NCBI GenBank assembly: GCA_000687975.1
Contig: JIAB01000001.1
Coordinates: 186,001 to 250,000, forward strand
Direction: 5' to 3'
From: Lachnospiraceae bacterium AC2031
GTDB taxonomy: Bacteria; Bacillota; Clostridia; Lachnospirales; Lachnospiraceae
Length of the DNA stretch: 64,000 nucleotides
Shown: piece after piece, positions 1 to 64,000 of the stretch
Numbering within the stretch: position 1 is the first letter of the stretch
Layout of the letters: every line of letters starts with the position of its first letter
The notes under the pieces: model-generated
Told to the model about the DNA's origin: nothing
Database searches by the model: none
What the model saw: the letters and a program-made list of their open reading frames with translations, nothing else
Program-made: the position numbers and the translations under genes

Positions 1-547
1 GAAGCTGCTGTTCAACTATAGCGTAACTCCAGCTGCCTTCAAATGATCTGTCAGGATCTACTGTAAGACCATATTTTTCCATAGTTTCAACAACAGCCTG
101 ATATCTTTCCTGACTTTCGGCATTATCCTTTGGTCCACTGATCCAGAAGATATCCTTAACATCATGAACAGTGATCAGGTGCTCAACAAGTTCCTTCATG
201 CCATTAACATTTTCTGTTCTGATACAGTTAATGTCATCCAGTACAAACTCCAGGCATACAGAAGGTACCTTTGCTTCGAGAATCTTTTCACGAAGGATAC
301 CATTTTCTCCGGCATTATTTAAGGTGTTTCCTAATAAAAGAACACCATCAAAACTCTCTAGATTAGGCAGGTTTAGAATATTTAATTCACCTGATGTTTC
401 TTCCTGACTTTTATCATATGCTGTATAATCCAGGAATATAAAAACATCGATATTATCCTCATTTGCACGCCTTCTGATACCTTCCAGAGCAAAATCAAGA
501 TAATCATCACTCCAACCATTTGTAAATACAGCAACTTTCTTTTTCAT
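1..547 (-). CDS. Periplasmic-binding-protein-like sensor protein (3' end cut off by the window edge)
   Basis: About 182 N-terminal codons are visible, from ATG (MKKKVAVFTNGW) with GAGG upstream. The fold pattern matches the type 1 periplasmic-binding/LacI sugar-sensor domain: a beta strand plus helix at residues 4-25, the FDGVLLLGN segment near 65, VPSVCLEF near 95 and VKDIFWISGP near 130. There is no signal peptide, transmembrane segment or DNA-binding helix-turn-helix before the domain, so it is cytoplasmic and not a normal LacI repressor. In Lachnospiraceae, HTH-less domains of this type are often followed by GGDEF or other signalling domains. That is family knowledge, and the missing C-terminus would decide it. 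Gene function is therefore unassigned beyond ligand sensing. Confidence 0.6.
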   Translation of the reverse strand, partial: MKKKVAVFTNGWSDDYLDFALEGIRRRANEDNIDVFIFLDYTAYDKSQEETSGELNILNLPNLESFDGVLLLGNTLNNAGENGILREKILEAKVPSVCLEFVLDDINCIRTENVNGMKELVEHLITVHDVKDIFWISGPKDNAESQERYQAVVETMEKYGLTVDPDRSFEGSWSYAIVEQQL

Positions 548-594
548 ACAAACCTCGAATAATTAAAAAATCCGCCAGTTTCCTACATACATAT

Positions 595-623
595 ATTATA
601 TCTAAATAATCCTCAACATTCAA
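595..623 (-). promoter_or_regulatory. Sigma-A promoter of the truncated sensor gene
   Basis: On the minus strand a TTGAAT -35 box (618-623) is followed by a 17-nt spacer and a perfect TATAAT -10 box (595-600). This predicts transcription from about 588 and a leader of roughly 40 nt before the ATG at 547. Confidence 0.65.
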
Positions 624-737
624 CGAATTAAAAGTACAGATATTACTCTTTTCTATGCCGATATTTCTAATCATTCTTTTCCCGTAATAGTATCATTTGA
701 TTAAATAATCAATCTATTATTTAGTGAGGTAAAAAAT

Positions 738-2045
738 ATGAAAAGAAATAAGATAAAAGAATTATCAATCTCACTCAGTTTAGTATTGGGACTACTATTA
801 TCTGGATGTTCAAATACAGAACCGAGTACGGATGCAAGTACTAATTCAAGTACAGATTCCAGCACTACTAAAACAAGTATTAATGATAAAAATGAGGTTA
901 CAGATCAAGAAATTAGCGATGCAATTAAAATAGAGGGACTAACAGAATTAACCGTCAATTCTCATAATGTTAATAGCATTTCATCTTCTGAATATGGATC
1001 ACAGTACACTATTCAAGATACAGTAAATGTCACATACACAGCTAGTGATATTACTGGCATTCTTCCTCAAACAGTTTCCAAAGATTACGAGTTTTATTAT
1101 AATAACGAAACAAATAAATGGGAAATGTTATCAAACGCCGCCACTTCCTGTGAAGTAGACAGTTCTGTCCTGGCAGGAAGCAGCTGGAAATGTGAAAACT
1201 TAGATACAGATTCAAGAAAGCAACTCTTCGGCAGCGATATTCTTTCAGATGAAGAGGGAACTGTATATTTACGCTTTCTAAAAACTATCGGGCCATTTGC
1301 ATTTAACATGAACAATGAGAATAATACGGAAAATGAACGTTTCTTTACAAGTGTTGGAACAAATGGAAAGATGACCTGGGTAGGATCAAATGACAGTATT
1401 GAGAAATCATTTAGCATACAGAACGGTTCTGTCACAGACTCAGGTGATATCACCATGGAAATCACATCAGGAAACAATAAACTTAGCCTTAGTTTGGGTA
1501 AAGATGTGATAGCTATTACAGAACAGGAATATGATACTGCTCTTGGACTAGAGGTTGATGACGATAAAGTATATATAGAATCATTAACTAAGTTTGATGT
1601 AACTACAACCAGTATTGAAAACAGCGAATGGAAAACTGAGATGGGCTATAAAGAAGGAAATAAATCCCCAGAACTTACTTGGTCAACAGTTGATGGTGCC
1701 ACTAAATATGCAATACTCATGATAGATGATACAACTGCAAGCAACGTGTTCCACTGGTTTGATATAGTAGAAACAACCCATATTGATGAAGGAATGTTTA
1801 CTGATAGTACAAAAGATTACTTCGGTCCATATCCGCCTGAGACCCACGAATATGATGTATATGTCGTAGCTCTGGCAGATGAGCCTCAGGAAAAAACCTT
1901 CAAGCTCGATACTTCAGGTGGGGATATAAACGCTCGACTCACTGATTTAAATACCAAAAAAGACGGATCCGTAGGAAATGTCATCGCCTATGGACATATC
2001 GAAGCAAACTATACTCCTGTTGACGATTATTACGGATATAGATAA
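738..2045 (+). CDS. Lipoprotein with a C-terminal PEBP (YbhB/YbcL-like) domain
   Basis: A 435-residue secreted lipoprotein. The N-terminus has basic residues, a hydrophobic stretch and a lipobox LLSG-C24, followed by a Ser/Thr/Asp-rich linker (about 25-55). The middle (about 60-270) is a beta-rich region that I do not recognise. The C-terminal third (about 285-430) carries phosphatidylethanolamine-binding-protein signatures: KSPELTW, an MIDD segment, FHW, and YFGPYPPETHEYDVYVVAL, the family's D-x-D-like, HW and GP-x-P-x-H blocks. YbhB/YbcL proteins are usually free-standing cytoplasmic or periplasmic proteins of about 150-180 residues, so a lipid-anchored two-part version is unusual. The ligand is unknown. 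The start has a GTGAGG ribosome binding site. The gene ends 2 nt from the convergent radical SAM gene, with no terminator between them. Confidence 0.75.
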   Translation: MKRNKIKELSISLSLVLGLLLSGCSNTEPSTDASTNSSTDSSTTKTSINDKNEVTDQEISDAIKIEGLTELTVNSHNVNSISSSEYGSQYTIQDTVNVTYTASDITGILPQTVSKDYEFYYNNETNKWEMLSNAATSCEVDSSVLAGSSWKCENLDTDSRKQLFGSDILSDEEGTVYLRFLKTIGPFAFNMNNENNTENERFFTSVGTNGKMTWVGSNDSIEKSFSIQNGSVTDSGDITMEITSGNNKLSLSLGKDVIAITEQEYDTALGLEVDDDKVYIESLTKFDVTTTSIENSEWKTEMGYKEGNKSPELTWSTVDGATKYAILMIDDTTASNVFHWFDIVETTHIDEGMFTDSTKDYFGPYPPETHEYDVYVVALADEPQEKTFKLDTSGGDINARLTDLNTKKDGSVGNVIAYGHIEANYTPVDDYYGYR

Positions 2046-2047
2046 AT

Positions 2048-2956
2048 TTATATATTTGAAAGACGCTTATTCAGCGCATTAAGAACCCTCTTTTTGTCAC
2101 CTGACCATTCAGGGGCAATCAAAATACTTTTAGGACCGTCGCCAGTCATCCTATGAATGACGATATCCTCTGGAAGATTTTCTAGGCAGGCTGCAACTAA
2201 TTCTATATACTCATCCATGGACATACATTTGAAGAGGCCCTTATTATAATCCTCTGCAAGATCTGTTCCCCTGAGTACATGGAGTAGTTGCAGCTTAATT
2301 CCCTGCACACCACTCTCTCCTACATATCTCACAGTATTAAGCATATCTTCTTTTGTTTCTCCTGGAATACCTAGTATCACATGAGTTATTACCTCAATAT
2401 CATGGCTGCGAAGCTTTGATACAGCTGAATCATAAACAGATAATGGATATCCACGTCTAATATATTCAGCTGATTTCTCATGAATTGTCTGAAGCCCCAG
2501 TTCCACCCATACAGGTTTAATTCTATTTAATTCACCAAGAAGCTCTATAACGTCCTCAGAAAGGCAATCTGGCCTTGTTCCAATAGAGATAGCTACAATA
2601 TCAGGATGATCAATAGCTTCAGTATATAAAGCACTGAGGCGCTCTAGAGGGGCATATGTATTAGTGAATGCCTGAAAGTAAGCAATATACTTGTGATGAG
2701 AGCCATTTTTAATCCCCTCGAGATTCTTCGGCATCTTTGCCTCAACTCTATTCTTCCCTCGTTCAATCTGTTCAGTCACAGAAAGATTTCTATCCTCAGC
2801 AAAATCTCCAGAACCTCCGGCAGAACAGAAAATGCACCCTCTATTACCAAGGGTGCCATCTCTGTTTGGACAGGTAAATCCACCATCTATTGATATCTTA
2901 TAGATTTTCTGTCCAAATTTCTCACGTAAATAATTGTTAAGTGTTCTTTGTTTCAT
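2048..2956 (-). CDS. TIGR01212-type radical SAM protein (YhcC family)
   Basis: A 302-residue radical SAM enzyme. Residues 21-44 contain the family motif DGGFTCPNRDG followed by CIFC. The cysteines C29, C41 and C44 have the CX11CX2C spacing typical of the YhcC/TIGR01212 group rather than the usual CX3CX2C. Later blocks include VAISIGTRPDCL (about 140), VWVELGLQT (about 160) and HVILGIPGET (about 205), which are SAM-binding and barrel segments. The length matches the family. The E. coli member is YhcC; the substrate is not established. The gene is alone, downstream of the XRE regulator (20-nt gap) and possibly co-transcribed with it. Confidence 0.85.
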   Translation of the reverse strand: MKQRTLNNYLREKFGQKIYKISIDGGFTCPNRDGTLGNRGCIFCSAGGSGDFAEDRNLSVTEQIERGKNRVEAKMPKNLEGIKNGSHHKYIAYFQAFTNTYAPLERLSALYTEAIDHPDIVAISIGTRPDCLSEDVIELLGELNRIKPVWVELGLQTIHEKSAEYIRRGYPLSVYDSAVSKLRSHDIEVITHVILGIPGETKEDMLNTVRYVGESGVQGIKLQLLHVLRGTDLAEDYNKGLFKCMSMDEYIELVAACLENLPEDIVIHRMTGDGPKSILIAPEWSGDKKRVLNALNKRLSNI

Positions 2957-2976
2957 AATAACTATACTATCTATAT

Positions 2977-4218
2977 CTACTCCGGATCAGTATATCCGAT
3001 CATACCATCTATTCCATCGAATTTTCCATAATATATAGTAAATCGGTCCATTACAGAGCTGGTATCCCATATATCTCCAGAATAACTATAATCCTTTGTA
3101 TTTGGTTTTATATAATCCTTATACTTGGAAAGATTTAAGGATTCAGGATAACTTAAGATCACATATATTATCCGGTCATTATCTTCATCAATGAGTGCAT
3201 ATTCGTATACTTCATCAAAGCCGTCACTGGCAATATATGCTGGATATTTATACATAGTTTCATCATACTTTATATGATTAGTAACAGTCGCAGGATCTCC
3301 TCTCTGACCATTATATGGATCAAACTCAATCGTACATTCAATATTAGATAACCTATCTACTTCAGCAAGATAATCTTCGTGTTCATATGTCGCTTCAAGG
3401 ATTAAATATCCATCAGTATCCAGTAATCCGTATTTAAGCTTTGCGTGATAATCGCCTTCTTTAACCTTGCTTACATCATCAGGAAATGTCATTAAAGGCG
3501 AATTAAGATCACTGCGATACTCTTTAAGTATTTCCTGTTTGTTATAATTTTCCAAACCTTTTATATTATCACGCTTCATTCCGGTGATTTCCATACTAAA
3601 TATGGCTATCGTAACTATAATCGCTAATAAAAATCTAACAGCAATTACAACCAAAGCAATGAGACAAACCTTAACAGCAAGCGAAAATCCAGACTTCTTA
3701 ACCATTTTCTGAAGGATTCCATTTACATATAAGGTTACTATAACAAGTGCAAGCAAAGCGCCAAATGATAGCACAATACCGCCAAAGCTCATAAAGCTTG
3801 GATTATAAGCAACGCCTTGTAATACTATACTGATTGTAAGCAGGAAGCTTCCTATAATACCAATCAGTCTTACCGTCCTCAGAAGCTTACTTTTCTCAGT
3901 ATCCGCATAATCAGCCATCTTTTCTGCAACTTCTCTTAATTCCTCATTCATCATATCTGCATTTTCAGTCCCATCAACGGACTCAGAATCACCTGAAGTA
4001 TACGAGGCATTTTTTTCTCCTTCAATTAATTCTCTTACATCTACCTCATAGAAATCTGCAATATCTACAAGAAGAGCAATGTCAGGCATATTTGTACCAG
4101 TCTCCCATCTTGAGACTGATCTTCCTGATACCCCAAGCTTATCAGCCAGCTCCTGCTGAGTGATCCCTTTTTCTTTACGAAGTTCTTTTAAGAACTTACC
4201 AGTTTTTATTTGGTCCAT
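2977..4218 (-). CDS. Membrane-anchored XRE-family transcriptional regulator
   Basis: A 413-residue protein. Residues 8-62 form a Cro/CI-type helix-turn-helix (ITQQELADKLGVSGRSVSRW). A charged linker precedes three hydrophobic segments at about 116-136, 142-166 and 180-207. The C-terminal 200 residues (beta-rich, with many Asp, Tyr and Glu) should lie outside the membrane. The layout suggests a one-component sensor that binds DNA in the cytoplasm and reads an external signal. A strong AAGGAGG site precedes the ATG. It sits just downstream of the BCCT/LicA pair, separated by a terminator, so control of that pair is possible but unproven. The extracellular part is not recognised. Confidence 0.75.
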   Translation of the reverse strand: MDQIKTGKFLKELRKEKGITQQELADKLGVSGRSVSRWETGTNMPDIALLVDIADFYEVDVRELIEGEKNASYTSGDSESVDGTENADMMNEELREVAEKMADYADTEKSKLLRTVRLIGIIGSFLLTISIVLQGVAYNPSFMSFGGIVLSFGALLALVIVTLYVNGILQKMVKKSGFSLAVKVCLIALVVIAVRFLLAIIVTIAIFSMEITGMKRDNIKGLENYNKQEILKEYRSDLNSPLMTFPDDVSKVKEGDYHAKLKYGLLDTDGYLILEATYEHEDYLAEVDRLSNIECTIEFDPYNGQRGDPATVTNHIKYDETMYKYPAYIASDGFDEVYEYALIDEDNDRIIYVILSYPESLNLSKYKDYIKPNTKDYSYSGDIWDTSSVMDRFTIYYGKFDGIDGMIGYTDPE

Positions 4219-4287
4219 CTGGGGCTCCTCCTTTCCTTTGCAGATTACCGAATCATTTCCTGAATGTATACGACATAAAACGAGAAA

Positions 4288-4342
4288 ATGAAGTATTATA
4301 GCCTATTAGACACATCTGTCTAACAGTAACATAATACTTCAT
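4288..4342 (-). terminator. Terminator of the BCCT/LicA transcript
   Basis: A 12-bp outer stem (4288-4299 with 4331-4342) encloses an inner perfect 7-bp stem (4306-4312 with 4317-4323). On the minus strand it lies 24 nt after the transporter stop and is followed by a broken T-rich run (TTTTCTCGTTTT). Its position between two same-strand genes makes it a terminator rather than a shared leader. Confidence 0.7.
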
Positions 4343-4366
4343 CTAATCAGCAAATACTATAAATAT

Positions 4367-5956
4367 TTATTCTTCCAGAACTTGTTCTTCCTTTTTCAGT
4401 TCCTTCCGATTTTTCACATCTTTGAAGAATGCCATGATTATGATCACCATTATAAGACCAATCGGTGCAGCGCCAATAATAGTTATTGACTGAATACAAT
4501 AATATGATCTTCCTGTAAGGATCATAGCTATAGGAAGTACAACAAGGATAAGTGACCAGAATACAAGAACCTTCTTATCAGGCTCAACTCCTGTATCAAT
4601 CTTCTTATATGAATAAGTTGAAATAACCATAGTGATACTATCAATAGTTGTAGAATAAAATGTTATCATCGTCACTATGAGTAATAAAAGTCCAAATGCT
4701 GGGAGCGGCATTGTATCAAAAATCTTGATAACAGCCTCAGAATATGTAGCACCACCGTCAACGTATCCTATAATATCAACATTATGTCTGTACTGCTGAG
4801 CCATAGCATAATTACCAAGAACCATAAATGACATAAATGTACCAGCAAGTGCCCATGCATATCCACCAAGAACTGTATTCTTAATTGTTCTACCCTTACT
4901 AATTGCTCCAATAAAGAATGGTGTACCAGCACAATATACTAACCAGTAAGCCCAGTAATATATACTCCAGTTCTGAGGAAATGAATTCTTACGGAGCGGA
5001 TCCATATAAGTTGTAAGCTCTGTAAGATGCTGAACCATCTTTCCAAGAGACTGATATGAAGATTCAAGTATAAATCTCTGTTCCCCGCCAAAGAGGAAGA
5101 AATAAGCGAGAAGTCCGAGGAAAAGATATGTACAAATACTAGAAAGCTTTGATATACCCTTCATACCAAGTACAACTGCTAAAGTATAAACACAAGTTAT
5201 GATCAGAATAAATATAACCTGCATAGTAGCATTTGGATGGAAACCACCAACTCTGCTAAGAGCCTCTGATAGTACTGGAGTAGAAACAGAAAAAGTTGTA
5301 CAAACACCACAGATAAGAGCAAATACAGCAATGATATCTATAGCCTTACCTACAGGTCCATCAACTAACTTGTCACCAAGAACAGGTCTGCAAGCCTCTG
5401 AAAATTTCTGCTTATTACATTTCTTTACATTGATCATATAACCAAATGCAACAGCCAGAACTATATACATCCCCCAACCGATAGGTCCCCAGTGGAACAG
5501 TGCATATGTTGGAGCCCACTCTTCTACACCCTTGTCTACTACATACTGATTTCCAGCATACATAGACCATTCTGTAAGCGAATAGAAAAGTATATCTGCA
5601 CCCATTGTTGATGTGAATATCATTGAGCCCCATTTAAAGTCCGAATAAGCCTTCTTATCAGTTTTAGCACCAAGCTTTATAGAACCGATCTTTGAAAATG
5701 CCATATACATTGTCACAACAAAGATGCCGCCGGCAATAACCTGATAATAAAGTCCACAATCATCACCAACAAAACTTCTGACAATCCTGATATAATACTC
5801 AGACTGCTGAGGTTTAGAAATGATAAATGCAAACATTATTGCTACAAAAGCGAGAGGAAGAATCATAGTGATCCAGTCAATATTTCCAACCTTCTTCTTT
5901 TCTTCGCTTTCAAATGTTATATTCTTCTTTGAAACTACAGAAGCCTGTGAACTCAT
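4367..5956 (-). CDS. BCCT-family transporter, probably choline
   Basis: A 529-residue integral membrane protein with about twelve hydrophobic segments (first at about 29-47, last at about 490-512). The BCCT signature is clear around residues 325-355: WSIYYWAYWLVYC followed by GAISKGRTIKN, matching the aromatic box and the conserved R-G-R-T-I motif after it. The family imports quaternary ammonium compounds (choline, betaine, carnitine) across the cytoplasmic membrane with ion coupling. Its start overlaps the stop of the LicA-like kinase by ATGA, so the two are translationally coupled. This favours choline as the substrate, because the partner would trap choline as phosphocholine. Glycine betaine or carnitine uptake cannot be excluded from sequence alone. 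Confidence 0.85.
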   Translation of the reverse strand: MSSQASVVSKKNITFESEEKKKVGNIDWITMILPLAFVAIMFAFIISKPQQSEYYIRIVRSFVGDDCGLYYQVIAGGIFVVTMYMAFSKIGSIKLGAKTDKKAYSDFKWGSMIFTSTMGADILFYSLTEWSMYAGNQYVVDKGVEEWAPTYALFHWGPIGWGMYIVLAVAFGYMINVKKCNKQKFSEACRPVLGDKLVDGPVGKAIDIIAVFALICGVCTTFSVSTPVLSEALSRVGGFHPNATMQVIFILIITCVYTLAVVLGMKGISKLSSICTYLFLGLLAYFFLFGGEQRFILESSYQSLGKMVQHLTELTTYMDPLRKNSFPQNWSIYYWAYWLVYCAGTPFFIGAISKGRTIKNTVLGGYAWALAGTFMSFMVLGNYAMAQQYRHNVDIIGYVDGGATYSEAVIKIFDTMPLPAFGLLLLIVTMITFYSTTIDSITMVISTYSYKKIDTGVEPDKKVLVFWSLILVVLPIAMILTGRSYYCIQSITIIGAAPIGLIMVIIIMAFFKDVKNRKELKKEEQVLEE

Positions 5957-6864
5957 GCTACCTCCTCCTTCTTACAAAGTCTTTCCTTTACAATTGCGAG
6001 ATAATCCTTTGCATACTGATACTGAACCTTTGCATAATCAGTGAAATCCTGACCTTCAACTCTCTTAGCCTCAGACCAGCTTGTCCAAAGAAGACCATAG
6101 GTAGCAATATAAGCATAAATCTTTGTTCTGGTATCATAGTCACAAACAAGATTTCTTGTTTCGAAATACTTGTCGATATACCATTCCATTCTATCTCTGT
6201 CATAAAATGCAAAGATAGCAAAACATATAAGATCGAGAAGTGGATCCTGCATAGCTGCAAATTCCCAATCAATAAGATATGCCTTAGGATTCTCTGAATT
6301 ATTAGTAATCAGGAGATTATTATGATTAGGATCAATATGAGTTAATATATACTTAGTGTCAAAACTCTCAATAAAGCTCCTAAGTCCCATTACTTCATTT
6401 TTTAGTTTTTCATAATCTTTGAAAATTGATGGATAACCCTTCCATATAGAATCATAAAGATCAAAAGCTTCGTATGTATCCCATGTATGATTAACCTTAA
6501 GTTCCATATCATGTAATCTACATACTGTTTTTAAAGAAAGAAGCACATCAGCATCATTGTTTGGATCACACATATGTGTATCTTCAATGAATATAGATAT
6601 CTTAATACCATTTTCTGGATTAAGATAAAGAATATCTTCACATAATCCAAGGCCATTTATGGTATTATAGACCTCTGCCTCTTGTTTACGGTTGACGGTT
6701 TTGTCTGTACCGACTCCCGGAAGACGGATGATAAATCTCTCGTTATTATATGCAAATACATATTCGAGATTTGTCATTCCTACTGTGAGTTGCTGAATAT
6801 CAGAGATTTCAGCTGGGGTTACATTCATGAGTTCACAAATTACTGCAAGCACGTCTTTGTTCAT
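5953..6864 (-). CDS. licA: LicA-like choline/ethanolamine kinase family phosphotransferase
   Basis: A 303-residue protein of the choline kinase/aminoglycoside phosphotransferase fold. The catalytic loop is HIDPNHNN, with H176, the presumed base D178 and N183; the metal-binding segment is LIDWEFA with D199 and E201. The N-terminal lobe has the substrate-kinase region TVGMTNLEYVF at 27-37. LicA enzymes phosphorylate choline with ATP in the cytoplasm, the first step toward CDP-choline and phosphocholine decoration of surface polymers. The gene is first in an operon with the BCCT transporter (ATGA overlap) behind a consensus promoter. No LicC cytidylyltransferase or LicD transferase is seen in the window. 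The symbol is by similarity; thiamine or ethanolamine kinase are alternatives. Confidence 0.75.
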   Translation of the reverse strand: MNKDVLAVICELMNVTPAEISDIQQLTVGMTNLEYVFAYNNERFIIRLPGVGTDKTVNRKQEAEVYNTINGLGLCEDILYLNPENGIKISIFIEDTHMCDPNNDADVLLSLKTVCRLHDMELKVNHTWDTYEAFDLYDSIWKGYPSIFKDYEKLKNEVMGLRSFIESFDTKYILTHIDPNHNNLLITNNSENPKAYLIDWEFAAMQDPLLDLICFAIFAFYDRDRMEWYIDKYFETRNLVCDYDTRTKIYAYIATYGLLWTSWSEAKRVEGQDFTDYAKVQYQYAKDYLAIVKERLCKKEEVA

Positions 6865-6918
6865 GTCTTTTCTCCTTTTGTTTGTTCACGAATGCTATGG
6901 ATGATTTATATGGTGAAC

Positions 6919-6947
6919 ATTATATAAGGAGAACCGAATATTGTCAA
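6919..6947 (-). promoter_or_regulatory. Perfect consensus sigma-A promoter of the choline-type operon
   Basis: On the minus strand TTGACA (6942-6947), a 17-nt spacer and TATAAT (6919-6924) match the consensus at every position. Transcription should start near 6912, giving a leader of about 48 nt with AAAGGAG before the ATG at 6864. This is the strongest promoter seen in the window, so the operon is either highly expressed or tightly repressed. Confidence 0.85.
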
Positions 6948-6980
6948 GGGCAAAAATACAATTATTTTAATAAGATAATT

Positions 6981-7787
6981 CTAAAAATCTTTAAGAGTCT
7001 TAACCTCCTCTTCCGTCAATCTCCTGTATTCTCCAGGTTTTAGATTAAAATCTAAAGTTAATTCGCCCATAGAATATCTTTTAAGATAGACGACTTCACA
7101 TCCTACCGCCTCAAACATTCTTTTTATCTCATGATAACGTCCTTCTGAAATTTTTATCTCAAATATAGATAATGATGTATATTTATTATCGATATCATCA
7201 CTCTTTACAAAATGATCCTTAAACCTGGTTTCTATTATCAAGTCATTATACTTTTCTTTAAGACAAGAAATGTCATCAAACCTGTTAAGCTTTGCAGGTT
7301 TAGTCAGCTTCTCATCACCAATATCAAGACCTGCCTCAAACCGTTCTACGATATCTTCCGGTGCGACACCAGAAACAAAAGCCACATAAGTCTTTGAGAC
7401 ATGTTTCTTTGGAGAAAGAAGCCTATGAGACATATCGCCATCATTTGTAATAACTAAAAGTCCCTCTGTATCCTTATCGAGACGACCAACAGGAAATAAA
7501 TCCCTTCTCTTCTTAGACTCAATAAGATCAAGAACAGTCTTTGCTTTCTTATCTCTTGAAGCAGTTATAATTCCACCAGGTTTATGTAGCATATAATACT
7601 CATATTCATCAAAACCAATCTGAACACCTCTTACTGAAACTGTGTCCGAATCAGTGTTTATCTTCTGCCCACAATCCTTAGCTAGTGTTCCATTTATCGA
7701 TACTACTCCTGACTTTACAAGGCTCTTTACCTCAGTTCTTGTACCATATCCAGAATCAGCCAGATATTTATCTAATCTTATATTCAT
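6981..7787 (-). CDS. RsuA/RluB/RluE-family rRNA pseudouridine synthase
   Basis: A 268-residue enzyme that isomerises a uridine in ribosomal RNA. Residues 2-45 form an S4 RNA-binding domain (RLDKYLADSGYGTRTEVKSL). The catalytic domain contains LHKPGG (68-72) and the motif GRLDKDTEGLL, with the catalytic aspartate at D104. The block GRYHEIKRMFEAVG near 225 is the family's C-terminal signature. The length fits RsuA-type enzymes, which modify U516 of 16S rRNA in E. coli; RluB-type 23S activity is the main alternative. It lies upstream of the choline operon promoter and is probably a single-gene unit. Confidence 0.85.
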   Translation of the reverse strand: MNIRLDKYLADSGYGTRTEVKSLVKSGVVSINGTLAKDCGQKINTDSDTVSVRGVQIGFDEYEYYMLHKPGGIITASRDKKAKTVLDLIESKKRRDLFPVGRLDKDTEGLLVITNDGDMSHRLLSPKKHVSKTYVAFVSGVAPEDIVERFEAGLDIGDEKLTKPAKLNRFDDISCLKEKYNDLIIETRFKDHFVKSDDIDNKYTSLSIFEIKISEGRYHEIKRMFEAVGCEVVYLKRYSMGELTLDFNLKPGEYRRLTEEEVKTLKDF

Positions 7788-7826
7788 AGTTCACCTATTC
7801 ATAAAGTTTTTTCCACTCAATTATAC

Positions 7827-7859
7827 AAAAAAGATCCTGGCATAATCAATATGCCAGGA
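7827..7859 (-). terminator. Rho-independent terminator after the aromatic-repeat protein
   Basis: A perfect 10-bp stem TCCTGGCATA/TATGCCAGGA (7835-7844 with 7850-7859) with a 5-nt loop is followed on the minus strand by six T residues (7827-7832). It closes the transcript of the secreted protein. Confidence 0.9.
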
Positions 7860-7879
7860 CCAATTTATTTGAGTGCAAA

Positions 7880-8701
7880 TTACTTCATGTAACCGTCAGC
7901 ACCGAAGTAATACTTTACGCCATCAATCCAAAGTGACTGATTTGTAGGATACCAACCGTTATCCTCATACCACCAACCCTTTGAATCACTACACCACTTA
8001 CCGTGTGTATATGTTGAGCTGCAAGAACCATCAGCATTTAACCAGTAACCATCACGATACTCTGAGTAATCCATAGCACCGTTGCTTGTGAAGTAATACC
8101 ATGTACCATCGATCTTTAACCACTGATTGCTTGGTCTCCAACCCTTTGAATCGATAACATACCAGTTGCTTCCGCCACCTTCCCAGAAAAGTGTACCATT
8201 GTATGTCTGTGATCCATCAGCATTGTACCAGAATCCGTTGTACCACTCATTACTATGAGAACCAGCCTTAGCTGTAACAACAAATGTAGTTGTCTGAGCA
8301 CCAGGAGCATCAACATATGTTGAACCATTATCTGTTGAATACTGCATTTTAGCTACAACTGTAAGAGTTGTTCCAGGAGCTATGTTAACAAACTTTGCTG
8401 AATAACTGAATGTGTCCTGTCCGCCAGTTGCAAGGAAGCTATTGCTATTATAAATAGTCTTAGATGTTCCACCTAAACGTGAACCATCAGGTCTATAAAT
8501 ATCAACAACGATCTTCTCATATTTATAACGGCTGACAACATTGTACTCGCAAACAGTACATAAAGTATCTGCTTCACCAGAATACTGTACCTGTCTAGCT
8601 GTTATAGTAGGGTAATCAGCAGCCTGAGCTGCAGCACCAGGGATGAATGCGAAGCTAATAGCTATCGCGATTGCTAAAACTATACTTGTAATCTTCTTCA
8701 T
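7880..8701 (-). CDS. Secreted protein with choline-binding-type cell wall repeats
   Basis: A 273-residue exported protein. Residues 1-28 are a signal peptide (MKKITSIVLAIAIAIS then an AAAQA cleavage region). Residues 29-145 are Thr/Val/Tyr-rich and look like one beta-sandwich domain. From about 150 to the end come aromatic repeats of the CW_binding_1 (choline-binding) type, with repeated units such as GFWYNADGS, WLKIDGTWYYFTSNGAM, GYWLNADGS and LWIDGVKYYFGADGYMK, plus linkers rich in SKGW. In pneumococcal relatives such repeats hold proteins to phosphocholine on teichoic acids. The gene sits about 1.9 kb from a choline uptake and phosphorylation pair, which makes a link attractive. However, related repeats also bind glucans or other wall polymers, so the ligand is open. 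AAAGGAG precedes the ATG. Confidence 0.7.
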   Translation of the reverse strand: MKKITSIVLAIAIAISFAFIPGAAAQAADYPTITARQVQYSGEADTLCTVCEYNVVSRYKYEKIVVDIYRPDGSRLGGTSKTIYNSNSFLATGGQDTFSYSAKFVNIAPGTTLTVVAKMQYSTDNGSTYVDAPGAQTTTFVVTAKAGSHSNEWYNGFWYNADGSQTYNGTLFWEGGGSNWYVIDSKGWRPSNQWLKIDGTWYYFTSNGAMDYSEYRDGYWLNADGSCSSTYTHGKWCSDSKGWWYEDNGWYPTNQSLWIDGVKYYFGADGYMK

Positions 8702-8767
8702 ACTTTTTCTCCTTTCACATTTATATAGTTAGCATATTAATATAGTTAACACTATAATTAATCATAT

Positions 8768-9124
8768 TTAATTCAGTATATAACTGAATGATTTACCCTT
8801 TATAGGGCCCTTATCTTCTATAAGGTATTTTCCATGTATTTCTTCACCAACCATATATACCTCGCTGGTTCTATAAAATACTCTACCTTTTTCTTCTTCA
8901 GGTTCGATAATCTCAAACTCATATTTATAATGATCGTGTCTACCCTGACCATTGTGCTGATAATACCTATGGGTACAAACTGCCGTAAATTCCGTTCCAT
9001 TTTCACTTATCTTTTTTGTTCTCTTATAAAGAAGAGTGACTGAAAAGACAAATGCTACGACAAGCACTATTCCTATTGAAATATAAAGAATAATTAACCA
9101 CTTAGGTATTTTAGATTTTTTCAT
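8768..9124 (-). CDS. Small single-pass membrane protein, unknown function
   Basis: A 118-residue protein with one hydrophobic segment (about 9-32) and a soluble, charged tail. The tail contains RYYQHNGQGRHDHYKYEF, an HxH-rich stretch that could bind metal, although nothing proves it. The fold loosely resembles small DUF3592-type membrane proteins, a weak impression only. The start overlaps the end of the preceding 75-residue gene by 4 nt (ATGA), so both are made from one transcript. It lies just upstream of the secreted repeat protein. Confidence 0.55.
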   Translation of the reverse strand: MKKSKIPKWLIILYISIGIVLVVAFVFSVTLLYKRTKKISENGTEFTAVCTHRYYQHNGQGRHDHYKYEFEIIEPEEEKGRVFYRTSEVYMVGEEIHGKYLIEDKGPIKGKSFSYILN

Positions 9125-9348
9125 TGTTGATTTAAACCAATCATATTAAACAGATTATAAGCATCATTTCTGTCTATGGCTATAGTACTCAGGCCCATCT
9201 TATCATTACTAGATACCATTTCAAGTATATAGATATTGCCACCAGTATTATATCTATTATCGTAAGTTTCCTTAATCTTTACGATATTATCTGTATTTAT
9301 AACGATCAAACTTTGGTTATCATTATAGTCCTTAACCCTTATAAACAT
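9121..9348 (-). CDS. Small hypothetical protein
   Basis: A 75-residue soluble protein, MFIRVKDYNDNQ at the start, with alternating hydrophobic residues suggesting beta strands (SLIVINTDNIVKI, NIYILEM) and one C-terminal helix (RNDAYNLFNMIG). The pattern recalls small Sm-like or ligand-sensing beta proteins, but no family is recognised. A TAAAGGAGAATGTT-type ribosome binding site and the coupling to the following membrane protein support a real gene. Confidence 0.5.
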   Translation of the reverse strand: MFIRVKDYNDNQSLIVINTDNIVKIKETYDNRYNTGGNIYILEMVSSNDKMGLSTIAIDRNDAYNLFNMIGLNQQ

Positions 9349-9416
9349 AACATTCTCCTTTATTGTGTCGATTTAACCTCAAACTGTTGCAAAAAAATTT
9401 AAATTATTTAAAAAAT

Positions 9417-10649
9417 TTATTCAAGTGTGATTTTTATCTGAACTGGATTGTGATCACTTGGAGCAAACATAGTATCCTGAGTAAGTAATTCATCAACTTT
9501 TATATTTTTTGATACAATAAAACCATCAAGCATGTAATACTGGAAGTTATTCTTATCTTCAGCTTTACTATAAGCTTTATCAAGAGATCTACAGGTTGGA
9601 GTGCTTGAATCCATAAGACACTGAAAATCATTTCCAAAGTCATTTACATCAATCTGACCAGGCTTCCAAACATTTTGAATCTCATCATGTACAGGATAAG
9701 CTGATGTATCAACATTAGAAAATGTCTGATTAAAGTCACCACCAGCAATTACATAATTGCCTTTGTTATACTCTTCCTGAAGAAACTCACAAAGCTGCTT
9801 AGTCTGAGCAATCTTTCCTTCACCATTATCATAAGCTTCCAGATGAAGATTCACGCAAACAAGCTCCTTACCTGTATCATTACCATCAGCATCATATACA
9901 GGTGTTCTATTAACAAGAAGACATCTCTTCAGATTACAAGTCTTTACAGGCCATGAATATGGACAAGGAAGACTGATTCTCTCAGAATCTTCAACCTCAT
10001 ATTTAGAAAAGATAGCAACACCACTTTGCACTTTACCTATTGGATCACTAACTGGATAAGGAACAAATGGCGCCTTAAAGTTATAAGCAAATGTCATCAC
10101 ATAGCCATTGTAATCAGGATCCTGTTCATTCACTTCCTTTGCAAGTAAAGGTATATCACCCTGAATCTTAGTTGCTTCATCTTGATAATAAGATCTCTTA
10201 GAATTTCTATCTATTTCCTGGATAAATGCAATATCAGGATTCATTCCTACATAAAAACCATTTACACCAGCAAGATTTACATCAACTCTCTCTGGGACAG
10301 CAGTCATTACATTAGTACCACCATCCATAAAGAAATCAGCATTATCTCCCAGAGCTCCATAACCAATATTCCAGGTAACAATATTTAAACTATCACCAAC
10401 CTTAAGTTTCTTACCAGTGCCCTCTGTTGTATCAATCTCAACTTTTTCAACATCAGCTGGTCTATATTCATTAATTGTGAGCCATCCAAAGAATCCTAGA
10501 ACTATAACAACTGGAATTGCCAAGATACAGAGTATAACTCTAAGTATCTTACCCTTAAGAGTGAGAGGCTTTTTCTCTTTAACACTCTTCTCCCCCTTCT
10601 TCTTGGTATCCTTCTGGTTCTCAACCTTCTTGCTGTTCCTATTAGCCAT
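9417..10649 (-). CDS. Membrane-tethered endonuclease/exonuclease/phosphatase family protein
   Basis: A 410-residue protein. The first 35 residues are Lys/Arg-rich and cytoplasmic; a transmembrane helix follows at about 36-57, so the catalytic part is outside the cell. The EEP (DNase I-like) core shows the expected blocks in order: NIVTWNIGYG (about 88), FIQEIDRNS (about 139), VCVNLHLEA (about 270), VIAGGDFNQTF (about 300) and the C-terminal PSDHNPV. These supply the catalytic Asn, Glu, Asp/Asn and His. The family hydrolyses phosphodiesters in nucleic acids, inositol phosphates or sphingomyelin. The substrate here is unknown; an extracellular nuclease or phospholipase role is plausible. A monocistronic unit, separated from the hydrogenase operon by a terminator and a structured element. 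Confidence 0.8.
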   Translation of the reverse strand: MANRNSKKVENQKDTKKKGEKSVKEKKPLTLKGKILRVILCILAIPVVIVLGFFGWLTINEYRPADVEKVEIDTTEGTGKKLKVGDSLNIVTWNIGYGALGDNADFFMDGGTNVMTAVPERVDVNLAGVNGFYVGMNPDIAFIQEIDRNSKRSYYQDEATKIQGDIPLLAKEVNEQDPDYNGYVMTFAYNFKAPFVPYPVSDPIGKVQSGVAIFSKYEVEDSERISLPCPYSWPVKTCNLKRCLLVNRTPVYDADGNDTGKELVCVNLHLEAYDNGEGKIAQTKQLCEFLQEEYNKGNYVIAGGDFNQTFSNVDTSAYPVHDEIQNVWKPGQIDVNDFGNDFQCLMDSSTPTCRSLDKAYSKAEDKNNFQYYMLDGFIVSKNIKVDELLTQDTMFAPSDHNPVQIKITLE

Positions 10650-10770
10650 TTTTTCATAACCTTCCTTACAGATTCATCACCGAAAATCCGATGATTTCCA
10701 ACTACCATATTATATAACAATTAACTACTTATTGCATTAATTATTCATTAATCATTGTCTTAAAAATACG

Positions 10771-10861
10771 AACTAAGTTGTGACCATATACTCATTCAAC
10801 ATCGCTTTCGCTAAGCGCCGAGGCCCGCAATGGTCTCATGAGTATATGTCACCCCTTAGTT
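10771..10861. repeat. 91-nt inverted-repeat element folding as a three-way junction
   Basis: The two ends pair over 22 bp in three blocks: AACTAAG (10771-10777) with CTTAGTT (10855-10861); GTGAC with GTCAC; and, after a one-base bulge, ATATACTCAT (10786 onward) with ATGAGTATAT (10838-10847). Inside, two further hairpins form: CGCTT-TCGCT-AAGCG (10803-10817) and GAGGCC-CGCAAT-GGTCTC (10820-10837, one G-U pair on the plus strand). It is far more GC-rich in its core than the flanks and lies in a gap of 286 nt, between the hydrogenase terminator and the EEP gene. It could be a REP/MITE-like palindromic repeat or a small structured RNA. No coding potential was seen. Confidence 0.7.
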
Positions 10862-10879
10862 CTTCCACTTCCAAATAAC

Positions 10880-10916
10880 AAAAAAAGATGGCAAGTAGTA
10901 AAAACCACTTGCCATC
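10880..10916 (-). terminator. Terminator of the hydCBA operon
   Basis: On the minus strand a 10-bp perfect stem GATGGCAAGT/ACTTGCCATC with additional pairing near the loop (hairpin 10887-10916) is followed by seven T residues. It lies 20 nt after the hydA stop. Confidence 0.92.
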
Positions 10917-10935
10917 AATATGCTCAATTTAGTGA

Positions 10936-12711
10936 TTATTTAACTTCATTGAAGCCTTCACGAGCAGCATATGTTGTATGCAGAAGCTCATGTGCCTTGT
11001 GGCTGTTAGGCTCACCAAGGAACTTCTCATAAAGTTCAATAATCTGAGGATTCTTATGTGACTGACGAAGTGTCTGTCTCTCATCCTCTGAGTAAAGAGC
11101 CTGAGCTCTCTTCTCTTTGTATGTATCCATGATGTCATCATCTTCGTTAGGAAGGAAGCACTCACGAACGTAAGGCTGACCACCACCGTTGATACATCCA
11201 CCTGGACATCCCATGATCTCGATGAAGTGATACTTTGACTTTCCTTCTCTAATCTCATCAAGAAGTACTTTAGCTGACTTCATACCAGAAGCAAGAGCTA
11301 CATTTACTGTAGTGCCGTTGATATCAAGTGAAGCCTCTCTGATACCTGCGTCATGACCACGAACAGCCTTGAACTCGATAGGATCAGATTCCTTACCTGT
11401 AAGCTTGAAGTATACTGTACGAAGAGCAGCTTCCATAACACCACCAGTAACTCCGAAGATAACTCCGGCACCTGTATAGTCGCCCATGATATCCTGATCC
11501 CAATCTTCGTCTGGAAGTCTGTCAAAGAGGATACCAGATCTCTTGATCATACGAGCAAGCTCTCTTGTTGTGATTACTGCATCTACATCATTAAGACCAT
11601 TAACCTTAAGCTGATCACGATCCTTCTCAAACTTCTTAGCTGTACAAGGCATAACTGATACTACGAAGATATCTTCTGGCTTAACACCATTCTGCTCAGC
11701 CCAGTATGACTTGATGATAGCACCCTGCATCTGATGAGGTGACTTACATGATGAAAGGTGTGGAAGAAGATCTCCATAGTTGTACTCAGCATAGTTGATC
11801 CATCCTGGTGAACATGATGTGATCATTGGAAGTGTTCCACCATTTGTGAGACGTCCAAGAAGCTCTGTACCTTCCTCCATGATTGTAAGGTCAGCACCAA
11901 AGTTTACATCATAAACTCTATCGAAACCAAGTCTTCTCATAGCTGCAACCATCTTACCTGTTACAGGTGTTCCGATCTTATAACCGAACTCTTCACCAAG
12001 TGCAGCTCTAACTGCAGGAGCAGCCTGAGCGATAACTGTCTTACCAGCTGCAAATGCTGCATCAATCTTATCGATTTCTGAATGCTCCATAAGAGCTCCT
12101 GTAGGACATACATTTACGCACTGTCCACACTGGATACATGGAGAATCAGCAAATGATCTATTCTCAGCAGGTGCTACGAAAGTTGAGAAACCTCTGTTCT
12201 CGAAACCAAGGATTCCAAGACCATGAGCGTTCTTACATCTCTCGATACATCTACCACAAAGGATACACTTTGAAGTATCTCTTACAAGACCTGGAGCAAC
12301 CTCATCAAAATGTGTCTCTGAGTGAACGCCTTCATAAGCACCCTCTCTAGCACCTGTAAGATAAGCTACATTAAGAAGCTCACACTTACCATTCTTATCG
12401 CACTGCTGGCAGTTCTTGTTATGATTTGAAAGAAGCAGTTCAACGCTGTTACGTCTAGCTGCAGTAGCCTTAGGTGAAGATATTGTAATCTCCATTCCCT
12501 CTGCTACAGGATAAACACATGATGCTACAAGGCCTCTAGCGCCTGTTGCCTCAACGAGACAAACACGGCATGAACCCTGATTGCACTCACCGTGATTGAA
12601 TGCACAAAGTGAAGGAATCTCGTAACCGCACTTCTTAGCAGCCTCAAGGATAGTTAAACCTTCCTCTACCTGATAGGAGATGCCTTCTATTTTAATATTA
12701 ATCATCGCCAT
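10936..12711 (-). CDS. hydA: [FeFe] hydrogenase catalytic subunit HydA of a trimeric NAD-linked enzyme
   Basis: A 591-residue enzyme that reduces protons or oxidises hydrogen in the cytoplasm. Residues 1-80 are a plant-type [2Fe-2S] domain (C36, C48, C51, C65). H97, C101, C104 and C110 form the His-ligated [4Fe-4S] site. Two ferredoxin clusters use C149/152/155/159 and C192/195/198/202. The H-cluster motifs are L1 TSCSPGW (298-304), L2 MPCTAKK (C356) and L3 GCPGGCINGGGQP (C502, C506). L1 reads Cys-Ser where the canonical motif has Cys-Cys, so the proton-relay cysteine is a serine; the two glutamates of the relay (EEGTELL near 280) remain. Third gene of hydC-hydB-hydA, so an NADH-dependent or electron-bifurcating complex is expected. 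Confidence 0.92.
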   Translation of the reverse strand: MAMINIKIEGISYQVEEGLTILEAAKKCGYEIPSLCAFNHGECNQGSCRVCLVEATGARGLVASCVYPVAEGMEITISSPKATAARRNSVELLLSNHNKNCQQCDKNGKCELLNVAYLTGAREGAYEGVHSETHFDEVAPGLVRDTSKCILCGRCIERCKNAHGLGILGFENRGFSTFVAPAENRSFADSPCIQCGQCVNVCPTGALMEHSEIDKIDAAFAAGKTVIAQAAPAVRAALGEEFGYKIGTPVTGKMVAAMRRLGFDRVYDVNFGADLTIMEEGTELLGRLTNGGTLPMITSCSPGWINYAEYNYGDLLPHLSSCKSPHQMQGAIIKSYWAEQNGVKPEDIFVVSVMPCTAKKFEKDRDQLKVNGLNDVDAVITTRELARMIKRSGILFDRLPDEDWDQDIMGDYTGAGVIFGVTGGVMEAALRTVYFKLTGKESDPIEFKAVRGHDAGIREASLDINGTTVNVALASGMKSAKVLLDEIREGKSKYHFIEIMGCPGGCINGGGQPYVRECFLPNEDDDIMDTYKEKRAQALYSEDERQTLRQSHKNPQIIELYEKFLGEPNSHKAHELLHTTYAAREGFNEVK

Positions 12712-12725
12712 AGTTAGTTACCTCC

Positions 12726-14609
12726 TTATTCTTTTGAAATAGCGCTAAGTCTACAGTTACTCATACAAAGTCCGCACTTTACGCACTTCTCTGGATCAAT
12801 CTCATATGATGCAAGCTTATGACCCTCAGCGATATAATCTGTCTGAGTGATGCATGAAGCAGGACAATTCTTAGCACAAAGACCACAGCCTACGCACTTA
12901 TCCTTGTCAATCTTGTACTGCATAAGGTTCTTACATACATGAGCTGGACACTTCTTATCAACGATATGAGCGATGTACTCATCGCGGAAATGCTTAAGTG
13001 TTGAATTAACTGGGTTAGCTGCAGTCTGACCAAGAGCACAAAGTGAGTTAGTCTGAATTGTCTTTGAAAGCTCTTCAAGAGTATCAAGATCTTCCATAGT
13101 TCCCTTACCCTCAGTAATCTTTGTGAGGATCTCAAGGATTCTCTTTGTACCGATACGACATGGAGAACACTTACCACATGACTCATCACAGATGAACTCC
13201 ATGTAGAATTTAGCAACGTCAACCATACAGTTATCTTCATCCATAACGATAGCACCACCAGAACCCATCATAGATCCCTTCTGTACTAAGTTATCGAAAT
13301 CGATTGGCTCATCAAGGAATTCTTCTGTAAGACATCCACCTGAAGGACCACCAGTCTGGATAGCCTTGAACTTCTTACCATTAGGAATACCACCACCGAT
13401 ATCATAAATGAGCTCGCGAAGTGTTGTTCCCATAGGAACCTCAACAAGACCAACGTTATTTACTTTACCACCGAGAGCGAATACCTTAGTACCCTTTGAT
13501 CCCTCTGTACCAACTGAAGCGAACTCTGATGCTCCCTCACGAAGAATGTAAGGTACACAAGCAAGTGTCTCAACGTTGTTAACACAGGTAGGTTTCTCCC
13601 AAAGTCCCTTGATTGCTGGGAAAGGAGGACGAGGTCTAGGCATACCACGCTTACCTTCGATAGAATTAAGGAGTGCTGTCTCCTCACCACAAACGAACGC
13701 ACCAGCACCAAGTCTGATGTGACAATCAAATGAGAAATCAGTACCGAAGATATTCTTTCCGAGAAGTCCCATCTCTCTAGCCTGAGATATAGCAAGCTTT
13801 AAACGATTAACAGCGATAGGATACTCAGCACGTACATAGAAATAACCTTCTGATGCACCAAATGCATAACCAGCGATCATCATACCCTCGATAACTGCAA
13901 GTGGGTTACCTTCAAGGATTGAACGATCCATGAATGCACCTGGATCACCCTCATCACCATTACATACAACGTACTTCTGATCAGCCTTTACGTTGTAAGC
14001 AAACTGCCATTTTCTACCTGTAGGGAATCCACCGCCTCCACGGCCACGAAGACCTGAAGCAAGAACTTCATCAATAACTTCCTGCTGTGTCATTGAAAGA
14101 GCCTTCTTGATACCCTGGAAAGCACCCATACCGATAGCTTCATTGATATCTTCAGGATTGATAACACCACAACCATGAAGAGCAACACGACGCTGCTTCT
14201 TATAGAAGTTGATATCCTCCTGCTTTACTTTCTTTTCCTTTGTTGCTGGATCAACATAGAGAAGTCTCTCTACGATCTCACCACCAATAATATCCTTCTC
14301 TACGATCTCATCAACATCGTCGATGTTAACCATACGATACAGAGTATCTTCAGGATAAATCTTTACAAATGGTCCCTGTGAACAGAAACCGAAACAACCT
14401 ACAATATTAACTGTAGCCTTGTCTGAAAGTCCCTTTTCTTCAAGAACCTTCTCAAACTTCTCTTTGATATCCATAGAGTTGCTTGAGAGACATCCAGTAC
14501 CACCACAGAGAACAATATGTCTCTTGCCGTCAGCACCAGTAAGCTTATCATCCAGACACTTAGTACAAGTGGATGAGCATTCTTCTAATTTCTGAACTGT
14601 ATCTATCAT
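12726..14609 (-). CDS. hydB: HydB, NuoF-like flavin subunit of the trimeric hydrogenase
   Basis: A 627-residue subunit that carries FMN, binds NAD(H) and passes electrons to HydA. An N-terminal thioredoxin-like [2Fe-2S] domain uses C35, C40, C72 and C76. The NuoF core shows the nucleotide/flavin motif GRGGGGFPTGRKW (about 195) and GAGAFVCGEETAL (about 310). SCGKCSPCRIG (near 460) binds a [4Fe-4S] cluster. The C-terminus adds two ferredoxin clusters (CVGCGLCAKNCP and CVKCGLCMSNC). I chose ATG at 14609 (MIDTVQKLEE) because GGGAGG lies 7 nt upstream; a start 16 codons earlier would overlap hydC. It lies between hydC (16-nt gap) and hydA (14-nt gap). Confidence 0.92.
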   Translation of the reverse strand: MIDTVQKLEECSSTCTKCLDDKLTGADGKRHIVLCGGTGCLSSNSMDIKEKFEKVLEEKGLSDKATVNIVGCFGFCSQGPFVKIYPEDTLYRMVNIDDVDEIVEKDIIGGEIVERLLYVDPATKEKKVKQEDINFYKKQRRVALHGCGVINPEDINEAIGMGAFQGIKKALSMTQQEVIDEVLASGLRGRGGGGFPTGRKWQFAYNVKADQKYVVCNGDEGDPGAFMDRSILEGNPLAVIEGMMIAGYAFGASEGYFYVRAEYPIAVNRLKLAISQAREMGLLGKNIFGTDFSFDCHIRLGAGAFVCGEETALLNSIEGKRGMPRPRPPFPAIKGLWEKPTCVNNVETLACVPYILREGASEFASVGTEGSKGTKVFALGGKVNNVGLVEVPMGTTLRELIYDIGGGIPNGKKFKAIQTGGPSGGCLTEEFLDEPIDFDNLVQKGSMMGSGGAIVMDEDNCMVDVAKFYMEFICDESCGKCSPCRIGTKRILEILTKITEGKGTMEDLDTLEELSKTIQTNSLCALGQTAANPVNSTLKHFRDEYIAHIVDKKCPAHVCKNLMQYKIDKDKCVGCGLCAKNCPASCITQTDYIAEGHKLASYEIDPEKCVKCGLCMSNCRLSAISKE

Positions 14610-14625
14610 CTCATATCCTCCCTTC

Positions 14626-15111
14626 CTAAGCGCCGGCCTGAGCCTTGTAGTCTTCAATTATCTGTGGAACCTGGCCCACCTCAACCTTTGGAAATACTTT
14701 ACCATTAATGCTTACAGCTGGTGCAATACCACAAGCACCGATGCATCTAAGCGCATCAAGAGTAAAGAGACCATCTGCTGAAGTCTCACCTGGAGCTATA
14801 TTGAGAAGCTCAGAGAATTTGTCAATAACATTCTGTGCTCCCTTTACATAGCAAGCTGTACCAAGACAGCATCCGATAACATACTTTCCCTTTGGTGTAA
14901 GGGAAAAGAATGAATAAAATGTAACAACACCATAGATTTCTGCGACTGAAATTCCAGTCTTCTTTGATACTATTTCCTGTACATCGAGAGGTATGTAACC
15001 ATACTCATTCTGGATGTCACTGAGTATCATCATGAGAGGAGTCTTCTCTTCTGTGTATCTATCACAGATCTCCTCAATTTTCGCTACCGCAGTAGCCTGT
15101 AAGTTACTCAT
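14626..15111 (-). CDS. hydC: HydC, NuoE-like [2Fe-2S] subunit of the trimeric hydrogenase
   Basis: A 161-residue thioredoxin-like ferredoxin. The cluster ligands are CLGTAC (C82, C87) and CIGAC (C123, C127), the CX4C and CX3C pairs of the NuoE family. The N-terminal helical part (residues 8-75, with GYIPLDVQEIVSKKTGI and GVVTFYSFF) is standard for the family. It completes the HydABC complex and is first in the operon, after a promoter at about 15171-15199 and a leader of roughly 55 nt. Confidence 0.92.
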   Translation of the reverse strand: MSNLQATAVAKIEEICDRYTEEKTPLMMILSDIQNEYGYIPLDVQEIVSKKTGISVAEIYGVVTFYSFFSLTPKGKYVIGCCLGTACYVKGAQNVIDKFSELLNIAPGETSADGLFTLDALRCIGACGIAPAVSINGKVFPKVEVGQVPQIIEDYKAQAGA

Positions 15112-15170
15112 AAGCAGCCCCTTTCGCAGTTTATTTTTACGTGTGAGTCACCTCATCGCGCACTATGTCT

Positions 15171-15199
15171 ATTTTAGCAAATAGAGAGCGGTTAAACAA
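15171..15199 (-). promoter_or_regulatory. Probable promoter of hydCBA
   Basis: Minus strand TTGTTT (15194-15199), 17-nt spacer, TAAAAT (15171-15176). Both boxes deviate from consensus, which fits a regulated promoter. It is the best-spaced pair in the 155-nt gap before hydC. Confidence 0.5.
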
Positions 15200-15211
15200 A
15201 GTTAACTTTGT
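15196..15211. promoter_or_regulatory. 16-bp perfect palindrome overlapping the hydCBA -35 box
   Basis: ACAAAGTTAACTTTGT reads the same on both strands and overlaps the predicted -35 hexamer by 4 nt. This is the arrangement expected for a repressor operator. It is not a match to the Rex consensus (GTTAA-N4-TTAAC spacing is not kept), so the regulator is unknown. Confidence 0.5.
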
Positions 15212-15233
15212 ATAAAAGAATGTAATCTTTATT

Positions 15234-15262
15234 CAAAAATAACAGACCCTAAAGGGTCTGTT
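15234..15262 (-). terminator. Terminator after lspA
   Basis: A 9-10 bp stem AACAGACCC/GGGTCTGTT (15241-15262) directly after the lspA stop is followed on the minus strand by an ATTTTTG run. It ends the long galE-to-lspA gene series. Confidence 0.85.
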
Positions 15263-15267
15263 ATCAT

Positions 15268-15828
15268 TCACTCAGCATCGTCTTTTTTTGTTTCGTTAAC
15301 ATTATCTATTTTCTTATCATTTTCCGTATTTTTCTTTGACTTATTTTGCTCTTCTTCATCATCTTTGTATATAAAAATCGCAAGAAAAACAAGTATAAAA
15401 GCACTTACCGTTACACAGATATCAGCAAAATTAAATACTGGGAAATCTATAAATTTAGCATATATAAAATCTACAACATAATTTAGTCTAATTCTATCAA
15501 TAAGATTACCAATCGCACCACCTATAGTGATAACAGTAAATAATCTAAGAAGTTTCCTATCATCACGATCAATATTTTTAAAAAACAGATATCCTAAAAA
15601 AATGATCATAACAACTGAGACTCCGGCAAGAAGCATGGTATTCTTATTAAATGAGCCCCAAGCAGCACCTGTGTTTTTAATATAATATAAAACGAGATCA
15701 TCACCTATTAGTTTTATCTCGTCAGAATAAGGTATCATATTCTTTACTACGAGATATTTAGTTAATTGATCTATAGCAACTAAAACTATTATCAATAGCG
15801 CTGCTAAGCTGATTCTTTTAGCCTTCAT
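15268..15828 (-). CDS. lspA: Lipoprotein signal peptidase (signal peptidase II)
   Basis: A 186-residue membrane aspartyl protease that cuts the signal peptide of diacylglyceryl-prolipoproteins, such as the lipoproteins encoded in this window. Four hydrophobic segments lie at about 8-28, 65-84, 95-112 and 135-155. The family motifs are NTGAAWG (52-58), GNLIDR (107-112), VVDFI with catalytic D120, and FNFADICVT with catalytic D136. The tail after residue 156 is unusually long and charged (Lys/Asp/Glu-rich), beyond the usual 150-165 residues. It ends the envelope gene series and has an AGAGGG ribosome binding site. Confidence 0.93.
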   Translation of the reverse strand: MKAKRISLAALLIIVLVAIDQLTKYLVVKNMIPYSDEIKLIGDDLVLYYIKNTGAAWGSFNKNTMLLAGVSVVMIIFLGYLFFKNIDRDDRKLLRLFTVITIGGAIGNLIDRIRLNYVVDFIYAKFIDFPVFNFADICVTVSAFILVFLAIFIYKDDEEEQNKSKKNTENDKKIDNVNETKKDDAE

Positions 15829-15855
15829 TCAATCCCTCTTTATAAAACATAAGAA

Positions 15856-15878
15856 TAGCATCCCGATAAAGGATGCTA
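15856..15878 (-). terminator. Weak hairpin between divIVA and lspA
   Basis: A perfect 8-bp stem TAGCATCC/GGATGCTA with a 7-nt loop, followed on the minus strand by TTCTTATGTTTT. The T tract is interrupted, so it may only partly terminate transcription or protect the 3' end. Confidence 0.5.
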
Positions 15879-15931
15879 CTCTGGATATTTCAATATGTTA
15901 TAAACTATATCATTCCCTTAAAGGAACAGAT

Positions 15932-16627
15932 TTAAAAGTCATCCATAAATGTTATATCAGCAAAAGGATCAATCCCTTCACCGCCTAAAGTCGAGCCATA
16001 GACATTTGAAGAATTACTATTCTTATTTGCCATACTCAGCTTTGTACCAGAAGTGCTTCCTGTAGAAAGACTATTTGACCCTGGAGTATCCTTAACCTTT
16101 TCAGCTGATACAAAATCAAAGTTTCTTTCTTCAGCTTCCTCTTCTTTTCTATGACCTGCCTGTGCAACAGTATTTGCTGCATTAGGATCAAAATCATTAT
16201 CATCAAGTGTTCTACGAAGTTTTCTTATAAGGCTGTTAAAGTTTGCCTTATACTCAGCATATTTAGCAGTAAGATCAAGAATCTCTGCTTCCAGTTTCTC
16301 TCTTTCCTGCTTAGCTTCTTTTATAATCTCATTACCACGACTGACTGCTTCATTCTCGATTGCTTTTGCATTCTTTTCAGCATTAGTCTTGGACTCTTCG
16401 ATATTCTTATCAGTTAAAAGAAGTTTCTTATTAAGCTCATCTTCTGTCGCTTTATAATGCTGTACTGTATCAGTTAAAGTAATAACTTTCTCTTTTAATT
16501 CAGCATTAGATCTATATAGCTCTCCGTAACTTTTAGATACTTCATCAAAGAATGCCTGAACATCCTTTTTATCAAATCCCAAACCAGGCTTGAATTTCTT
16601 CTGTTGAACATCAAGTGGTGTTAACAT
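15932..16627 (-). CDS. divIVA: DivIVA-domain protein
   Basis: A 231-residue coiled-coil protein. Residues 1-60 show the DivIVA membrane-curvature-binding signature (MLTPLDVQQKKF, GFDKKDVQAFFDEV). A long heptad-like coiled coil covers about 40-140, and the tail is Ser/Asn/Gly-rich and probably disordered. DivIVA-family proteins gather at septa and poles and organise division or cell wall growth. Its place after sepF matches the Firmicute ylm cluster. GGGGG-rich Shine-Dalgarno bases precede the ATG. GpsB is a related alternative, but it is shorter. Confidence 0.85.
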   Translation of the reverse strand: MLTPLDVQQKKFKPGLGFDKKDVQAFFDEVSKSYGELYRSNAELKEKVITLTDTVQHYKATEDELNKKLLLTDKNIEESKTNAEKNAKAIENEAVSRGNEIIKEAKQEREKLEAEILDLTAKYAEYKANFNSLIRKLRRTLDDNDFDPNAANTVAQAGHRKEEEAEERNFDFVSAEKVKDTPGSNSLSTGSTSGTKLSMANKNSNSSNVYGSTLGGEGIDPFADITFMDDF

Positions 16628-16669
16628 GTTGTCCCCGAACCCCCTTCTGAAATAGATATTTCAGATGTA

Positions 16670-17251
16670 TTATCCTAAAAATGGTGATACAGAAGAACTA
16701 TTTAAAATTTCTTCTCTTAAATCACCTGATACCTCTATGTTATTAGGAACGGCTATAAATATTGAAGCTGAAATAGCCTTAAGTTCGCCGCCCATTCCAT
16801 AACAGGCTCCACCAATAAAATCTATAATTCTCTGAGCACTCTCAAGCTGAAGACCTTCCATATTGATCACGATTGCCTTTCCCTTCTTAAGGAAATCTGC
16901 AACAGTCTGTGCATCATCAAACTCCTGAGGCTTTATTACAAATACCTCGCTGGACTTTGCTGATTTAGGTCTTCTTTCTGAACCAGATTCAAATGACACA
17001 AGCTTATCCGATGCATTTGATGCAGGTGCCGGATTGCCAAAGCTTGCAAACCTCTTTGTTTCTTTTGGTGTATGCTCATATGTTGGCTTTGCAGTAGTTC
17101 TTGGAGCTGGTCTAGCCGCTCTTCTTACTGGAGCCACATCTTCTTCATCGTCGTCATCTTCATCGAAGATATCATCATCTTCGTCGCCTTCATAATCATC
17201 ATCATCAGGAATCTTGAATAGATCAAAAAAACTCTTCCTGCCAGTTGCCAT
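16670..17251 (-). CDS. sepF: Cell division protein SepF
   Basis: A 193-residue protein that bundles FtsZ filaments and anchors them to the membrane at the septum. The N-terminus (MATGRKSFFDLFKIP) is the amphipathic membrane-binding helix. An acidic linker with runs of Asp (15-45) and a Pro/Ala/Arg-rich stretch follow. The conserved SepF core is at about 100-193 (VFVIKPQEFDDAQTVADFL, AIVINMEGL, RIIDFIGGACYGMGG). The acid-rich linker is longer than in B. subtilis. It sits 2 nt after yggS, the usual genome neighbour. Confidence 0.92.
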   Translation of the reverse strand: MATGRKSFFDLFKIPDDDDYEGDEDDDIFDEDDDDEEDVAPVRRAARPAPRTTAKPTYEHTPKETKRFASFGNPAPASNASDKLVSFESGSERRPKSAKSSEVFVIKPQEFDDAQTVADFLKKGKAIVINMEGLQLESAQRIIDFIGGACYGMGGELKAISASIFIAVPNNIEVSGDLREEILNSSSVSPFLG

Positions 17252-17253
17252 AA

Positions 17254-17961
17254 CTATTCTCCTTTATACTGTCTTTCTCCAAATATGGCAGTACCAACAC
17301 GAACCATAGTAGCTCCTTCTTCAACAGCTACAATATAGTCATTGGTCATGCCCATGGAAAGAATGGACATATCAACATTATCTATGTTTTGAGATTTTAT
17401 GTCAAGTAATAATTCATGCATCCCCTTGAAGATAGGTCTGTTTTCCTCAGGATCATCAACAAAAGGAGCGATTGTCATAAGACCTCTAATATGAATATGT
17501 CTATACTTTTCAGCTATTTCTTTTATAAGAGGAACAACCTCTTCTTTACTGACACCAAACTTTGTATCCTCACCAGCATAATTAACTTCAATAAGGACAT
17601 TTACATGTATGTCTCTTTTCTCAGCTTCCTTCTCTATAACCGAAGCAAGCTTTATAGAATCAACTGAATGAATAAGAACCGCTTTATTAATAATATATTT
17701 TACTTTATTAGTCTGCAGATGACCGATCTGATGGAACCTTACAGGAGTAGAAACTTCATCAAATTTTTCTCTAAGCTCCTGAGGCTTATTCTCACCAAAC
17801 TCGATAACATCAATATCTATAAGCTTTTCTATATCACTAAGAGGTTTAGTCTTACTTACAGCAATAAGCGTAACCTCCTCAGGTTTTCTTCCAACCTTCT
17901 TACAAGTTTCATTAATCTTTTCCCTGACTGCGCGATAATTATCTTGTATTACTTCTCCCAT
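17254..17961 (-). CDS. YggS-family pyridoxal phosphate homeostasis protein
   Basis: A 235-residue PLP-binding TIM-barrel protein (PLPBP/YggS). The cofactor lysine is in LIAVSKTKPL near residue 37. Other conserved blocks are FGENKPQEL, HQIGHLQTNKVKYI, LIEVNYAGEDTKFGV, GLMTIAPF and LSMGMTNDY. The family binds PLP and buffers its level without known enzyme activity. I chose ATG at 17961 (MGEVIQ): the upstream TTG is only 2 nt after GGAG, while the ATG has a workable spacing. The gene precedes sepF, as in many Firmicutes. Confidence 0.9.
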   Translation of the reverse strand: MGEVIQDNYRAVREKINETCKKVGRKPEEVTLIAVSKTKPLSDIEKLIDIDVIEFGENKPQELREKFDEVSTPVRFHQIGHLQTNKVKYIINKAVLIHSVDSIKLASVIEKEAEKRDIHVNVLIEVNYAGEDTKFGVSKEEVVPLIKEIAEKYRHIHIRGLMTIAPFVDDPEENRPIFKGMHELLLDIKSQNIDNVDMSILSMGMTNDYIVAVEEGATMVRVGTAIFGERQYKGE

Positions 17962-18002
17962 TTCCTTCAAAACTCCTTACCAAATGGTCCCAAAAAACTG
18001 AA

Positions 18003-19454
18003 TTAATATAATGTCTGATTAACAGATACCTGACTAGCATCAAGCACTATATTATCAAACTCTTTCAGATTCTCATCACTCTTTAGAATCGAGAACTCAT
18101 CCTGTGTTTTTACAACATTAACCTCTATAAACTCAGCAACACCTGTATTGGCCAGATATACTCCTGTTAAAGTATCTCTATCAAGCGATAATACTGGTGA
18201 TGCATCTGATTTGTCTTTACTAAGAATCTGATCCGTATCATAGAAGGTTTCTTCATCCACGTAATAATATGCATCATCTGTTTTATATACAATAAGATTA
18301 ACCTTCTGATTCTTAGATGACCCTTCAGCATCTCCAGCAGAAGCATCATCTTTACTCTTCTCAAACCTTCTTACAGTAACAGACTTTGTTGAAGAATTTT
18401 CAGACTCATTTATATATTCCTTTGGAATCTTATAAACTTCCTTTTCCTGAAGAGCAGAATTAGGAACCTTAAGTCCCTCAAACTTGTTAAGAATGATCTC
18501 AATATTCAGAAATCTCTCATCGATAAAATCAACCATGTATTTCTGAAGAGGAAGAACTAAAAAGTAGGACTCATCTCTTGGCAGAATTGAGAAGCTTGAA
18601 GTAACTTCATTTGGAGAATCATTTATAGTAAATCTAAGCTTATCTTCCGCTTGGATTGCTTTAGCCTGTTCCTCTGTGATCTGACATACTATATTCCAGT
18701 TTTCATCAGAAACAATCTTAAATACTGTAGAACCTGTATCCAGAATATCTCCAGATTTAAGAGATGTTTTCTTATAATTGTTCTTGTTGAAATCATCTTC
18801 AGAAAGAGTTTCCGGTGTCTTCTTTTCATATCCATCTGTGTAGTATGTAATAACACCGCTCTCGGTAGATTTGATAGTCTGAAGTGTAGAACTAACCTTT
18901 GTTCCTCCAGCATTGATCTGCTGCATCATTACATCACTGGAAAGCTCCATAACTTTACTCTCAACCTCAGACTTGAAGTTGTATAAATTAGAAAATGTCA
19001 CGTCTGAATATGACGCTTTATAAGTATCTATTGTAGATCTGATGCTGGCATAATCAGACTGAGTAAAAAGTCCATTACCATCATCGCTCTCTCCAGTAGC
19101 CTTTATGGCTGAGATAATATTTCCCGTCTCATCCACTGTACATACAGGAGCATTCTTCTTAACCTTATCACCATCGTGAACAAAGTAGATCATATATCCA
19201 GACTTTGAACATGTGATCTCAATCTCATTTCGGAGAGCTATTCCTGTGCAGGTAATATTACTGTTAATATTACTTGAACCAACCTTATAGGTAGTTATAG
19301 GCTCTTTCATAAAGGAAATGATAATACTTGCAATTACGTATATAAGAATAATAGAGAAAATGATAATTGTGGAATTAAGTCTTGCAGATCTGCTAAGTCT
19401 TATGACATTACCATTTACCCTCTTCTTTTTTTTCTGATTAGTTGTATTATTCAT
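18003..19454 (-). CDS. HlyD-like envelope protein of the sepF/divIVA cluster
   Basis: A 483-residue protein with one N-terminal transmembrane helix (about 29-50) and a large extracytoplasmic part. Residues 60-110 (GIALRNEIEITCSKSGYMIYFVHDGDKVKKNAPV) resemble a biotinyl/lipoyl-like half of HlyD adaptors; SGVITYYTDGYE near 200 looks like the second half, and a beta-rich C-terminal region follows. HlyD proteins connect inner membrane pumps to the outside, yet no pump gene is next to it. Genes of this type are found in Clostridia between the D,D-carboxypeptidase/mre region and sepF (from memory), so a cell envelope or division role is plausible. Not assigned further. Confidence 0.65.
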   Translation of the reverse strand: MNNTTNQKKKKRVNGNVIRLSRSARLNSTIIIFSIILIYVIASIIISFMKEPITTYKVGSSNINSNITCTGIALRNEIEITCSKSGYMIYFVHDGDKVKKNAPVCTVDETGNIISAIKATGESDDGNGLFTQSDYASIRSTIDTYKASYSDVTFSNLYNFKSEVESKVMELSSDVMMQQINAGGTKVSSTLQTIKSTESGVITYYTDGYEKKTPETLSEDDFNKNNYKKTSLKSGDILDTGSTVFKIVSDENWNIVCQITEEQAKAIQAEDKLRFTINDSPNEVTSSFSILPRDESYFLVLPLQKYMVDFIDERFLNIEIILNKFEGLKVPNSALQEKEVYKIPKEYINESENSSTKSVTVRRFEKSKDDASAGDAEGSSKNQKVNLIVYKTDDAYYYVDEETFYDTDQILSKDKSDASPVLSLDRDTLTGVYLANTGVAEFIEVNVVKTQDEFSILKSDENLKEFDNIVLDASQVSVNQTLY

Positions 19455-19464
19455 TGCTATCCCT

Positions 19465-20454
19465 TTATTGAGTGAGATTAAACATTATACCTATCTTATC
19501 ATACAGGTCATCCTGTGATACTGAATCCGCCACAAATATAGAATAAGAACTTCCATCTATTGTAACATTTAACGCAAGTATATTTCCGGCCGCCTTTGTA
19601 GTTCCTGTTTTCCAGGAATCCATAGTTATATTGGAAGGCAGCTTGTAATTACCTGCAAGAAACTGATTGGTCGGAGTTATATCATCCTCAAGAACCTGTC
19701 CGTCAGCTGTCGTATAAGAATATGTAAATGAATTATATGAATCAATCTCACGGATTATCTCATACTTCTCAGATTCCTCTAAGATAAGATACATATCATA
19801 TGCAGTAATATAATGATTGTCATCATGAAGACCATGTGGATTAACAAAATGTGATCCCGTGGCACCAATCTGATAAGCTTTCTGATTCATTCTTTCGCAG
19901 AAGGCAGATTCGCTTCCACTCACATGCTCTGCAAGAATTACAGCGAAATCATTATACGACTTCATAAGAAGTCCATACAGAAGATTTCTAACTGTAATAG
20001 TGTAACCAGCTTTTAGCTGACTTACAAGAGCACCTTCCTCAGTAATCTGAGTATCATGAGTCAGAGTGATCTGATCATCAAGACTTATCTCTCCGTTATA
20101 TAATGCATCGCAAACAACTATAGCAGTCATAAGCTTAGTTGTACTTGCCGGATAAATTCTTTTAAGTGAGTTATAAGAAACTATAGCCTCATGTGTTTCA
20201 TTATTTACAAGAAGCGCTGCATAAGTGTCAGCAGTAAAATTATCAGGAGACACATCTGCACAGTCAGGAATAACAGCATATTCTGACTGATAACCACCAT
20301 AGGATATGGTGTGCAGGCTTGGACTTAATGAAACTTCATTAATAGTTTCCATGTCATAATGAGAATCATAATTCACATTTTTGACAATAAAAAAGGTAAC
20401 GCTTCCTATAGCAAGAAGCATTAACAGTATGTAATAGATAATAGCTTTACCCAT
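19465..20454 (-). CDS. D-alanyl-D-alanine carboxypeptidase (DacF-like serine hydrolase)
   Basis: A 329-residue exported penicillin-binding enzyme of the S11 family. An N-terminal hydrophobic segment (5-25) anchors or exports it. The three catalytic motifs are STTK (S104, K107), SYN (S166, N168) and KTG (282-284). These enzymes remove the terminal D-alanine from peptidoglycan stem peptides and so limit cross-linking. It lacks the long C-terminal membrane helix domain of classic PBP5; the protein ends soon after the catalytic domain. An AAAGGA site and tight spacing place it in the rodA-mgsA series. Confidence 0.87.
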   Translation of the reverse strand: MGKAIIYYILLMLLAIGSVTFFIVKNVNYDSHYDMETINEVSLSPSLHTISYGGYQSEYAVIPDCADVSPDNFTADTYAALLVNNETHEAIVSYNSLKRIYPASTTKLMTAIVVCDALYNGEISLDDQITLTHDTQITEEGALVSQLKAGYTITVRNLLYGLLMKSYNDFAVILAEHVSGSESAFCERMNQKAYQIGATGSHFVNPHGLHDDNHYITAYDMYLILEESEKYEIIREIDSYNSFTYSYTTADGQVLEDDITPTNQFLAGNYKLPSNITMDSWKTGTTKAAGNILALNVTIDGSSYSIFVADSVSQDDLYDKIGIMFNLTQ

Positions 20455-20466
20455 TCGTATATCCTT

Positions 20467-20865
20467 TTAATTTTTATAGAGACTTCTCCAGTCAAGATCT
20501 CCTCTTTCAAGAGCCTTGATAAGAAGCTCTGCAGTAGCCAGATTAGAAGCTAGAGGAATATTATATATATCACATAATGTAGATATCTTATTGAAATCGT
20601 TATTATGTGGCTGGCTCATACTGTTCTCTCTTAAGAAGATAACCATATCCATCTGATTACTCTCTATCTGAGTAGCTATCTGCTCAACACCACCAAGATG
20701 ACCAGCAAGGAACTTATGAACATTAACACCAGATGCCTCTTCAACAAGACGACCTGTAGTCGCTGTAGAATATACATCATGTCTTTCAAGTATTCCGCGG
20801 TATGCTATGCAGAAGTTCTGCATAAGCTTCTTTTTAGGATCGTGAGCTATTAGTACAATATTCAC
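20467..20865 (-). CDS. mgsA: Methylglyoxal synthase family protein with an altered active site
   Basis: A 132-residue protein with the full-length MgsA fold. The N-terminal phosphate-binding part is kept (IAHDPKK with H8, D9 and K11; TATTGR at 34-39). H87 and D90 (QPHNND) match the conserved His and Asp of PHxPD. However, the motif GPLGGDQQ, which contains the catalytic base (Asp71 in E. coli), reads GHLGGVEQ here, with V60 (codon GTT) in place of Asp, and the later RDP is REN. MgsA converts dihydroxyacetone phosphate to methylglyoxal and phosphate. With the base missing, the protein may be inactive, use the neighbouring E61, or do something else. Its place after rodA is conserved in Firmicutes. 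Confidence 0.8.
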   Translation of the reverse strand: MNIVLIAHDPKKKLMQNFCIAYRGILERHDVYSTATTGRLVEEASGVNVHKFLAGHLGGVEQIATQIESNQMDMVIFLRENSMSQPHNNDFNKISTLCDIYNIPLASNLATAELLIKALERGDLDWRSLYKN

Positions 20866-20887
20866 CGTAAGACCTCCAACATCTATT

Positions 20888-21997
20888 TTAATACTTTCTT
20901 TTTTGCAAACTTATATTTAATACGATACCAATTCCAATAGCTGAACTCATAAGTGATGTAAGTCCATAACTGATGAAAGGAAGTGGGATTCCTGTATTAG
21001 GCAGTACTCTTGTGGCAACACCAATATTGATAAAAGACTGATAACCAATAAGTGCAGCCATTCCTACAGATATCAGCTTGCCAACATCGTCTCTGGCCTG
21101 CCTTCCTGCTCTAATACATTGTAACACTATAAGCAAAATAATTCCAATTATTATTACACTACCGAAAAAGCCAAATGCTTCTCCAACTGCAGAGAAGATA
21201 AAATCCGTCTGCTGCTCAGAAATCAGATTCGTATCACCTGTATTTGCCTCGCCTTTTTTGCCAAGACCCTTACCCATAAGCTGGCCAGAACCTATAGCCA
21301 TAACAGAGTTTTCCTGCTGTCTTGACTCATCCTCATACTCAGATGGATATATAAAGGACATGATACGTTTTACCTGATGCTCATAGAGAAGTTTCTGATC
21401 ATCTCTCTGAATATACCAAAGGAAAACACTTACAAGAGGTATAAGAATAAGAAGTGCTATACCTATTATCTTATAACTAAGACCTGACAGATAGAAAAGA
21501 GTCAGGACAACCATTGTAAGACAGATAAGTGTTGAAAGGTCAGGCTCCTGATAAATAAGGAATGAAGGAATAGCCCAGAAAAAGACAAATCCCATAATTC
21601 CTCTAAGGCTGTTAACCTTTTCATCATCCATAAGCTTACTTAGATAAGCAGCAAAGAAAATGATCATGATTGTCTTTGTAAGCTCAGAAGGCTGGAATCT
21701 GATACCCGCAATTGTAAACCATCTTGTAGCAGAGTTAACTGTAGATCCAGCAATAAGAACCAGAACAAGCAAAACAACACTAAAGAAATAAAGAGGTATA
21801 TATAGTCTCGATATCAAATGGTAATCAATCACAGATAACGTAAGCATAATTACGATAGAAACCGCAACACCGACTGCCTGCTTTACTGTAAATTCATCAT
21901 CAACGCTGTTAATAATGAATACTCCGAGTACCATAAGAGCAATAACCAAGAACAACAATATGAAATTATAATTCTTAAAATTATATTTCTTAAACAA
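20888..21997 (-). CDS. rodA: Rod shape-determining SEDS glycosyltransferase RodA
   Basis: A 369-residue polytopic membrane protein with about ten transmembrane segments. The SEDS signatures are GAxxNSATRWFTIAGIRFQPSEL-like (seen as SATRWFTI and FQPSELTK near 90-106), QEPDLST (about 150), GSGQLMGKGLGKKGE (about 236) and the C-terminal PNTGIPLPFISYG (about 331-343). RodA polymerises lipid II into glycan strands during elongation, together with a class B PBP. The gene follows mrdA (PBP2) by 1 nt, the expected partner. FtsW or SpoVE are the paralogues, and context favours RodA. Confidence 0.92.
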   Translation of the reverse strand: MFKKYNFKNYNFILLFLVIALMVLGVFIINSVDDEFTVKQAVGVAVSIVIMLTLSVIDYHLISRLYIPLYFFSVVLLVLVLIAGSTVNSATRWFTIAGIRFQPSELTKTIMIIFFAAYLSKLMDDEKVNSLRGIMGFVFFWAIPSFLIYQEPDLSTLICLTMVVLTLFYLSGLSYKIIGIALLILIPLVSVFLWYIQRDDQKLLYEHQVKRIMSFIYPSEYEDESRQQENSVMAIGSGQLMGKGLGKKGEANTGDTNLISEQQTDFIFSAVGEAFGFFGSVIIIGIILLIVLQCIRAGRQARDDVGKLISVGMAALIGYQSFINIGVATRVLPNTGIPLPFISYGLTSLMSSAIGIGIVLNISLQKRKY

Positions 21998-21998
21998 T

Positions 21999-24851
21999 TT
22001 AATCTCCTACTACACCACCATCATCAGTGAATGTGGCATCATTAAGTGCTTCTTTATCATACATATATGCATAGATGAATCCAGTCAGATCCGCCGCATT
22101 AGATGAAGCGTATCCATTTGGAATTACAGTAGTAACTGAAACCTCAGGCGCGGTATATGGCGCGTATGAAATAAAGAGCGCATGCGCCGGCCTGTCTTCA
22201 CCTTCCTGAGCGGTTCCTGTTTTACCAGCAATCTGTACATTAACAGAATTAAGAAGCTTATTATCTTTAAGGTCGTCAGTAACAACCAATCGCATACCAG
22301 TATGCACCTGATTCCAGAGAGCACTATCGATATTTACCTGAGATGCGATGGTATGATTAGATGTTCTGACTACATTTCCTTCATAATCCGTTATCTTATT
22401 CATTAGAGACAGATTATAGCAGGTACCACCATTTGCAATAGTTGTAACATAACGAGACAGCTGAACCGGAGCATAGTTATGAGTACCCTGTCCGATAGCA
22501 CTAGTAACAGCATCGTTATTAGAAAACTTAGGTGCTATCTCTTCTATCTCTATTCCAGACTTTTCAGTAAGTCCGAACATACTAGCATATTTCTTAAGAC
22601 TTGCAAGGCCCTCATCATCCACATATGAGCCAGATCTTGTAGCAAGTCTGTATCCAACCGTAAAGAAGAAATAATTACATGAAATGTCTATGGCAGTTGG
22701 AATACCAATAGAACCATGAGTCAGATGATAATCTCTATAAATCCAGCACTTAGGTTTTGTATATACATCCTCAAAAACACCAAGGTCGGTAATATACTCA
22801 TCTATACCGAGAACTCCTTCAGATACACCAGCTACAGCAGAAATAGGTTTAAATGTTGAACCAGGAGCGGTTCTCATCATGGTAGCTCTGTTATATAGAG
22901 GATTCGTATGATCCTCAAGAAGTGATGCATAATAATCTGGATCAACATAGTTAGTCAGATAGTTATTATCATAGCTAGGATAACTTACCATAGCTCTGAC
23001 TTCACCAGTATTTACATCCGTAACAACAACAGCACCTGAACAAGGTGTAAGTGCAAGCATTGCTGGAGTAATTTCAAGAGATGTAAGCTTTGCCATAATA
23101 AATCCATAAGGAGTCATGGCACCAGATCTAAATGCAGTAAGCTCTACATCACCTTCTTCAGTAAGTACGCCCTGATCATAAAGAAGCTCTATAACATCAT
23201 AACTTGAAAGGCTTCCCTCTCTGATCATATTTCTTATAACACGGTTATTGAAATCCTCATCATCCTGAAGATATTCGATAATATAGTCGATGAGCATACT
23301 ATAGATTTCATCAGAATCATAGTATTTGTCATCTTCTTCAATAGAAGTAATATCTATAGCTTCAACACTAATAAGATATCTCAAGAAATCCTGAAGTGAA
23401 GTTTCATCATTTGTATAAGCAAGGAACTTCTTTGAATTCTGATTAACCTTACCTACATCATAGATACCTTGAGCACTAAGCATCTCACATATATATTCAC
23501 AGTAGTCCTTATATTCTGTATCCAGATTCTCAAGTTCAACTGGATTATCAGTAAGGAGTCCCTCCATAGTTTCAAGAGTATAAGCCTGTCTTGTTGTAAA
23601 GTTTGAATAAACCTGCTGCTCAAGTTCTGTAGCATCAGGACCATTCATATGTGAAAGCTTCAGCTGATTATTACTAAAGAATGCGGCATACACATCAGTA
23701 ATAGGAATGATCTTCTCTTTATTACCTTCCGCGGCATAAGCGATATTATGAATCTTAGACATGAGAATAGATGCGATTTCCTTCTCGAGCATATCATAAC
23801 AATACTTCTGAAGATCTGAATCAATGGTAAGGTAGATATCATTTCCTGCTATAGAAGGTGTATCACTTGTTACTTCCAGGACTTTACCAAGATTATCTAC
23901 AAAAAGAACCTGTTCACCATCAGTACCATGAAGGTCTGTTTCAAACACCCTTTCAATACCTGATTTTCCAACGACATCAGAACTATTATACTTATTTTCA
24001 CCCAACTCATCATTGAGCATATCTATATCTTCCTGAGATGCTTTACCAACATATCCAATGATATGTGAAAAATACTTGGCATCATTATAGACACGGCTTG
24101 ATTCAATAAGAATATCCATGCCAAGAAGATTATCTTTATTTTCAGTGATCGCAGCTCGGCTCTTTTCTGATATATTATGAGCAATCTCTACAGGAACATA
24201 CTGCTGGAAACGGTTCAGCCACAGATTATATCTGCAGGCAAGGATCTTCATAGCAGTCTCATCGTCATAATCACTGCTTATTTCAAAAAGTTTCTTCAGA
24301 TAATCTACAACCTCTTTAGGTTTAGCATTAAGCTGCTCGTCAGTAAGATCATCTACTGTATCAGCCGCATAAACATCCTTAAGGAAGTTCTTTAATACCT
24401 GGCCTTCAACATTATAGGAATACTTACCGTCTTTATAGTCTATTCTGAAAGAAGAATCGATGTCATCTCCATTTGACTGTAAGATTCCAAGTGTATTTGC
24501 AATAATACGATTCTTAAGAACATTTTCAGATATATTCATATTCTCAGCATCTATAGGGAGCTGATTACTATTTCCAAATGTAAGCGTATAAGCAATCTTG
24601 TTATAAGCAAGAAGATTACCGTTTACATCGTATATATTTCCACGAATAGAATTAACTGTAAGTGTTTTCTCTGACTTAACCTCAAAGCTCTTTGAATAAT
24701 CTTCACCCTGTTCAATCTGAAGAGTAAAGAGTCGGTTAATAAGAATAGTAAAAAGCACCAAAATAAGGAGTGTTACCGGGAACACTCTGCTCTTGATATA
24801 TTCTAAAGTGATTTCCTTAAAGGATATAAAAAGATCCTTAAGCAATCTCAT
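21999..24851 (-). CDS. mrdA: Penicillin-binding protein 2, elongation transpeptidase, with a large insertion
   Basis: A 950-residue class B PBP. A transmembrane helix lies at about 24-43, followed by the dimerisation domain (RGNIYDVNGNLLAYN at 70-84; VVGKSGIERVFE near 293-304) and a transpeptidase domain with GSTFK (S665, K668), SCN (724-726) and KTGT (877-880). It cross-links new peptidoglycan together with RodA. Typical Firmicute PBP2 proteins have about 650-750 residues. Here the stretch of about 375-600, between LTIDSDLQKYCYDML and SGAVVVTDVNTGEVRA, is an added, mostly helical, acidic region. It overlaps mreD by 14 nt at its start. Confidence 0.92.
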   Translation of the reverse strand: MRLLKDLFISFKEITLEYIKSRVFPVTLLILVLFTILINRLFTLQIEQGEDYSKSFEVKSEKTLTVNSIRGNIYDVNGNLLAYNKIAYTLTFGNSNQLPIDAENMNISENVLKNRIIANTLGILQSNGDDIDSSFRIDYKDGKYSYNVEGQVLKNFLKDVYAADTVDDLTDEQLNAKPKEVVDYLKKLFEISSDYDDETAMKILACRYNLWLNRFQQYVPVEIAHNISEKSRAAITENKDNLLGMDILIESSRVYNDAKYFSHIIGYVGKASQEDIDMLNDELGENKYNSSDVVGKSGIERVFETDLHGTDGEQVLFVDNLGKVLEVTSDTPSIAGNDIYLTIDSDLQKYCYDMLEKEIASILMSKIHNIAYAAEGNKEKIIPITDVYAAFFSNNQLKLSHMNGPDATELEQQVYSNFTTRQAYTLETMEGLLTDNPVELENLDTEYKDYCEYICEMLSAQGIYDVGKVNQNSKKFLAYTNDETSLQDFLRYLISVEAIDITSIEEDDKYYDSDEIYSMLIDYIIEYLQDDEDFNNRVIRNMIREGSLSSYDVIELLYDQGVLTEEGDVELTAFRSGAMTPYGFIMAKLTSLEITPAMLALTPCSGAVVVTDVNTGEVRAMVSYPSYDNNYLTNYVDPDYYASLLEDHTNPLYNRATMMRTAPGSTFKPISAVAGVSEGVLGIDEYITDLGVFEDVYTKPKCWIYRDYHLTHGSIGIPTAIDISCNYFFFTVGYRLATRSGSYVDDEGLASLKKYASMFGLTEKSGIEIEEIAPKFSNNDAVTSAIGQGTHNYAPVQLSRYVTTIANGGTCYNLSLMNKITDYEGNVVRTSNHTIASQVNIDSALWNQVHTGMRLVVTDDLKDNKLLNSVNVQIAGKTGTAQEGEDRPAHALFISYAPYTAPEVSVTTVIPNGYASSNAADLTGFIYAYMYDKEALNDATFTDDGGVVGD

Positions 24852-25350
24852 TTTTCTCTACCCTCTTCTTTATAGCCTTATTGATTCGAACATATATTCT
24901 ATAGATAACAATTGTCGCAATAACAGTTGAAAGAATATGTGGCAGGAATATATGTACAAAATAAAAGCTAAGATTAGTTCTATTACGAAGCAAAAATGCA
25001 GCAACGTATGTTATAAAATCAAATACAGTTTCGTCCACAATAATAATGAAAACGGGCATCATAACATCCTCCATAAGGTATTGCTTATGGAAGGCACCGT
25101 TAAGATATCCGATTATCATAAATAGAAAGCAATATGGACCAATCAGAGTACCAAAAAAGATATCATACAGAAAGCCCGAAACAAAGCCTGTTAGAAGTCC
25201 TTCTCTTCTACCTCTCATAATTCCGAAAGACATGGTAACGATCAGAAGCAGATTAGGTGCTATACCACGAACATTATGAAAGGAAAAAAGTACACTCTGT
25301 AAAAGAAATGAAATTATTATAAGTAATAATATAACAAACGATCTACGCAT
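24838..25350 (-). CDS. mreD: Rod shape-determining protein MreD
   Basis: A 170-residue integral membrane protein with five or six hydrophobic segments (about 5-22, 29-47, 54-75, 93-117, 126-150). Family features include NVRGIAPNLLLIVTMSFGIMRGRREGLLTGF near 27-57, with the Gly-rich RRxG turn, and GPYCFLFMIIGYLNG. MreD belongs to the elongasome and binds MreC. It shares one nucleotide with mreC (TAATG) and overlaps mrdA by 14 nt, indicating coupled translation. Confidence 0.88.
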   Translation of the reverse strand: MRRSFVILLLIIISFLLQSVLFSFHNVRGIAPNLLLIVTMSFGIMRGRREGLLTGFVSGFLYDIFFGTLIGPYCFLFMIIGYLNGAFHKQYLMEDVMMPVFIIIVDETVFDFITYVAAFLLRNRTNLSFYFVHIFLPHILSTVIATIVIYRIYVRINKAIKKRVEKNEIA

Positions 25351-26201
25351 TAGTAGTTCACTTCCTGTTTACGATCAAGAATAACAAGTACATCCTTGAT
25401 ATCATTAAAATTAACAGTCGGAATGATATGTGCCGTCTGAGTAAGATTATTGGAATCCTGTTCTACACTGGTAACATACCCTATGGTAATACCATAAAGA
25501 TATCTATCCGATACACTGGAGGTAATAATCTTATCACCTTCAGATACGATAGCATTTTTATCTATATCAGTTGCAAGAAGGTAACCAGCATCCATTGTCT
25601 GAATACTTCCCTCGATATTGCAGAGATTACCTGCTGTACCTATCTCACCTGTAACATTTGCTCTATCATCAATGATAGCTCTGACCTTTGCATAATCATC
25701 ATAGGATTCAACAACAATACCAAGAAGACCGTCATCACAGATAACATTACAGCCCTCATAAACCTCATCGTTGAGTCCCTTATTTATATAGAACTCATTA
25801 AACCAACCAGAAGAATTAACAGAAAATACTCTGGCTGCAGTCTTTCTATATTCAGGATAAAGTTCGTCAAGATCATACAGATCTCTAAGCGTCTGCAATT
25901 CAGCGAGCTCAGCTTCATTTTTTCCAATTTCATTCTGAAGATCTGTTACCTGACCACGAAGTTCTGTATTTTCATCTTTAAGTTCTTTAATATCACCAAA
26001 TACAGCCACTTTTTCTTCAACCCAGTCACCGATATCATTTACGCCCTCCTGGAGCGGAGTGATAACTCCACCGGTTATTTCTCTAACTGGTTTAAGCACT
26101 TCAGGAAAAAACGCTGATACAATGGTCAGCGCTATACAAATAACTGAAAGTGCAATCAGAAGATATTTAGGACTTAAATCTTTTTTATAATTGAATTTCA
26201 T
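25350..26201 (-). CDS. mreC: Rod shape-determining protein MreC
   Basis: A 283-residue bitopic protein. A transmembrane helix at about 13-33 is followed by a coiled coil (70-105, KELKDENTELRGQVTDL) and a beta-barrel-like domain. The latter shows the usual blocks AARVFSVNSSGWFNEFYINKG, GLLGIVVESYDDYAKVRAIID and NLCNIEGS. MreC is a scaffold outside the membrane that activates PBP2/RodA. It overlaps radC by 4 nt, with no mreB between them, unlike the common radC-mreB-mreC-mreD order. Confidence 0.9.
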   Translation of the reverse strand: MKFNYKKDLSPKYLLIALSVICIALTIVSAFFPEVLKPVREITGGVITPLQEGVNDIGDWVEEKVAVFGDIKELKDENTELRGQVTDLQNEIGKNEAELAELQTLRDLYDLDELYPEYRKTAARVFSVNSSGWFNEFYINKGLNDEVYEGCNVICDDGLLGIVVESYDDYAKVRAIIDDRANVTGEIGTAGNLCNIEGSIQTMDAGYLLATDIDKNAIVSEGDKIITSSVSDRYLYGITIGYVTSVEQDSNNLTQTAHIIPTVNFNDIKDVLVILDRKQEVNY

Positions 26202-26890
26202 ATCAATCCTTCTTCATTCATACTGTAATAAGTTCCATTTCCTATTATTATATGATCCAGTAGCGGAATATGCATCTCATCGCCCAGAGCTTTGATCTGT
26301 TTGGTTACAGTAACATCTTCTACACTTGGACTTGGATCACCGGACGGGTGATTATGTATTATTACAATATTTGCAGCATCTGCTCTCAGGGCTTCTTTAA
26401 AAAGCTCTCTTGTCGAAAGAATACACCTATCAATACTACCTTCTGAAAGCAAAACCTTCTTTATAATGTTATTAGATGTAGTATTAAATAGAGCATACAC
26501 TCTCTCCTTTGTCTGATACCTAACCTCTTCCATAAAGAAATCAGCAACAGAACTTGGAGAATTAAGTGAAAGAGCTTTTTCAGTCCTTTCAGATGCGATT
26601 CTTTTAGATATTTCAGTTAGGGCAATTATCTGACTTGCCTTAACCTTTCCTACTCCAGGGATCTGAATCAGGTCATTAAAATATCTGTAATTTAATCCTG
26701 AAAGCCCCTTATATATAGGATGATCATTAAGTATGATCTGCGAAAGCTCTATAACACTTTGTTCACTACTTCCCGTACGAAGAATTATAGCTAAGAGTTC
26801 CGCGTCAGACAAAACATAAGGACCATGAATTAGCAGCTTTTCTACTGGTTTTTCATGTTCTGCCATATCTTTGATTTTGTTTTTATTCAT
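26198..26890 (-). CDS. radC: RadC-family JAB1/MPN domain protein
   Basis: A 230-residue protein. Residues 20-95 hold a helix-hairpin-helix part (LSDAELLAIILRTG, IPGVGKVKASQI). The JAMM-type metalloprotease motif is HNHPSGDPSPSVED, with H179, H181, S189 and D192. RadC's role is still uncertain despite the old DNA repair label. I chose ATG at 26890; a TTG four codons earlier would start inside a hairpin. No good Shine-Dalgarno sequence is seen except GGTG, which lies in that hairpin. It ends with a 4-nt overlap into mreC. Confidence 0.88.
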   Translation of the reverse strand: MNKNKIKDMAEHEKPVEKLLIHGPYVLSDAELLAIILRTGSSEQSVIELSQIILNDHPIYKGLSGLNYRYFNDLIQIPGVGKVKASQIIALTEISKRIASERTEKALSLNSPSSVADFFMEEVRYQTKERVYALFNTTSNNIIKKVLLSEGSIDRCILSTRELFKEALRADAANIVIIHNHPSGDPSPSVEDVTVTKQIKALGDEMHIPLLDHIIIGNGTYYSMNEEGLI

Positions 26891-26896
26891 ATATAA

Positions 26897-26924
26897 CACC
26901 AATAGTCAGGGGACTTTCTTGGTG
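26897..26924 (-). promoter_or_regulatory. Hairpin covering the radC ribosome binding region
   Basis: CACCAA/TTGGTG arms (26897-26902 with 26919-26924) enclose a second AGTC/GACT stem. There is no T tract, so it is not a terminator. The only SD-like bases before radC (GGTG) lie in the 3' arm, so the structure could lower translation of radC or stabilise the downstream mre message. Confidence 0.4.
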
Positions 26925-26941
26925 AATGAACAACGCTTATG

Positions 26942-28261
26942 TTAACATATAGCAGGTATTTTAGAAAGGTTTTTTTCTACTATTTTCTGGAGGGACATCA
27001 TAATACCAAACTTTGCATGCTGGTATGTAAGTCCTCCCTGGAAATACACTGCATAAGGTTCTTTAATAGGCGCATCTGCTGATAATTCTATAGATGCACC
27101 AGAGATAAATGCACCTGCCGCCATGATTACATCCGAATCATAACCAGGCATAGCCCAAGGTACAGGCTTTACATAGCTGTCTACTGGAGCAGCTGCCTGA
27201 ATACCTTCGCAGAAAGCTTCAATAAGTTCAGGACTTCCAAGAGTTACAGCCTCAATTATATCGTAACGTTCCTCAGTAGAATCAGGAATAGCTGTAAAGC
27301 CAAGGCCTTCATATACATTTGCAGCAAAGATTGCACCCTTTAAAGCAGAAGCTGTAACTGTTGGTGCAAGGAAAAGCCCTTGCGCAAACTGAGCTGTAAG
27401 ACCAAGTGATGCTCCAACTTCCTTCTCAATTCCAGGAGTGATAAGTCTGGCCGCACAGTTTTCAATACATTCCTTAGTTCCGCAGATATATCCACCTATA
27501 GGAGCAAGACCACCACCAATATTCTTAATCAGGGAACCAACAACCATGTCAGCCCCTACATCAGAAGGCTCTGTAGTCTCAACAAACTCACCATAGCAAT
27601 TATCTACCATAACAAGTATATGTTTTCCTGTCTCTTCCTCTATCTTTCTGATAAAGCTTATAGCGTCACCAATCTGTTCTACAGAAAGAGAAGGTCTTGT
27701 ATCATAACCCTTAGATCTCTGAATCTCAATCAGCCTAGTTTTATCATTTATTGCCCTCTTAATGCCATCATAATCCCAGGAGCCATCAGGAAGTAGACCA
27801 ACCTCCGAATATGTAATACCAAACTCAACAAGACTTCCCTTTTCAGGTCTTATACCTATAACTCCCTGAAGTGTGTCATATACAGGTCCTGCTATAGAGA
27901 GTATCTCATCTCCAGGGCGAAGATTTCCAGCCAGAGCTATAGTAAGCGCATGGGTTCCGCAGGTAATCTGCTGACGAACCAACGCATCTTCAGTATGAAA
28001 AATCTCTGCATAAATCTTTTCCAGAGTATCTCTACCACTATCATTATATCCATAGCCAGTGGTTCCCTTAAGATGTTCCTCGGCGAGACGACATTTGGCC
28101 ATAGCCTGCTGAACCTTGATCTGATTTATCTCAGCTATCTTATCAATCTTTGCGAATCTATCAACAAGTTTTTCTTCAATATTAGCACAGTAATCATAAA
28201 CATCCTCTGCGATTCCTGTACTTAGATAATATTCTTTTAAATTCTTTGCTATATCACTCAT
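26942..28261 (-). CDS. Aluminium-resistance family PLP-dependent protein (methionine gamma-lyase-like)
   Basis: A 439-residue PLP enzyme of the fold-type I class, Alum_res family (PF06838; YnbB in B. subtilis). Recognised segments are GTTGYGYNDSGRDTLE (66-81), GTHALTIALAGNLRPGDE (102-119), the cofactor-binding Asp in VMVDNCYGEF (D220) and the probable PLP lysine K246 in GSLIKNIGGG. Members resemble cystathionine/methionine gamma-lyases, but the reaction is not established; the name derives from an early resistance observation. It follows miaA by 13 nt, as in B. subtilis (ynbB near miaA-hfq), though no hfq is seen here. Confidence 0.87.
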   Translation of the reverse strand: MSDIAKNLKEYYLSTGIAEDVYDYCANIEEKLVDRFAKIDKIAEINQIKVQQAMAKCRLAEEHLKGTTGYGYNDSGRDTLEKIYAEIFHTEDALVRQQITCGTHALTIALAGNLRPGDEILSIAGPVYDTLQGVIGIRPEKGSLVEFGITYSEVGLLPDGSWDYDGIKRAINDKTRLIEIQRSKGYDTRPSLSVEQIGDAISFIRKIEEETGKHILVMVDNCYGEFVETTEPSDVGADMVVGSLIKNIGGGLAPIGGYICGTKECIENCAARLITPGIEKEVGASLGLTAQFAQGLFLAPTVTASALKGAIFAANVYEGLGFTAIPDSTEERYDIIEAVTLGSPELIEAFCEGIQAAAPVDSYVKPVPWAMPGYDSDVIMAAGAFISGASIELSADAPIKEPYAVYFQGGLTYQHAKFGIMMSLQKIVEKNLSKIPAIC

Positions 28262-28274
28262 TTTTTCACCATTT

Positions 28275-29282
28275 CTATATTGTTTTCATTATATATTCAA
28301 GGATATTCTCGTCCGTTTCCACCGGTTCTAAGGTATATCCTTCTGAGAACACATCTCTATCCAGCCAGATTACATCCTTTTCTCTTCTGAACCATGTCAT
28401 CTGTCTCTTAGCAAAATGTCTTGTATTAAGCTTAATCTGTTCGAAAGCATCCTCAAGAATTTGTTCAGCAATATCTCTATCTGGCTTTTCCTCGTCAATC
28501 CTGTCGAGAGCACTATAAAGTTCTTTATATCCTATGGCTTGCATGGAATTCATATCCATAGTACAGCCAGACGCTCTAAGATTCATAACTTCTTCAAGAA
28601 GGCCAGCTTCTTTCATAAGATCAACCCTCTTATTTATTCTGCTATATAACCTTTCTCTATTCATAGAAAGAACAAAGTAAGACGAATCATATACAGATTC
28701 TTTTACTCTCTCCTCAGCATTATGTTCAGAGATTGGCCTTCCATGAATATGATAATACTCAAGTGCTCTTATAACCTTTCGGTGATTATTCTTATGAATC
28801 ACCTGAGTTGATGCAGGATCAACATCCTTTAACTTTTCATAAAGTGAATCTATATCTCCAGTTTTTTCCAGATACTCTTCAAGTTCATGTCTATAAGAAT
28901 GGTCATTTTCCGAAGACTCTTCATCACTGAAATTAACATCATAAAGCAAAGCCTGAATATAAAAACCTGTTCCACCAGCAACTATAGGAATATGCCCCCT
29001 GGCTGTTATCTCATCAACAAGACGTTTTGCTTTCGTCTGAAAAACTGTAACGTCAAATGGAAATGAAGGATCATAACAATCTATAAGATGATGTGGAACC
29101 CCTTGCATCTCTTCCTTAGTTATCTTCGCACTTCCAATATCAAGACCTTTATATACCTGGATACTATCAGCAGAGATAATCTCTCCATTTATCCTTTTAG
29201 CAAGATTTATGGAGAGATCCGTCTTTCCTACAGCAGTAGGTCCTGTAAGCACTATTAATTTTTTCTTTTTATTATCTTCCAT
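28275..29282 (-). CDS. miaA: tRNA dimethylallyltransferase
   Basis: A 335-residue enzyme that transfers the dimethylallyl group to N6 of adenine 37 in tRNAs reading UNN codons. The P-loop GPTAVGKT is at 14-21, followed by GEIISADSIQVYKGLDIGSAK (34-54), VPHHLIDCYDP, IVAGGTGFYIQALLYD (about 100-115) and the C-terminal RHFAKRQMTWFRRE. The length is typical. The product is the substrate of MiaB, encoded three genes upstream in the same series; the tRNA-Leu(CAA) found in this window is among the likely targets. Confidence 0.95.
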   Translation of the reverse strand: MEDNKKKKLIVLTGPTAVGKTDLSINLAKRINGEIISADSIQVYKGLDIGSAKITKEEMQGVPHHLIDCYDPSFPFDVTVFQTKAKRLVDEITARGHIPIVAGGTGFYIQALLYDVNFSDEESSENDHSYRHELEEYLEKTGDIDSLYEKLKDVDPASTQVIHKNNHRKVIRALEYYHIHGRPISEHNAEERVKESVYDSSYFVLSMNRERLYSRINKRVDLMKEAGLLEEVMNLRASGCTMDMNSMQAIGYKELYSALDRIDEEKPDRDIAEQILEDAFEQIKLNTRHFAKRQMTWFRREKDVIWLDRDVFSEGYTLEPVETDENILEYIMKTI

Positions 29283-29306
29283 TAATGAATAATGTATATC
29301 CTATAT

Positions 29307-31391
29307 TTAATCAACAATTCGTTTAAACTTTTTATCAATATCCTGTTTTGTCATCTTTATCAGAGTTGGTCTTCCGTGAGGACAAGTATAAGGATCCTTA
29401 AGCTTCATAAGTTTCTCAATAAGATCACGGACTTCAAATTCAGAAATCTCCTGATTACCTTTTATCGCAGCCTTGCATCCCATAGTAGCAAGCTTTCTAA
29501 CAAAGATATCCTCTGTTACCTCCTTAACTCCATCCGAAAGATAAGAGATAAGTTCATTAAAGACTTCTCTTCCATCAAGACCAATAAGATTAGCTGGCAT
29601 AGCAGAAAGTTTAACTTCATTACCACCAAACTCTTCTATCTCAAAACCAAATGTTTTTAAATAATCAACATTTTCAAGAACAGCCTGTTTTTCAGCGTTA
29701 GTAAGAGTCACAACTTCTGGAGGATACATAGTTTGGCTATGTATTTTTCTTTCTTTAAACTCAGCAAGAAAGGTTTCATAATTTACCTTTTCATGAGCAG
29801 CATGCTGATCCATAAGATAGATAGCACCATCATATTCAGTAATCCAATATGTTTTAAACACCTGACCTATGATCTTATGATGTCCCTTAGCTTCTTCTGA
29901 AAGAAATCTAGTTTCAGAAAGCTCCTGCTGTTCATAAGAAACCTTAGGTTCTTTTTCTTTAGATTCTTTATCCTTACTTACAGTATTCAGACTTTCAAGA
30001 TAGTCCTTTGGAAGAAGACTTTCTAAGATAGAAAAGCTACCCTTAGCAGTGCTATTTGAAGAAGAATCTCTAGTAAACGAACTGGTATGAGAATCTCTTA
30101 CTTCATCTTTAAACTCAGGCTTCTTATATTCGTGAGATTCAAACTCCTGTTTCTTAGGTACTTCCTTAACAGGATTCTCAGCAATATATGATTCTTCTGT
30201 TTTATTTTCCTCAACCTTAGAAGCTTCCATATTGGTATATTCAAACTTGGACTCGTCTATATTTGTAGATTCAAGCTTTGCATCTTCTTCATTTCGAGTT
30301 TCAAGCTTAGATTCTTCTACTTTGGCTGGAGCCACATAAGTTTGAGTATCTTTAATCTTAGAAAAATCAGGACGAGCTATATAATCTTTCTCAGATTCAG
30401 GAATCATTTCCTTATCAGTAAGTGCATCCTTAACAGCATGAAATACCGCATGGAAAAGAGCCTTTTCATCATCAAATCTAAATTCACGCTTTGCTGGATG
30501 AACATTTACATCAACCATGTAAGGTGGAAGCTCAATAAATAATGCGGTATAAGGAAACTTATGCTGCATAATATGAGTCTTATATGCTTCCTCAATAGCT
30601 CTATTAACTACCGGACTCTTTATAAATCTGCTATTAACAAAGTAATTCTCAAAACCTCTGTTTCCTTTAGAAAGAAATGGCTTTCCAATATATCCGCCAA
30701 TCTTGATATTCTCATCTTCATAATTAACATCAAGAAGAGCTCTGGCAATCTCCTTACCATATAGAGAATATATAGTCTCACGAAGTCTGCCATCTCCCTG
30801 AGTATCAATAATAGTCTTTCCACCAGATATAAGCTTAATCGCAACATCAGGATTAGAAAGAGCTATATGAGTCATCATATCATTTATATACGAGCCCTCT
30901 GTCATGTTGGTCTTCAGGAATTTAAGTCTGGCAGGAGTATTGAAGAATATTTCTCGAGAAATAATTGTTGTTCCATCAGGAGCACCAATACTTGTCATCT
31001 CCAGTTCCTTACCACCTTCAATAACATATCTTGTTCCTGTTAATGATTCATGAGTCTTTGTTATCATTTCAACCTTGGATACCGCTGAAATAGTTGATAA
31101 AGCTTCACCTCTAAATCCTAGTGAGGATATAGCAAGAAGATCATCAACATTATCAAGCTTACTAGTTGCATGACTCATAAATGCTTTTCTGACATCAGAT
31201 TCTTCAATACCATCACCGTTATCAGTGACCCTTATCATACTGGTGCCACCATCAGTTATCTCAACTGTGATTCTGGTCGCACCAGCATCGATAGAATTCT
31301 CCACAAGTTCCTTTACGATAGATGCAGGTCGTTCGATAACCTCACCAGCAGCTATCTTATCAATTGTATGTTGATCAAGTACTTTAATCAT
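29307..31391 (-). CDS. mutL: DNA mismatch repair protein MutL
   Basis: A 694-residue GHKL ATPase and latent endonuclease. The N-terminal ATPase has VIERPASIVKELVENSIDAG-type (IVKELVENSIDAG near 27-39), DNGDGIEE and GFRGEAL motifs. The C-terminal nuclease site DQHAAHEKVNYE and the metal-binding CPHGRP show it is the nicking MutL type found in bacteria without MutH. The linker between the domains (about 355-460) is full of Lys, Glu and Ser and contains a degenerate 10-11 residue repeat. It lies 24 nt after mutS and acts with it to repair replication errors. Confidence 0.95.
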   Translation of the reverse strand: MIKVLDQHTIDKIAAGEVIERPASIVKELVENSIDAGATRITVEITDGGTSMIRVTDNGDGIEESDVRKAFMSHATSKLDNVDDLLAISSLGFRGEALSTISAVSKVEMITKTHESLTGTRYVIEGGKELEMTSIGAPDGTTIISREIFFNTPARLKFLKTNMTEGSYINDMMTHIALSNPDVAIKLISGGKTIIDTQGDGRLRETIYSLYGKEIARALLDVNYEDENIKIGGYIGKPFLSKGNRGFENYFVNSRFIKSPVVNRAIEEAYKTHIMQHKFPYTALFIELPPYMVDVNVHPAKREFRFDDEKALFHAVFHAVKDALTDKEMIPESEKDYIARPDFSKIKDTQTYVAPAKVEESKLETRNEEDAKLESTNIDESKFEYTNMEASKVEENKTEESYIAENPVKEVPKKQEFESHEYKKPEFKDEVRDSHTSSFTRDSSSNSTAKGSFSILESLLPKDYLESLNTVSKDKESKEKEPKVSYEQQELSETRFLSEEAKGHHKIIGQVFKTYWITEYDGAIYLMDQHAAHEKVNYETFLAEFKERKIHSQTMYPPEVVTLTNAEKQAVLENVDYLKTFGFEIEEFGGNEVKLSAMPANLIGLDGREVFNELISYLSDGVKEVTEDIFVRKLATMGCKAAIKGNQEISEFEVRDLIEKLMKLKDPYTCPHGRPTLIKMTKQDIDKKFKRIVD

Positions 31392-31415
31392 GTCTTTTAA
31401 CCTTTAAGAAATATA

Positions 31416-34094
31416 TTAATTGAGTCGCTCCTTTAACTCCTGAAGATATAGCAGTGCCTTAACAGGAGTCATGTTATCAAGATCCATATTCTTAAGTTCA
31501 CTTGTTATATTCATTTCCTCTGTAGAAGCAAAGAGAGAAAGCTGTCCAGGAGTATCCTTCTTGCTTTCCTTATGGGAAGTTATTACCTTAATATCTTTTG
31601 CTTTACCTGTGATATCCTCTTCACTAAGTATAGCTGCAATCTCCTTAGCTCTATCAGTTACAACAGATGGAACACCAGCAAGACGTGCAACCTCAATACC
31701 ATAAGATCTGTCGGCACCGCCTCTGATAATCTTTCTAAGGAATACAAGACTGTCACCTTCATGCTGAATAGCTATAGAATAATTATTTACTGATGAGAGC
31801 TTATCCTCAAGATCAGTAAGCTCATGATAATGGGTCGCAAAAAGAGTCTTTGCACCAACCGCATCCTTATCAGCTATATATTCCACAACAGCCCATGCAA
31901 TAGAAAGACCATCAAATGTTGAAGTACCACGGCCTATCTCATCCATGATGATAAGCGAATCCTTTGTAGCATTTCGAAGAATATTGGCAACTTCGCTCAT
32001 TTCCACCATAAATGTAGACTGTCCCTGAGCAAGATCATCACTTGCACCTACTCTTGTAAATATCCTGTCAGATATAGAAATACTTGCACTATCTGCAGGG
32101 ACAAATGAACCAATCTGAGCCATCAACGCTATAAGAGCCGTCTGTCTCATATATGTAGATTTACCAGCCATATTAGGTCCGGTAATTATCATAATCCTGT
32201 TACCCTGTTCATCCAGATAAGTATCATTTGGGATGAAATCAGAATTATTCATTATCTTTTCAATAACCGGATGACGGCCATTCTTTATATCAATAATTCC
32301 ATCATCTGTGATGCCAGGTCTAACATAATTTGCTCTTACTGCAACAACAGATAAAGAAGCAAAAACATCAGCAAGTGCTATGTAATCAGCAGTCTTCTGA
32401 ACTCTGATTATTTCAGCCGATAATTCATCACGAAGCTTTACAAATTCATCATATTCAAGACCATACAGGTTTTCTTCCGCACTAAGAATATCACTGGAAA
32501 GACGAGATAATTCATCTGTAGTAAATCTCTCAGCATTAGAAAGAGTCTGCTTTCTGATAAAGTAATCAGGAACCAGATTCTTGTATGAATTAGTAACCTC
32601 AAAGAAATAACCAAATACACGGTTAAACTTTATTCTAAGGTTCTTTATACCTGTCTTTTCTTTTTCCTTTTCTTCCATCTCAGCAAGGATGGATTTAGCA
32701 TTTAACTTCTTATCTCGATAATCATCAATCACAGGATTATATCCTGATTTAAAGATACCACCTTCTCTAACCGTAATAGGTGCATCCTCATCTATAGCAC
32801 TATCAATAAGAGCATATATATCCTGAAGAGTATCCATCTTTTCATACATCTCATCGAAAAGACGTCCACTAAATTCTTTAAATAGATTCTTTATATCAGG
32901 AAGATACATAAGAGATGTCTTAAAACTAAGAAGGTCTCTTGGGTTAGCAGTCTTCATAGAGATACGAGTCATAAGTCGTTCCATATCATATATAGAACCA
33001 AGATATTCTCTCATCTCATCGCGGTTCATGATTCCGACATTTAGAGACTCGATAGCATCAAGTCTATCCTCAATAAGAGATATATCCATAAGAGGTGCTT
33101 CAATAAAGCTTCGTAGCTTACGAGCTCCCATAGCAGTCTTTGTCTTATCAAGAACCCAAAGAAGTGAGCCATATCTCATACCATCACGCATAGTCTCAGT
33201 AAGTTCAAGATTACGCTTGGTTGATGAATCTATGATCATGAAATTATCAGCAAAATATAATCTCAGGTGGTTAATCTGTCCAAGAGAACTCATCTGTGTA
33301 TCATAAAGATAAGTAATAAGTGCTCCTGAAGAACAAACAATCTCAGGATAATCCTTAAGACCAAGTCCTTCCACACCTTGAACATTAAACTGACTTTCAA
33401 GAATAGTTTTTGATGCTTCGAATTGATATTTTTTCTCCGCAACCTTGCTCTCTGTTATGCCCATTTTGTCGAGCAAATCATTGTAGGTTAACATAACTTT
33501 TTTATCGTTAACCCATCCTGCATTATCACTTACAATTATCTCTTTAGGCTGATATCTAACAATCTCATCAATGATTTTTGAAGGGGTATTCAGACTTGTA
33601 CAATCAAATTCTCCAGTTGAAATATCAGATACAGATAATCCATAAACTGTACCTCCCTGTTTTTCAGCACGAGGAAGTTCTGATATGCACATGATATACT
33701 TGTTCTTATCGTCTGTAAGACTACCCTCTCCCATACTGGTACCAGGAGTTACAATACGAATAACCTTACGTTCAACAAGCCCCTTAGCAAGTTTAGGATC
33801 CTGAACCTGTTCACAGATGGCAACCTTATGACCATTCTCAATAAGCTTACCAATATAAACTTCTGCAGCATGATAAGGGATTCCACACATTGGAGCCCTC
33901 TCTTCCATACCACAGTCTTTACCTGTTAGAGTTAATTCAAGTTCTCTTGAAACATTTTCTGCATCCTCAAAAAACATTTCATAAAAATCACCCAGCCTAT
34001 AAAAAAGTATAGAGTCTGGGTTTTCATCCTTTGTAGCAAGATAATGCTGCATCATAGGAGATAATTTAGTTCTATCAATAGTGCTTGAATCCAT
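31416..34094 (-). CDS. mutS: DNA mismatch repair protein MutS
   Basis: An 892-residue mismatch sensor. The N-terminal mismatch-binding domain has the F-x-E motif region (LFYRLGDFYEMFFEDA, about residues 30-45, the FYE type). The ATPase has the P-loop GPNMAGKSTYMRQ (about 622) and Walker B DEIGRGTSTFDG (about 700), and TLFATHYHELTDLE follows. I chose ATG at 34094 (MDSSTIDRTK): AAGGA stands 7 nt upstream, while the earlier ATG would overlap miaB by 41 nt. It is 22 nt after miaB and 24 nt before mutL. Confidence 0.95.
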   Translation of the reverse strand: MDSSTIDRTKLSPMMQHYLATKDENPDSILFYRLGDFYEMFFEDAENVSRELELTLTGKDCGMEERAPMCGIPYHAAEVYIGKLIENGHKVAICEQVQDPKLAKGLVERKVIRIVTPGTSMGEGSLTDDKNKYIMCISELPRAEKQGGTVYGLSVSDISTGEFDCTSLNTPSKIIDEIVRYQPKEIIVSDNAGWVNDKKVMLTYNDLLDKMGITESKVAEKKYQFEASKTILESQFNVQGVEGLGLKDYPEIVCSSGALITYLYDTQMSSLGQINHLRLYFADNFMIIDSSTKRNLELTETMRDGMRYGSLLWVLDKTKTAMGARKLRSFIEAPLMDISLIEDRLDAIESLNVGIMNRDEMREYLGSIYDMERLMTRISMKTANPRDLLSFKTSLMYLPDIKNLFKEFSGRLFDEMYEKMDTLQDIYALIDSAIDEDAPITVREGGIFKSGYNPVIDDYRDKKLNAKSILAEMEEKEKEKTGIKNLRIKFNRVFGYFFEVTNSYKNLVPDYFIRKQTLSNAERFTTDELSRLSSDILSAEENLYGLEYDEFVKLRDELSAEIIRVQKTADYIALADVFASLSVVAVRANYVRPGITDDGIIDIKNGRHPVIEKIMNNSDFIPNDTYLDEQGNRIMIITGPNMAGKSTYMRQTALIALMAQIGSFVPADSASISISDRIFTRVGASDDLAQGQSTFMVEMSEVANILRNATKDSLIIMDEIGRGTSTFDGLSIAWAVVEYIADKDAVGAKTLFATHYHELTDLEDKLSSVNNYSIAIQHEGDSLVFLRKIIRGGADRSYGIEVARLAGVPSVVTDRAKEIAAILSEEDITGKAKDIKVITSHKESKKDTPGQLSLFASTEEMNITSELKNMDLDNMTPVKALLYLQELKERLN

Positions 34095-34116
34095 TAGTAA
34101 GTCCTTAATCTTAGAT

Positions 34117-35598
34117 TTATAATGAGTGTCCCAGGTAATAGAAGCCTTTAGCCTCATCTAGTTTTACATCAATAAATGTTCCAACCAGTTCTGGTTCTCC
34201 TGGGAAGTGAACCAATATATTATTATCCATACGGCCTGTAACATATCCATCCATATGGTCATTTACACTTTCAACTAATACATTTTTAACCTGACCTTCA
34301 AAACGACTGGAAGCTTCAGCAGATACTTTTCTTACTTCCTCAAGAACCCTCTCAAAGTTCTTATCTACTACTTCTGGAGGAAGCTGTTCCATCTTAGCAG
34401 CTGGGGTTCCAGATCTTATAGAATAAATAAATGTAAAGGCCTGATCATACTTTGCATATCTTATAACATCTAATGTATCTTCAATATCCTCTTCAGTTTC
34501 ACCAGGGAATCCAACCATAATATCAGTTGTAAGTGATACATCAGGAAGTTTAGCTCTAATCTTATCTACAAGAGCAAGATAATCTTCTTTTGTATATCTA
34601 CGATTCATAGCTTTAAGAATTCTAGATGAACCAGCCTGAACAGGAAGATGTATATGTCTTGCAATCTTTGGATTTTCAGCAATAACATCCAGAAGTTTAT
34701 CAGACAGATCCTTTGGATGACTGGTCATAAAACGAATTCTTTTAAGTCCTTCAATCTTTGCCACATCATTAAGAAGATCAGGAAAATCATAATCAGGATT
34801 TTCTTTTATTATATCGCTTTCATCAAGGAAATTAATTCCATATGAATTAACATTCTGACCAAGAAGCATTATCTCAACACAGCCATCATCAACTAGTCTA
34901 TTAACCTCTGAAAGGATATCCTCTGGTGTTCTGCTTCTTTCTCTACCTCTAACATACGGAACAATACAATAAGTACAGAAGTTATTACACCCATACATAA
35001 TATTTACACCAGACTTGAAACTGTACTTTCTCTTTTCTGGAAGATTTTCCACATGAGTCTCTGGAACATCAAGTACTTCGACAACTGTTTTCTTATCTGT
35101 TTCTGTAAGCTTATAGAACAGAAGTTCAGCAAGTTTATAGAAATTAAATGTTCCAAAGATAAGATCTACAAAGCTGTAACTGGACTTTATATAATCTACA
35201 ACGCTCTGCTGCTGCATCATACAGCCACAGATACCAATAAGCATGTTCTTATTAGATTCTTTTCTCTTCTTAAGAGAGCCAAGATGTCCATAAAGCTTTT
35301 GATTAGCATTTTCTCTTACTGTGCAAGTATTAAATATAATAAAATCTGCTTCTTTCTCTGTATCAACCTCTTCAAATCCGATACGAGAAAGAATACCTAT
35401 CAGTTTTTCAGAATCATGGGCATTCATCTGACAGCCAAAGGTCTCAACATGAAAAGTTGGACGATGTCCATCTGTAATTATCATTTCTTCTATAAGATCA
35501 TGACATCTGTCCATAAAGAACTCCTGACGAGCAGGTTCTACTAATGGTGCAGACTGTATAATATCCTGATTCAATATATGTGTATCTTTAATATCCAT
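34117..35598 (-). CDS. miaB: tRNA-i6A37 methylthiotransferase MiaB
   Basis: A 493-residue radical SAM enzyme that adds a methylthio group to i6A37 of tRNA. The order is an N-terminal UPF0004 domain (ETFGCQMNAHDSEK, with cysteines for the auxiliary cluster), the radical SAM motif CNNFCTYCIVPYVRGRERSR and a C-terminal TRAM domain (about 425-490). The start is ATG at 35598 (MDIKD) with AAAGGA 7 nt upstream; a TTG six codons earlier is less likely. It belongs with miaA in the same modification pathway. The paralogue MtaB is encoded at the other end of the window. Confidence 0.94.
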   Translation of the reverse strand: MDIKDTHILNQDIIQSAPLVEPARQEFFMDRCHDLIEEMIITDGHRPTFHVETFGCQMNAHDSEKLIGILSRIGFEEVDTEKEADFIIFNTCTVRENANQKLYGHLGSLKKRKESNKNMLIGICGCMMQQQSVVDYIKSSYSFVDLIFGTFNFYKLAELLFYKLTETDKKTVVEVLDVPETHVENLPEKRKYSFKSGVNIMYGCNNFCTYCIVPYVRGRERSRTPEDILSEVNRLVDDGCVEIMLLGQNVNSYGINFLDESDIIKENPDYDFPDLLNDVAKIEGLKRIRFMTSHPKDLSDKLLDVIAENPKIARHIHLPVQAGSSRILKAMNRRYTKEDYLALVDKIRAKLPDVSLTTDIMVGFPGETEEDIEDTLDVIRYAKYDQAFTFIYSIRSGTPAAKMEQLPPEVVDKNFERVLEEVRKVSAEASSRFEGQVKNVLVESVNDHMDGYVTGRMDNNILVHFPGEPELVGTFIDVKLDEAKGFYYLGHSL

Positions 35599-35622
35599 CA
35601 ATTTTTCCTTTAACAAATTATT

Positions 35623-37590
35623 TTATAGACTCTCAACTTCCTTCATCCAGAGAGCAATTGAAGCATCACTTGGCATTCTAAGATCACCTCTAGGTGACAT
35701 AGAAACACTACCAACCTTTACACCATCAGGCATACAGCTTCTCTTAAACTGCTGACTGAAAAGTCTTCTATAATACATGGTCATCCACTTCTTGATTTCT
35801 TCCTCAGAATAATCATCTTTAAATGCTTTCTTAGCTAGGAAGAATATCTTTGTAGGTGTATATCCATATCGAAGACTATAATAAATAAAGAAGTCATGAA
35901 GCTCATATGGACCTACTTTTTCCTCTGTCTTCTGAGAAATGTTACCTTCTTCATCAGGAGGAAGAAGTTCTGGACTGATAGGGGTATCCAGAATATCAGT
36001 AAGCACATTCTTAGCTTCTGGGAAGATATCATTTTCCACTACACTGTCGATCATCCATCTTACAAGAGTTTTAGGTATACTTCCATTAACGCCGTACATA
36101 CTCATCTGGTCGCCATTATAAGTACACCAGCCAAGAGCAAGTTCTGAAAGATCACCAGTACCAACTACAAGACCTCCGATCTTATTGGCATAATCCATAA
36201 GCACCTGAGTTCTTTCTCTTGCCTGAGTATTTTCATAAGTCACATCCTTTGCCTCAAGATCATGTCCCAGATCCTTAAGGTGCTGAATACAAGCATCCTT
36301 AATATTTATAACTAATGGCTCAGCTCCAAGAGCTTTAATAAGTTCAAGAGAATTATTATATGTTCTGTCAGATGTACCAAAGGCAGGCATAGTAATTGCT
36401 ATAAGATCACTTGGTTCTCTTCCAAGCTTTGCAAGAGCCTGAGCAGCAACAAGAAGTGTAAGGGTTGAATCCATACCTCCTGACACACCAACAACCGGTT
36501 TTGAGCCTGTAAGGCTGAGTCTTCTTGCGAGACCACCAACCTGCATTTCAAATATCTCATTACATCTCTTAATTCTCTTAACCTTTGTTCCAGGGATAAA
36601 TGGCTTCTTAGAGGCGATAATGTATTCACCATCTGATGAAGGTAAGTCAATATCAGAAACAAAAAGCGTTGTTAGCTTACTGATTTCCTTTCTAAACTTA
36701 TATGCTGCATCAGAAAATGTTGTAGAAACCTTTCTATCATGACGAATCTTTCCAAGATCCATATCAGCTATAAGAAGATAATCAGTAGCAATAAAGTCCT
36801 TATTCTCATTGATCACTGCACCATTTTCAGCAAGTAAAGAATGACCAGAGAATATAAGATCCTGAGTTGATTCATCAGCACCAGCTGATACATATAGATA
36901 TTCAGCATGAAGAGCTGCAGACTGATGCTTAACAAGACTCTTTCTATATTCTCTCTTAGCAATAGTTTCATTGCTGGCTGAAATATTAACAATAAGTTCG
37001 GCTCCACCAAGGGCAAAAATATTTGAAGGAGCTATTGGAGCCCAGAGATCCTCACATATCTCTACTGCAAACTTAATCTTTCCGTTAATATCATAGATTA
37101 TATTATTACCAACAGGGATTTCATAATCCTCTATATCGAAACTAAGTTCTATACCAAGCTCAGAGAAGCTAAGAGATGATTTACTAAGTGTATCAGCTGA
37201 TGCAAACCATCTCTTCTCATAAAACTCACTATGGTTCGGAATAAATGTCTTCACTGAAATACCCAGAATACGAGTATTCATTATTACAAACGCAGTATTA
37301 TAAAGTCTGTTATCAAGTAAAAGCGGAGCACCTACAACAATGACCTCTTCTCTATCCACTGTACTATCAATGATACGACCTAAGGCTTCATTAACTCCTG
37401 ACATAAGCGTATCCTGGAAAAAGAGATCCTGACAGCAATATCCAGTAACAGCAAGTTCAGGAAATGCTATGATAGACGCATCATAATCATAAGCCTCTGA
37501 AAGCTTTTCAAGAATCTTATCTGTATTATATTCTGTATCACCTACAAAAACCTTAGGCACACAGGCAGCAACTCTATAAAAATCAAACAT
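35623..37590 (-). CDS. nadE: Glutamine-dependent NAD+ synthetase
   Basis: A 655-residue two-domain enzyme. The N-terminal nitrilase-type glutaminase (about 1-300: FPELAVTGYCCQDLF, EICEDLWAPIAPSN) frees ammonia from glutamine. The C-terminal synthetase (about 340-655) adenylates and amidates nicotinic acid adenine dinucleotide; its ATP-binding motif is GVSGGMDSTLTLL (about 369-381), with GTGDLSELALGWCTYNGD later. The length is typical of the glutamine-dependent form. It lies between recU and miaB with short gaps (11 and 24 nt). Confidence 0.95.
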   Translation of the reverse strand: MFDFYRVAACVPKVFVGDTEYNTDKILEKLSEAYDYDASIIAFPELAVTGYCCQDLFFQDTLMSGVNEALGRIIDSTVDREEVIVVGAPLLLDNRLYNTAFVIMNTRILGISVKTFIPNHSEFYEKRWFASADTLSKSSLSFSELGIELSFDIEDYEIPVGNNIIYDINGKIKFAVEICEDLWAPIAPSNIFALGGAELIVNISASNETIAKREYRKSLVKHQSAALHAEYLYVSAGADESTQDLIFSGHSLLAENGAVINENKDFIATDYLLIADMDLGKIRHDRKVSTTFSDAAYKFRKEISKLTTLFVSDIDLPSSDGEYIIASKKPFIPGTKVKRIKRCNEIFEMQVGGLARRLSLTGSKPVVGVSGGMDSTLTLLVAAQALAKLGREPSDLIAITMPAFGTSDRTYNNSLELIKALGAEPLVINIKDACIQHLKDLGHDLEAKDVTYENTQARERTQVLMDYANKIGGLVVGTGDLSELALGWCTYNGDQMSMYGVNGSIPKTLVRWMIDSVVENDIFPEAKNVLTDILDTPISPELLPPDEEGNISQKTEEKVGPYELHDFFIYYSLRYGYTPTKIFFLAKKAFKDDYSEEEIKKWMTMYYRRLFSQQFKRSCMPDGVKVGSVSMSPRGDLRMPSDASIALWMKEVESL

Positions 37591-37601
37591 ACTTTTCCTC
37601 C

Positions 37602-38132
37602 CTAACGTGACTTTATATCTTTATTTATCCCTTCAAGATATGGAACCAAAGCAGGTCCATCTGGTTTTAAGAAATAATCATCATCAAGTTCTATATATTT
37701 AAAGTTCTTGGCATGACCTTCTTTAACTCGTTCTATATAAGTTTTTAGCTCAGAAAAACGAAGATAATATATATCATTTCGCTCTGTAAAAAGAATTAGA
37801 ATAAAGGAAAGACCACCCTGTTTTTCAAACTCTTCCATAAACTTATATTGATGATCATGGATATTCTGAAGCGAGAAGGTATCTGTCTTACATTCTTTAG
37901 CATCAAAGCATACCGGAATTTCTTGAACCACACCTATATAATCAACGGTTGAATCCTTTTCAAAGTACGCTTCAGTTATCAGCTTTCTTTCAGAATCAAA
38001 CTTAAGTGGCGTAATAGGTGTAGGAATCTTCTGAACCAGAGAAAGTCCAGCATTTCTATAATATTCATTTGTGGAATTAATAAGACTTTCAAAGGCGGAA
38101 CCTCTAAGTCCTCTCGTTTTCCATGTAGCCAT
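37602..38132 (-). CDS. recU: Holliday junction resolvase RecU-family protein
   Basis: A 176-residue nuclease-fold protein. The N-terminus MATWKTRGLRGSAFES matches RecU's substrate-gripping start. The PD-(D/E)XK-like core reads STVDYIGV then PVCFDAKEC (about 69-88), supplying the acidic metal ligands and lysine. RecU resolves Holliday junctions in Gram-positive bacteria and was earlier named PBP-related factor A. Its usual neighbour, a class A PBP gene, is absent here. The length fits. Confidence 0.85.
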   Translation of the reverse strand: MATWKTRGLRGSAFESLINSTNEYYRNAGLSLVQKIPTPITPLKFDSERKLITEAYFEKDSTVDYIGVVQEIPVCFDAKECKTDTFSLQNIHDHQYKFMEEFEKQGGLSFILILFTERNDIYYLRFSELKTYIERVKEGHAKNFKYIELDDDYFLKPDGPALVPYLEGINKDIKSR

Positions 38133-38154
38133 ATATTTACCTTTAGTCTAAACT

Positions 38155-39153
38155 CTATCCATTTATCACAAACTGAAAAGCCTTTGGAGGCTTTGCAGAA
38201 AACGTCTTTCCTGAAAGGTTATCATAATCATCAGTAAAAACATCATTATCAAGACTATCTTTCAAAGGAAATGTAATCTCATAAGCAAAAAGCATCTGCG
38301 AGTTTATCTTGTGACTTTCTTTAAACTTCTTATTCACTGACTTATCACCATACTTTATATCGCCAATAATAGGCATTCCCAGGTACGCAAGATGTGATCT
38401 TATCTGATGACTCTTACCTGTGATAAGCTCTATTCTAAGTAATGATACATCAAACCTCGAAACATACTTTTCAAGACTCACTTCAGTTTCTATAAGAGAA
38501 GCTGTCTTACTCGGTTTATCTGAAATAGTTACTATATTCTTCTTTTCATCTTTACTGAGATAAGCCTTATAATGTCCTAGTTTCTTAGCTTTACCAGGAA
38601 CACAGGCAAGATAATACTTCTTTGCCGCACGGCTTCTTATAACCTCAGAGAGTATTCTAGCTCCAGCTGGAGTCTTAGACGCAAGGATTATACCACTTGT
38701 ATTTCTATCAAGTCTATTAACTACAGATGGTCTAAAAGTACTAAGGCTTTCTTCTGTAACACTTCCCGATTCAAGTAAATAAGAAATGATAATCTCATTT
38801 ATTGATACGTCATCCTTCTTCGCTTTTTGAGAAAGCATATTCACAGGTTTGTTGCAGAAGATATAATTCTCATCTTCATAAATAATATCCAGCTCACCTG
38901 TTTTTTCGGCACCAGTAAGTCTTTCCATCTTCTCAGATTTAAAACCTGCTATAGTTTCATCACTGAGATACAGCTTTACAGAATCACCCACACGAAGCGT
39001 TTCATTACCATCTGCTTTTTTATCATTTAAAACAATATTCTTTTTACGTAACATTTTATATATGAAAGAAGCTGGAGCTTTATCCAGGTAATTCATACAA
39101 ATCTTTTTCAGCTTGTATCCCTCTTCATTTTTCGTAACATGTATTTCTTTCAT
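38155..39153 (-). CDS. RluA-family pseudouridine synthase
   Basis: A 332-residue enzyme. Residues 15-75 form an S4 RNA-binding domain (APASFIYKMLRKKNIVLND). The catalytic motif is VNRLDRNTSGIIL (about 147-159), where the Asp attacks the uridine base; GKSHQIRSHLAYLGMPIIGD near 247-266 is the second family block. The family makes pseudouridines in 23S rRNA or tRNA (RluC, RluD, RluA types). The exact site cannot be read from the sequence; RluC-like is my best guess. It lies in the same series as recU and rsmF. Confidence 0.87.
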   Translation of the reverse strand: MKEIHVTKNEEGYKLKKICMNYLDKAPASFIYKMLRKKNIVLNDKKADGNETLRVGDSVKLYLSDETIAGFKSEKMERLTGAEKTGELDIIYEDENYIFCNKPVNMLSQKAKKDDVSINEIIISYLLESGSVTEESLSTFRPSVVNRLDRNTSGIILASKTPAGARILSEVIRSRAAKKYYLACVPGKAKKLGHYKAYLSKDEKKNIVTISDKPSKTASLIETEVSLEKYVSRFDVSLLRIELITGKSHQIRSHLAYLGMPIIGDIKYGDKSVNKKFKESHKINSQMLFAYEITFPLKDSLDNDVFTDDYDNLSGKTFSAKPPKAFQFVING

Positions 39154-39168
39154 ATACCATTTCCGTTT

Positions 39169-39816
39169 TTATATTCCCATAGAAAGTATAGAATATTCTA
39201 TATCTTCATCTATAGCACGAGTCTCAGCATCAGCCTCGCGGAGTTTTGAGATTTCTTTTTCAAAAGTCTGATACTTCTCCGTGATAAATATTCTATAGTT
39301 TATATCATCAGTATTAACAGCGCCCAGATAACCTTTAATTCTCTCTCTAATCTTTGCATCTTTTATCTCAGGTGTATAACAGATAATGTTGTTATTATAT
39401 ACAGCCATACAAGGAATGTAATACATCCCCTCTTCCTGAGTAATTGATACATCATAGAGAAGCGGCTTATTGGTTTTCTCAGATAATTCCTTCGTCTTCT
39501 CGTATTCCTCTTTACTTAGAGGACGTGCTTTAAATGTCATAATCACATCAACCACATTTCTCGCAAAAGGAATAGCAAGAATACAGGCAATAATAATATA
39601 TACAGTTTTTCTAGTATGGAAAACAAGCACAGAAAATAAAACATCTGCCAGAATAAGAACTAGTAAAATGGCAGCAAATATAAGTCTATATATGCGATAT
39701 TTCTTCGAATGTCCATATGTTCCTTTAGCATATTTACCGACATTCTTGTTTCTTTCTTTCTGTTTCTTTGCTTTTGTTATCTCTTTATATGTACTTGTAT
39801 CAATCTTATCTTTCAT
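39169..39816 (-). CDS. Two-helix membrane protein, unknown function
   Basis: A 215-residue protein. The basic N-terminus (TKAKKQKERNKNVGKYAKGTY, in shorter parts KAKKQKERNKNV) is followed by a hairpin of two hydrophobic segments (about 42-64 and 70-88) and a soluble, charged C-terminal half that starts with FKARPLSKEEYEKTKEL. Nothing in it is a recognised catalytic motif. It lies 1 nt after rsmF and 15 nt before the RluA-type gene, so it is part of the series. I cannot assign a function. Confidence 0.6.
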   Translation of the reverse strand: MKDKIDTSTYKEITKAKKQKERNKNVGKYAKGTYGHSKKYRIYRLIFAAILLVLILADVLFSVLVFHTRKTVYIIIACILAIPFARNVVDVIMTFKARPLSKEEYEKTKELSEKTNKPLLYDVSITQEEGMYYIPCMAVYNNNIICYTPEIKDAKIRERIKGYLGAVNTDDINYRIFITEKYQTFEKEISKLREADAETRAIDEDIEYSILSMGI

Positions 39817-39817
39817 A

Positions 39818-41215
39818 TCAGCTCATTAATCTCCAACCTGGAAGATATTTATTCTTTAGAGTGCCTCTCAGCATTTTTCCAAAGCCTAAAGGAAAACTAC
39901 CAACAGATGTGGATATAGAAACCAGAGTCCATCCATCCTGTGTGTTTCCCTCTACATCAAGAGTTTCTCCACGAAGATACTTCTTTACCTCTATCGAATC
40001 CACGTCAAGATAGAGATTATTATCAAACTCCTCAGGTTTCAGTATCATAGCAAAAGACTGGCTTGGTTCAAACCTTTTCTTTTTCAGTTCACCCAGATAT
40101 ACGCCACGTCTCATAACTCTTGCACCACTTAGAGAAGGACTATCTTCCGGAATATAGAAAAGCTTATCATTTCTAAGTTCTAAGCAATCCGGATCAATAT
40201 TTGAGATATGTGAAAGAAATTCATCAATCTCCGGATTTCTCTTCTTGCTATATGGAGTATAAATATACTTTGATTCAAAACTCTGATTATCCGCTTCTTC
40301 AGACAGTTTTAAAAGCGCAACATAGTGTCCCTCTCCTTTTACTCTATGAGGGATCAAATGGTATGTATGCTTTAAGTCTTCCGAAGGAGCCTCTGAATGA
40401 GACCACTCAGGATTTCCAGGAAGAAAACCAGGATGCTCTTCTATTGGAACTATGCTGAAATTCTCATCCTGTTCCATAATATACATAACCTGATCCTCAT
40501 CTTCCATAGGATCAAAGGTACATGTGGAATAAAGAAGCATACCACCTGGACGAAGAAGCTTTACCGCATCTTTCAGGATACTTCTTTGAATGTCTGCAAA
40601 TTTTTCATTTCCATTTTGCTCCCATGCAGTGATCATAGACTGGGACTTTCTAAACATTCCCTCTCCAGAACAAGGAGCATCTATAAGTATCTTATCGAAA
40701 TATCCTGTGAAATAAGAACATAGCTTTTCAGCGGTTTCACAGGTAATAATACTATTCTTCACTCCAAAGACTTCCATATTCTTTTGGAGAGCTTTTATTC
40801 TGGAAGCGCTGATATCGTTGGAAACAAGAATACCAGTACCACCTAATTTTGCTGCTAGTTCTGTTGACTTACCTCCTGGTGCAGCACATAGATCAAGAAC
40901 CTTATCCCCTTCTTCTATAGGAATTGTTGCAGCTGGAAGTGCAGCACTTGGCTCCTGAAGATAATATAATCCTGCATAGTAAAAAGGATGCTTCGATGGT
41001 GAATCCACTGAAGCATCATAATAAAATCCATTTGTAGTCCAAGGTACTGGAGTAAGTTTAAATGGAGAGATTTCGAGAAAATCCTCCACTGAAATTTTGA
41101 GAGTATTCACCCTTAGACAGCTATACATTGGCTTAGATAGACTATCTACATAGTCTGCATATTCTTCGCCAAGAAGAAACTTCATTTTGTTTTCAAATTC
41201 TAAAGGTAATCTCAT
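39818..41215 (-). CDS. RsmF/NOL1/NOP2/Sun-family rRNA cytosine-C5 methyltransferase
   Basis: A 465-residue SAM-dependent RNA methyltransferase. The SAM motif is LDLCAAPGGKSTELA (about 105-119), the catalytic region DAPCSGEGMFRK (about 180) with the releasing cysteine, and the nucleophile motif STCTFDPMEDE (about 230). The C-terminal 150 residues form the RsmF-type PUA-like RNA-binding part. The family methylates C5 of a cytosine in 16S rRNA. I chose ATG at 41215 (MRLPLEFENKMK): it matches the usual family N-terminus and lies 4 nt past the stop of the upstream gene, suggesting translational coupling. An upstream GTG would overlap that gene. Confidence 0.85.
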   Translation of the reverse strand: MRLPLEFENKMKFLLGEEYADYVDSLSKPMYSCLRVNTLKISVEDFLEISPFKLTPVPWTTNGFYYDASVDSPSKHPFYYAGLYYLQEPSAALPAATIPIEEGDKVLDLCAAPGGKSTELAAKLGGTGILVSNDISASRIKALQKNMEVFGVKNSIITCETAEKLCSYFTGYFDKILIDAPCSGEGMFRKSQSMITAWEQNGNEKFADIQRSILKDAVKLLRPGGMLLYSTCTFDPMEDEDQVMYIMEQDENFSIVPIEEHPGFLPGNPEWSHSEAPSEDLKHTYHLIPHRVKGEGHYVALLKLSEEADNQSFESKYIYTPYSKKRNPEIDEFLSHISNIDPDCLELRNDKLFYIPEDSPSLSGARVMRRGVYLGELKKKRFEPSQSFAMILKPEEFDNNLYLDVDSIEVKKYLRGETLDVEGNTQDGWTLVSISTSVGSFPLGFGKMLRGTLKNKYLPGWRLMS

Positions 41216-41219
41216 CTGA

Positions 41220-42167
41220 TCAGTCAGTGACGTCGTCACTCTCCTTATGTACTGGTTCTGTATCTATATTTACTCTGGAATTAAGGAAATCATATTCCTT
41301 CTTATAGGTTTCATTATTTGGATAATCCGTATGAAGCTTATCCGCTTTAGCAAGAGCTGTTTCATAATCCAGTTGCTTCTCATAAATGATTATCTCGTTA
41401 AATAGCACTTTGTCTTTATAAAGATCATCCTTTGCTTCAAGACCTTTAGTAACCATAGTGCTGGCAGCATCAAGATTATCCTCATTCAGATAATAAGCAG
41501 ATAACTGATAAGCTACATACGTATTAACTCCAAAGTTAGTAATGTAGTCGTTATAATACATTTCCATATTCTTATAATCTGCTCTTTGTTCATAGTAGCT
41601 TCCAAGATAAAGAGCTATGGATTTATTACCACGATTATATTCATCGATCAATCTATTATAATTACTTTCAAGAGTGGAACCATTCTTAGTTTCATTTAAA
41701 GCATTCGCAAGATTGATCATATCATTCAAAGAGTCAGATGATATGGAACTAAAGTTTCGTTCTTTCAGCTTTTCATAAACAAGCACTGCATCCTCATAAG
41801 AATCAGTTCTCATATAGCTGGCTGCAAGATAAAGTCTTGTATCATCATCCATCTTATCAGAAAACCACTGATCCTGTTCAAGCGAAGCTGTAAAATCATT
41901 GATAGCTTCTATATAATTACCTTCATTAAAGGCAGCTATTCCATGATCTCTCAGTTCTTCTTTATCAGATATAGAGTGGATAATGATAAATGCGGCGCCA
42001 AGAATCACAATGATAGAAAAGAAGGAACACAGAATTGCAAGCTTCATACTACGCTTCTTCTTTATCTGTTTCTCCCGTTCTTTTCTATCCTGAATACTTT
42101 TCTTTATTCTTTTTTCTTCAATCTCTTGTCTTCTATCTACTTGTTTCTCTTTTGTATCTCTAGACAT
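41220..42167 (-). CDS. Membrane-anchored tetratricopeptide repeat protein
   Basis: A 315-residue protein. The first 42 residues are extremely Lys/Glu/Arg-rich (EEKRIKKSIQDRKEREKQIK), then one transmembrane helix (about 44-65). The remaining part is a series of TPR-like helix pairs (for example FNEGNYIEAINDFTASLEQ and SYEDAVLVYEKL), which should lie outside the cell. TPRs mediate protein contacts; the partner is unknown. It is 20 nt after galE and abuts rsmF. Confidence 0.75.
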   Translation of the reverse strand: MSRDTKEKQVDRRQEIEEKRIKKSIQDRKEREKQIKKKRSMKLAILCSFFSIIVILGAAFIIIHSISDKEELRDHGIAAFNEGNYIEAINDFTASLEQDQWFSDKMDDDTRLYLAASYMRTDSYEDAVLVYEKLKERNFSSISSDSLNDMINLANALNETKNGSTLESNYNRLIDEYNRGNKSIALYLGSYYEQRADYKNMEMYYNDYITNFGVNTYVAYQLSAYYLNEDNLDAASTMVTKGLEAKDDLYKDKVLFNEIIIYEKQLDYETALAKADKLHTDYPNNETYKKEYDFLNSRVNIDTEPVHKESDDVTD

Positions 42168-42187
42168 ACCAAACTCATTTATGTTTT

Positions 42188-43195
42188 TTATTCGTTACTC
42201 AGTGTTACTTTTGCAAAGTTCCATGAATCCTTGCACATTCTCTCAAGATCAAACTTTGCTTCCCATCCAAGTTCTTCTTTAGCCTTGCCAGGATTTGCAT
42301 AACACATAGCTATATCACCAGCACGACGTGGCTTAATTGTGTAAGGGATCTGAATTCCATTTGCTTTCTCAAAGGCTTTAACAATATCTAAAACGCTGTA
42401 GCCTGTTCCAGTACCTAGGTTATAGATATCAACTCCCTCAGTTTTATTAATTCTATCTACAGCCGCAACATGGCCAAGAGCAAGGTCAGTTACATGGATA
42501 TAATCACGAACGCCTGTGCCGTCAGGTGTATCATAGTCATCACCAAACACACCAAGCTCTGGAAGCTTTCCAAGAGCAACCTGAATGATGTAAGGCATAA
42601 GGTTGTTAGGAATACCATTTGGAGATTCACCTATAAGGCCACTCTCATCTGCTCCGATAGGATTGAAGTATCTGAGAAGAATAACCTTCCACTCTGGATC
42701 AGGAACAGTAAGATCACTAAGGATTCTCTCTAAGTAAAGCTTTGTTGTTCCATATGGGTTTGTTGTTGAAAGAGGGAAATCCTCTGTAATAGGACAACTT
42801 TTGGGTGCTCCATAAACAGTAGCTGAAGATGAGAAGATAATCTTCTTACATCCATACTTATCCATAAGCTTACAAAGATTAAGTGTACCTGAGATATTGT
42901 TTTCATAATACTTAAGAGGCATCTCAACTGACTCACCAACAGCCTTAAGACCAGCAAAATGGATCACCGCATCAAAGGTATTCTCCTTGAAGATTGGTTC
43001 CATCTCTTCAGGGCAAAGCATATCTGCTTTATAGAACTTAGGTCTGGTTCCAGTTATTTTCTCAATATAGTCGAGAACAACCTCTTTTGAATTGTAAAGA
43101 TTATCAAAAATTACAACGTTATGACCAGCTTTAATTAATTCAACAACAGTGTGTGAACCGATATATCCGGTTCCTCCAGTAACAAGAATATTCAT
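42188..43195 (-). CDS. galE: UDP-glucose 4-epimerase
   Basis: A 335-residue short-chain dehydrogenase-type epimerase that interconverts UDP-glucose and UDP-galactose in the cytoplasm. The NAD-binding motif is GGTGYIG (7-13). The catalytic residues are S124 in SSSATVYG and Y148/K152 in YGTTK. The length is typical. I chose ATG at 43195, which has AAAGGAG 7 nt upstream. The reading frame extends 49 codons further, but that part is the antisense of the tRNA-Leu and not real protein. It starts the long minus-strand series of genes; no gal kinase or transferase is next to it. Confidence 0.93.
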   Translation of the reverse strand: MNILVTGGTGYIGSHTVVELIKAGHNVVIFDNLYNSKEVVLDYIEKITGTRPKFYKADMLCPEEMEPIFKENTFDAVIHFAGLKAVGESVEMPLKYYENNISGTLNLCKLMDKYGCKKIIFSSSATVYGAPKSCPITEDFPLSTTNPYGTTKLYLERILSDLTVPDPEWKVILLRYFNPIGADESGLIGESPNGIPNNLMPYIIQVALGKLPELGVFGDDYDTPDGTGVRDYIHVTDLALGHVAAVDRINKTEGVDIYNLGTGTGYSVLDIVKAFEKANGIQIPYTIKPRRAGDIAMCYANPGKAKEELGWEAKFDLERMCKDSWNFAKVTLSNE

Positions 43196-43209
43196 AGTTT
43201 TCTCCTTTA

Positions 43210-43238
43210 TTGACAAGATTTTTTCTCTGTGATAACAT
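43210..43238 (+). promoter_or_regulatory. Promoter of the tRNA-Leu gene
   Basis: Plus strand TTGACA (43210-43215), 17-nt spacer, TAACAT (43233-43238), starting about 20 nt before the mature tRNA. The -35 box lies only 15 nt from the galE start codon, in the galE leader. Confidence 0.8.
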
Positions 43239-43257
43239 ATCACTTGTTTATTTTTTC

Positions 43258-43341
43258 GCCGGCGTGTTGGAATTGGCAGACAAGGCAGACTCAAAATCTG
43301 TTGGTGGCAACACCGTGCGGGTTCGACCCCCGCCGCCGGCA
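43258..43341 (+). tRNA. tRNA-Leu (anticodon CAA)
   Basis: An 84-nt class II tRNA. The acceptor GCCGGCG pairs with CGCCGGC over 7 bp with discriminator A. The T arm is GCGGG-TTCGACC-CCCGC. The anticodon loop CTCAAAA gives CAA, reading UUG. A long variable arm with a GGTG/CACC stem is typical of tRNA-Leu. CCA is not encoded. It has its own promoter and no obvious strong terminator; a T-rich stretch (ATTTTTTATTTT) follows at about 43354-43365. Confidence 0.95.
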
Positions 43342-43461
43342 ACTTTAATAGACATTTTTTATTTTACAGATACTTATCATCTAGAAGAATTCTAAGTAAC
43401 ATCTAAAAGAAATCTTCTATCCGTCAAAATCTCATCCTAGTAATCCAATGATGTAATTATT

Positions 43462-43878
43462 TTAGAAAGTTTCGTCCGGAAGATCTTCAGCGATATCCTT
43501 GATTTCCTCAAGTTCCTCAGCTGAAACACCATCCTTCTTAATTATTGATTTTAGTTTATCTGCAACTCCAGGAATCATCTCAAGTACGGTTCCGAGAGTA
43601 CCCTTATCCTGATTTACATTGATGATCTGTGAATAGCCATCTTTAATAACGATAATAGCAGTTGGAGAAAGCTTTCCGCCCATTCCACCACCTGCGCTAT
43701 CACTTCTTTTTCCGCCCATAGCACCGGCTCCAACTCCGAAATTAACATCGCAGAGAGGAATTATAGTTGTATCACCTACCTGTATAGGATCACCTACAAC
43801 TGACTTGGATGTAAGAAATGCATCCATCCCCTTAAATAAAGAATTAACTGTTGAATTGAAATCATTACCATTCGCCAT
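43462..43878 (-). CDS. gerW: GerW/YtfJ-family sporulation-type protein
   Basis: A 138-residue soluble protein. The core matches the GerW (YtfJ) family: GMDAFLTSKSVVGDPI, VGDTTIIPLCDVNFGVGAGA (in parts), a Gly/Ser-rich loop and GGKLSPTAIIVIKDG. B. subtilis YtfJ is needed for normal germination, but relatives occur in non-sporulating Clostridia, so it does not prove sporulation here. The next gene upstream encodes DUF2953, the same pairing as ytfI-ytfJ in Bacillus. Confidence 0.85.
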   Translation of the reverse strand: MANGNDFNSTVNSLFKGMDAFLTSKSVVGDPIQVGDTTIIPLCDVNFGVGAGAMGGKRSDSAGGGMGGKLSPTAIIVIKDGYSQIINVNQDKGTLGTVLEMIPGVADKLKSIIKKDGVSAEELEEIKDIAEDLPDETF

Positions 43879-43928
43879 AACTAAAAACCTCCGTAAACTA
43901 GATTAACTATACACAAATGTCAAATACA

Positions 43929-44981
43929 TTATATCTTCTTTGCAAGTTTATATGTTCTCCAAAAATCTCTTGTAAGCACCATTCTCAGTGCCGGACCAAC
44001 TACCCTGAAAAGATATATTCTACCCTTAATATCTATCTCGCCTTCTATCACTTTATTGTAAAAATCAGGTTCAATCGTAAGCCATCTTCCATACATTGGA
44101 TAAAATGCAGCTATCTTTCCAAGCATCATACCAGTATCAGCTGATGACTTAAGTCCCATATGCAGGTATCCTTTACTCTTTTTAGGTTTTATAGTACCAA
44201 AGAGTCTTTTAACTATATTCAGAACTCTCTTTATTGTACGTTCAACGTAGTCTCTATCTAAGAACTGAAGTACATGATCAACCTTAACCATAGCTTCATT
44301 ATATTTCTTATCGACCTCGTCTACCTTTTGATCAGTTTTATCTAAGACCTCATCAACCTTATCAGATGCTTTATCCATTGCATCAGATATTTTCTGTTTA
44401 AATGGAATCTTATCCTCGGATTCCTCAGAAGCATCTGGCTCATCTATTTCCTCTTTAGGATTTTCTGAAACAGAATCCTCTTCTTCAAGAAATTGATCAA
44501 TTGAAAAATCCGCATCTTCCAACGATTCATCTTCTAGTGATTCATCAGATACATCACTTTCAAAATCAGGTTCTGGAAGCTCAGGAACATCTTCAGACTC
44601 ACTGGATTCCTGAGATTCATCTGATAAATCTATAGTTATATCATCATCGTCATGTTCAGCTAAATAATCTTCCAGGAGATCCTCTCCATCATCTTCCTCT
44701 TTTGCTCCATCTCGAGGAAAGACCTTAAAGAACAAAGCTTTTACGCTGTAATTCAAACCTTCACCCTTGGTAAAGTTTGCCAAGGCTTTAATGATCAAAA
44801 AACCAACCTTTACATCAGCCACAGTTTCCTTTTCGTTATGTACAGCTGATATTCTGTATGATATAGGACAGAATAAAACTAATAAAACTATTAGTAGAAC
44901 CAGCCCAAAAACACATAAAAGAATAATTCCTATAACCTTAAGTATCGTCAGAAGTACAGAACCAACACTTACTAGTATCAT
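43929..44981 (-). CDS. DUF2953 protein (YtfI-like) with an acidic linker
   Basis: A 350-residue protein. A hydrophobic segment (about 8-40) is followed by the DUF2953 start (CPISYRISAV, DVKVGFLIIKAL). Residues 95-190 are an insert made mostly of Asp, Glu and Ser, probably disordered. The C-terminal part (about 255-350: KGYLHMGLKSSADTGMMLG, IDIKGRIYLFRV) again matches DUF2953. The function is unknown. Its pairing with gerW supports the family call. It overlaps the upstream 110-residue gene by 4 nt. Confidence 0.72.
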   Translation of the reverse strand: MILVSVGSVLLTILKVIGIILLCVFGLVLLIVLLVLFCPISYRISAVHNEKETVADVKVGFLIIKALANFTKGEGLNYSVKALFFKVFPRDGAKEEDDGEDLLEDYLAEHDDDDITIDLSDESQESSESEDVPELPEPDFESDVSDESLEDESLEDADFSIDQFLEEEDSVSENPKEEIDEPDASEESEDKIPFKQKISDAMDKASDKVDEVLDKTDQKVDEVDKKYNEAMVKVDHVLQFLDRDYVERTIKRVLNIVKRLFGTIKPKKSKGYLHMGLKSSADTGMMLGKIAAFYPMYGRWLTIEPDFYNKVIEGEIDIKGRIYLFRVVGPALRMVLTRDFWRTYKLAKKI

Positions 44982-45310
44982 CCAGCACCTCCTATTTCGA
45001 AGAACTGTTTGATATCTGGTGATCCCAGTTTATCATAGGAATCTTCTAAAATACTTGCCACAATACTCTTAGCCCCATCTCTGGTAGTTGAAAGACCTAA
45101 AACCTCAAGGTTCTGTTTTTTCTTTCTGTAGAAAGGTTGCAAGAGTTCGTTATAATCATATATTTCCATAATGCCAGCATCATAAAGAGGCATAGTAACA
45201 ACGAAAAGATTCTTTACTGGACGCTTCAGCTTGAGTTTCAATATAAGCCTGCGAACCTTCTTTTCGTTGATTGCTTCAGTATATAGATTGTCAGCAATAT
45301 GAAATCTCAT
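44978..45310 (-). CDS. Hypothetical protein, 110 residues
   Basis: A soluble basic protein with an RRLILKLKLKRPVKNLFVVTM core and no signal or membrane segment. ATG at 45310 is preferred over a TTG two codons upstream because TAGG lies at a suitable distance. Tight packing between the helical protein and DUF2953 (ATGA overlap) suggests it works with them. I do not recognise its family. Confidence 0.55.
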   Translation of the reverse strand: MRFHIADNLYTEAINEKKVRRLILKLKLKRPVKNLFVVTMPLYDAGIMEIYDYNELLQPFYRKKKQNLEVLGLSTTRDGAKSIVASILEDSYDKLGSPDIKQFFEIGGAG

Positions 45311-45336
45311 AAACAATACCTAAATAAATCTAGTAA

Positions 45337-46782
45337 TTAGTCTCTTGAATCATAGAGGATCAGATCATCTATAAGCTCCTTGCATGCAGTCATCTCTGCA
45401 ACATCTGAACAGCTGCTAAGAGCATACTCAAAATATTCCTTAATCTCCTGTTTTGTATTGAAGAATACAGGCATAAGAGACATAACCTTAGCCATAATAC
45501 TTCTTCTTTCGGATTTACCAAGATTACCAAAATGCTCTGTAAAATCCTGGATCAGAGAATTCTTTTCTTCATTGATGTATATTTCATCAGCCTCATCAAT
45601 AACTATACTAAGACCATTATCATCTAAGTCCATAAATAACGATGTAGAAGTAAGTCTATCAACCTTGATTAGACTATCAAAGTTTGTCTTCATTGATTCA
45701 TCATCGTACATCTCATAATATGTATTATAAAGATCATCCAGATTACTATTAATAGATGCCAAATTCTCATATGCATCTTCCTGAGCACCTTCAAGCTTAA
45801 CAAAGAGCTCATCAAAGCCTGCAGAAGCTTCATAAATATCTGTTGCTTTTACGATCTCAGATATAATCTCAGAAGCTGTATCATATCTTTCATCCAAGAA
45901 AGAAGAATCCTTCATTCCCTCTGTATAAAGAACAACTAAAATATCATTTATTACCTCTGTCATCATCATATAGTCAGAACAGATTGAGCTGATCTTATCA
46001 GCATTCTCGCTTATCTTGTCAGATAATTCCTCAACTTTTTCTTTATCAATAGCTTCATAATTCTGTTCACGAAGCTCCTTATAGAAACTGTAAAGAGATG
46101 AATATCTATCCTTTATTCCATCTGGTTCATCAAGAAGAGCCGCATCTCTGATAGATTCTATAAATCCATCAACAGATTTCTTCTCTCCACCTCTATAGAT
46201 CATGAGAGAATTAGAGATAATATCGAAAAAATGACTCTTTGTCATACGTACCGGAAGCTGAGCCACCAGATCCTGAATACGAGTATTTATGAGAAGTTTA
46301 TCATCTTCTGCAAATACAAAGCTGAACATAGCCTCTGCCAGTTCAGTAGCATCCACTTCTGAAAGTTCTTCATCTCTAAACTTTGGTTCTTTTCTGTTGA
46401 GGATATATTCATATATCTCATAAGCATCTACATAGAAAGTAAGTAGCTTCATATCAGCTGTAATCTTATCTCTGATGCTTGTAATATCTGCTATAAGCGA
46501 ATCCTCTGGATTCTTATCTACAAATACAGTTCTAAGTGAAAAACTGAGTGTATTTATATACTCTTCCATTTCATCACGAACCATCATCATGTCATCGTCA
46601 GGACTTTCAGTATCCAGAAGATCTGCAATTCTCTCATAGAGAGTAAAAAGGTTCATGGATAGTTTTATAGTTGAATAATTGTTAAATGCTGTTCCCAGCA
46701 GCTGCTGATATTTAAGAATATTCTCTTCTCTATCCTTATCAGCCTGTATATAAGTCATTAACTTCTTTCCAGTTGTCTTCAT
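45337..46782 (-). CDS. Large acidic helical protein, unknown function
   Basis: A 481-residue protein, almost wholly helical and acidic (many Asp, Glu, Ser and Ile), with no transmembrane segment and no catalytic motif that I can name. Examples of its texture are IADLLDTESPDDDMMMVRDE and EELSDKISENADKISSICSD. I chose ATG at 46782 (MKTTGKKLMTY): AGGAG stands 6 nt before it, and this start avoids overlap with the rhomboid-fold gene. It may be a scaffold for its membrane neighbours. Confidence 0.6.
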   Translation of the reverse strand: MKTTGKKLMTYIQADKDREENILKYQQLLGTAFNNYSTIKLSMNLFTLYERIADLLDTESPDDDMMMVRDEMEEYINTLSFSLRTVFVDKNPEDSLIADITSIRDKITADMKLLTFYVDAYEIYEYILNRKEPKFRDEELSEVDATELAEAMFSFVFAEDDKLLINTRIQDLVAQLPVRMTKSHFFDIISNSLMIYRGGEKKSVDGFIESIRDAALLDEPDGIKDRYSSLYSFYKELREQNYEAIDKEKVEELSDKISENADKISSICSDYMMMTEVINDILVVLYTEGMKDSSFLDERYDTASEIISEIVKATDIYEASAGFDELFVKLEGAQEDAYENLASINSNLDDLYNTYYEMYDDESMKTNFDSLIKVDRLTSTSLFMDLDDNGLSIVIDEADEIYINEEKNSLIQDFTEHFGNLGKSERRSIMAKVMSLMPVFFNTKQEIKEYFEYALSSCSDVAEMTACKELIDDLILYDSRD

Positions 46783-46790
46783 AATTTCTC

Positions 46791-47762
46791 CTACTGTATA
46801 TGTTGATGTGTGTATAAATGATTCGAACAATATTCATAGTTACCGTTACATTTAGAACAGAAACGGAATTCAATATTAGGGTTATCCTTTTCCGTAAGTC
46901 CACATACGGCGCATTTATGAATAGATATACTATCAGGGTTTCCAAAACCTGGGGGTATAATTCCGTTGGCATCTCTAAACTTTATTGTCCCATCAGGATT
47001 ATACTCAGCTTTTGAATGCTTGCTTCTCCTGCTTTTCTTAGCTTTTTCAAATTGCCTACGCCTCTTCAGTGTAGATGCATCTGGCACATAATCCTTTTTA
47101 TTCAGGAAGAAATAGATACCAAAATTAATCAGTGTAGCTAAAGCAATAAACTTTAGGAAATATGTTCCGCAGCATATGTAATATGCAATAAAGAGCAGAT
47201 CCACCACAGCCAGCCACTTCATCTTCACAGGTATTACAAAATACATTAATACTTCCTGCTCACCACCAACTACAGCAAAAGCAAGGAAAATACTCATAAA
47301 CATAAGTCTGGTAACACCCATAGCAGCATAAGTGTCATTATTAGAGATTAAATCCATTTGTATGTTTTTAGCAGCATTAGGGCTCCATACATATCTAAAA
47401 TATCCACTTAAAACAACCACAATGTTGGTAAGCAGCATTCCACCAAATACATATAGATTATACAGAAATTTTCCCCAGTAGTTTTCAAGAGCACGTCCTA
47501 GCGAAAAATAAAAGAATAGGTTTATAGGCAGGAATATTATCATTAAACCGCCAAGCTGATATGGATTAGTGAATATCCATGTAAAAAGTCTCCAATACTG
47601 ATGATCAAGAACCACCTTATGTGGAATTAGAAGTAAATTTAAGTAAAGCTGCGGAGCCGAATATCTTATCACATATCCTAGTATTGCACATGCCAGAATC
47701 ACCGAATAAAGATATGGTACAGCGTAATTATCGAGTTTCCTTATTATCTTGTTTGATTTCAT
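46791..47762 (-). CDS. Rhomboid-fold pseudoprotease with a C-terminal zinc-ribbon-like tail
   Basis: A 323-residue protein with about six transmembrane segments. The rhomboid pattern is visible at LDHQYWRLFTWIFTNPYQ, in the LGRALENYWG block, and in the later helices. The catalytic parts are missing: the GxSG serine position reads AAMGVT, and the expected histidine helix reads LATLINFG. The last 60 residues carry CAVC, CSKC and a closing C/H cluster (CSNHLYTHQH), typical of a metal-binding finger. A linker of 40 basic residues separates the two parts. It may act like derlins or iRhoms in binding membrane proteins. First gene of the block. Confidence 0.65.
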   Translation of the reverse strand: MKSNKIIRKLDNYAVPYLYSVILACAILGYVIRYSAPQLYLNLLLIPHKVVLDHQYWRLFTWIFTNPYQLGGLMIIFLPINLFFYFSLGRALENYWGKFLYNLYVFGGMLLTNIVVVLSGYFRYVWSPNAAKNIQMDLISNNDTYAAMGVTRLMFMSIFLAFAVVGGEQEVLMYFVIPVKMKWLAVVDLLFIAYYICCGTYFLKFIALATLINFGIYFFLNKKDYVPDASTLKRRRQFEKAKKSRRSKHSKAEYNPDGTIKFRDANGIIPPGFGNPDSISIHKCAVCGLTEKDNPNIEFRFCSKCNGNYEYCSNHLYTHQHIQ

Positions 47763-47896
47763 TTAGTCTATCTGATTTCCTTAAATATTTGCCTAAGCAT
47801 ACGAAGTAAATTATACGATAAAACCACCCGAAAATCAAATTATGACTTATGACAAAAAAACAGTCTTTATACAGTAATATTTATACAATCCAAAGA

Positions 47897-47925
47897 TTGA
47901 TAAAAAAAAGTATATCGATTATAAT
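47897..47925 (+). promoter_or_regulatory. Promoter of the activase-like gene
   Basis: TTGATA (47897-47902), 17-nt spacer, TATAAT (47920-47925). The predicted leader is about 40 nt. This is a strong match in the intergenic gap, which is divergent from the pseudo-rhomboid gene. Confidence 0.75.
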
Positions 47926-47972
47926 ATCTTTTGCTGTATTTACATATAAATATGATATAAGAGGTGAATGAA

Positions 47973-50900
47973 TTGAAGCATCTAGGTATTGATATCGGTT
48001 CTACTACAGTAAAGATTGCAATAATCGATGAGAACAACAAGATACTCTATTCTGAATATAAGAGGCATTTTGCAAAAATTAAGGAGACACTTCGTGAACT
48101 CCTGGAAAATGCCATCGACAAAATTGGCGATACTGAGGTAGCCGGTTGTATTACCGGTTCAGGTGGTCTCGCCCTTTCTAATGTTATAGATGTTCCATTT
48201 GAGCAGGAGGTTGTATGCGTATCTACTGCTCTTAAAACTTTTGCTCCTAAGACCGAAGTAGCTATCGAGCTGGGTGGTGAGGATGCAAAGATCATTTATT
48301 TTTCTAAACACGGAATCGAACAGAGAATGAACTCTGTCTGTGCAGGTGGTACAGGTTCATTTATCGATCAGATGGCTGCTCTTCTTATGACAGATGCATC
48401 TGGTCTTAATGAGCTTGCGAAGGATTATGATACGATCCATCCAATCGCTGCACGATGCGGTGTTTTTGCAAAAACTGATATTCAGCCTCTTATCAACGAA
48501 GGTGCTACAAAACCCAACCTCTCTGTTTCTATATTCCAGGCTGTTGTTAACCAGACAATATCAGGTCTTGCTTGTGGTAAACCTATTCGTGGTTATGTTG
48601 CATTTCTTGGTGGACCACTTCACTTCCTGGATCAGCTTCGCGCAAGATTTATTGATACTCTTAATCTTGACGAGGAACATGCAATAATCCCAGATAATTC
48701 ACATCTTTTCGCAGCTTCCGGTGCTGCTTTTCATGCTGACGATGCTCAGACTATTTGTCTTAAGGAACTTTCTGAGAAATTAACTCCAGACCTTAAGATT
48801 GAAGTTGAGGTTAACCGTATGGAGCCTCTATTCAAGACAAAGAAATCATATAAAGAATTTTCAGACAGAATGTCAGAGTATAAAGTTCGTCGTGGAGACC
48901 TTGCTACTTACGAAGGAAATGTATTCTTAGGTATTGACGCAGGTTCTACTACAACTAAGCTTGCCCTTATCGGTGAGGAAGGCGAATTACTTTATGACTT
49001 CTACAGCAACAATAATGGTAGTCCTGTCAATACAACTATAAAGGCAATGAAAGAAATTTATTCTCTTCTACCTGAAAAAGCAAAGATTGCAGGCAGCTGC
49101 TCTACTGGTTATGGTGAAGCTCTTCTAAAGTCAGCATTTGCCCTTGATTATGGCGAGGTTGAGACTATCGCTCACTATACTGCCGCTGCTTTCTTTGATC
49201 CAAAGGTAGATACCATCCTGGATATCGGTGGTCAGGATATGAAATGTATCAAGATCCGTGAAGGTGTTGTAGATAATGTTATGCTGAACGAATCCTGTTC
49301 TTCAGGATGTGGTTCCTTTATCGAGACATTTGCCAACTCTCTTGACTATAAGGTTCAGGACTTTGCAAAGATTGCTCTTTTCGCTAAGAGTCCTATCGAT
49401 CTTGGATCAAGATGTACTGTATTTATGAATTCAAAAGTTAAGCAGGCTCAGAAGGAAGGGGCTTCTGTTGAGGATATCTCAGCTGGTCTTGCTTACTCAG
49501 TAATAAAGAATGCTCTTCTCAAAGTTATCAAGCTTACGGATCCTAAACAGCTTGGTGAAAACATCGTTGTTCAGGGTGGTACCTTCTATAACGATGCAGT
49601 ACTGAGAGCATTTGAACTTGTATCTGGCGCAAAGGCAATCCGTCCTGATATCGCAGGTATCATGGGAGCCTTTGGTGCAGCTCTTATAGCCAGAGATAAT
49701 TACGAAGAAGGTTTTGAGTCTACAACTCTTCCTAGCAAGGATGTTGATGAACTGACATACGAAACTCAGATGGCTCGCTGCGGCGGTTGTACAAACAACT
49801 GTCTGCTTACCATCAATAAGTTTACTGGAAATCGCAAGTTTATCACAGGAAACCGTTGTGAAAAAGGTCTTGGACTTAAGAAGAATAAAGAAAATCTTCC
49901 AAACCTTTACGAATACAAATACAACCGAATCTTTGGATATGAACCTCTTCCACTTGATCAGGCTACTCGTGGAGAGATTGGTGTGCCTCGAGTTCTTAAC
50001 ATGTATGAGAACTATCCATTCTGGTACACATTCCTGACAGAACTTAAATATAGAGTTATTCTGTCACCAAAGTCATCAAAGAATATATATCAGATGGGGA
50101 TCGAATCTATTCCTAGTGATACAGAGTGTTACCCAGCTAAGATAAGTCACGGACATGTTATGTGGCTGGTAAAGCAAGGACTGAAGACAATCTTCTATCC
50201 TTGTATTCCTTACGAAATGAACGAAACGCCAGATGCTAATAACCACTATAACTGTCCTATCGTTACTTCATATTCTGAAAATATAAAGAACAATATGGAG
50301 GAACTTGAAACTGAACATATCACATATATCCGTCCTTTCCTTGCACTGGATAATAAACTGGCTCTTAAGGACCGTATGTTCAGAGAGTTCTCTAAATATA
50401 CAGATATTACAAAAGAAGAAATCAGCAACGCTATAGATAAGGCTTATGCTGAAGCTGAAAAGGTTAAGAAGGACGTTCGTAAGAAGGGTGAGGAAACACT
50501 TAAGTTCCTTGAAAAGAATCATAAAGTTGGTATCGTTCTTGCTGGTCGTCCATATCATATTGACCCTGAGATCAATCATGGTATTCCTGAGCTTATCAAC
50601 TCTTATGGAGTTGCAGTACTTTCAGAGGATTCAATCTCACACCTTAGTGATGTTGAAAGACCTCTTATCGTATCTGACCAGTGGATGTATCACAGCCGAC
50701 TTTACAAAGCAGCCAACTATGTTAAGACCAAGACTAATCTTGAACTTGTACAGCTCTTCTCCTTTGGTTGTGGTCTCGATGCAGTTACAACAGACTGTGT
50801 AAAGGATATACTTTCAAATTCTAATAAAATATACACAGTACTTAAGATTGATGAAGTATCGAATCTTGGTGCCGCACGTATACGTATTAGATCACTGCTT

Positions 50901-52187
50901 TCTGCTATGAAAGTTCGTGAGAAAAAACATTTTACTCCTATTGACTGTTCAACAGCACTTCATAGAGTTGAGTTCACTAAGGACATGCGTGATGATTACA
51001 CAGTACTATGTCCTCAGATGTCTCCAATTCACTTCAAGATGCTGCAGGCTGCTATGAAGCATTTCCATGTAAATTTCGTAATGCTTCCTGACGCAACAAA
51101 AACAACCATTGATGAAGGTCTTCGTTTCGTAAATAACGATGCTTGCTATCCTTCTATCATCGTAGTTGGTCAGCTTATGGAGGCTATACAATCAGGAAAG
51201 TATGATCTAGATAAACTGGCTGTTGCTATAACACAGACCGGTGGTGGTTGCCGCGCAACTAACTATATAGGTTTCATCAGACGAGCTCTTGATAAATCCG
51301 GATATGGTCACATTCCTGTAGTATCTATCAGTGCTCAAGGCCTTGAAAAAAACTCTGGTCTTAAGATAAACCTTAAGGGACTTAAGTGTGCTATGCATGC
51401 GGTTATGTACGGAGATCTCTTTATGCGTGTTGTATATAGAACCCGTCCATATGAAGCAGTTCCTGGTTCAGTAAATAAATTACACAAAAAATGGGAAAAA
51501 ATCTGTATCAGAGATATCCAGCGAGGATCTCACAACTTTAAGAGAATTGTTCGTGATATCGTTCGCGAGTTCGATAACATACCTCTGAATGATTCAGTAA
51601 GAAAACCAAGAGTTGGTATTGTAGGTGAGATACTTGTTAAGTTCCTGCCATCAGCTAATAACCACTTAGTAGATCTTCTTGAGGCAGAAGGAGCTGAAGC
51701 TGTTATGCCAGATCTTCTGGACTTCCTCTTCTACAGCGCTTACAACTCAAATTACAAATATGAATACTTAGGAAAGACTAAGAAGTCAGCAAAGATAAGC
51801 AACATGCTCATCAAGATGCTTGAACAAATGCGTAAACCAATGAGCAAGGCTCTTGAAGACAGCAACAGATTTGAACCTCCTACACCAATTGAGACCATAG
51901 CTTCTTACGCAAGACCTATTGTTTCTATTGGTAATGAAACTGGTGAGGGATGGTTCCTTACAGGAGAGATGGTTGAGCTCATCAAGGAAGGTGCTCCAAA
52001 CATCGTATGTTGTCAGCCATTTGCTTGTCTTCCTAACCATATTATCGGAAAAGGTGTTATCAAGAAGCTGCGTACTGTATATCCAGATGCTAATATTACA
52101 CCAATCGACTTTGACCCAGGTGCATCTGAAGTAAACCAAATCAACCGTATCAAGCTTATGCTTGCCGCAGCAAAAGAAAACATGTAA
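47973..52187 (+). CDS. Giant 2-hydroxyacyl-CoA dehydratase activase-like protein
   Basis: A 1404-residue protein. Two activase-type (BcrAD/BadFG/HgdC) ATPase domains occur in tandem: the first begins [10 protein letters not shown] (residues 5-14), the second [10 protein letters not shown] (320-329). Cluster-type cysteines lie in [11 protein letters not shown] and [12 protein letters not shown] third cysteine group, CGGCTNNC (602-609), starts the DUF2229 part, followed by a region resembling dehydratase component D. The activase uses ATP to inject electrons into a dehydratase; in such fused proteins the dehydratase-like part is built in, and the substrate is unknown. I chose TTG at 47973, because GAGGTG is the ribosome binding site and would otherwise contain the GTG start. 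It stands alone with its own promoter. Confidence 0.88.
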
Positions 52188-52228
52188 GCAATTGCTTAAA
52201 TATATCTATAAAAGAATTAGGAATTAAA

Positions 52229-52651
52229 ATGATTAGATTTAGTGAAGATAGATTATCTATCGCAGAATATTTAGAGTTACGTCGTTCAGTTGGATGGCCA
52301 GTACTTACTGACAGACAGGCTGAGCTGGCAATCGTAAACTGCATGTATTGTATATCCGCCTATAATGACGACGGAAAGCTTATAGGAATGGGAAGAATCG
52401 TTGGTGACGGTGCTGTAGTATGCTACATCCAGGATCTTATCGTTCTTCCTGAATATCATGGTATGGGTATTGGTTCAGCGCTTATGATGCATCTTAAAAA
52501 CTATGTATCTTCTCTTACCACTACAGGAGAAAGAATCATGCTATGTCTTATGTGCAGAAAAGGACGCGAATCCTTCTATGAGAAAAATGGCTTCCTTGCC
52601 AGACCTACCGAAGACCTGGGACCAGGAATGATCCTGTACATCCAGAAATAA
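52229..52651 (+). CDS. GNAT-family N-acetyltransferase
   Basis: A 140-residue acetyltransferase. The acetyl-CoA motif A is LIVLPEYHGMGIGSALM (about 71-87, the G-x-G turn), and FYEKNGFLARPTEDLGPGM near the C-terminus is the usual GNAT end. The substrate cannot be predicted; proteins of this short type often acetylate small molecules or polyamines. It follows the activase-like gene by 41 nt and may be co-transcribed. Confidence 0.8.
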   Translation: MIRFSEDRLSIAEYLELRRSVGWPVLTDRQAELAIVNCMYCISAYNDDGKLIGMGRIVGDGAVVCYIQDLIVLPEYHGMGIGSALMMHLKNYVSSLTTTGERIMLCLMCRKGRESFYEKNGFLARPTEDLGPGMILYIQK

Positions 52652-52665
52652 TATAAACAAATAAT

Positions 52666-52698
52666 AAAACCCTTTGAGAAACTAACTCAAAGGGTTTT
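52666..52698. terminator. Bidirectional terminator between the GNAT gene and hisF
   Basis: A perfect 13-bp stem AAAACCCTTTGAG/CTCAAAGGGTTTT with a 7-nt loop, T-rich on both sides. It serves the converging GNAT (plus) and hisF (minus) transcripts. Confidence 0.92.
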
Positions 52699-52702
52699 GT
52701 TT

Positions 52703-53530
52703 TTATAAACGTACAGGAATAGATTTAGAATCCAGATAACGTTTTACTTCTTTTATCTCAAGTTCCTTAAAATGGAATAATGATGCAGCTAATGCGGCAT
52801 CAGCTTTGCCATCAACAAGAGCTTCTTCAAAATGTTCAACCGTACCTGCTCCTCCTGAAGCAATAACAGGGACATTTACATTTTCTGCTATAGTACGTGT
52901 AAGTTCAATATCATATCCAGCCTTAGTACCATCACAGTCCATACTGGTAAGAAGGATTTCACCAGCTCCAAGCTCAACAGCCTTAATAGCCCACTCCACA
53001 GCGTCAAGTCCCATATCTATACGACCACCGTGCTTATATACTGTCCAACCGTCCGCAGGAGTCCATTCATCATTTATCTTAATACTTTCACTATAGCTAA
53101 GTGAAGGATCAGCAGCCTTGCCTACACGACGTCTACGAGCGTCAATAGCAACAACAACACACTGACTTCCAAACTTATCAGCAGCCTCAGAAATAAGAGT
53201 AGGATTATCTATAGCAGCTGAATTAACTGCAATCTTATCAGCCCCCTCTCGAAGGATAGCTCTAAAATCCTCTACACTTCTAATTCCACCACCAACGGTA
53301 AATGGAATAAACACAGTTTCAGCAACTCGCCTTACCATATCTGTGACAATATTTCTTTTATCTGAAGAAGCTGTAATATCTAGAAATACAAGCTCATCAG
53401 CGCCGGCCTTATCATAAGCCTTTCCGCATTCAACTGGATCACCAGCATCTATTAGATCAACAAAGTTAACTCCCTTAACTACTCTACCGTCTTTAACATC
53501 AAGACAAGGGATAATTCTTTTAGTGTGCAT
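52703..53530 (-). CDS. hisF: Imidazole glycerol phosphate synthase cyclase subunit
   Basis: A 275-residue TIM barrel. [20 protein letters not shown] at the start holds the first catalytic aspartate (in CLDV); [10 protein letters not shown] and [13 protein letters not shown] hold the second (SMDCDG). It cyclises PRFAR with ammonia from HisH to make imidazole glycerol phosphate and AICAR in histidine synthesis. It has an insertion of about 20 residues near 150-170 relative to E. coli HisF. I chose ATG at 53530 after GGAGG; an earlier start is not supported. It follows hisH by 45 nt; no other his gene is near. Confidence 0.95.
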
Positions 53531-53575
53531 ATCATTTCCTCCAAAAAGTGCAAGTGGGGCTATCCCCACTGCATC

Positions 53576-54202
53576 TTACATATTAATAAAATTGCGAAGT
53601 ATCTGCATTCCAACATCAGAGCTCTTCTCAGGATGGAACTGTGTAGCCATAACATTTCCTCGTTCCACAGCCGCATGAATGGTAACACCATACTCTGTAG
53701 TAGCAGCCACATCCTCAGCATTTTCTGCCTGCAGATAATAGGAATGAACAAAATATACATAAGGATTATCGCCGAGTCCTGCAAGAAGTTTGCTAGAAGG
53801 ATTAACCTTTATATTGTTCCAACCAATCTGTGGAACATTCTGACTTATCGTACTTCCATCACAAACATACTCAGTTGGAATGCGAGTAATCTTTCCTCCA
53901 AGTAATCCCAGTCCCTTAACACCAGGAGTTTCTTCACTGCTTTCAAAGAAAAGCTGAAGACCAAGACATATACCAAGAAATGGCTTTCCAGAATCAACAA
54001 ATTCATGAATTACTGATTCCAGGTTACGTTCTCTTAGTTTAGACATAGCATCACCGAAGGCTCCAACACCAGGAAGGATTGCTTTATCAGCAGAAAGGAT
54101 AGTTTCTCTATCACTTGTTATAACAACATCCTCTCCCAAGAACTGAAGTGCCTTCTCAACGCTTTTTATATTTCCAGCATCGTAATCAATTATTGCTATC
54201 AT
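53576..54202 (-). CDS. hisH: Imidazole glycerol phosphate synthase glutaminase subunit
   Basis: A 208-residue class I glutamine amidotransferase. The nucleophile is C79 in GICLGLQ, with H190 and E192 in FHPEK. The oxyanion-side LPGVGAFGDAM (43-53) is also present. It supplies ammonia to HisF. The first gene of the two-gene hisH-hisF unit. Confidence 0.95.
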   Translation of the reverse strand: MIAIIDYDAGNIKSVEKALQFLGEDVVITSDRETILSADKAILPGVGAFGDAMSKLRERNLESVIHEFVDSGKPFLGICLGLQLFFESSEETPGVKGLGLLGGKITRIPTEYVCDGSTISQNVPQIGWNNIKVNPSSKLLAGLGDNPYVYFVHSYYLQAENAEDVAATTEYGVTIHAAVERGNVMATQFHPEKSSDVGMQILRNFINM

Positions 54203-54302
54203 AAATACTTCCTCTTATAAAAATCACAATTAATGGCATTTGAATTATAACATAATCAAACACAGTAATCGATTATACTACAAGTGTATATAAAAAGACA
54301 AA

Positions 54303-54329
54303 CAGCTTTCACCTAATAAGTGAAAGCTG
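54303..54329 (-). terminator. Terminator after the DUF6465 gene
   Basis: A perfect 10-bp stem CAGCTTTCAC/GTGAAAGCTG with a 7-nt loop, followed on the minus strand by TTTGTCTTTTTATA. It lies shortly downstream of the small gene. Confidence 0.85.
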
Positions 54330-54347
54330 CATTGCTTCTAAAAATTA

Positions 54348-54566
54348 TTAAAAATCATTCTGCGTGTTAATTATAGGGAAGGATCCACTATCAATTCCAT
54401 TAAATACATAGTATACTCTGTCATCTTCAGGCTTGATATATATTTCCAGTTTCTTAAGGTCCGATGCTTTCTTTCCTGAATCCGTCCATATCTTCTTAGC
54501 CTGTGCTATGACTTCAGCCTGATCTATCTGTTCCCCATAAAACTCTACATAAACATTCTGCTTCAC
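54348..54566 (-). CDS. DUF6465-family small protein
   Basis: A 72-residue soluble protein, MKQNVYVEFYGEQID at the start and LEIYIKPEDDRVYYVFNG in the second half. The pattern fits the DUF6465 family, common in Clostridia, with no known role. It has an AGGAGGT ribosome binding site and its own terminator, so it forms a single-gene unit between hisH and the two-component system. Confidence 0.75.
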   Translation of the reverse strand: MKQNVYVEFYGEQIDQAEVIAQAKKIWTDSGKKASDLKKLEIYIKPEDDRVYYVFNGIDSGSFPIINTQNDF

Positions 54567-54654
54567 TTCTTATACCTCCTGCCAAGAATCATTCACACTG
54601 ATTTGCTATATAACCCACAAATCATTTTAAGTTTAACATATTCATCAGATGGTA

Positions 54655-56166
54655 TCAAACTGAATTTTTTGTATCAAGTTCAAAGTAGAATACAACACCC
54701 TTCTCAGTATTGTATACACCATAGTCCTTATCATGAGACTTCATGATAGCCGCAACAATCGAAAGACCAATACCAGAACCACCATAAGTTCTAGTTCTGG
54801 CTGCATCCACTTTATAGAACTTAATGAACAGCTTATTTATATCATCCTCAGGTATGTTACTACCATCATTGTATACATTAATTCGAACTGTATCCTCCTT
54901 ACGCTCATACCAAACTTTAATATCACCATCAGAAGATACATAATGAATAGCATTTGTCAGATAATTGGTTATGACTTCTTCTATCATAAAGCTGTCTGCC
55001 CAGACAAACACCTCATCCTTCTCATCAAAGATAATCTTTGTTGTAGAATCCTGCAAAAGTATAGATGAGTTATTGATTACATCCCTGATAAGCTTTGTAA
55101 TATCAAATCTTTCAAGAGAAATGTCATCCCCAGTTTCCAGCTGATCAAGATCGATCAGTTTCATAACCATAGCATTCATCTTAGAAGCCTCATCTGATAT
55201 TACATCACAGTAATAGTTCAGATCGTCCGGATCCTGGGCAACTCCACTCTTTAAACCTTCAGCATAACCCTGAATAAGAGCAAGAGGAGTCTTAAGCTCA
55301 TGAGACACATGTGAAAGGAATTCGCTACGCATCTCTTCGATATGCTCACGCTTTCTGATATCATTTGAAAGTTCAAGGTTAGCAGACTTAAGATCCGTTA
55401 TAGATTTCTCCAGAGAGCTTGCCATGTTGTTCATGCTTTCACCCAGCTCTCCTATCTCATCATCCGTCTTAATATCAACCTTAGCACTGAAATCCATATT
55501 AGACATTCTTCGTGCTACACGAGACATCTCGATAATAGGTCGAGAGAATATATTTGTAATGATAAGAACGATAAGCACCTCAAAAACCAGAAGTGCCAAA
55601 GAAATGCTGGTAAACATTCTGGCAGCAAATGTTACATAATCATAAATATTATCTACAGAAGCACGAACAACTATAATGTATTCATTATCTAAAACACCAA
55701 TAAGATCATAATAATTTCCACTTTCCGTAGCTGAATCATCATCAATAAATTCAAATGTATTTTTTACGATAGAATATTTCTTATCACCATACTTAAACTT
55801 ATTCATGTCATAATTCTGAACAAATGATACTACTCCGGCGGTAGTTTCATCATTCATGACTACAGTAGAGAAAATATTATAATTCTTCGGATTTATAATA
55901 AATATGGTAGAACCACTTGGATTATCAATATATCCATATAAGCTTCTAATCTCTTCATTTTTAAGTTTCTTATTATTTGATTCAACCGCAAAGAACTCAT
56001 TACAGGAATTATATGTCTGTATAAGTGTATTCTTTGTATGAGTTATAAAAAACTGTTCAATAAAATGATTACTTATAGACCATGATATAAGAATAGTAAC
56101 AAGAGTTGTCAGAAAAACAATAATAGCAATCTTAAATCTTATAGAATGTCTAAATCTATAATTCAT
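54655..56166 (-). CDS. Sensor histidine kinase
   Basis: A 503-residue membrane kinase. Two transmembrane helices (about 11-30 and 183-204) enclose an extracellular sensor of about 150 residues. A HAMP domain (about 206-258), a HisKA domain with phospho-acceptor H289 (SHVSHELKTPL) and a HATPase domain (N box ITNYLTNAIHY; G boxes YNDGSNIPED and RTYGGSGIGLSI) follow. It phosphorylates the neighbouring OmpR-type regulator. The signal is unknown; domain order and context resemble cell envelope sensors. It overlaps the regulator stop by one base (TAATG). Confidence 0.93.
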   Translation of the reverse strand: MNYRFRHSIRFKIAIIVFLTTLVTILISWSISNHFIEQFFITHTKNTLIQTYNSCNEFFAVESNNKKLKNEEIRSLYGYIDNPSGSTIFIINPKNYNIFSTVVMNDETTAGVVSFVQNYDMNKFKYGDKKYSIVKNTFEFIDDDSATESGNYYDLIGVLDNEYIIVVRASVDNIYDYVTFAARMFTSISLALLVFEVLIVLIITNIFSRPIIEMSRVARRMSNMDFSAKVDIKTDDEIGELGESMNNMASSLEKSITDLKSANLELSNDIRKREHIEEMRSEFLSHVSHELKTPLALIQGYAEGLKSGVAQDPDDLNYYCDVISDEASKMNAMVMKLIDLDQLETGDDISLERFDITKLIRDVINNSSILLQDSTTKIIFDEKDEVFVWADSFMIEEVITNYLTNAIHYVSSDGDIKVWYERKEDTVRINVYNDGSNIPEDDINKLFIKFYKVDAARTRTYGGSGIGLSIVAAIMKSHDKDYGVYNTEKGVVFYFELDTKNSV

Positions 56167-56849
56167 TATTCCTCAACCTCAAACTTATAACCAACAGCTC
56201 GAATAGTCTTTATATACGCACCCTTGTCTCCAAGCTTAGCACGAAGCTTCTTAACATGAGTATCAATGGTTCTGGCATCGCCAAAATAGTCATAATTCCA
56301 AACCCTGTTAAGAATATTATCTCTAGTAAGAGCTCTTCCCATATTGCTAAGGAAATATTCAAGAAGCTCAAACTCCTTAAAAGACAGTTCAATCTCCTTA
56401 TCATCCACTGTAACCTTATGTGCAACCCGGTCTATAACAATACCGCCTGCCTCTATGATGTCGTACTTCTGATCCTGTCCTGATCTTCGCAGGATTGCTT
56501 CAACTCTTGCAACAAGAATCTGAGGGTTAAATGGCTTCGTAATATATTCATCAACTCCAAGCTCGAAACCTCTAAGCTCATCCTTTTCTGTAGACTTAGC
56601 TGTAAGTAGAATAATAGGAACAGTCTTAGATAAAGCTCTGATTTCCTTGCAAGCCTCATAACCATCCATTTTAGGCATCATGACATCCATGATAATAAGA
56701 GAGATATCATTTGTAGAAGTAAAGATATTGTAGGCTTCTTCACCATCTCCAGCTTCAACAACAATGTAACCATTCTTTGTCAAAAAGTCCTTAACAAGCT
56801 TTCTCATACGTGGCTCATCGTCCACCATAAGAATCTTAATATCCCCCAT
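56166..56849 (-). CDS. OmpR-family response regulator
   Basis: A 227-residue regulator. The receiver domain has D10 and D11, the phosphorylated D55 in LIIMDVMMPKMDG, and K105-type FNPQ/KPF region. The winged-helix output domain (about 130-227) includes KEFELLEYFLSN and RTIDTHVKKLRAKLG. It works with the kinase encoded directly downstream. The target genes are not predictable; a lipoprotein gene lies upstream behind its own promoter. Confidence 0.93.
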   Translation of the reverse strand: MGDIKILMVDDEPRMRKLVKDFLTKNGYIVVEAGDGEEAYNIFTSTNDISLIIMDVMMPKMDGYEACKEIRALSKTVPIILLTAKSTEKDELRGFELGVDEYITKPFNPQILVARVEAILRRSGQDQKYDIIEAGGIVIDRVAHKVTVDDKEIELSFKEFELLEYFLSNMGRALTRDNILNRVWNYDYFGDARTIDTHVKKLRAKLGDKGAYIKTIRAVGYKFEVEE

Positions 56850-56873
56850 AGTTAAACCTCCTAAAATAAAAAT

Positions 56874-56911
56874 AAACTGTCTGGCAGAACTTATGTTCTA
56901 CCAAACAGTTT
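56874..56911 (-). terminator. Terminator after the lipoprotein gene
   Basis: A 17-bp stem (AAACTGT... pairing 56874-56890 with 56895-56911) with a 4-nt loop. The two mismatches on the plus strand become G-U pairs on the minus strand, and a T-rich tail (ATTTTTATTTT) follows there. This supports action on the minus-strand transcript. Confidence 0.85.
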
Positions 56912-56933
56912 CATTATAACACATTTCTTTTTA

Positions 56934-57515
56934 TTATTCAGCATCAGTTGATGAAGCATCAGTAAGTGTTGATGTACTGAACTCACCAATCATCTCGATT
57001 CCATAAGAATTGCAGATTCTTGTAAGCTCATCCTGATACATAGTAAGATATGTCTCAGAATCTGTAATACTCTGCTGTGCAGCATCAAGCTCGTCTGTAT
57101 TTACCTCTGCTATAGCATTAATAACATGCTGTATAGCATCTCTCTGTCCCTCAGATGACTTTACATAGAGATCCTTAAGGTTATTAACCTCAGCATTATC
57201 ATATGTAAGTGCATTAAGGTTATCAAGATATGTGTTGTAAGAAACAAGAGCCTCAGACTCAAGCTTTGAACGCCATGCCTCAGAATCCTGATCTGCACCA
57301 TCAGCAAAATACTGATTATAAATGTTTACAGCACTGTCTCTATCTGCTGCGATTGCTGGAAGATCAGTATTAACAAACTGAACTATCTCCTCCTGTACGG
57401 ATTTTGTACCTGCAGCAGCTTCTGTTGCAACTTCTTCCTCGTCCTTCTTACCACAGCCTACAAAAAGCAGAACCATAGATAAAGCTAAGAGAAATGTCAT
57501 AAACTTCTTTTTCAT
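56934..57515 (-). CDS. Lipoprotein of unknown function
   Basis: A 193-residue exported lipoprotein. Signal MKKKFMTFLLALSMVLLFVG with lipobox cysteine C21, then an acidic region and helices (about 40-175) in a pattern of paired helices such as VNTDLPAIAADRDSAVNIY and NLKDLYVKSSEGQRDAIQ. No known domain is recognised. It has its own promoter and terminator and lies next to the two-component system. Confidence 0.72.
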   Translation of the reverse strand: MKKKFMTFLLALSMVLLFVGCGKKDEEEVATEAAAGTKSVQEEIVQFVNTDLPAIAADRDSAVNIYNQYFADGADQDSEAWRSKLESEALVSYNTYLDNLNALTYDNAEVNNLKDLYVKSSEGQRDAIQHVINAIAEVNTDELDAAQQSITDSETYLTMYQDELTRICNSYGIEMIGEFSTSTLTDASSTDAE

Positions 57516-57564
57516 CTTATCATAATCTCCTCATTATTTTAGTTTCAAAAAAACTTCGGTCAGT

Positions 57565-57594
57565 ATTGTAACACAAACCATACACCACTGTCAA
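57565..57594 (-). promoter_or_regulatory. Promoter of the lipoprotein gene
   Basis: Minus strand TTGACA (57589-57594), 18-nt spacer, TACAAT (57565-57570), preceded by TGTG. The leader is about 45 nt with GAGGAG before the ATG. Confidence 0.72.
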
Positions 57595-57605
57595 AAACCC
57601 AGGAT

Positions 57606-58316
57606 TCACTTACCTTTACGCTGATTTTTCATATACTTATCATACATATCAGGTCTATGTTCCTTAGTAATCTCCAGTGCTTTTTTATGCCTATATTCAT
57701 TAATTAACTTATGATTACCAGATAATAAAACATCTGGCACAGCAAGCCCCTCATATACAGGAGGTCTTGTGTACTGCGGATACTCCAGCAGTCCATTATA
57801 GAAGCTCTCATCTATAGCACTATCATCACTACCGAGAGCACCAGGAATCTGTCTGGTTATAGCATCCATCATAAGAATTGCTGGAAGTTCACCACCAGTA
57901 AGAACAAAATCACCTATTGACATGTGAACTGGATTGATAAGTTCAATCGCCCTTTCATCAATGCCCTCATAATGTCCGCAAATAAAGATAATATTATCAT
58001 TATGTGCTAAAGCATTTGCAATAGATTGGTCAAATGTCTTCCCACGAGGCGACATATATAAGACTCTGGTATTCTTTGTTCCAACCTTCTTAATAAGGTC
58101 CTGATAACAAAGCCACACCGGCTCAGCCTGAATCAGCATTCCTGATCCACCACCATAAATATAATCATCTACATGCTTTGTCTTATTTTGAGAATAGTCT
58201 CTCATATTCACAGCATCAAGAGTGATAACACCACTCTTCAAAGCTCTTCCAGTAATACTGTGATCAACAGTCTGCTCAATAAGCTCAGGGAATAAGGTCA
58301 TAACATGATAATTCAT
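57606..58316 (-). CDS. trmD: tRNA (guanine37-N1)-methyltransferase
   Basis: A 236-residue SPOUT methyltransferase. The knot region reads YMSPRGKTFDQ (about 92), FICGHYEGIDERAIE (about 117) and SIGDFVLTGGELPA (about 141), as in other TrmD proteins. It makes m1G37 in tRNAs, which prevents frameshifting. It follows rimM by 3 nt. No rplS gene follows it, although rplS is normally next in the operon. Confidence 0.95.
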   Translation of the reverse strand: MNYHVMTLFPELIEQTVDHSITGRALKSGVITLDAVNMRDYSQNKTKHVDDYIYGGGSGMLIQAEPVWLCYQDLIKKVGTKNTRVLYMSPRGKTFDQSIANALAHNDNIIFICGHYEGIDERAIELINPVHMSIGDFVLTGGELPAILMMDAITRQIPGALGSDDSAIDESFYNGLLEYPQYTRPPVYEGLAVPDVLLSGNHKLINEYRHKKALEITKEHRPDMYDKYMKNQRKGK

Positions 58317-58319
58317 ATA

Positions 58320-58823
58320 TTACATACCTTTTATCAATTCAACATGAATCTTCTTTGAATCTAAATCAACATTTTTGACGAATTCTGGAATATCAAGAAT
58401 ATACTTAGTACTGCCATCTTCACATTCAACTAAGAATATGGTCTGATCAGCACCATTCTCAATATAATCTTTTAGAACCCCCACCTTGCCATTACTATCA
58501 ACTACATCAAAGCCAATGATATCAGCCATATAGTATTCTCCATCTTCAAGAGCAACTGCATGCTCTCTATCAACATAGAGTTCAGTCTGTCTTAAAGGCT
58601 CAATCTCTTCAATTGTATTATATTCTTCAAACTTAAGCACAGGCTGGTTCTTCTTATACTTACAAGAAGTAACATGAACCTCCTTCATTTCACCCTTAAG
58701 TTTCAGAAAACAAACCGAAAGATCTCTATATCTTTCAAGATCATCAGAGGTAGGATATACACTTATCTCACCCTTAACACCGTGAGGCGATGTAAGGACA
58801 CCAATTCTAAAAAAATCTTCCAT
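58320..58823 (-). CDS. rimM: Ribosome maturation factor RimM
   Basis: A 167-residue protein. The N-terminal RimM domain has GVLTSPHGVKGEISVYPTSDDLER in pieces (GVLTSPHGVKGE, VYPTSD). The C-terminal PRC-barrel starts near 95 (DGEYYMADIIGFDVVD). RimM helps assemble the 30S head around S19. It is in the standard rpsP-rimM-trmD order, with the small khpA gene between rpsP and rimM as in most Firmicutes. Confidence 0.92.
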   Translation of the reverse strand: MEDFFRIGVLTSPHGVKGEISVYPTSDDLERYRDLSVCFLKLKGEMKEVHVTSCKYKKNQPVLKFEEYNTIEEIEPLRQTELYVDREHAVALEDGEYYMADIIGFDVVDSNGKVGVLKDYIENGADQTIFLVECEDGSTKYILDIPEFVKNVDLDSKKIHVELIKGM

Positions 58824-58852
58824 TAAACGTCCTTTAATTCTCTAATAAACAT

Positions 58853-58879
58853 AGTAGTGTGCCCGTCGAGCACACTACT
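58853..58879 (-). terminator. Hairpin between khpA and rimM
   Basis: A perfect 10-bp stem AGTAGTGTGC/GCACACTACT with a 7-nt loop, directly after the khpA stop. No T run follows, so it may be an mRNA processing or partial termination site that sets the ratio of S16/KhpA to RimM/TrmD. Confidence 0.5.
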
Positions 58880-58882
58880 GAA

Positions 58883-59110
58883 TTATCTTATATCAACAAC
58901 AACCTTTTTATCGCCCTTTGATGCAGCTGCTTTTACAACAGTTCTGATAGACTTTGCGATACGTCCACCCTTTCCAATAACCTTGCCCATATCTTCAGGA
59001 GCAACTGTAAGCTCTATATTAATGGTATTATCGTCTGATGTTTCAGTAACAACTACACTATCAGGATTATCGACAAGAGATTTTGCAATTAGTTCAACTA
59101 ATTCCTTCAC
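58883..59110 (-). CDS. khpA: KH-domain RNA-binding protein KhpA
   Basis: A 75-residue single KH domain protein (YlqC). The GXXG loop is VIGKGGRIAKSI (residues 43-54). KhpA binds RNA as a dimer or together with KhpB and affects division and cell wall growth in Gram-positive bacteria. Located between rpsP and rimM, its usual place. Distances: 22 nt after rpsP. Confidence 0.92.
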   Translation of the reverse strand: MKELVELIAKSLVDNPDSVVVTETSDDNTINIELTVAPEDMGKVIGKGGRIAKSIRTVVKAAASKGDKKVVVDIR

Positions 59111-59132
59111 TCGACTTACCTCCCTCTATGTA

Positions 59133-59378
59133 TTACTTCTCAATACCAGCCTTCTTAAAGAGCTTCTCTACTGTCTCAGTTGGCTGAGCACCTGATGCAA
59201 GCCACTTCTTAGCAGCTTCTTCATCTACCTTAAACATTGAAGGCTCCTGATTTGGATCGTATGAACCGATCTCATCGATAACCTTACCATCTCTAGCTGT
59301 TCTAGAATCTGCAACTACTACTCTGTAGATAGGATGCTTCTTGTAACCAATTCTTCTTAATCTAATCTTTACTGCCAT
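59133..59378 (-). CDS. rpsP: 30S ribosomal protein S16
   Basis: An 81-residue ribosomal protein. [19 protein letters not shown] at the start and [18 protein letters not shown] are classic S16. The correct start is ATG at 59378 with GGAGG upstream; an 18-codon extension visible in frame has no such site. It is in the ffh-rpsP-khpA-rimM-trmD operon. Confidence 0.96.
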
Positions 59379-59441
59379 TTTTTTATTCCTCCATAAAAAT
59401 GAAATATAATATATTTTAGCCTTATAGGCCACTTAACAAAT

Positions 59442-60797
59442 TTAGAAACCAAATGGGAATCTCGTACCACCTCTTCGACGTTTCTTACTTCCCTTACCAC
59501 TCATCATGTTGGTCATCTTCTTCATCATCTTCTGGGTCTCACCAAACTGCTTCATAAAGCGGTTTACTTCTGCTATATCAAGACCACATCCTTTTGCAAT
59601 ACGCTGTTTTCTGCTGATGTTTATAAGATCAGGATTTTCTCTTTCAGCAGGAGTCATAGATTGAATGATAGCTCTTGGCTTTGAAAGAGCATTATCATCT
59701 ATTTCAATATTACCCATCTTCTGACTCATTCCAGGAATCATATTCATGATATCTGTCATGCTGCCCATCTTTTCCATCTGCTCCATCTGAGCAAGGAAAT
59801 CATTGAAGTTGAAGCTACCCTCTCTGAGAGTCTTCTCCATAGCCTTAGCCTGTTCTTCGTCAATAGCTGACTGAGCCTTCTCGATAAGAGTTTCAACATC
59901 ACCCATACCAAGGATTCGGCTTGCCATTCTATCTGGGTAAAATGGCTCGAGATCTGTAAGTTTCTCGCCCATACCAGCATACATAATAGGCTTACCTGTA
60001 ACAGCCTTTATAGAAAGTGCAGCACCACCTCTGGTATCACCATCAAGTTTGGTAAGTACAACACCATCAACTCCTATTTCGTCGTTAAATGTCTTCGCAA
60101 CATTTACGGCATCCTGTCCTGTCATGGCATCGACAGTAAGAAGTGTATAATTAACTTCAACCTTAGCCTTAACATCCTTCAGCTCATCCATCATATCAGT
60201 ATCGATATGGAGACGACCAGCTGTATCTATAAATACAAGATTGATTCCATTTGCTCTTGCATACTTAAGAGCTTCTTCAACTATTTCAACTGGCTTATGA
60301 TCAGTTCCCATCTCAAATACAGGAACACCAACCTTTTCACCATTTGTCTTTAACTGTTCAATAGCTGCAGGTCTATATATATCACAGGCAACAAGAAGTG
60401 GTTTCTTCCCCTTATTCTTGTACTGTCCGGCAAGTTTGGCAACTGTAGTAGTTTTACCAGCACCCTGAAGACCGCACATCATGATGATAGTCTGCTCATT
60501 GCTTGGAAGAAGCTTCATCTCAACAACTTCCTCACCCATAAGACTAACTAACTCATCCTTAACTATCTTAATAACCATCTGGCCAGGATTGAGACCCTTC
60601 ATAACGTCCTCACCAATAGCCTTTTCGGTTACTGTATTAACAAAGTTTTTAACGACTTTAAAGTTAACATCTGCTTCAAGAAGAGCTCTCTTAACTTCTT
60701 TCATAGCCTCTTTTACATCAGTCTCATCCAAAAGTCCTTTGCTTCTAAGCTTCTTGAATACATTTTGCATCTTGTCGCTTAAGCTATCAAATGCCAT
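59442..60797 (-). CDS. ffh: Signal recognition particle protein Ffh (SRP54)
   Basis: A 451-residue GTPase. N domain 1-85, G domain with P-loop GLQGAGKTTT (109-118), DTAGRLH, TKLDGDTRGGA, and a Met-rich M domain from about 330, including the RNA-binding region (KGCGLDIAEVNRFMKQF). It binds signal sequences at the ribosome together with SRP RNA and FtsY. It follows ylxM by 12 nt. The ftsY gene, which often heads this operon, is not here. Confidence 0.96.
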   Translation of the reverse strand: MAFDSLSDKMQNVFKKLRSKGLLDETDVKEAMKEVKRALLEADVNFKVVKNFVNTVTEKAIGEDVMKGLNPGQMVIKIVKDELVSLMGEEVVEMKLLPSNEQTIIMMCGLQGAGKTTTVAKLAGQYKNKGKKPLLVACDIYRPAAIEQLKTNGEKVGVPVFEMGTDHKPVEIVEEALKYARANGINLVFIDTAGRLHIDTDMMDELKDVKAKVEVNYTLLTVDAMTGQDAVNVAKTFNDEIGVDGVVLTKLDGDTRGGAALSIKAVTGKPIMYAGMGEKLTDLEPFYPDRMASRILGMGDVETLIEKAQSAIDEEQAKAMEKTLREGSFNFNDFLAQMEQMEKMGSMTDIMNMIPGMSQKMGNIEIDDNALSKPRAIIQSMTPAERENPDLINISRKQRIAKGCGLDIAEVNRFMKQFGETQKMMKKMTNMMSGKGSKKRRRGGTRFPFGF

Positions 60798-60809
60798 CTA
60801 TCTTCTCCA

Positions 60810-61190
60810 CTAAAACTCTTCAAATATCTCAGCTGACATACTGGTTATATCATTTAGTCCAGTAATAAGCTGATTCTTAACCTTCTTGTCAATATCCGAT
60901 GAATTAACTGATTCATTCATCTCAGAAACCGCATTACTAAGTTCCTGCATCTTGTCTTTGGCTTTCGAAAACCTTTCAAGCAAACCTAGCTTTGTTTCGT
61001 AGCCTTCCAGTTTATTATTTATTCTTCTGATCAGATCAAAGGCAGCCTGTCTGGAACAATCAAACTCTTCAGCAAGCTCTGAATAACTCATATCATCAAA
61101 GATAGCTGCAGAAAACACAGCCTTCTGATGTTCATTTAAGAGTTCTCCATAGAAATCATATAAAAGCGACTTCCTTAGCCTTTCATCCAT
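60810..61190 (-). CDS. ylxM: YlxM-family putative helix-turn-helix protein
   Basis: A 126-residue protein with sigma-region-4-like helices: MSYSELAEEFDCSRQAAFDLI (the HTH, about 34-54) and a coiled C-terminal half. The family (UPF0122) precedes ffh in many Firmicutes and has been linked to SRP function. The length fits. It is first in the operon behind its own promoter. Confidence 0.9.
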   Translation of the reverse strand: MDERLRKSLLYDFYGELLNEHQKAVFSAAIFDDMSYSELAEEFDCSRQAAFDLIRRINNKLEGYETKLGLLERFSKAKDKMQELSNAVSEMNESVNSSDIDKKVKNQLITGLNDITSMSAEIFEEF

Positions 61191-61235
61191 TATTTTTATC
61201 CCTAATCAAGTAATTTTACTTTACACAACGTGAAT

Positions 61236-61264
61236 ATAATACCAAATGGTACAACACACGTCAA
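61236..61264 (-). promoter_or_regulatory. Promoter of the ylxM-ffh-rpsP-khpA-rimM-trmD operon
   Basis: Minus strand TTGACG (61259-61264), 17-nt spacer, TATTAT (61236-61241). The -35 box overlaps the stop codon of the upstream nuclease-fold gene, so the two units are transcribed separately or by read-through. Confidence 0.7.
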
Positions 61265-61935
61265 GTATTTTTCCTTGATTTCTTTCTGGGACCTACATAA
61301 TTTGTAACATGAGCCCTTTTCTTATCGGCAGCAATACTTTTTTTCTTAACTCTTTTCTTAGTTGATTTCTTCTTTTCAATCTTCTCAGTTAGAGTTCTAT
61401 CATCAAATATAGTATAGTCCCTTTCAAAAAGCTGTTCACATACATCAGCTTTAATCGTAGGTTCCCCAGCTGTATCTATAAGCCTCTTATATATATCAAC
61501 TCTCCTGGAATTTCTAAGTTTTGGCAATCCTTCCTTAAGCTGAATATTAAGTAACTCATTTCTCCAAAGAATATTAAGCTGATTCATTATATTAACTTTA
61601 GGACACGAATCAGCATCACGCTCTACGATCACATTTTCCTTGTTTATTACAATAATGCCCCAGTAATCAGGAATATGCTCTGATACATGAATATGACTCT
61701 CTCCAACAACAACATAACACTTGTCGCAAAATCTGTCATAATCCTTAACCTGTCTGGCTAGTCTTGTATAGGTGTCACTATCCGACTTAATCTCAAGCCC
61801 TATGATCTCACCTTCAATAATAGCAAGAACATCCGCACGAGACTTTTTTATTACCTTTTCCTCGATAATACGAACCTTACCATATCTATCTTCAAGATAT
61901 TCAAAAAGAGGCTCGCGCATATCCTTATCAAGCAT
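61261..61935 (-). CDS. sce7726-type PD-(D/E)XK nuclease-fold protein
   Basis: A 224-residue protein. The core motif is RADVLAIIEGEIIGLEIKSD (about 33-52): the aspartate and the E-I-K pair form a PD-(D/E)XK metal site. The N-terminus REPLFEYLEDRYG and the middle fit the sce7726/MmcB-like family. The C-terminal 30 residues are very Lys/Arg-rich and may bind nucleic acid. The role is unknown; nuclease or DNA repair is possible. I chose ATG at 61935 with AGGAG 6 nt upstream rather than the GTG before it. It lies after the HPr-like gene's terminator. Confidence 0.7.
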   Translation of the reverse strand: MLDKDMREPLFEYLEDRYGKVRIIEEKVIKKSRADVLAIIEGEIIGLEIKSDSDTYTRLARQVKDYDRFCDKCYVVVGESHIHVSEHIPDYWGIIVINKENVIVERDADSCPKVNIMNQLNILWRNELLNIQLKEGLPKLRNSRRVDIYKRLIDTAGEPTIKADVCEQLFERDYTIFDDRTLTEKIEKKKSTKKRVKKKSIAADKKRAHVTNYVGPRKKSRKNT

Positions 61936-61959
61936 CACAAACTCCTACTGGTTACAAAA

Positions 61960-61987
61960 AATAATAGGGAGCTGATTCAGCTCCCTA
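61960..61987 (-). terminator. Terminator after the HPr-like gene
   Basis: A perfect 9-11 bp stem TAGGGAGCT/AGCTCCCTA (61965-61987) followed on the minus strand by TTATTTTTTG. It lies 18 nt after the HPr-like stop. Confidence 0.88.
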
Positions 61988-62004
61988 CGAAGTAATTAAC
62001 AGAA

Positions 62005-62238
62005 TTAATCAACAATATAAGGCTTGATTGCTTCCATAATCTTATCTTCATCATGATCAGCATATATATTTAGCTGAATTGGATTAGAAAGATCAAGACT
62101 AAAAATTCCCATGATTGATTTAGCATCTATTACATATCTACCAGAAACAAGATCAAAATCAGCCTTGAAACCAGTAATATCATTTACAAATGATTTAACT
62201 TTTTCCATAGAATTAAGAGATACTTTTACTTGTGTCAT
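62005..62238 (-). CDS. HPr-like protein lacking the active-site histidine
   Basis: A 77-residue protein. The second half is HPr-like: YVIDAKSIMGIFSLDLSNP corresponds to the VNLKSIMGVMSLG block and keeps the regulatory Ser (S41). The GLHARPA loop with His15, needed for phosphotransfer in the PTS, is absent: the first 20 residues read NSMEKVKSFVNDITG instead. It cannot act as a normal phosphocarrier, so a regulatory (Crh-like) or other role is likelier. Similar proteins occur in Lachnospiraceae (from memory). Single gene with its own terminator, divergent from mtaB. Confidence 0.75.
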   Translation of the reverse strand: MTQVKVSLNSMEKVKSFVNDITGFKADFDLVSGRYVIDAKSIMGIFSLDLSNPIQLNIYADHDEDKIMEAIKPYIVD

Positions 62239-62351
62239 GTACTAAATCCTCCGTAGTTTACAGATTTTTTTGTTATGCTATAATAATAAAAGTTATGCCT
62301 TAAAAAGTCAATAATAGTTTAAGCTTATAATCGTTTATAGGAGTGTTTTTA

Positions 62352-63686
62352 ATGTCCTTAGAATTAAAGAATAAAAGAGTCTATATTCACACTTTAGGCT
62401 GCAAAGTTAATCAGTACGAATCTGATGCTATGATGCAGTCTCTGATCAATGAAGGATGTGTAAGAGGTTCCCTGGAAGAAGGAGCAGATATCTATATCAT
62501 CAACACATGTTCAGTAACTAATATCGCTGACAGAAAATCAAGACAGATGATTCATAGAATGAGAAAACTTACCCCAGGAGCTATAGTTGCTGCTACTGGA
62601 TGTTATGTTCAGGCAACAGGTGATGAATTAGTTCAAAATGGAACTACCGACCTGATCATCGGAAACAACCGTAAGAAAGACGTAGCAAGAATCCTTTCAG
62701 ATTTCATTGCACAGAAAACAGTTACAGATAACTATATAGACATAAACGCTGATCCTGATTTTGAGAACCTGAGTCTGGCATTTCCAGAGAATCACACCAG
62801 AGCTTATATCAAAATCCAGGATGGCTGTAACAACTTCTGCACATACTGCATCATACCTTACGTAAGAGGCCGTATCAGAAGCAGAAAACTAAAGTCCATC
62901 CTCGAGGAAGCTTCAGTTCTTGCAAAAAATGGAGTCAAAGAACTCATACTTACAGGAATCAATGTTTCTTCATATACAGATAAGATAGAAAATGCCAATG
63001 AATCAGGCGATAAATCAAACTATGACCTCGCTGATGTTATATCAGAGGTTGCAAAAATAGAAGGAATTGAAAGAATACGAATGAGTTCAGTTGAACCAAG
63101 AGTAATAACCGACAGATTCCTTGAGGTAGTATCTAATACCCCTAAGTTCTGTCCTCACTTCCACCTCTCACTTCAGAGCGCCTGCAATAACACATTAAAG
63201 GCAATGAACAGACATTATTCTATAGAAGAATATAAAGAGACCGTAAAAAGACTCAGAGAAGTATTTGACCGTCCAGCTATCACTACAGACGTTATCGTTG
63301 GTTTCCCAGGAGAAACTGAAGAAGACTTTGAAGATACATATAAGAATCTTACAGACCTTAATCTTTATGAGATCCATACCTTCAAATACTCTCGCAGAAA
63401 AGGAACTGTAGCTGACAAAATGCCAGAGCAGATAAGCGAACAGATAAAGAACCAGCGAAGTGAGAAAGTTCTCTCTCTCACCGCTGTCCAAAAGAAAGAT
63501 TTCGAAGATTCATTCTCAGGACAGAAGGATACAATCCTTATAGAAGAGATAATCGAAAAAGATGGCCAGAAATATTATAGGGGACATACCACAAGATATG
63601 TTCTTGTAGACGTCCCCGTAAAATCTGTTTGTCCAAGCGACGATGAAGAAAATCTCATCAATACGCTCTTAGAGATATCTCTGTAA
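62352..63686 (+). CDS. mtaB: tRNA-t6A37 methylthiotransferase MtaB
   Basis: A 444-residue radical SAM methylthiotransferase. N-terminal UPF0004 domain HTLGCKVNQYESDAM, radical SAM motif CNNFCTYCIIPYVRGRIRSR, and a TRAM-like end. MtaB converts t6A37 to ms2t6A37 in tRNAs; the HTLGCKVNQYE start distinguishes it from MiaB, and the paralogue MiaB is encoded at 34.1-35.6 kb. I chose ATG at 62352 (MSLELKNKR), since GGAG ends just before it at about 8 nt, and the upstream GTG overlaps that site. TATAAT at 62326-62331 may be its -10 box. It overlaps the convergent gene at its 3' end by 29 nt. Confidence 0.93.
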   Translation: MSLELKNKRVYIHTLGCKVNQYESDAMMQSLINEGCVRGSLEEGADIYIINTCSVTNIADRKSRQMIHRMRKLTPGAIVAATGCYVQATGDELVQNGTTDLIIGNNRKKDVARILSDFIAQKTVTDNYIDINADPDFENLSLAFPENHTRAYIKIQDGCNNFCTYCIIPYVRGRIRSRKLKSILEEASVLAKNGVKELILTGINVSSYTDKIENANESGDKSNYDLADVISEVAKIEGIERIRMSSVEPRVITDRFLEVVSNTPKFCPHFHLSLQSACNNTLKAMNRHYSIEEYKETVKRLREVFDRPAITTDVIVGFPGETEEDFEDTYKNLTDLNLYEIHTFKYSRRKGTVADKMPEQISEQIKNQRSEKVLSLTAVQKKDFEDSFSGQKDTILIEEIIEKDGQKYYRGHTTRYVLVDVPVKSVCPSDDEENLINTLLEISL

Positions 63687-64000
63687 GACCGAGCTCATCA
63701 TATACAATAAGCTCTACATGATAATCTCTTTCAGGATTAGTATATTTATATACGGTATAACCATACTCCTCTGAATATACCGGAGCATCAGTTGGTTCGC
63801 CGTATTCAGCGATAATATCCTCTGATGTGCTTCCCCAGGTAATTCCACCCGGAAGTTTCAACTCAGGATATTTTTTTGTTTCAGCCCATCTCATATCCAT
63901 TCTGAATGAATTAACACTTGTATCCTTAAGATCAGCTGAAGAGTCAGTATCATTTATAAAACCAACCCATATAGATACATTTTCATCCATATCTTTATTT
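63658..64000 (-). CDS. Partial unknown protein (5' end beyond the window)
   Basis: At least 114 codons of an open frame run off the window edge; the ATG near 63990 has no good ribosome binding site and the frame stays open upstream, so it is probably internal. The visible part has beta-type segments (SIWVGFINDTD, YTVYKYTNPERDYHVELIVYD) and the piece LPGGITWGSTSEDIIAEYGEPTD, resembling repeats found in secreted or lipoprotein-like Lachnospiraceae proteins. No function assigned. Its stop lies inside the end of mtaB. Confidence 0.5.
   Translation of the reverse strand, partial: NKDMDENVSIWVGFINDTDSSADLKDTSVNSFRMDMRWAETKKYPELKLPGGITWGSTSEDIIAEYGEPTDAPVYSEEYGYTVYKYTNPERDYHVELIVYDELGLTEISLRAY

Follow-up and report, generated by a model that had tools for sequence, protein, structure and literature searches.

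The gap between the hydrogenase gene hydA and its downstream neighbour in Lachnospiraceae bacterium AC2031 holds a short, strongly folding, GC-rich stretch, and the question raised by this locus is what kind of element has left such a fold there. The initial annotation described a 22-bp outer stem with an internal loop and a single bulge, enclosing two inner hairpins and lying after a complete terminator, and suggested that the element might belong to an uncharacterised palindromic repeat family, “REP or MITE-like”, or else be a small RNA with a transcript of its own. The question is addressed here for the window, which is the whole stretch of DNA that was analysed (64,000 nucleotides, C1:186001-250000 of a one-contig genome of 3,191,482 bases), and for the related copies found in other genomes.

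The element beside hydA

RNA folding of 10771-10861 gives -35.9 kcal/mol against a mean of -15.7 for shuffled sequences (z -6.8; 0 of 200 shuffles as good), so the pairing lies beyond chance, as had been claimed, and the predicted fold has the two inner hairpins together with an outer stem of 22 base pairs (7+5+10) that is interrupted by a 2x2 internal loop and one bulge. One further pair, between 10770 and 10862, extends this stem. The minus strand of the same stretch folds equally strongly (-39.4, z -6.7, with none of 200 shuffles as stable), and alignment to full copies of the repeat identifies minus as the sense strand of the element in the window. The whole element, delimited by folding and by this alignment as an internally deleted copy of a repeat family, occupies 10770..10862 (-). 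On its sense strand it consists of the 5' arm of the outer stem, P1, at 10838..10862, which pairs with 10770-10795; the 3' arm at 10770..10795, located by folding; and, between the arms, a 42-nt remnant of the conserved core at 10796..10837. The remnant, which retains a 5' segment from GAGACC to TTAGCG and a 3' segment AAAGCGATGTTGA, is matched by the first of two covariance models described below, R1 (E 0.005), and weakly, over the arms too, by the second, R2 (E 2.2).

The surroundings of the element are simple. Upstream of it, and outside it, the terminator scan places a terminator-like hairpin of the hydrogenase operon at 10887..10916 (-), which is accompanied by a T tract and lies 3' of hydA, so the terminator reported ahead of the element is indeed there. 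The upstream neighbour hydA, the [FeFe]-hydrogenase catalytic subunit gene (10936..12711, -), was named by inspection of its translation, and the downstream neighbour (9417..10649, -), likewise named by inspection, encodes a 410-aa endonuclease/exonuclease/phosphatase family-like protein. Within 10550-11000 the terminator scan detects nothing besides the hairpin at 10887-10916, and a simple scan for sigma-70-type promoters detects none. A single tRNA gene was detected in the window, tRNA-Leu (caa) at 43258-43341 (+).

A dispersed repeat and its shared fold

The core of the element recurs elsewhere in its own genome. The three best places in a DNA search are 86-94% identical to it over 30-49 bases, and the complete copies at these loci have cores of 114-156 nt, each flanked by long inverted arms of its own. 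R1, a covariance model of seven full cores from this genome (core 114-156 nt), returns 13 rows there, representing 12 copies and one opposite-strand row of a known copy (E 4). R2, a model trained on 12 copies from the window's genus and given a specified nested structure, returns 12 matches, that to the window copy being weak. The genome therefore holds 11 copies besides that of the window, and both models place only 10770-10862 within C1:186001-250000, in keeping with the earlier remark that no second copy could be seen in the window.

The figures for copy number and taxonomic reach derive from R1 and R2 and should be read as lower bounds, in the large R2 searches (order, family and phylum) because only 7 to 10 candidates were scored per genome, 7 in the family search. 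R1 matches 16 of 41 genomes, comprising 16 of the 25 from the window's genus and none of the 16 from other genera. R2 matches at least 79 of 396 genomes and 71 of 317 sampled genera in the host's family, at least 14 of 295 genomes and 9 of 128 genera in the host's order, and at least 5 of 398 genomes in the phylum. The last five are three members of the host's family, one genome of another family (G699), which has four matches with the same architecture in the two that were folded, and G543, whose match is a plain palindrome and probably false. With 126 candidates scored, R2 matches appear in 15 of 25 chosen genomes, the largest counts being 28, 23, 21, 17 and 13; in G041, a DNA query gives 11 matches and R2 one. 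An exact pattern of the repeat occurs in 86 stretches of a public genome collection, and the 80 that were listed all bear Lachnospiraceae or Eubacterium sp. titles, several of them naming rumen or gut samples. Neither a search of viral contigs with one exact pattern nor a search of plasmid and phage collections with one full copy gave a match, and carriage by phage or plasmid is therefore unsupported by these searches.

In Rfam 15 no family matches the window element at the gathering score, and none matches the element up to E 1 in six loci of the window's own genome and 20 loci of other genera; a further comparison gave only weak matches at the level of chance. Two known RNAs were encountered in the loci examined: a ZMP/ZTP riboswitch at L003 2365-2476 (-), with 44.1 bits against a gathering score of 39, and a TwoAYGGAY RNA at L214 1236-1402 (-), with 109.1 bits, about 100 nt from a repeat copy.

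Read by inspection on the sense strand, full copies share an anatomy that runs from P1 through a GAC/GUC extension, an inner stem, a conserved hairpin (P3) and a GNRA-capped hairpin to the return arm. P1 varies from 18 to about 47 pairs and is followed in many copies by a GA/GA step, after which comes the short GAC/GUC extension. The inner stem has about six pairs and occurs in variants such as UUGCGGG:CCCGCAA, UUUUGGG:CCCAAA and CACGGG:CCCGUG. P3 contains a U.U mismatch and a GA/A internal loop, and a segment such as GCUAGGGGU separates it from the short GNRA-capped hairpin. An earlier model, in which a downstream strand formed a pseudoknot with the loop of a GAGACC/GGUCUC hairpin, gave way to this fully nested one. 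The GAGACC/GGUCUC hairpin itself, one of the two originally described, can form with at least 5 of its 6 pairs in 74 of the 84 copies from the genus (24% in the control) and in 15 of 60 copies elsewhere (16% in the control); it is therefore at most a genus-level alternative.

The shared fold is supported by covariation in three alignments, which like the R2 counts are fitted to the model and to that extent favour it. A5 consists of 85 copies from the window's genus, including 12 from which R2 was built; in it 90.9% of cells are paired, both sides change in 43 of 47 pairs, and the covariation measure is 0.614 against at most 0.093 for slid partners. A6 contains 60 matches (55 distinct) from other genera, none of which was used to build R2 though they were aligned to it, and the corresponding values are 91.9%, 43 of 47 pairs, and 0.815 against at most 0.129; the observed value is reached by 0 of 500 shuffles on four measures and by 1 of 500 on a fifth. 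A mixed set, A7, gives 92.2%, 45 of 47 pairs and 0.786. The size of the excess, together with single-sequence folds that recover the same architecture, means that the result does not depend on the model-fitted alignment alone. In the arms it is the pairing that is conserved and not the sequence: all four Watson-Crick pair types are represented at 17 of the 18 arm pairs of A5 and at 18 of 18 in A6. Covarying helices in independent sequences, by which a structured RNA family is recognised, are thus found in A6 (aligned to R2), and the proposal of an uncharacterised palindromic repeat family is borne out by the 12 copies in the window's own genome, the many other genera, the strong covariation and the lack of an Rfam match. 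Covariation alone is nevertheless no proof of a host RNA function, because mobile foldback repeats can show it as well.

Three features point to a single folded strand. Among short hairpins that show a G-N-N-A loop, a purine occupies the third position in 75 of 75 copies from the genus and in 49 of 51 from elsewhere (85 and 55 were examined, 10 and 4 of which lack such a loop at the motif's place). In the arms, G.T outnumbers A.C on the sense strand by 61 to 28 in A5 and by 43 to 27 in A6, and P3 retains a U-G wobble in 66 of 81 A5 cells and 13 of 23 A6 cells. The purine rule leans towards RNA as the folded strand, but the cells behind these counts come from related copies and the model tolerates wobble.

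Deletion, sites and neighbouring pairs

The hydA site of G336, a close relative whose hydA is 95% identical, contains a full copy in the same orientation (L295:627-773), with a core of 106 nt as compared to 42 nt in the window. The approximately 64 nt that are missing from the window copy (counted by eye) extend in the alignment from right after TTAGCG to right before AAGCGATG, and inspection of this comparison places the approximate deletion junction, TTAGCG/AAAGCG, at 10806..10812 (-). In the G336 copy, again by inspection, AGCG is present at both edges of the lost part, which fits the expectation for a deletion between short repeats. Most of P3 falls in the lost part, together with the inner stem's 3' strand and the 5' side of the GNRA hairpin, and the remnant is unable to form any of these three structures. 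The two inner hairpins originally described are real features of the window copy, but they are the fold of a deletion derivative and differ from the conserved inner fold of the family because these core nucleotides are missing. A deletion probably took out the greater part of the window copy's core, and this copy has probably ceased to be active. Its arms still pair, but their sequence is not that of the arms in the G336 copy or in L002.

At about 560-640 of L295 there is also an apparent remnant of a second, inverted copy beside the full one, from which it follows that a divergent-pair layout existed at this site too. The hydA gaps of G323, G345 and G015 contain no copy (R2 up to E 1, and reading of the gaps), and the longer gaps of G344 and G327 give no R2 match up to E 1, although a decayed copy scoring as low as that of the window could in principle escape this search.

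Copies are scattered between unrelated genes in either orientation, and several comparisons bear on how they came to their sites. In the genus g18, a block of about 160 nt that includes the arms precedes a gene in G041 and G086 and is missing in G229, G107 and G172, in a comparison whose flanks align poorly; R2 finds nothing at this site in G229, G107, G172 or G158. The absence of the repeat from a site could instead reflect loss. Two G015 copies at unrelated sites, L089 and L096, share arms and core, and their similarity ends where the arms end, while L035 and L089 align for about 30 nt past the arms on the left side only. By eye, neither a target-site duplication nor a near-identical empty site is seen around L035, L089 and L096; no insertion between near-identical strains was caught, and no mobilising enzyme for the repeat was found. 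The sharing of arms among related copies (L035/L089/L096, the “CTGACAAATACTTTTC” group, and the window copy with L002) implies that the arms travel with the element, and it rules out insertion into a pre-existing hairpin or an inverted duplication of the target.

Neighbouring copies were tallied by hand from the match listings, the family-wide R2 search having scored few candidates per genome. All 18 opposite-strand neighbours within 500 bp among the matches listed are of the (-,+) type, with their 5' ends facing, and none is (+,-). Three more (-,+) neighbours among these matches lie 501-1000 bp apart, and an extra (-,+) pair in L244 stands outside the tally of 18. Eight same-strand neighbours within 500 bp occur among the matches listed; some have equal scores, and these are probably local duplications. 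The same-strand neighbours of G318 (C55 6398-6752, equal scores and identical sequence), of G776 (C72 and C163) and of G1035 (C9) appear to have arisen by local tandem duplication and not by separate insertions. In L253 and L254, as judged by eye, the divergent pairs are bordered by further inverted repeats of about 20 nt, so that the whole layout forms a longer palindrome.

Readings of the repeat

The reading preferred here, with a probability of about 0.55, is that the window holds, in decayed form, a copy of a non-autonomous mobile repeat which acts as a folded single strand. Against this reading count the searches that gave no mobilising enzyme and no target-site duplication, the alignment of L035 and L089 past the arms, and the sites, described below, at which copies have kept their place. 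The folded strand, either as RNA or as DNA during replication, would be recognised and copied or moved by a putative trans-acting enzyme, and the complementarity of the arms would be kept by selection for the fold, by copying of arm from arm during propagation, or by both.

A more tentative proposal is that the repeat is a structure-defined hairpin element of an undescribed kind, in which one arm would be made from the other in each round of copying and only the folded core would be recognised. Self-templated foldback of RNA or of single-stranded DNA would then yield arms without a fixed sequence, and the divergent pairs may be the products of such copying.

The main rival, which is possible rather than probable, is that the repeat is a multicopy structured RNA with a function for the host, such as a leader, a processing or stability element, or a small RNA. 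The GNRA loops, the kept wobble in P3 and the wobble bias of the sense strand all speak for it, and of the 12 copies in the window's own genome 8 lie in the sense orientation to both called neighbours, with two antisense and two mixed or with one neighbour called. Across the 75 of 85 copies that have two neighbours called by an ORF heuristic, however, orientation is free: 31 are sense to both (++), 23 antisense to both (--), 16 lie between convergent genes (+-) and 5 between divergent genes (-+), and antisense copies prevail in G015. One site, flanked by the same two genes in three genomes, has a sense copy in G000 and G007 and an antisense copy in G015 (L025 and L048 against L089). A cis-regulatory leader requires a fixed orientation to the gene that it serves, and it is set aside on the basis of the 75 copies and of this gene pair. 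The unrelated neighbours and the variable presence between species also count against a host function. Some sites are old and have been kept: a copy lies upstream of rfbB (named by inspection) at four loci in two genera, two species each, and L021/L029 and L220/L239 each represent one site in two species. Such conservation would also be expected from a host function. At another locus the copy is antisense in L044 and sense in L100, and L049 carries a divergent pair, as though one or the other member of an ancestral pair had disappeared.

It is improbable that the repeat simply derives from a known transposon as a MITE, a REP or some other non-autonomous form mobilised through its terminal inverted repeats. 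This explanation draws on the size of the repeat, its intergenic spread, its terminal inverted arms and its carriage by an insertion sequence in G002. In this genome, the one that was screened for ISLre2 ends, 10 of 12 fetched copies lie inside a repeat of roughly 1.7 kb, which is represented by six identical or nearly identical versions and by one and three of related versions that are 84-88% alike. The version that was measured has 1765 bases, its transposase scores as ISLre2 (NF033529; Pfam UPF0236), and the present repeat follows the stop codon of the transposase and precedes the right end. The remaining two G002 copies are outside the insertion sequence and have only the repeat in common with it. 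The occurrence of all four Watson-Crick types at nearly all arm pairs stands against the explanation, since it leaves no fixed terminal sequence for a transposase.

Comparison with known small mobile sequences leads to the same point. MITEs and the bacterial RUP, BOX, Correia and ERIC sequences resemble the repeat in being non-coding and intergenic, with terminal inverted arms and a presence that varies between species. The terminal repeats of MITEs are conserved in sequence, whereas in the present repeat only the pairing is conserved, and the types of arm pairs provide no sign of conserved terminal inverted repeats shared with a transposon. The REP/BIME sequences of enterobacteria are short palindromic intergenic repeats in many copies that are associated with Y1 (RAYT) transposases (in part after PMC2817692). 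The present repeat resembles them in these dispersed intergenic palindromes of high copy number and in its pairs of opposite orientation, but it is larger, has a junction-bearing fold and has free arm sequence. A Y1 transposase (PF01797) is present in 14 of 22 genomes searched, including the repeat holders G000, G002 and G298, yet at the sensitivity used none is detected in G015, G052, G065, G165 or G318, which hold 13 to 28 matches (by R2, except for the 20 of G015, by R1). A Y1 mobiliser is set aside for this reason. Of the original label “REP or MITE-like”, the likeness stands, but the repeat is classed as neither, because one defining feature of each was tested and is lacking.

It is quite unlikely that the palindrome has been kept perfect purely by mutational copying between the arms (quasi-palindrome correction) and is itself neither functional nor mobile. 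In arms that are at least 60% alike, double changes that keep Watson-Crick pairing do exceed single-sided changes, by 283 to 164 in A5 and by 158 to 52 in A6, with 74 and 25 double changes that do not keep it; the comparisons share copies and so lack independence. Among the three pairs of closest similarity (0.91-0.94), six changes are single-sided, one is a double change that breaks pairing and none keeps the pair, which counts against arm copying and also against the preferred reading, and the next-closest pair, two copies in L254, has two pair-keeping double changes and no single change. Correction would also leave unexplained the core, GNRA loop and junction conserved across genera, as well as the spread to many sites, and the A5 and A6 results already indicate that selection acts on the core independently of the arms. 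Finally, a chance fold or a second transcription terminator, which might be suspected of a GC-rich stretch directly after a terminator-like hairpin, is very improbable given the z of -6.8, the homologous full copies, the covariation and a terminator scan that finds only the hairpin at 10887-10916; chance is already refuted.

The repeat resembles the structured bacterial RNAs of Rfam 15 in its covarying multi-helix fold, GNRA loop and internal loops, and differs from them in that no family matches it. Literature searches, at the level of titles and the beginnings of abstracts, returned nothing that describes it. Among 3161 candidate structured RNAs of the human microbiome, 250 are given as palindromic in the main text of the source (PMC8040213), which contains no occurrence of Lachnospir- or Eubacterium; some of these candidates might overlap the present repeat and would then be a nameless earlier sighting of it.

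The repeat has a strongly covarying fold that recurs across dozens of genera or more in a bacterial family prominent in gut and rumen, without a match in Rfam 15, and it provides RNA annotators with a family to add. It also offers a clean case in which to study how repeats spread without a fixed terminal-repeat sequence, and in which to ask if compensatory change in a long stem stems from selection or from copying between the arms.
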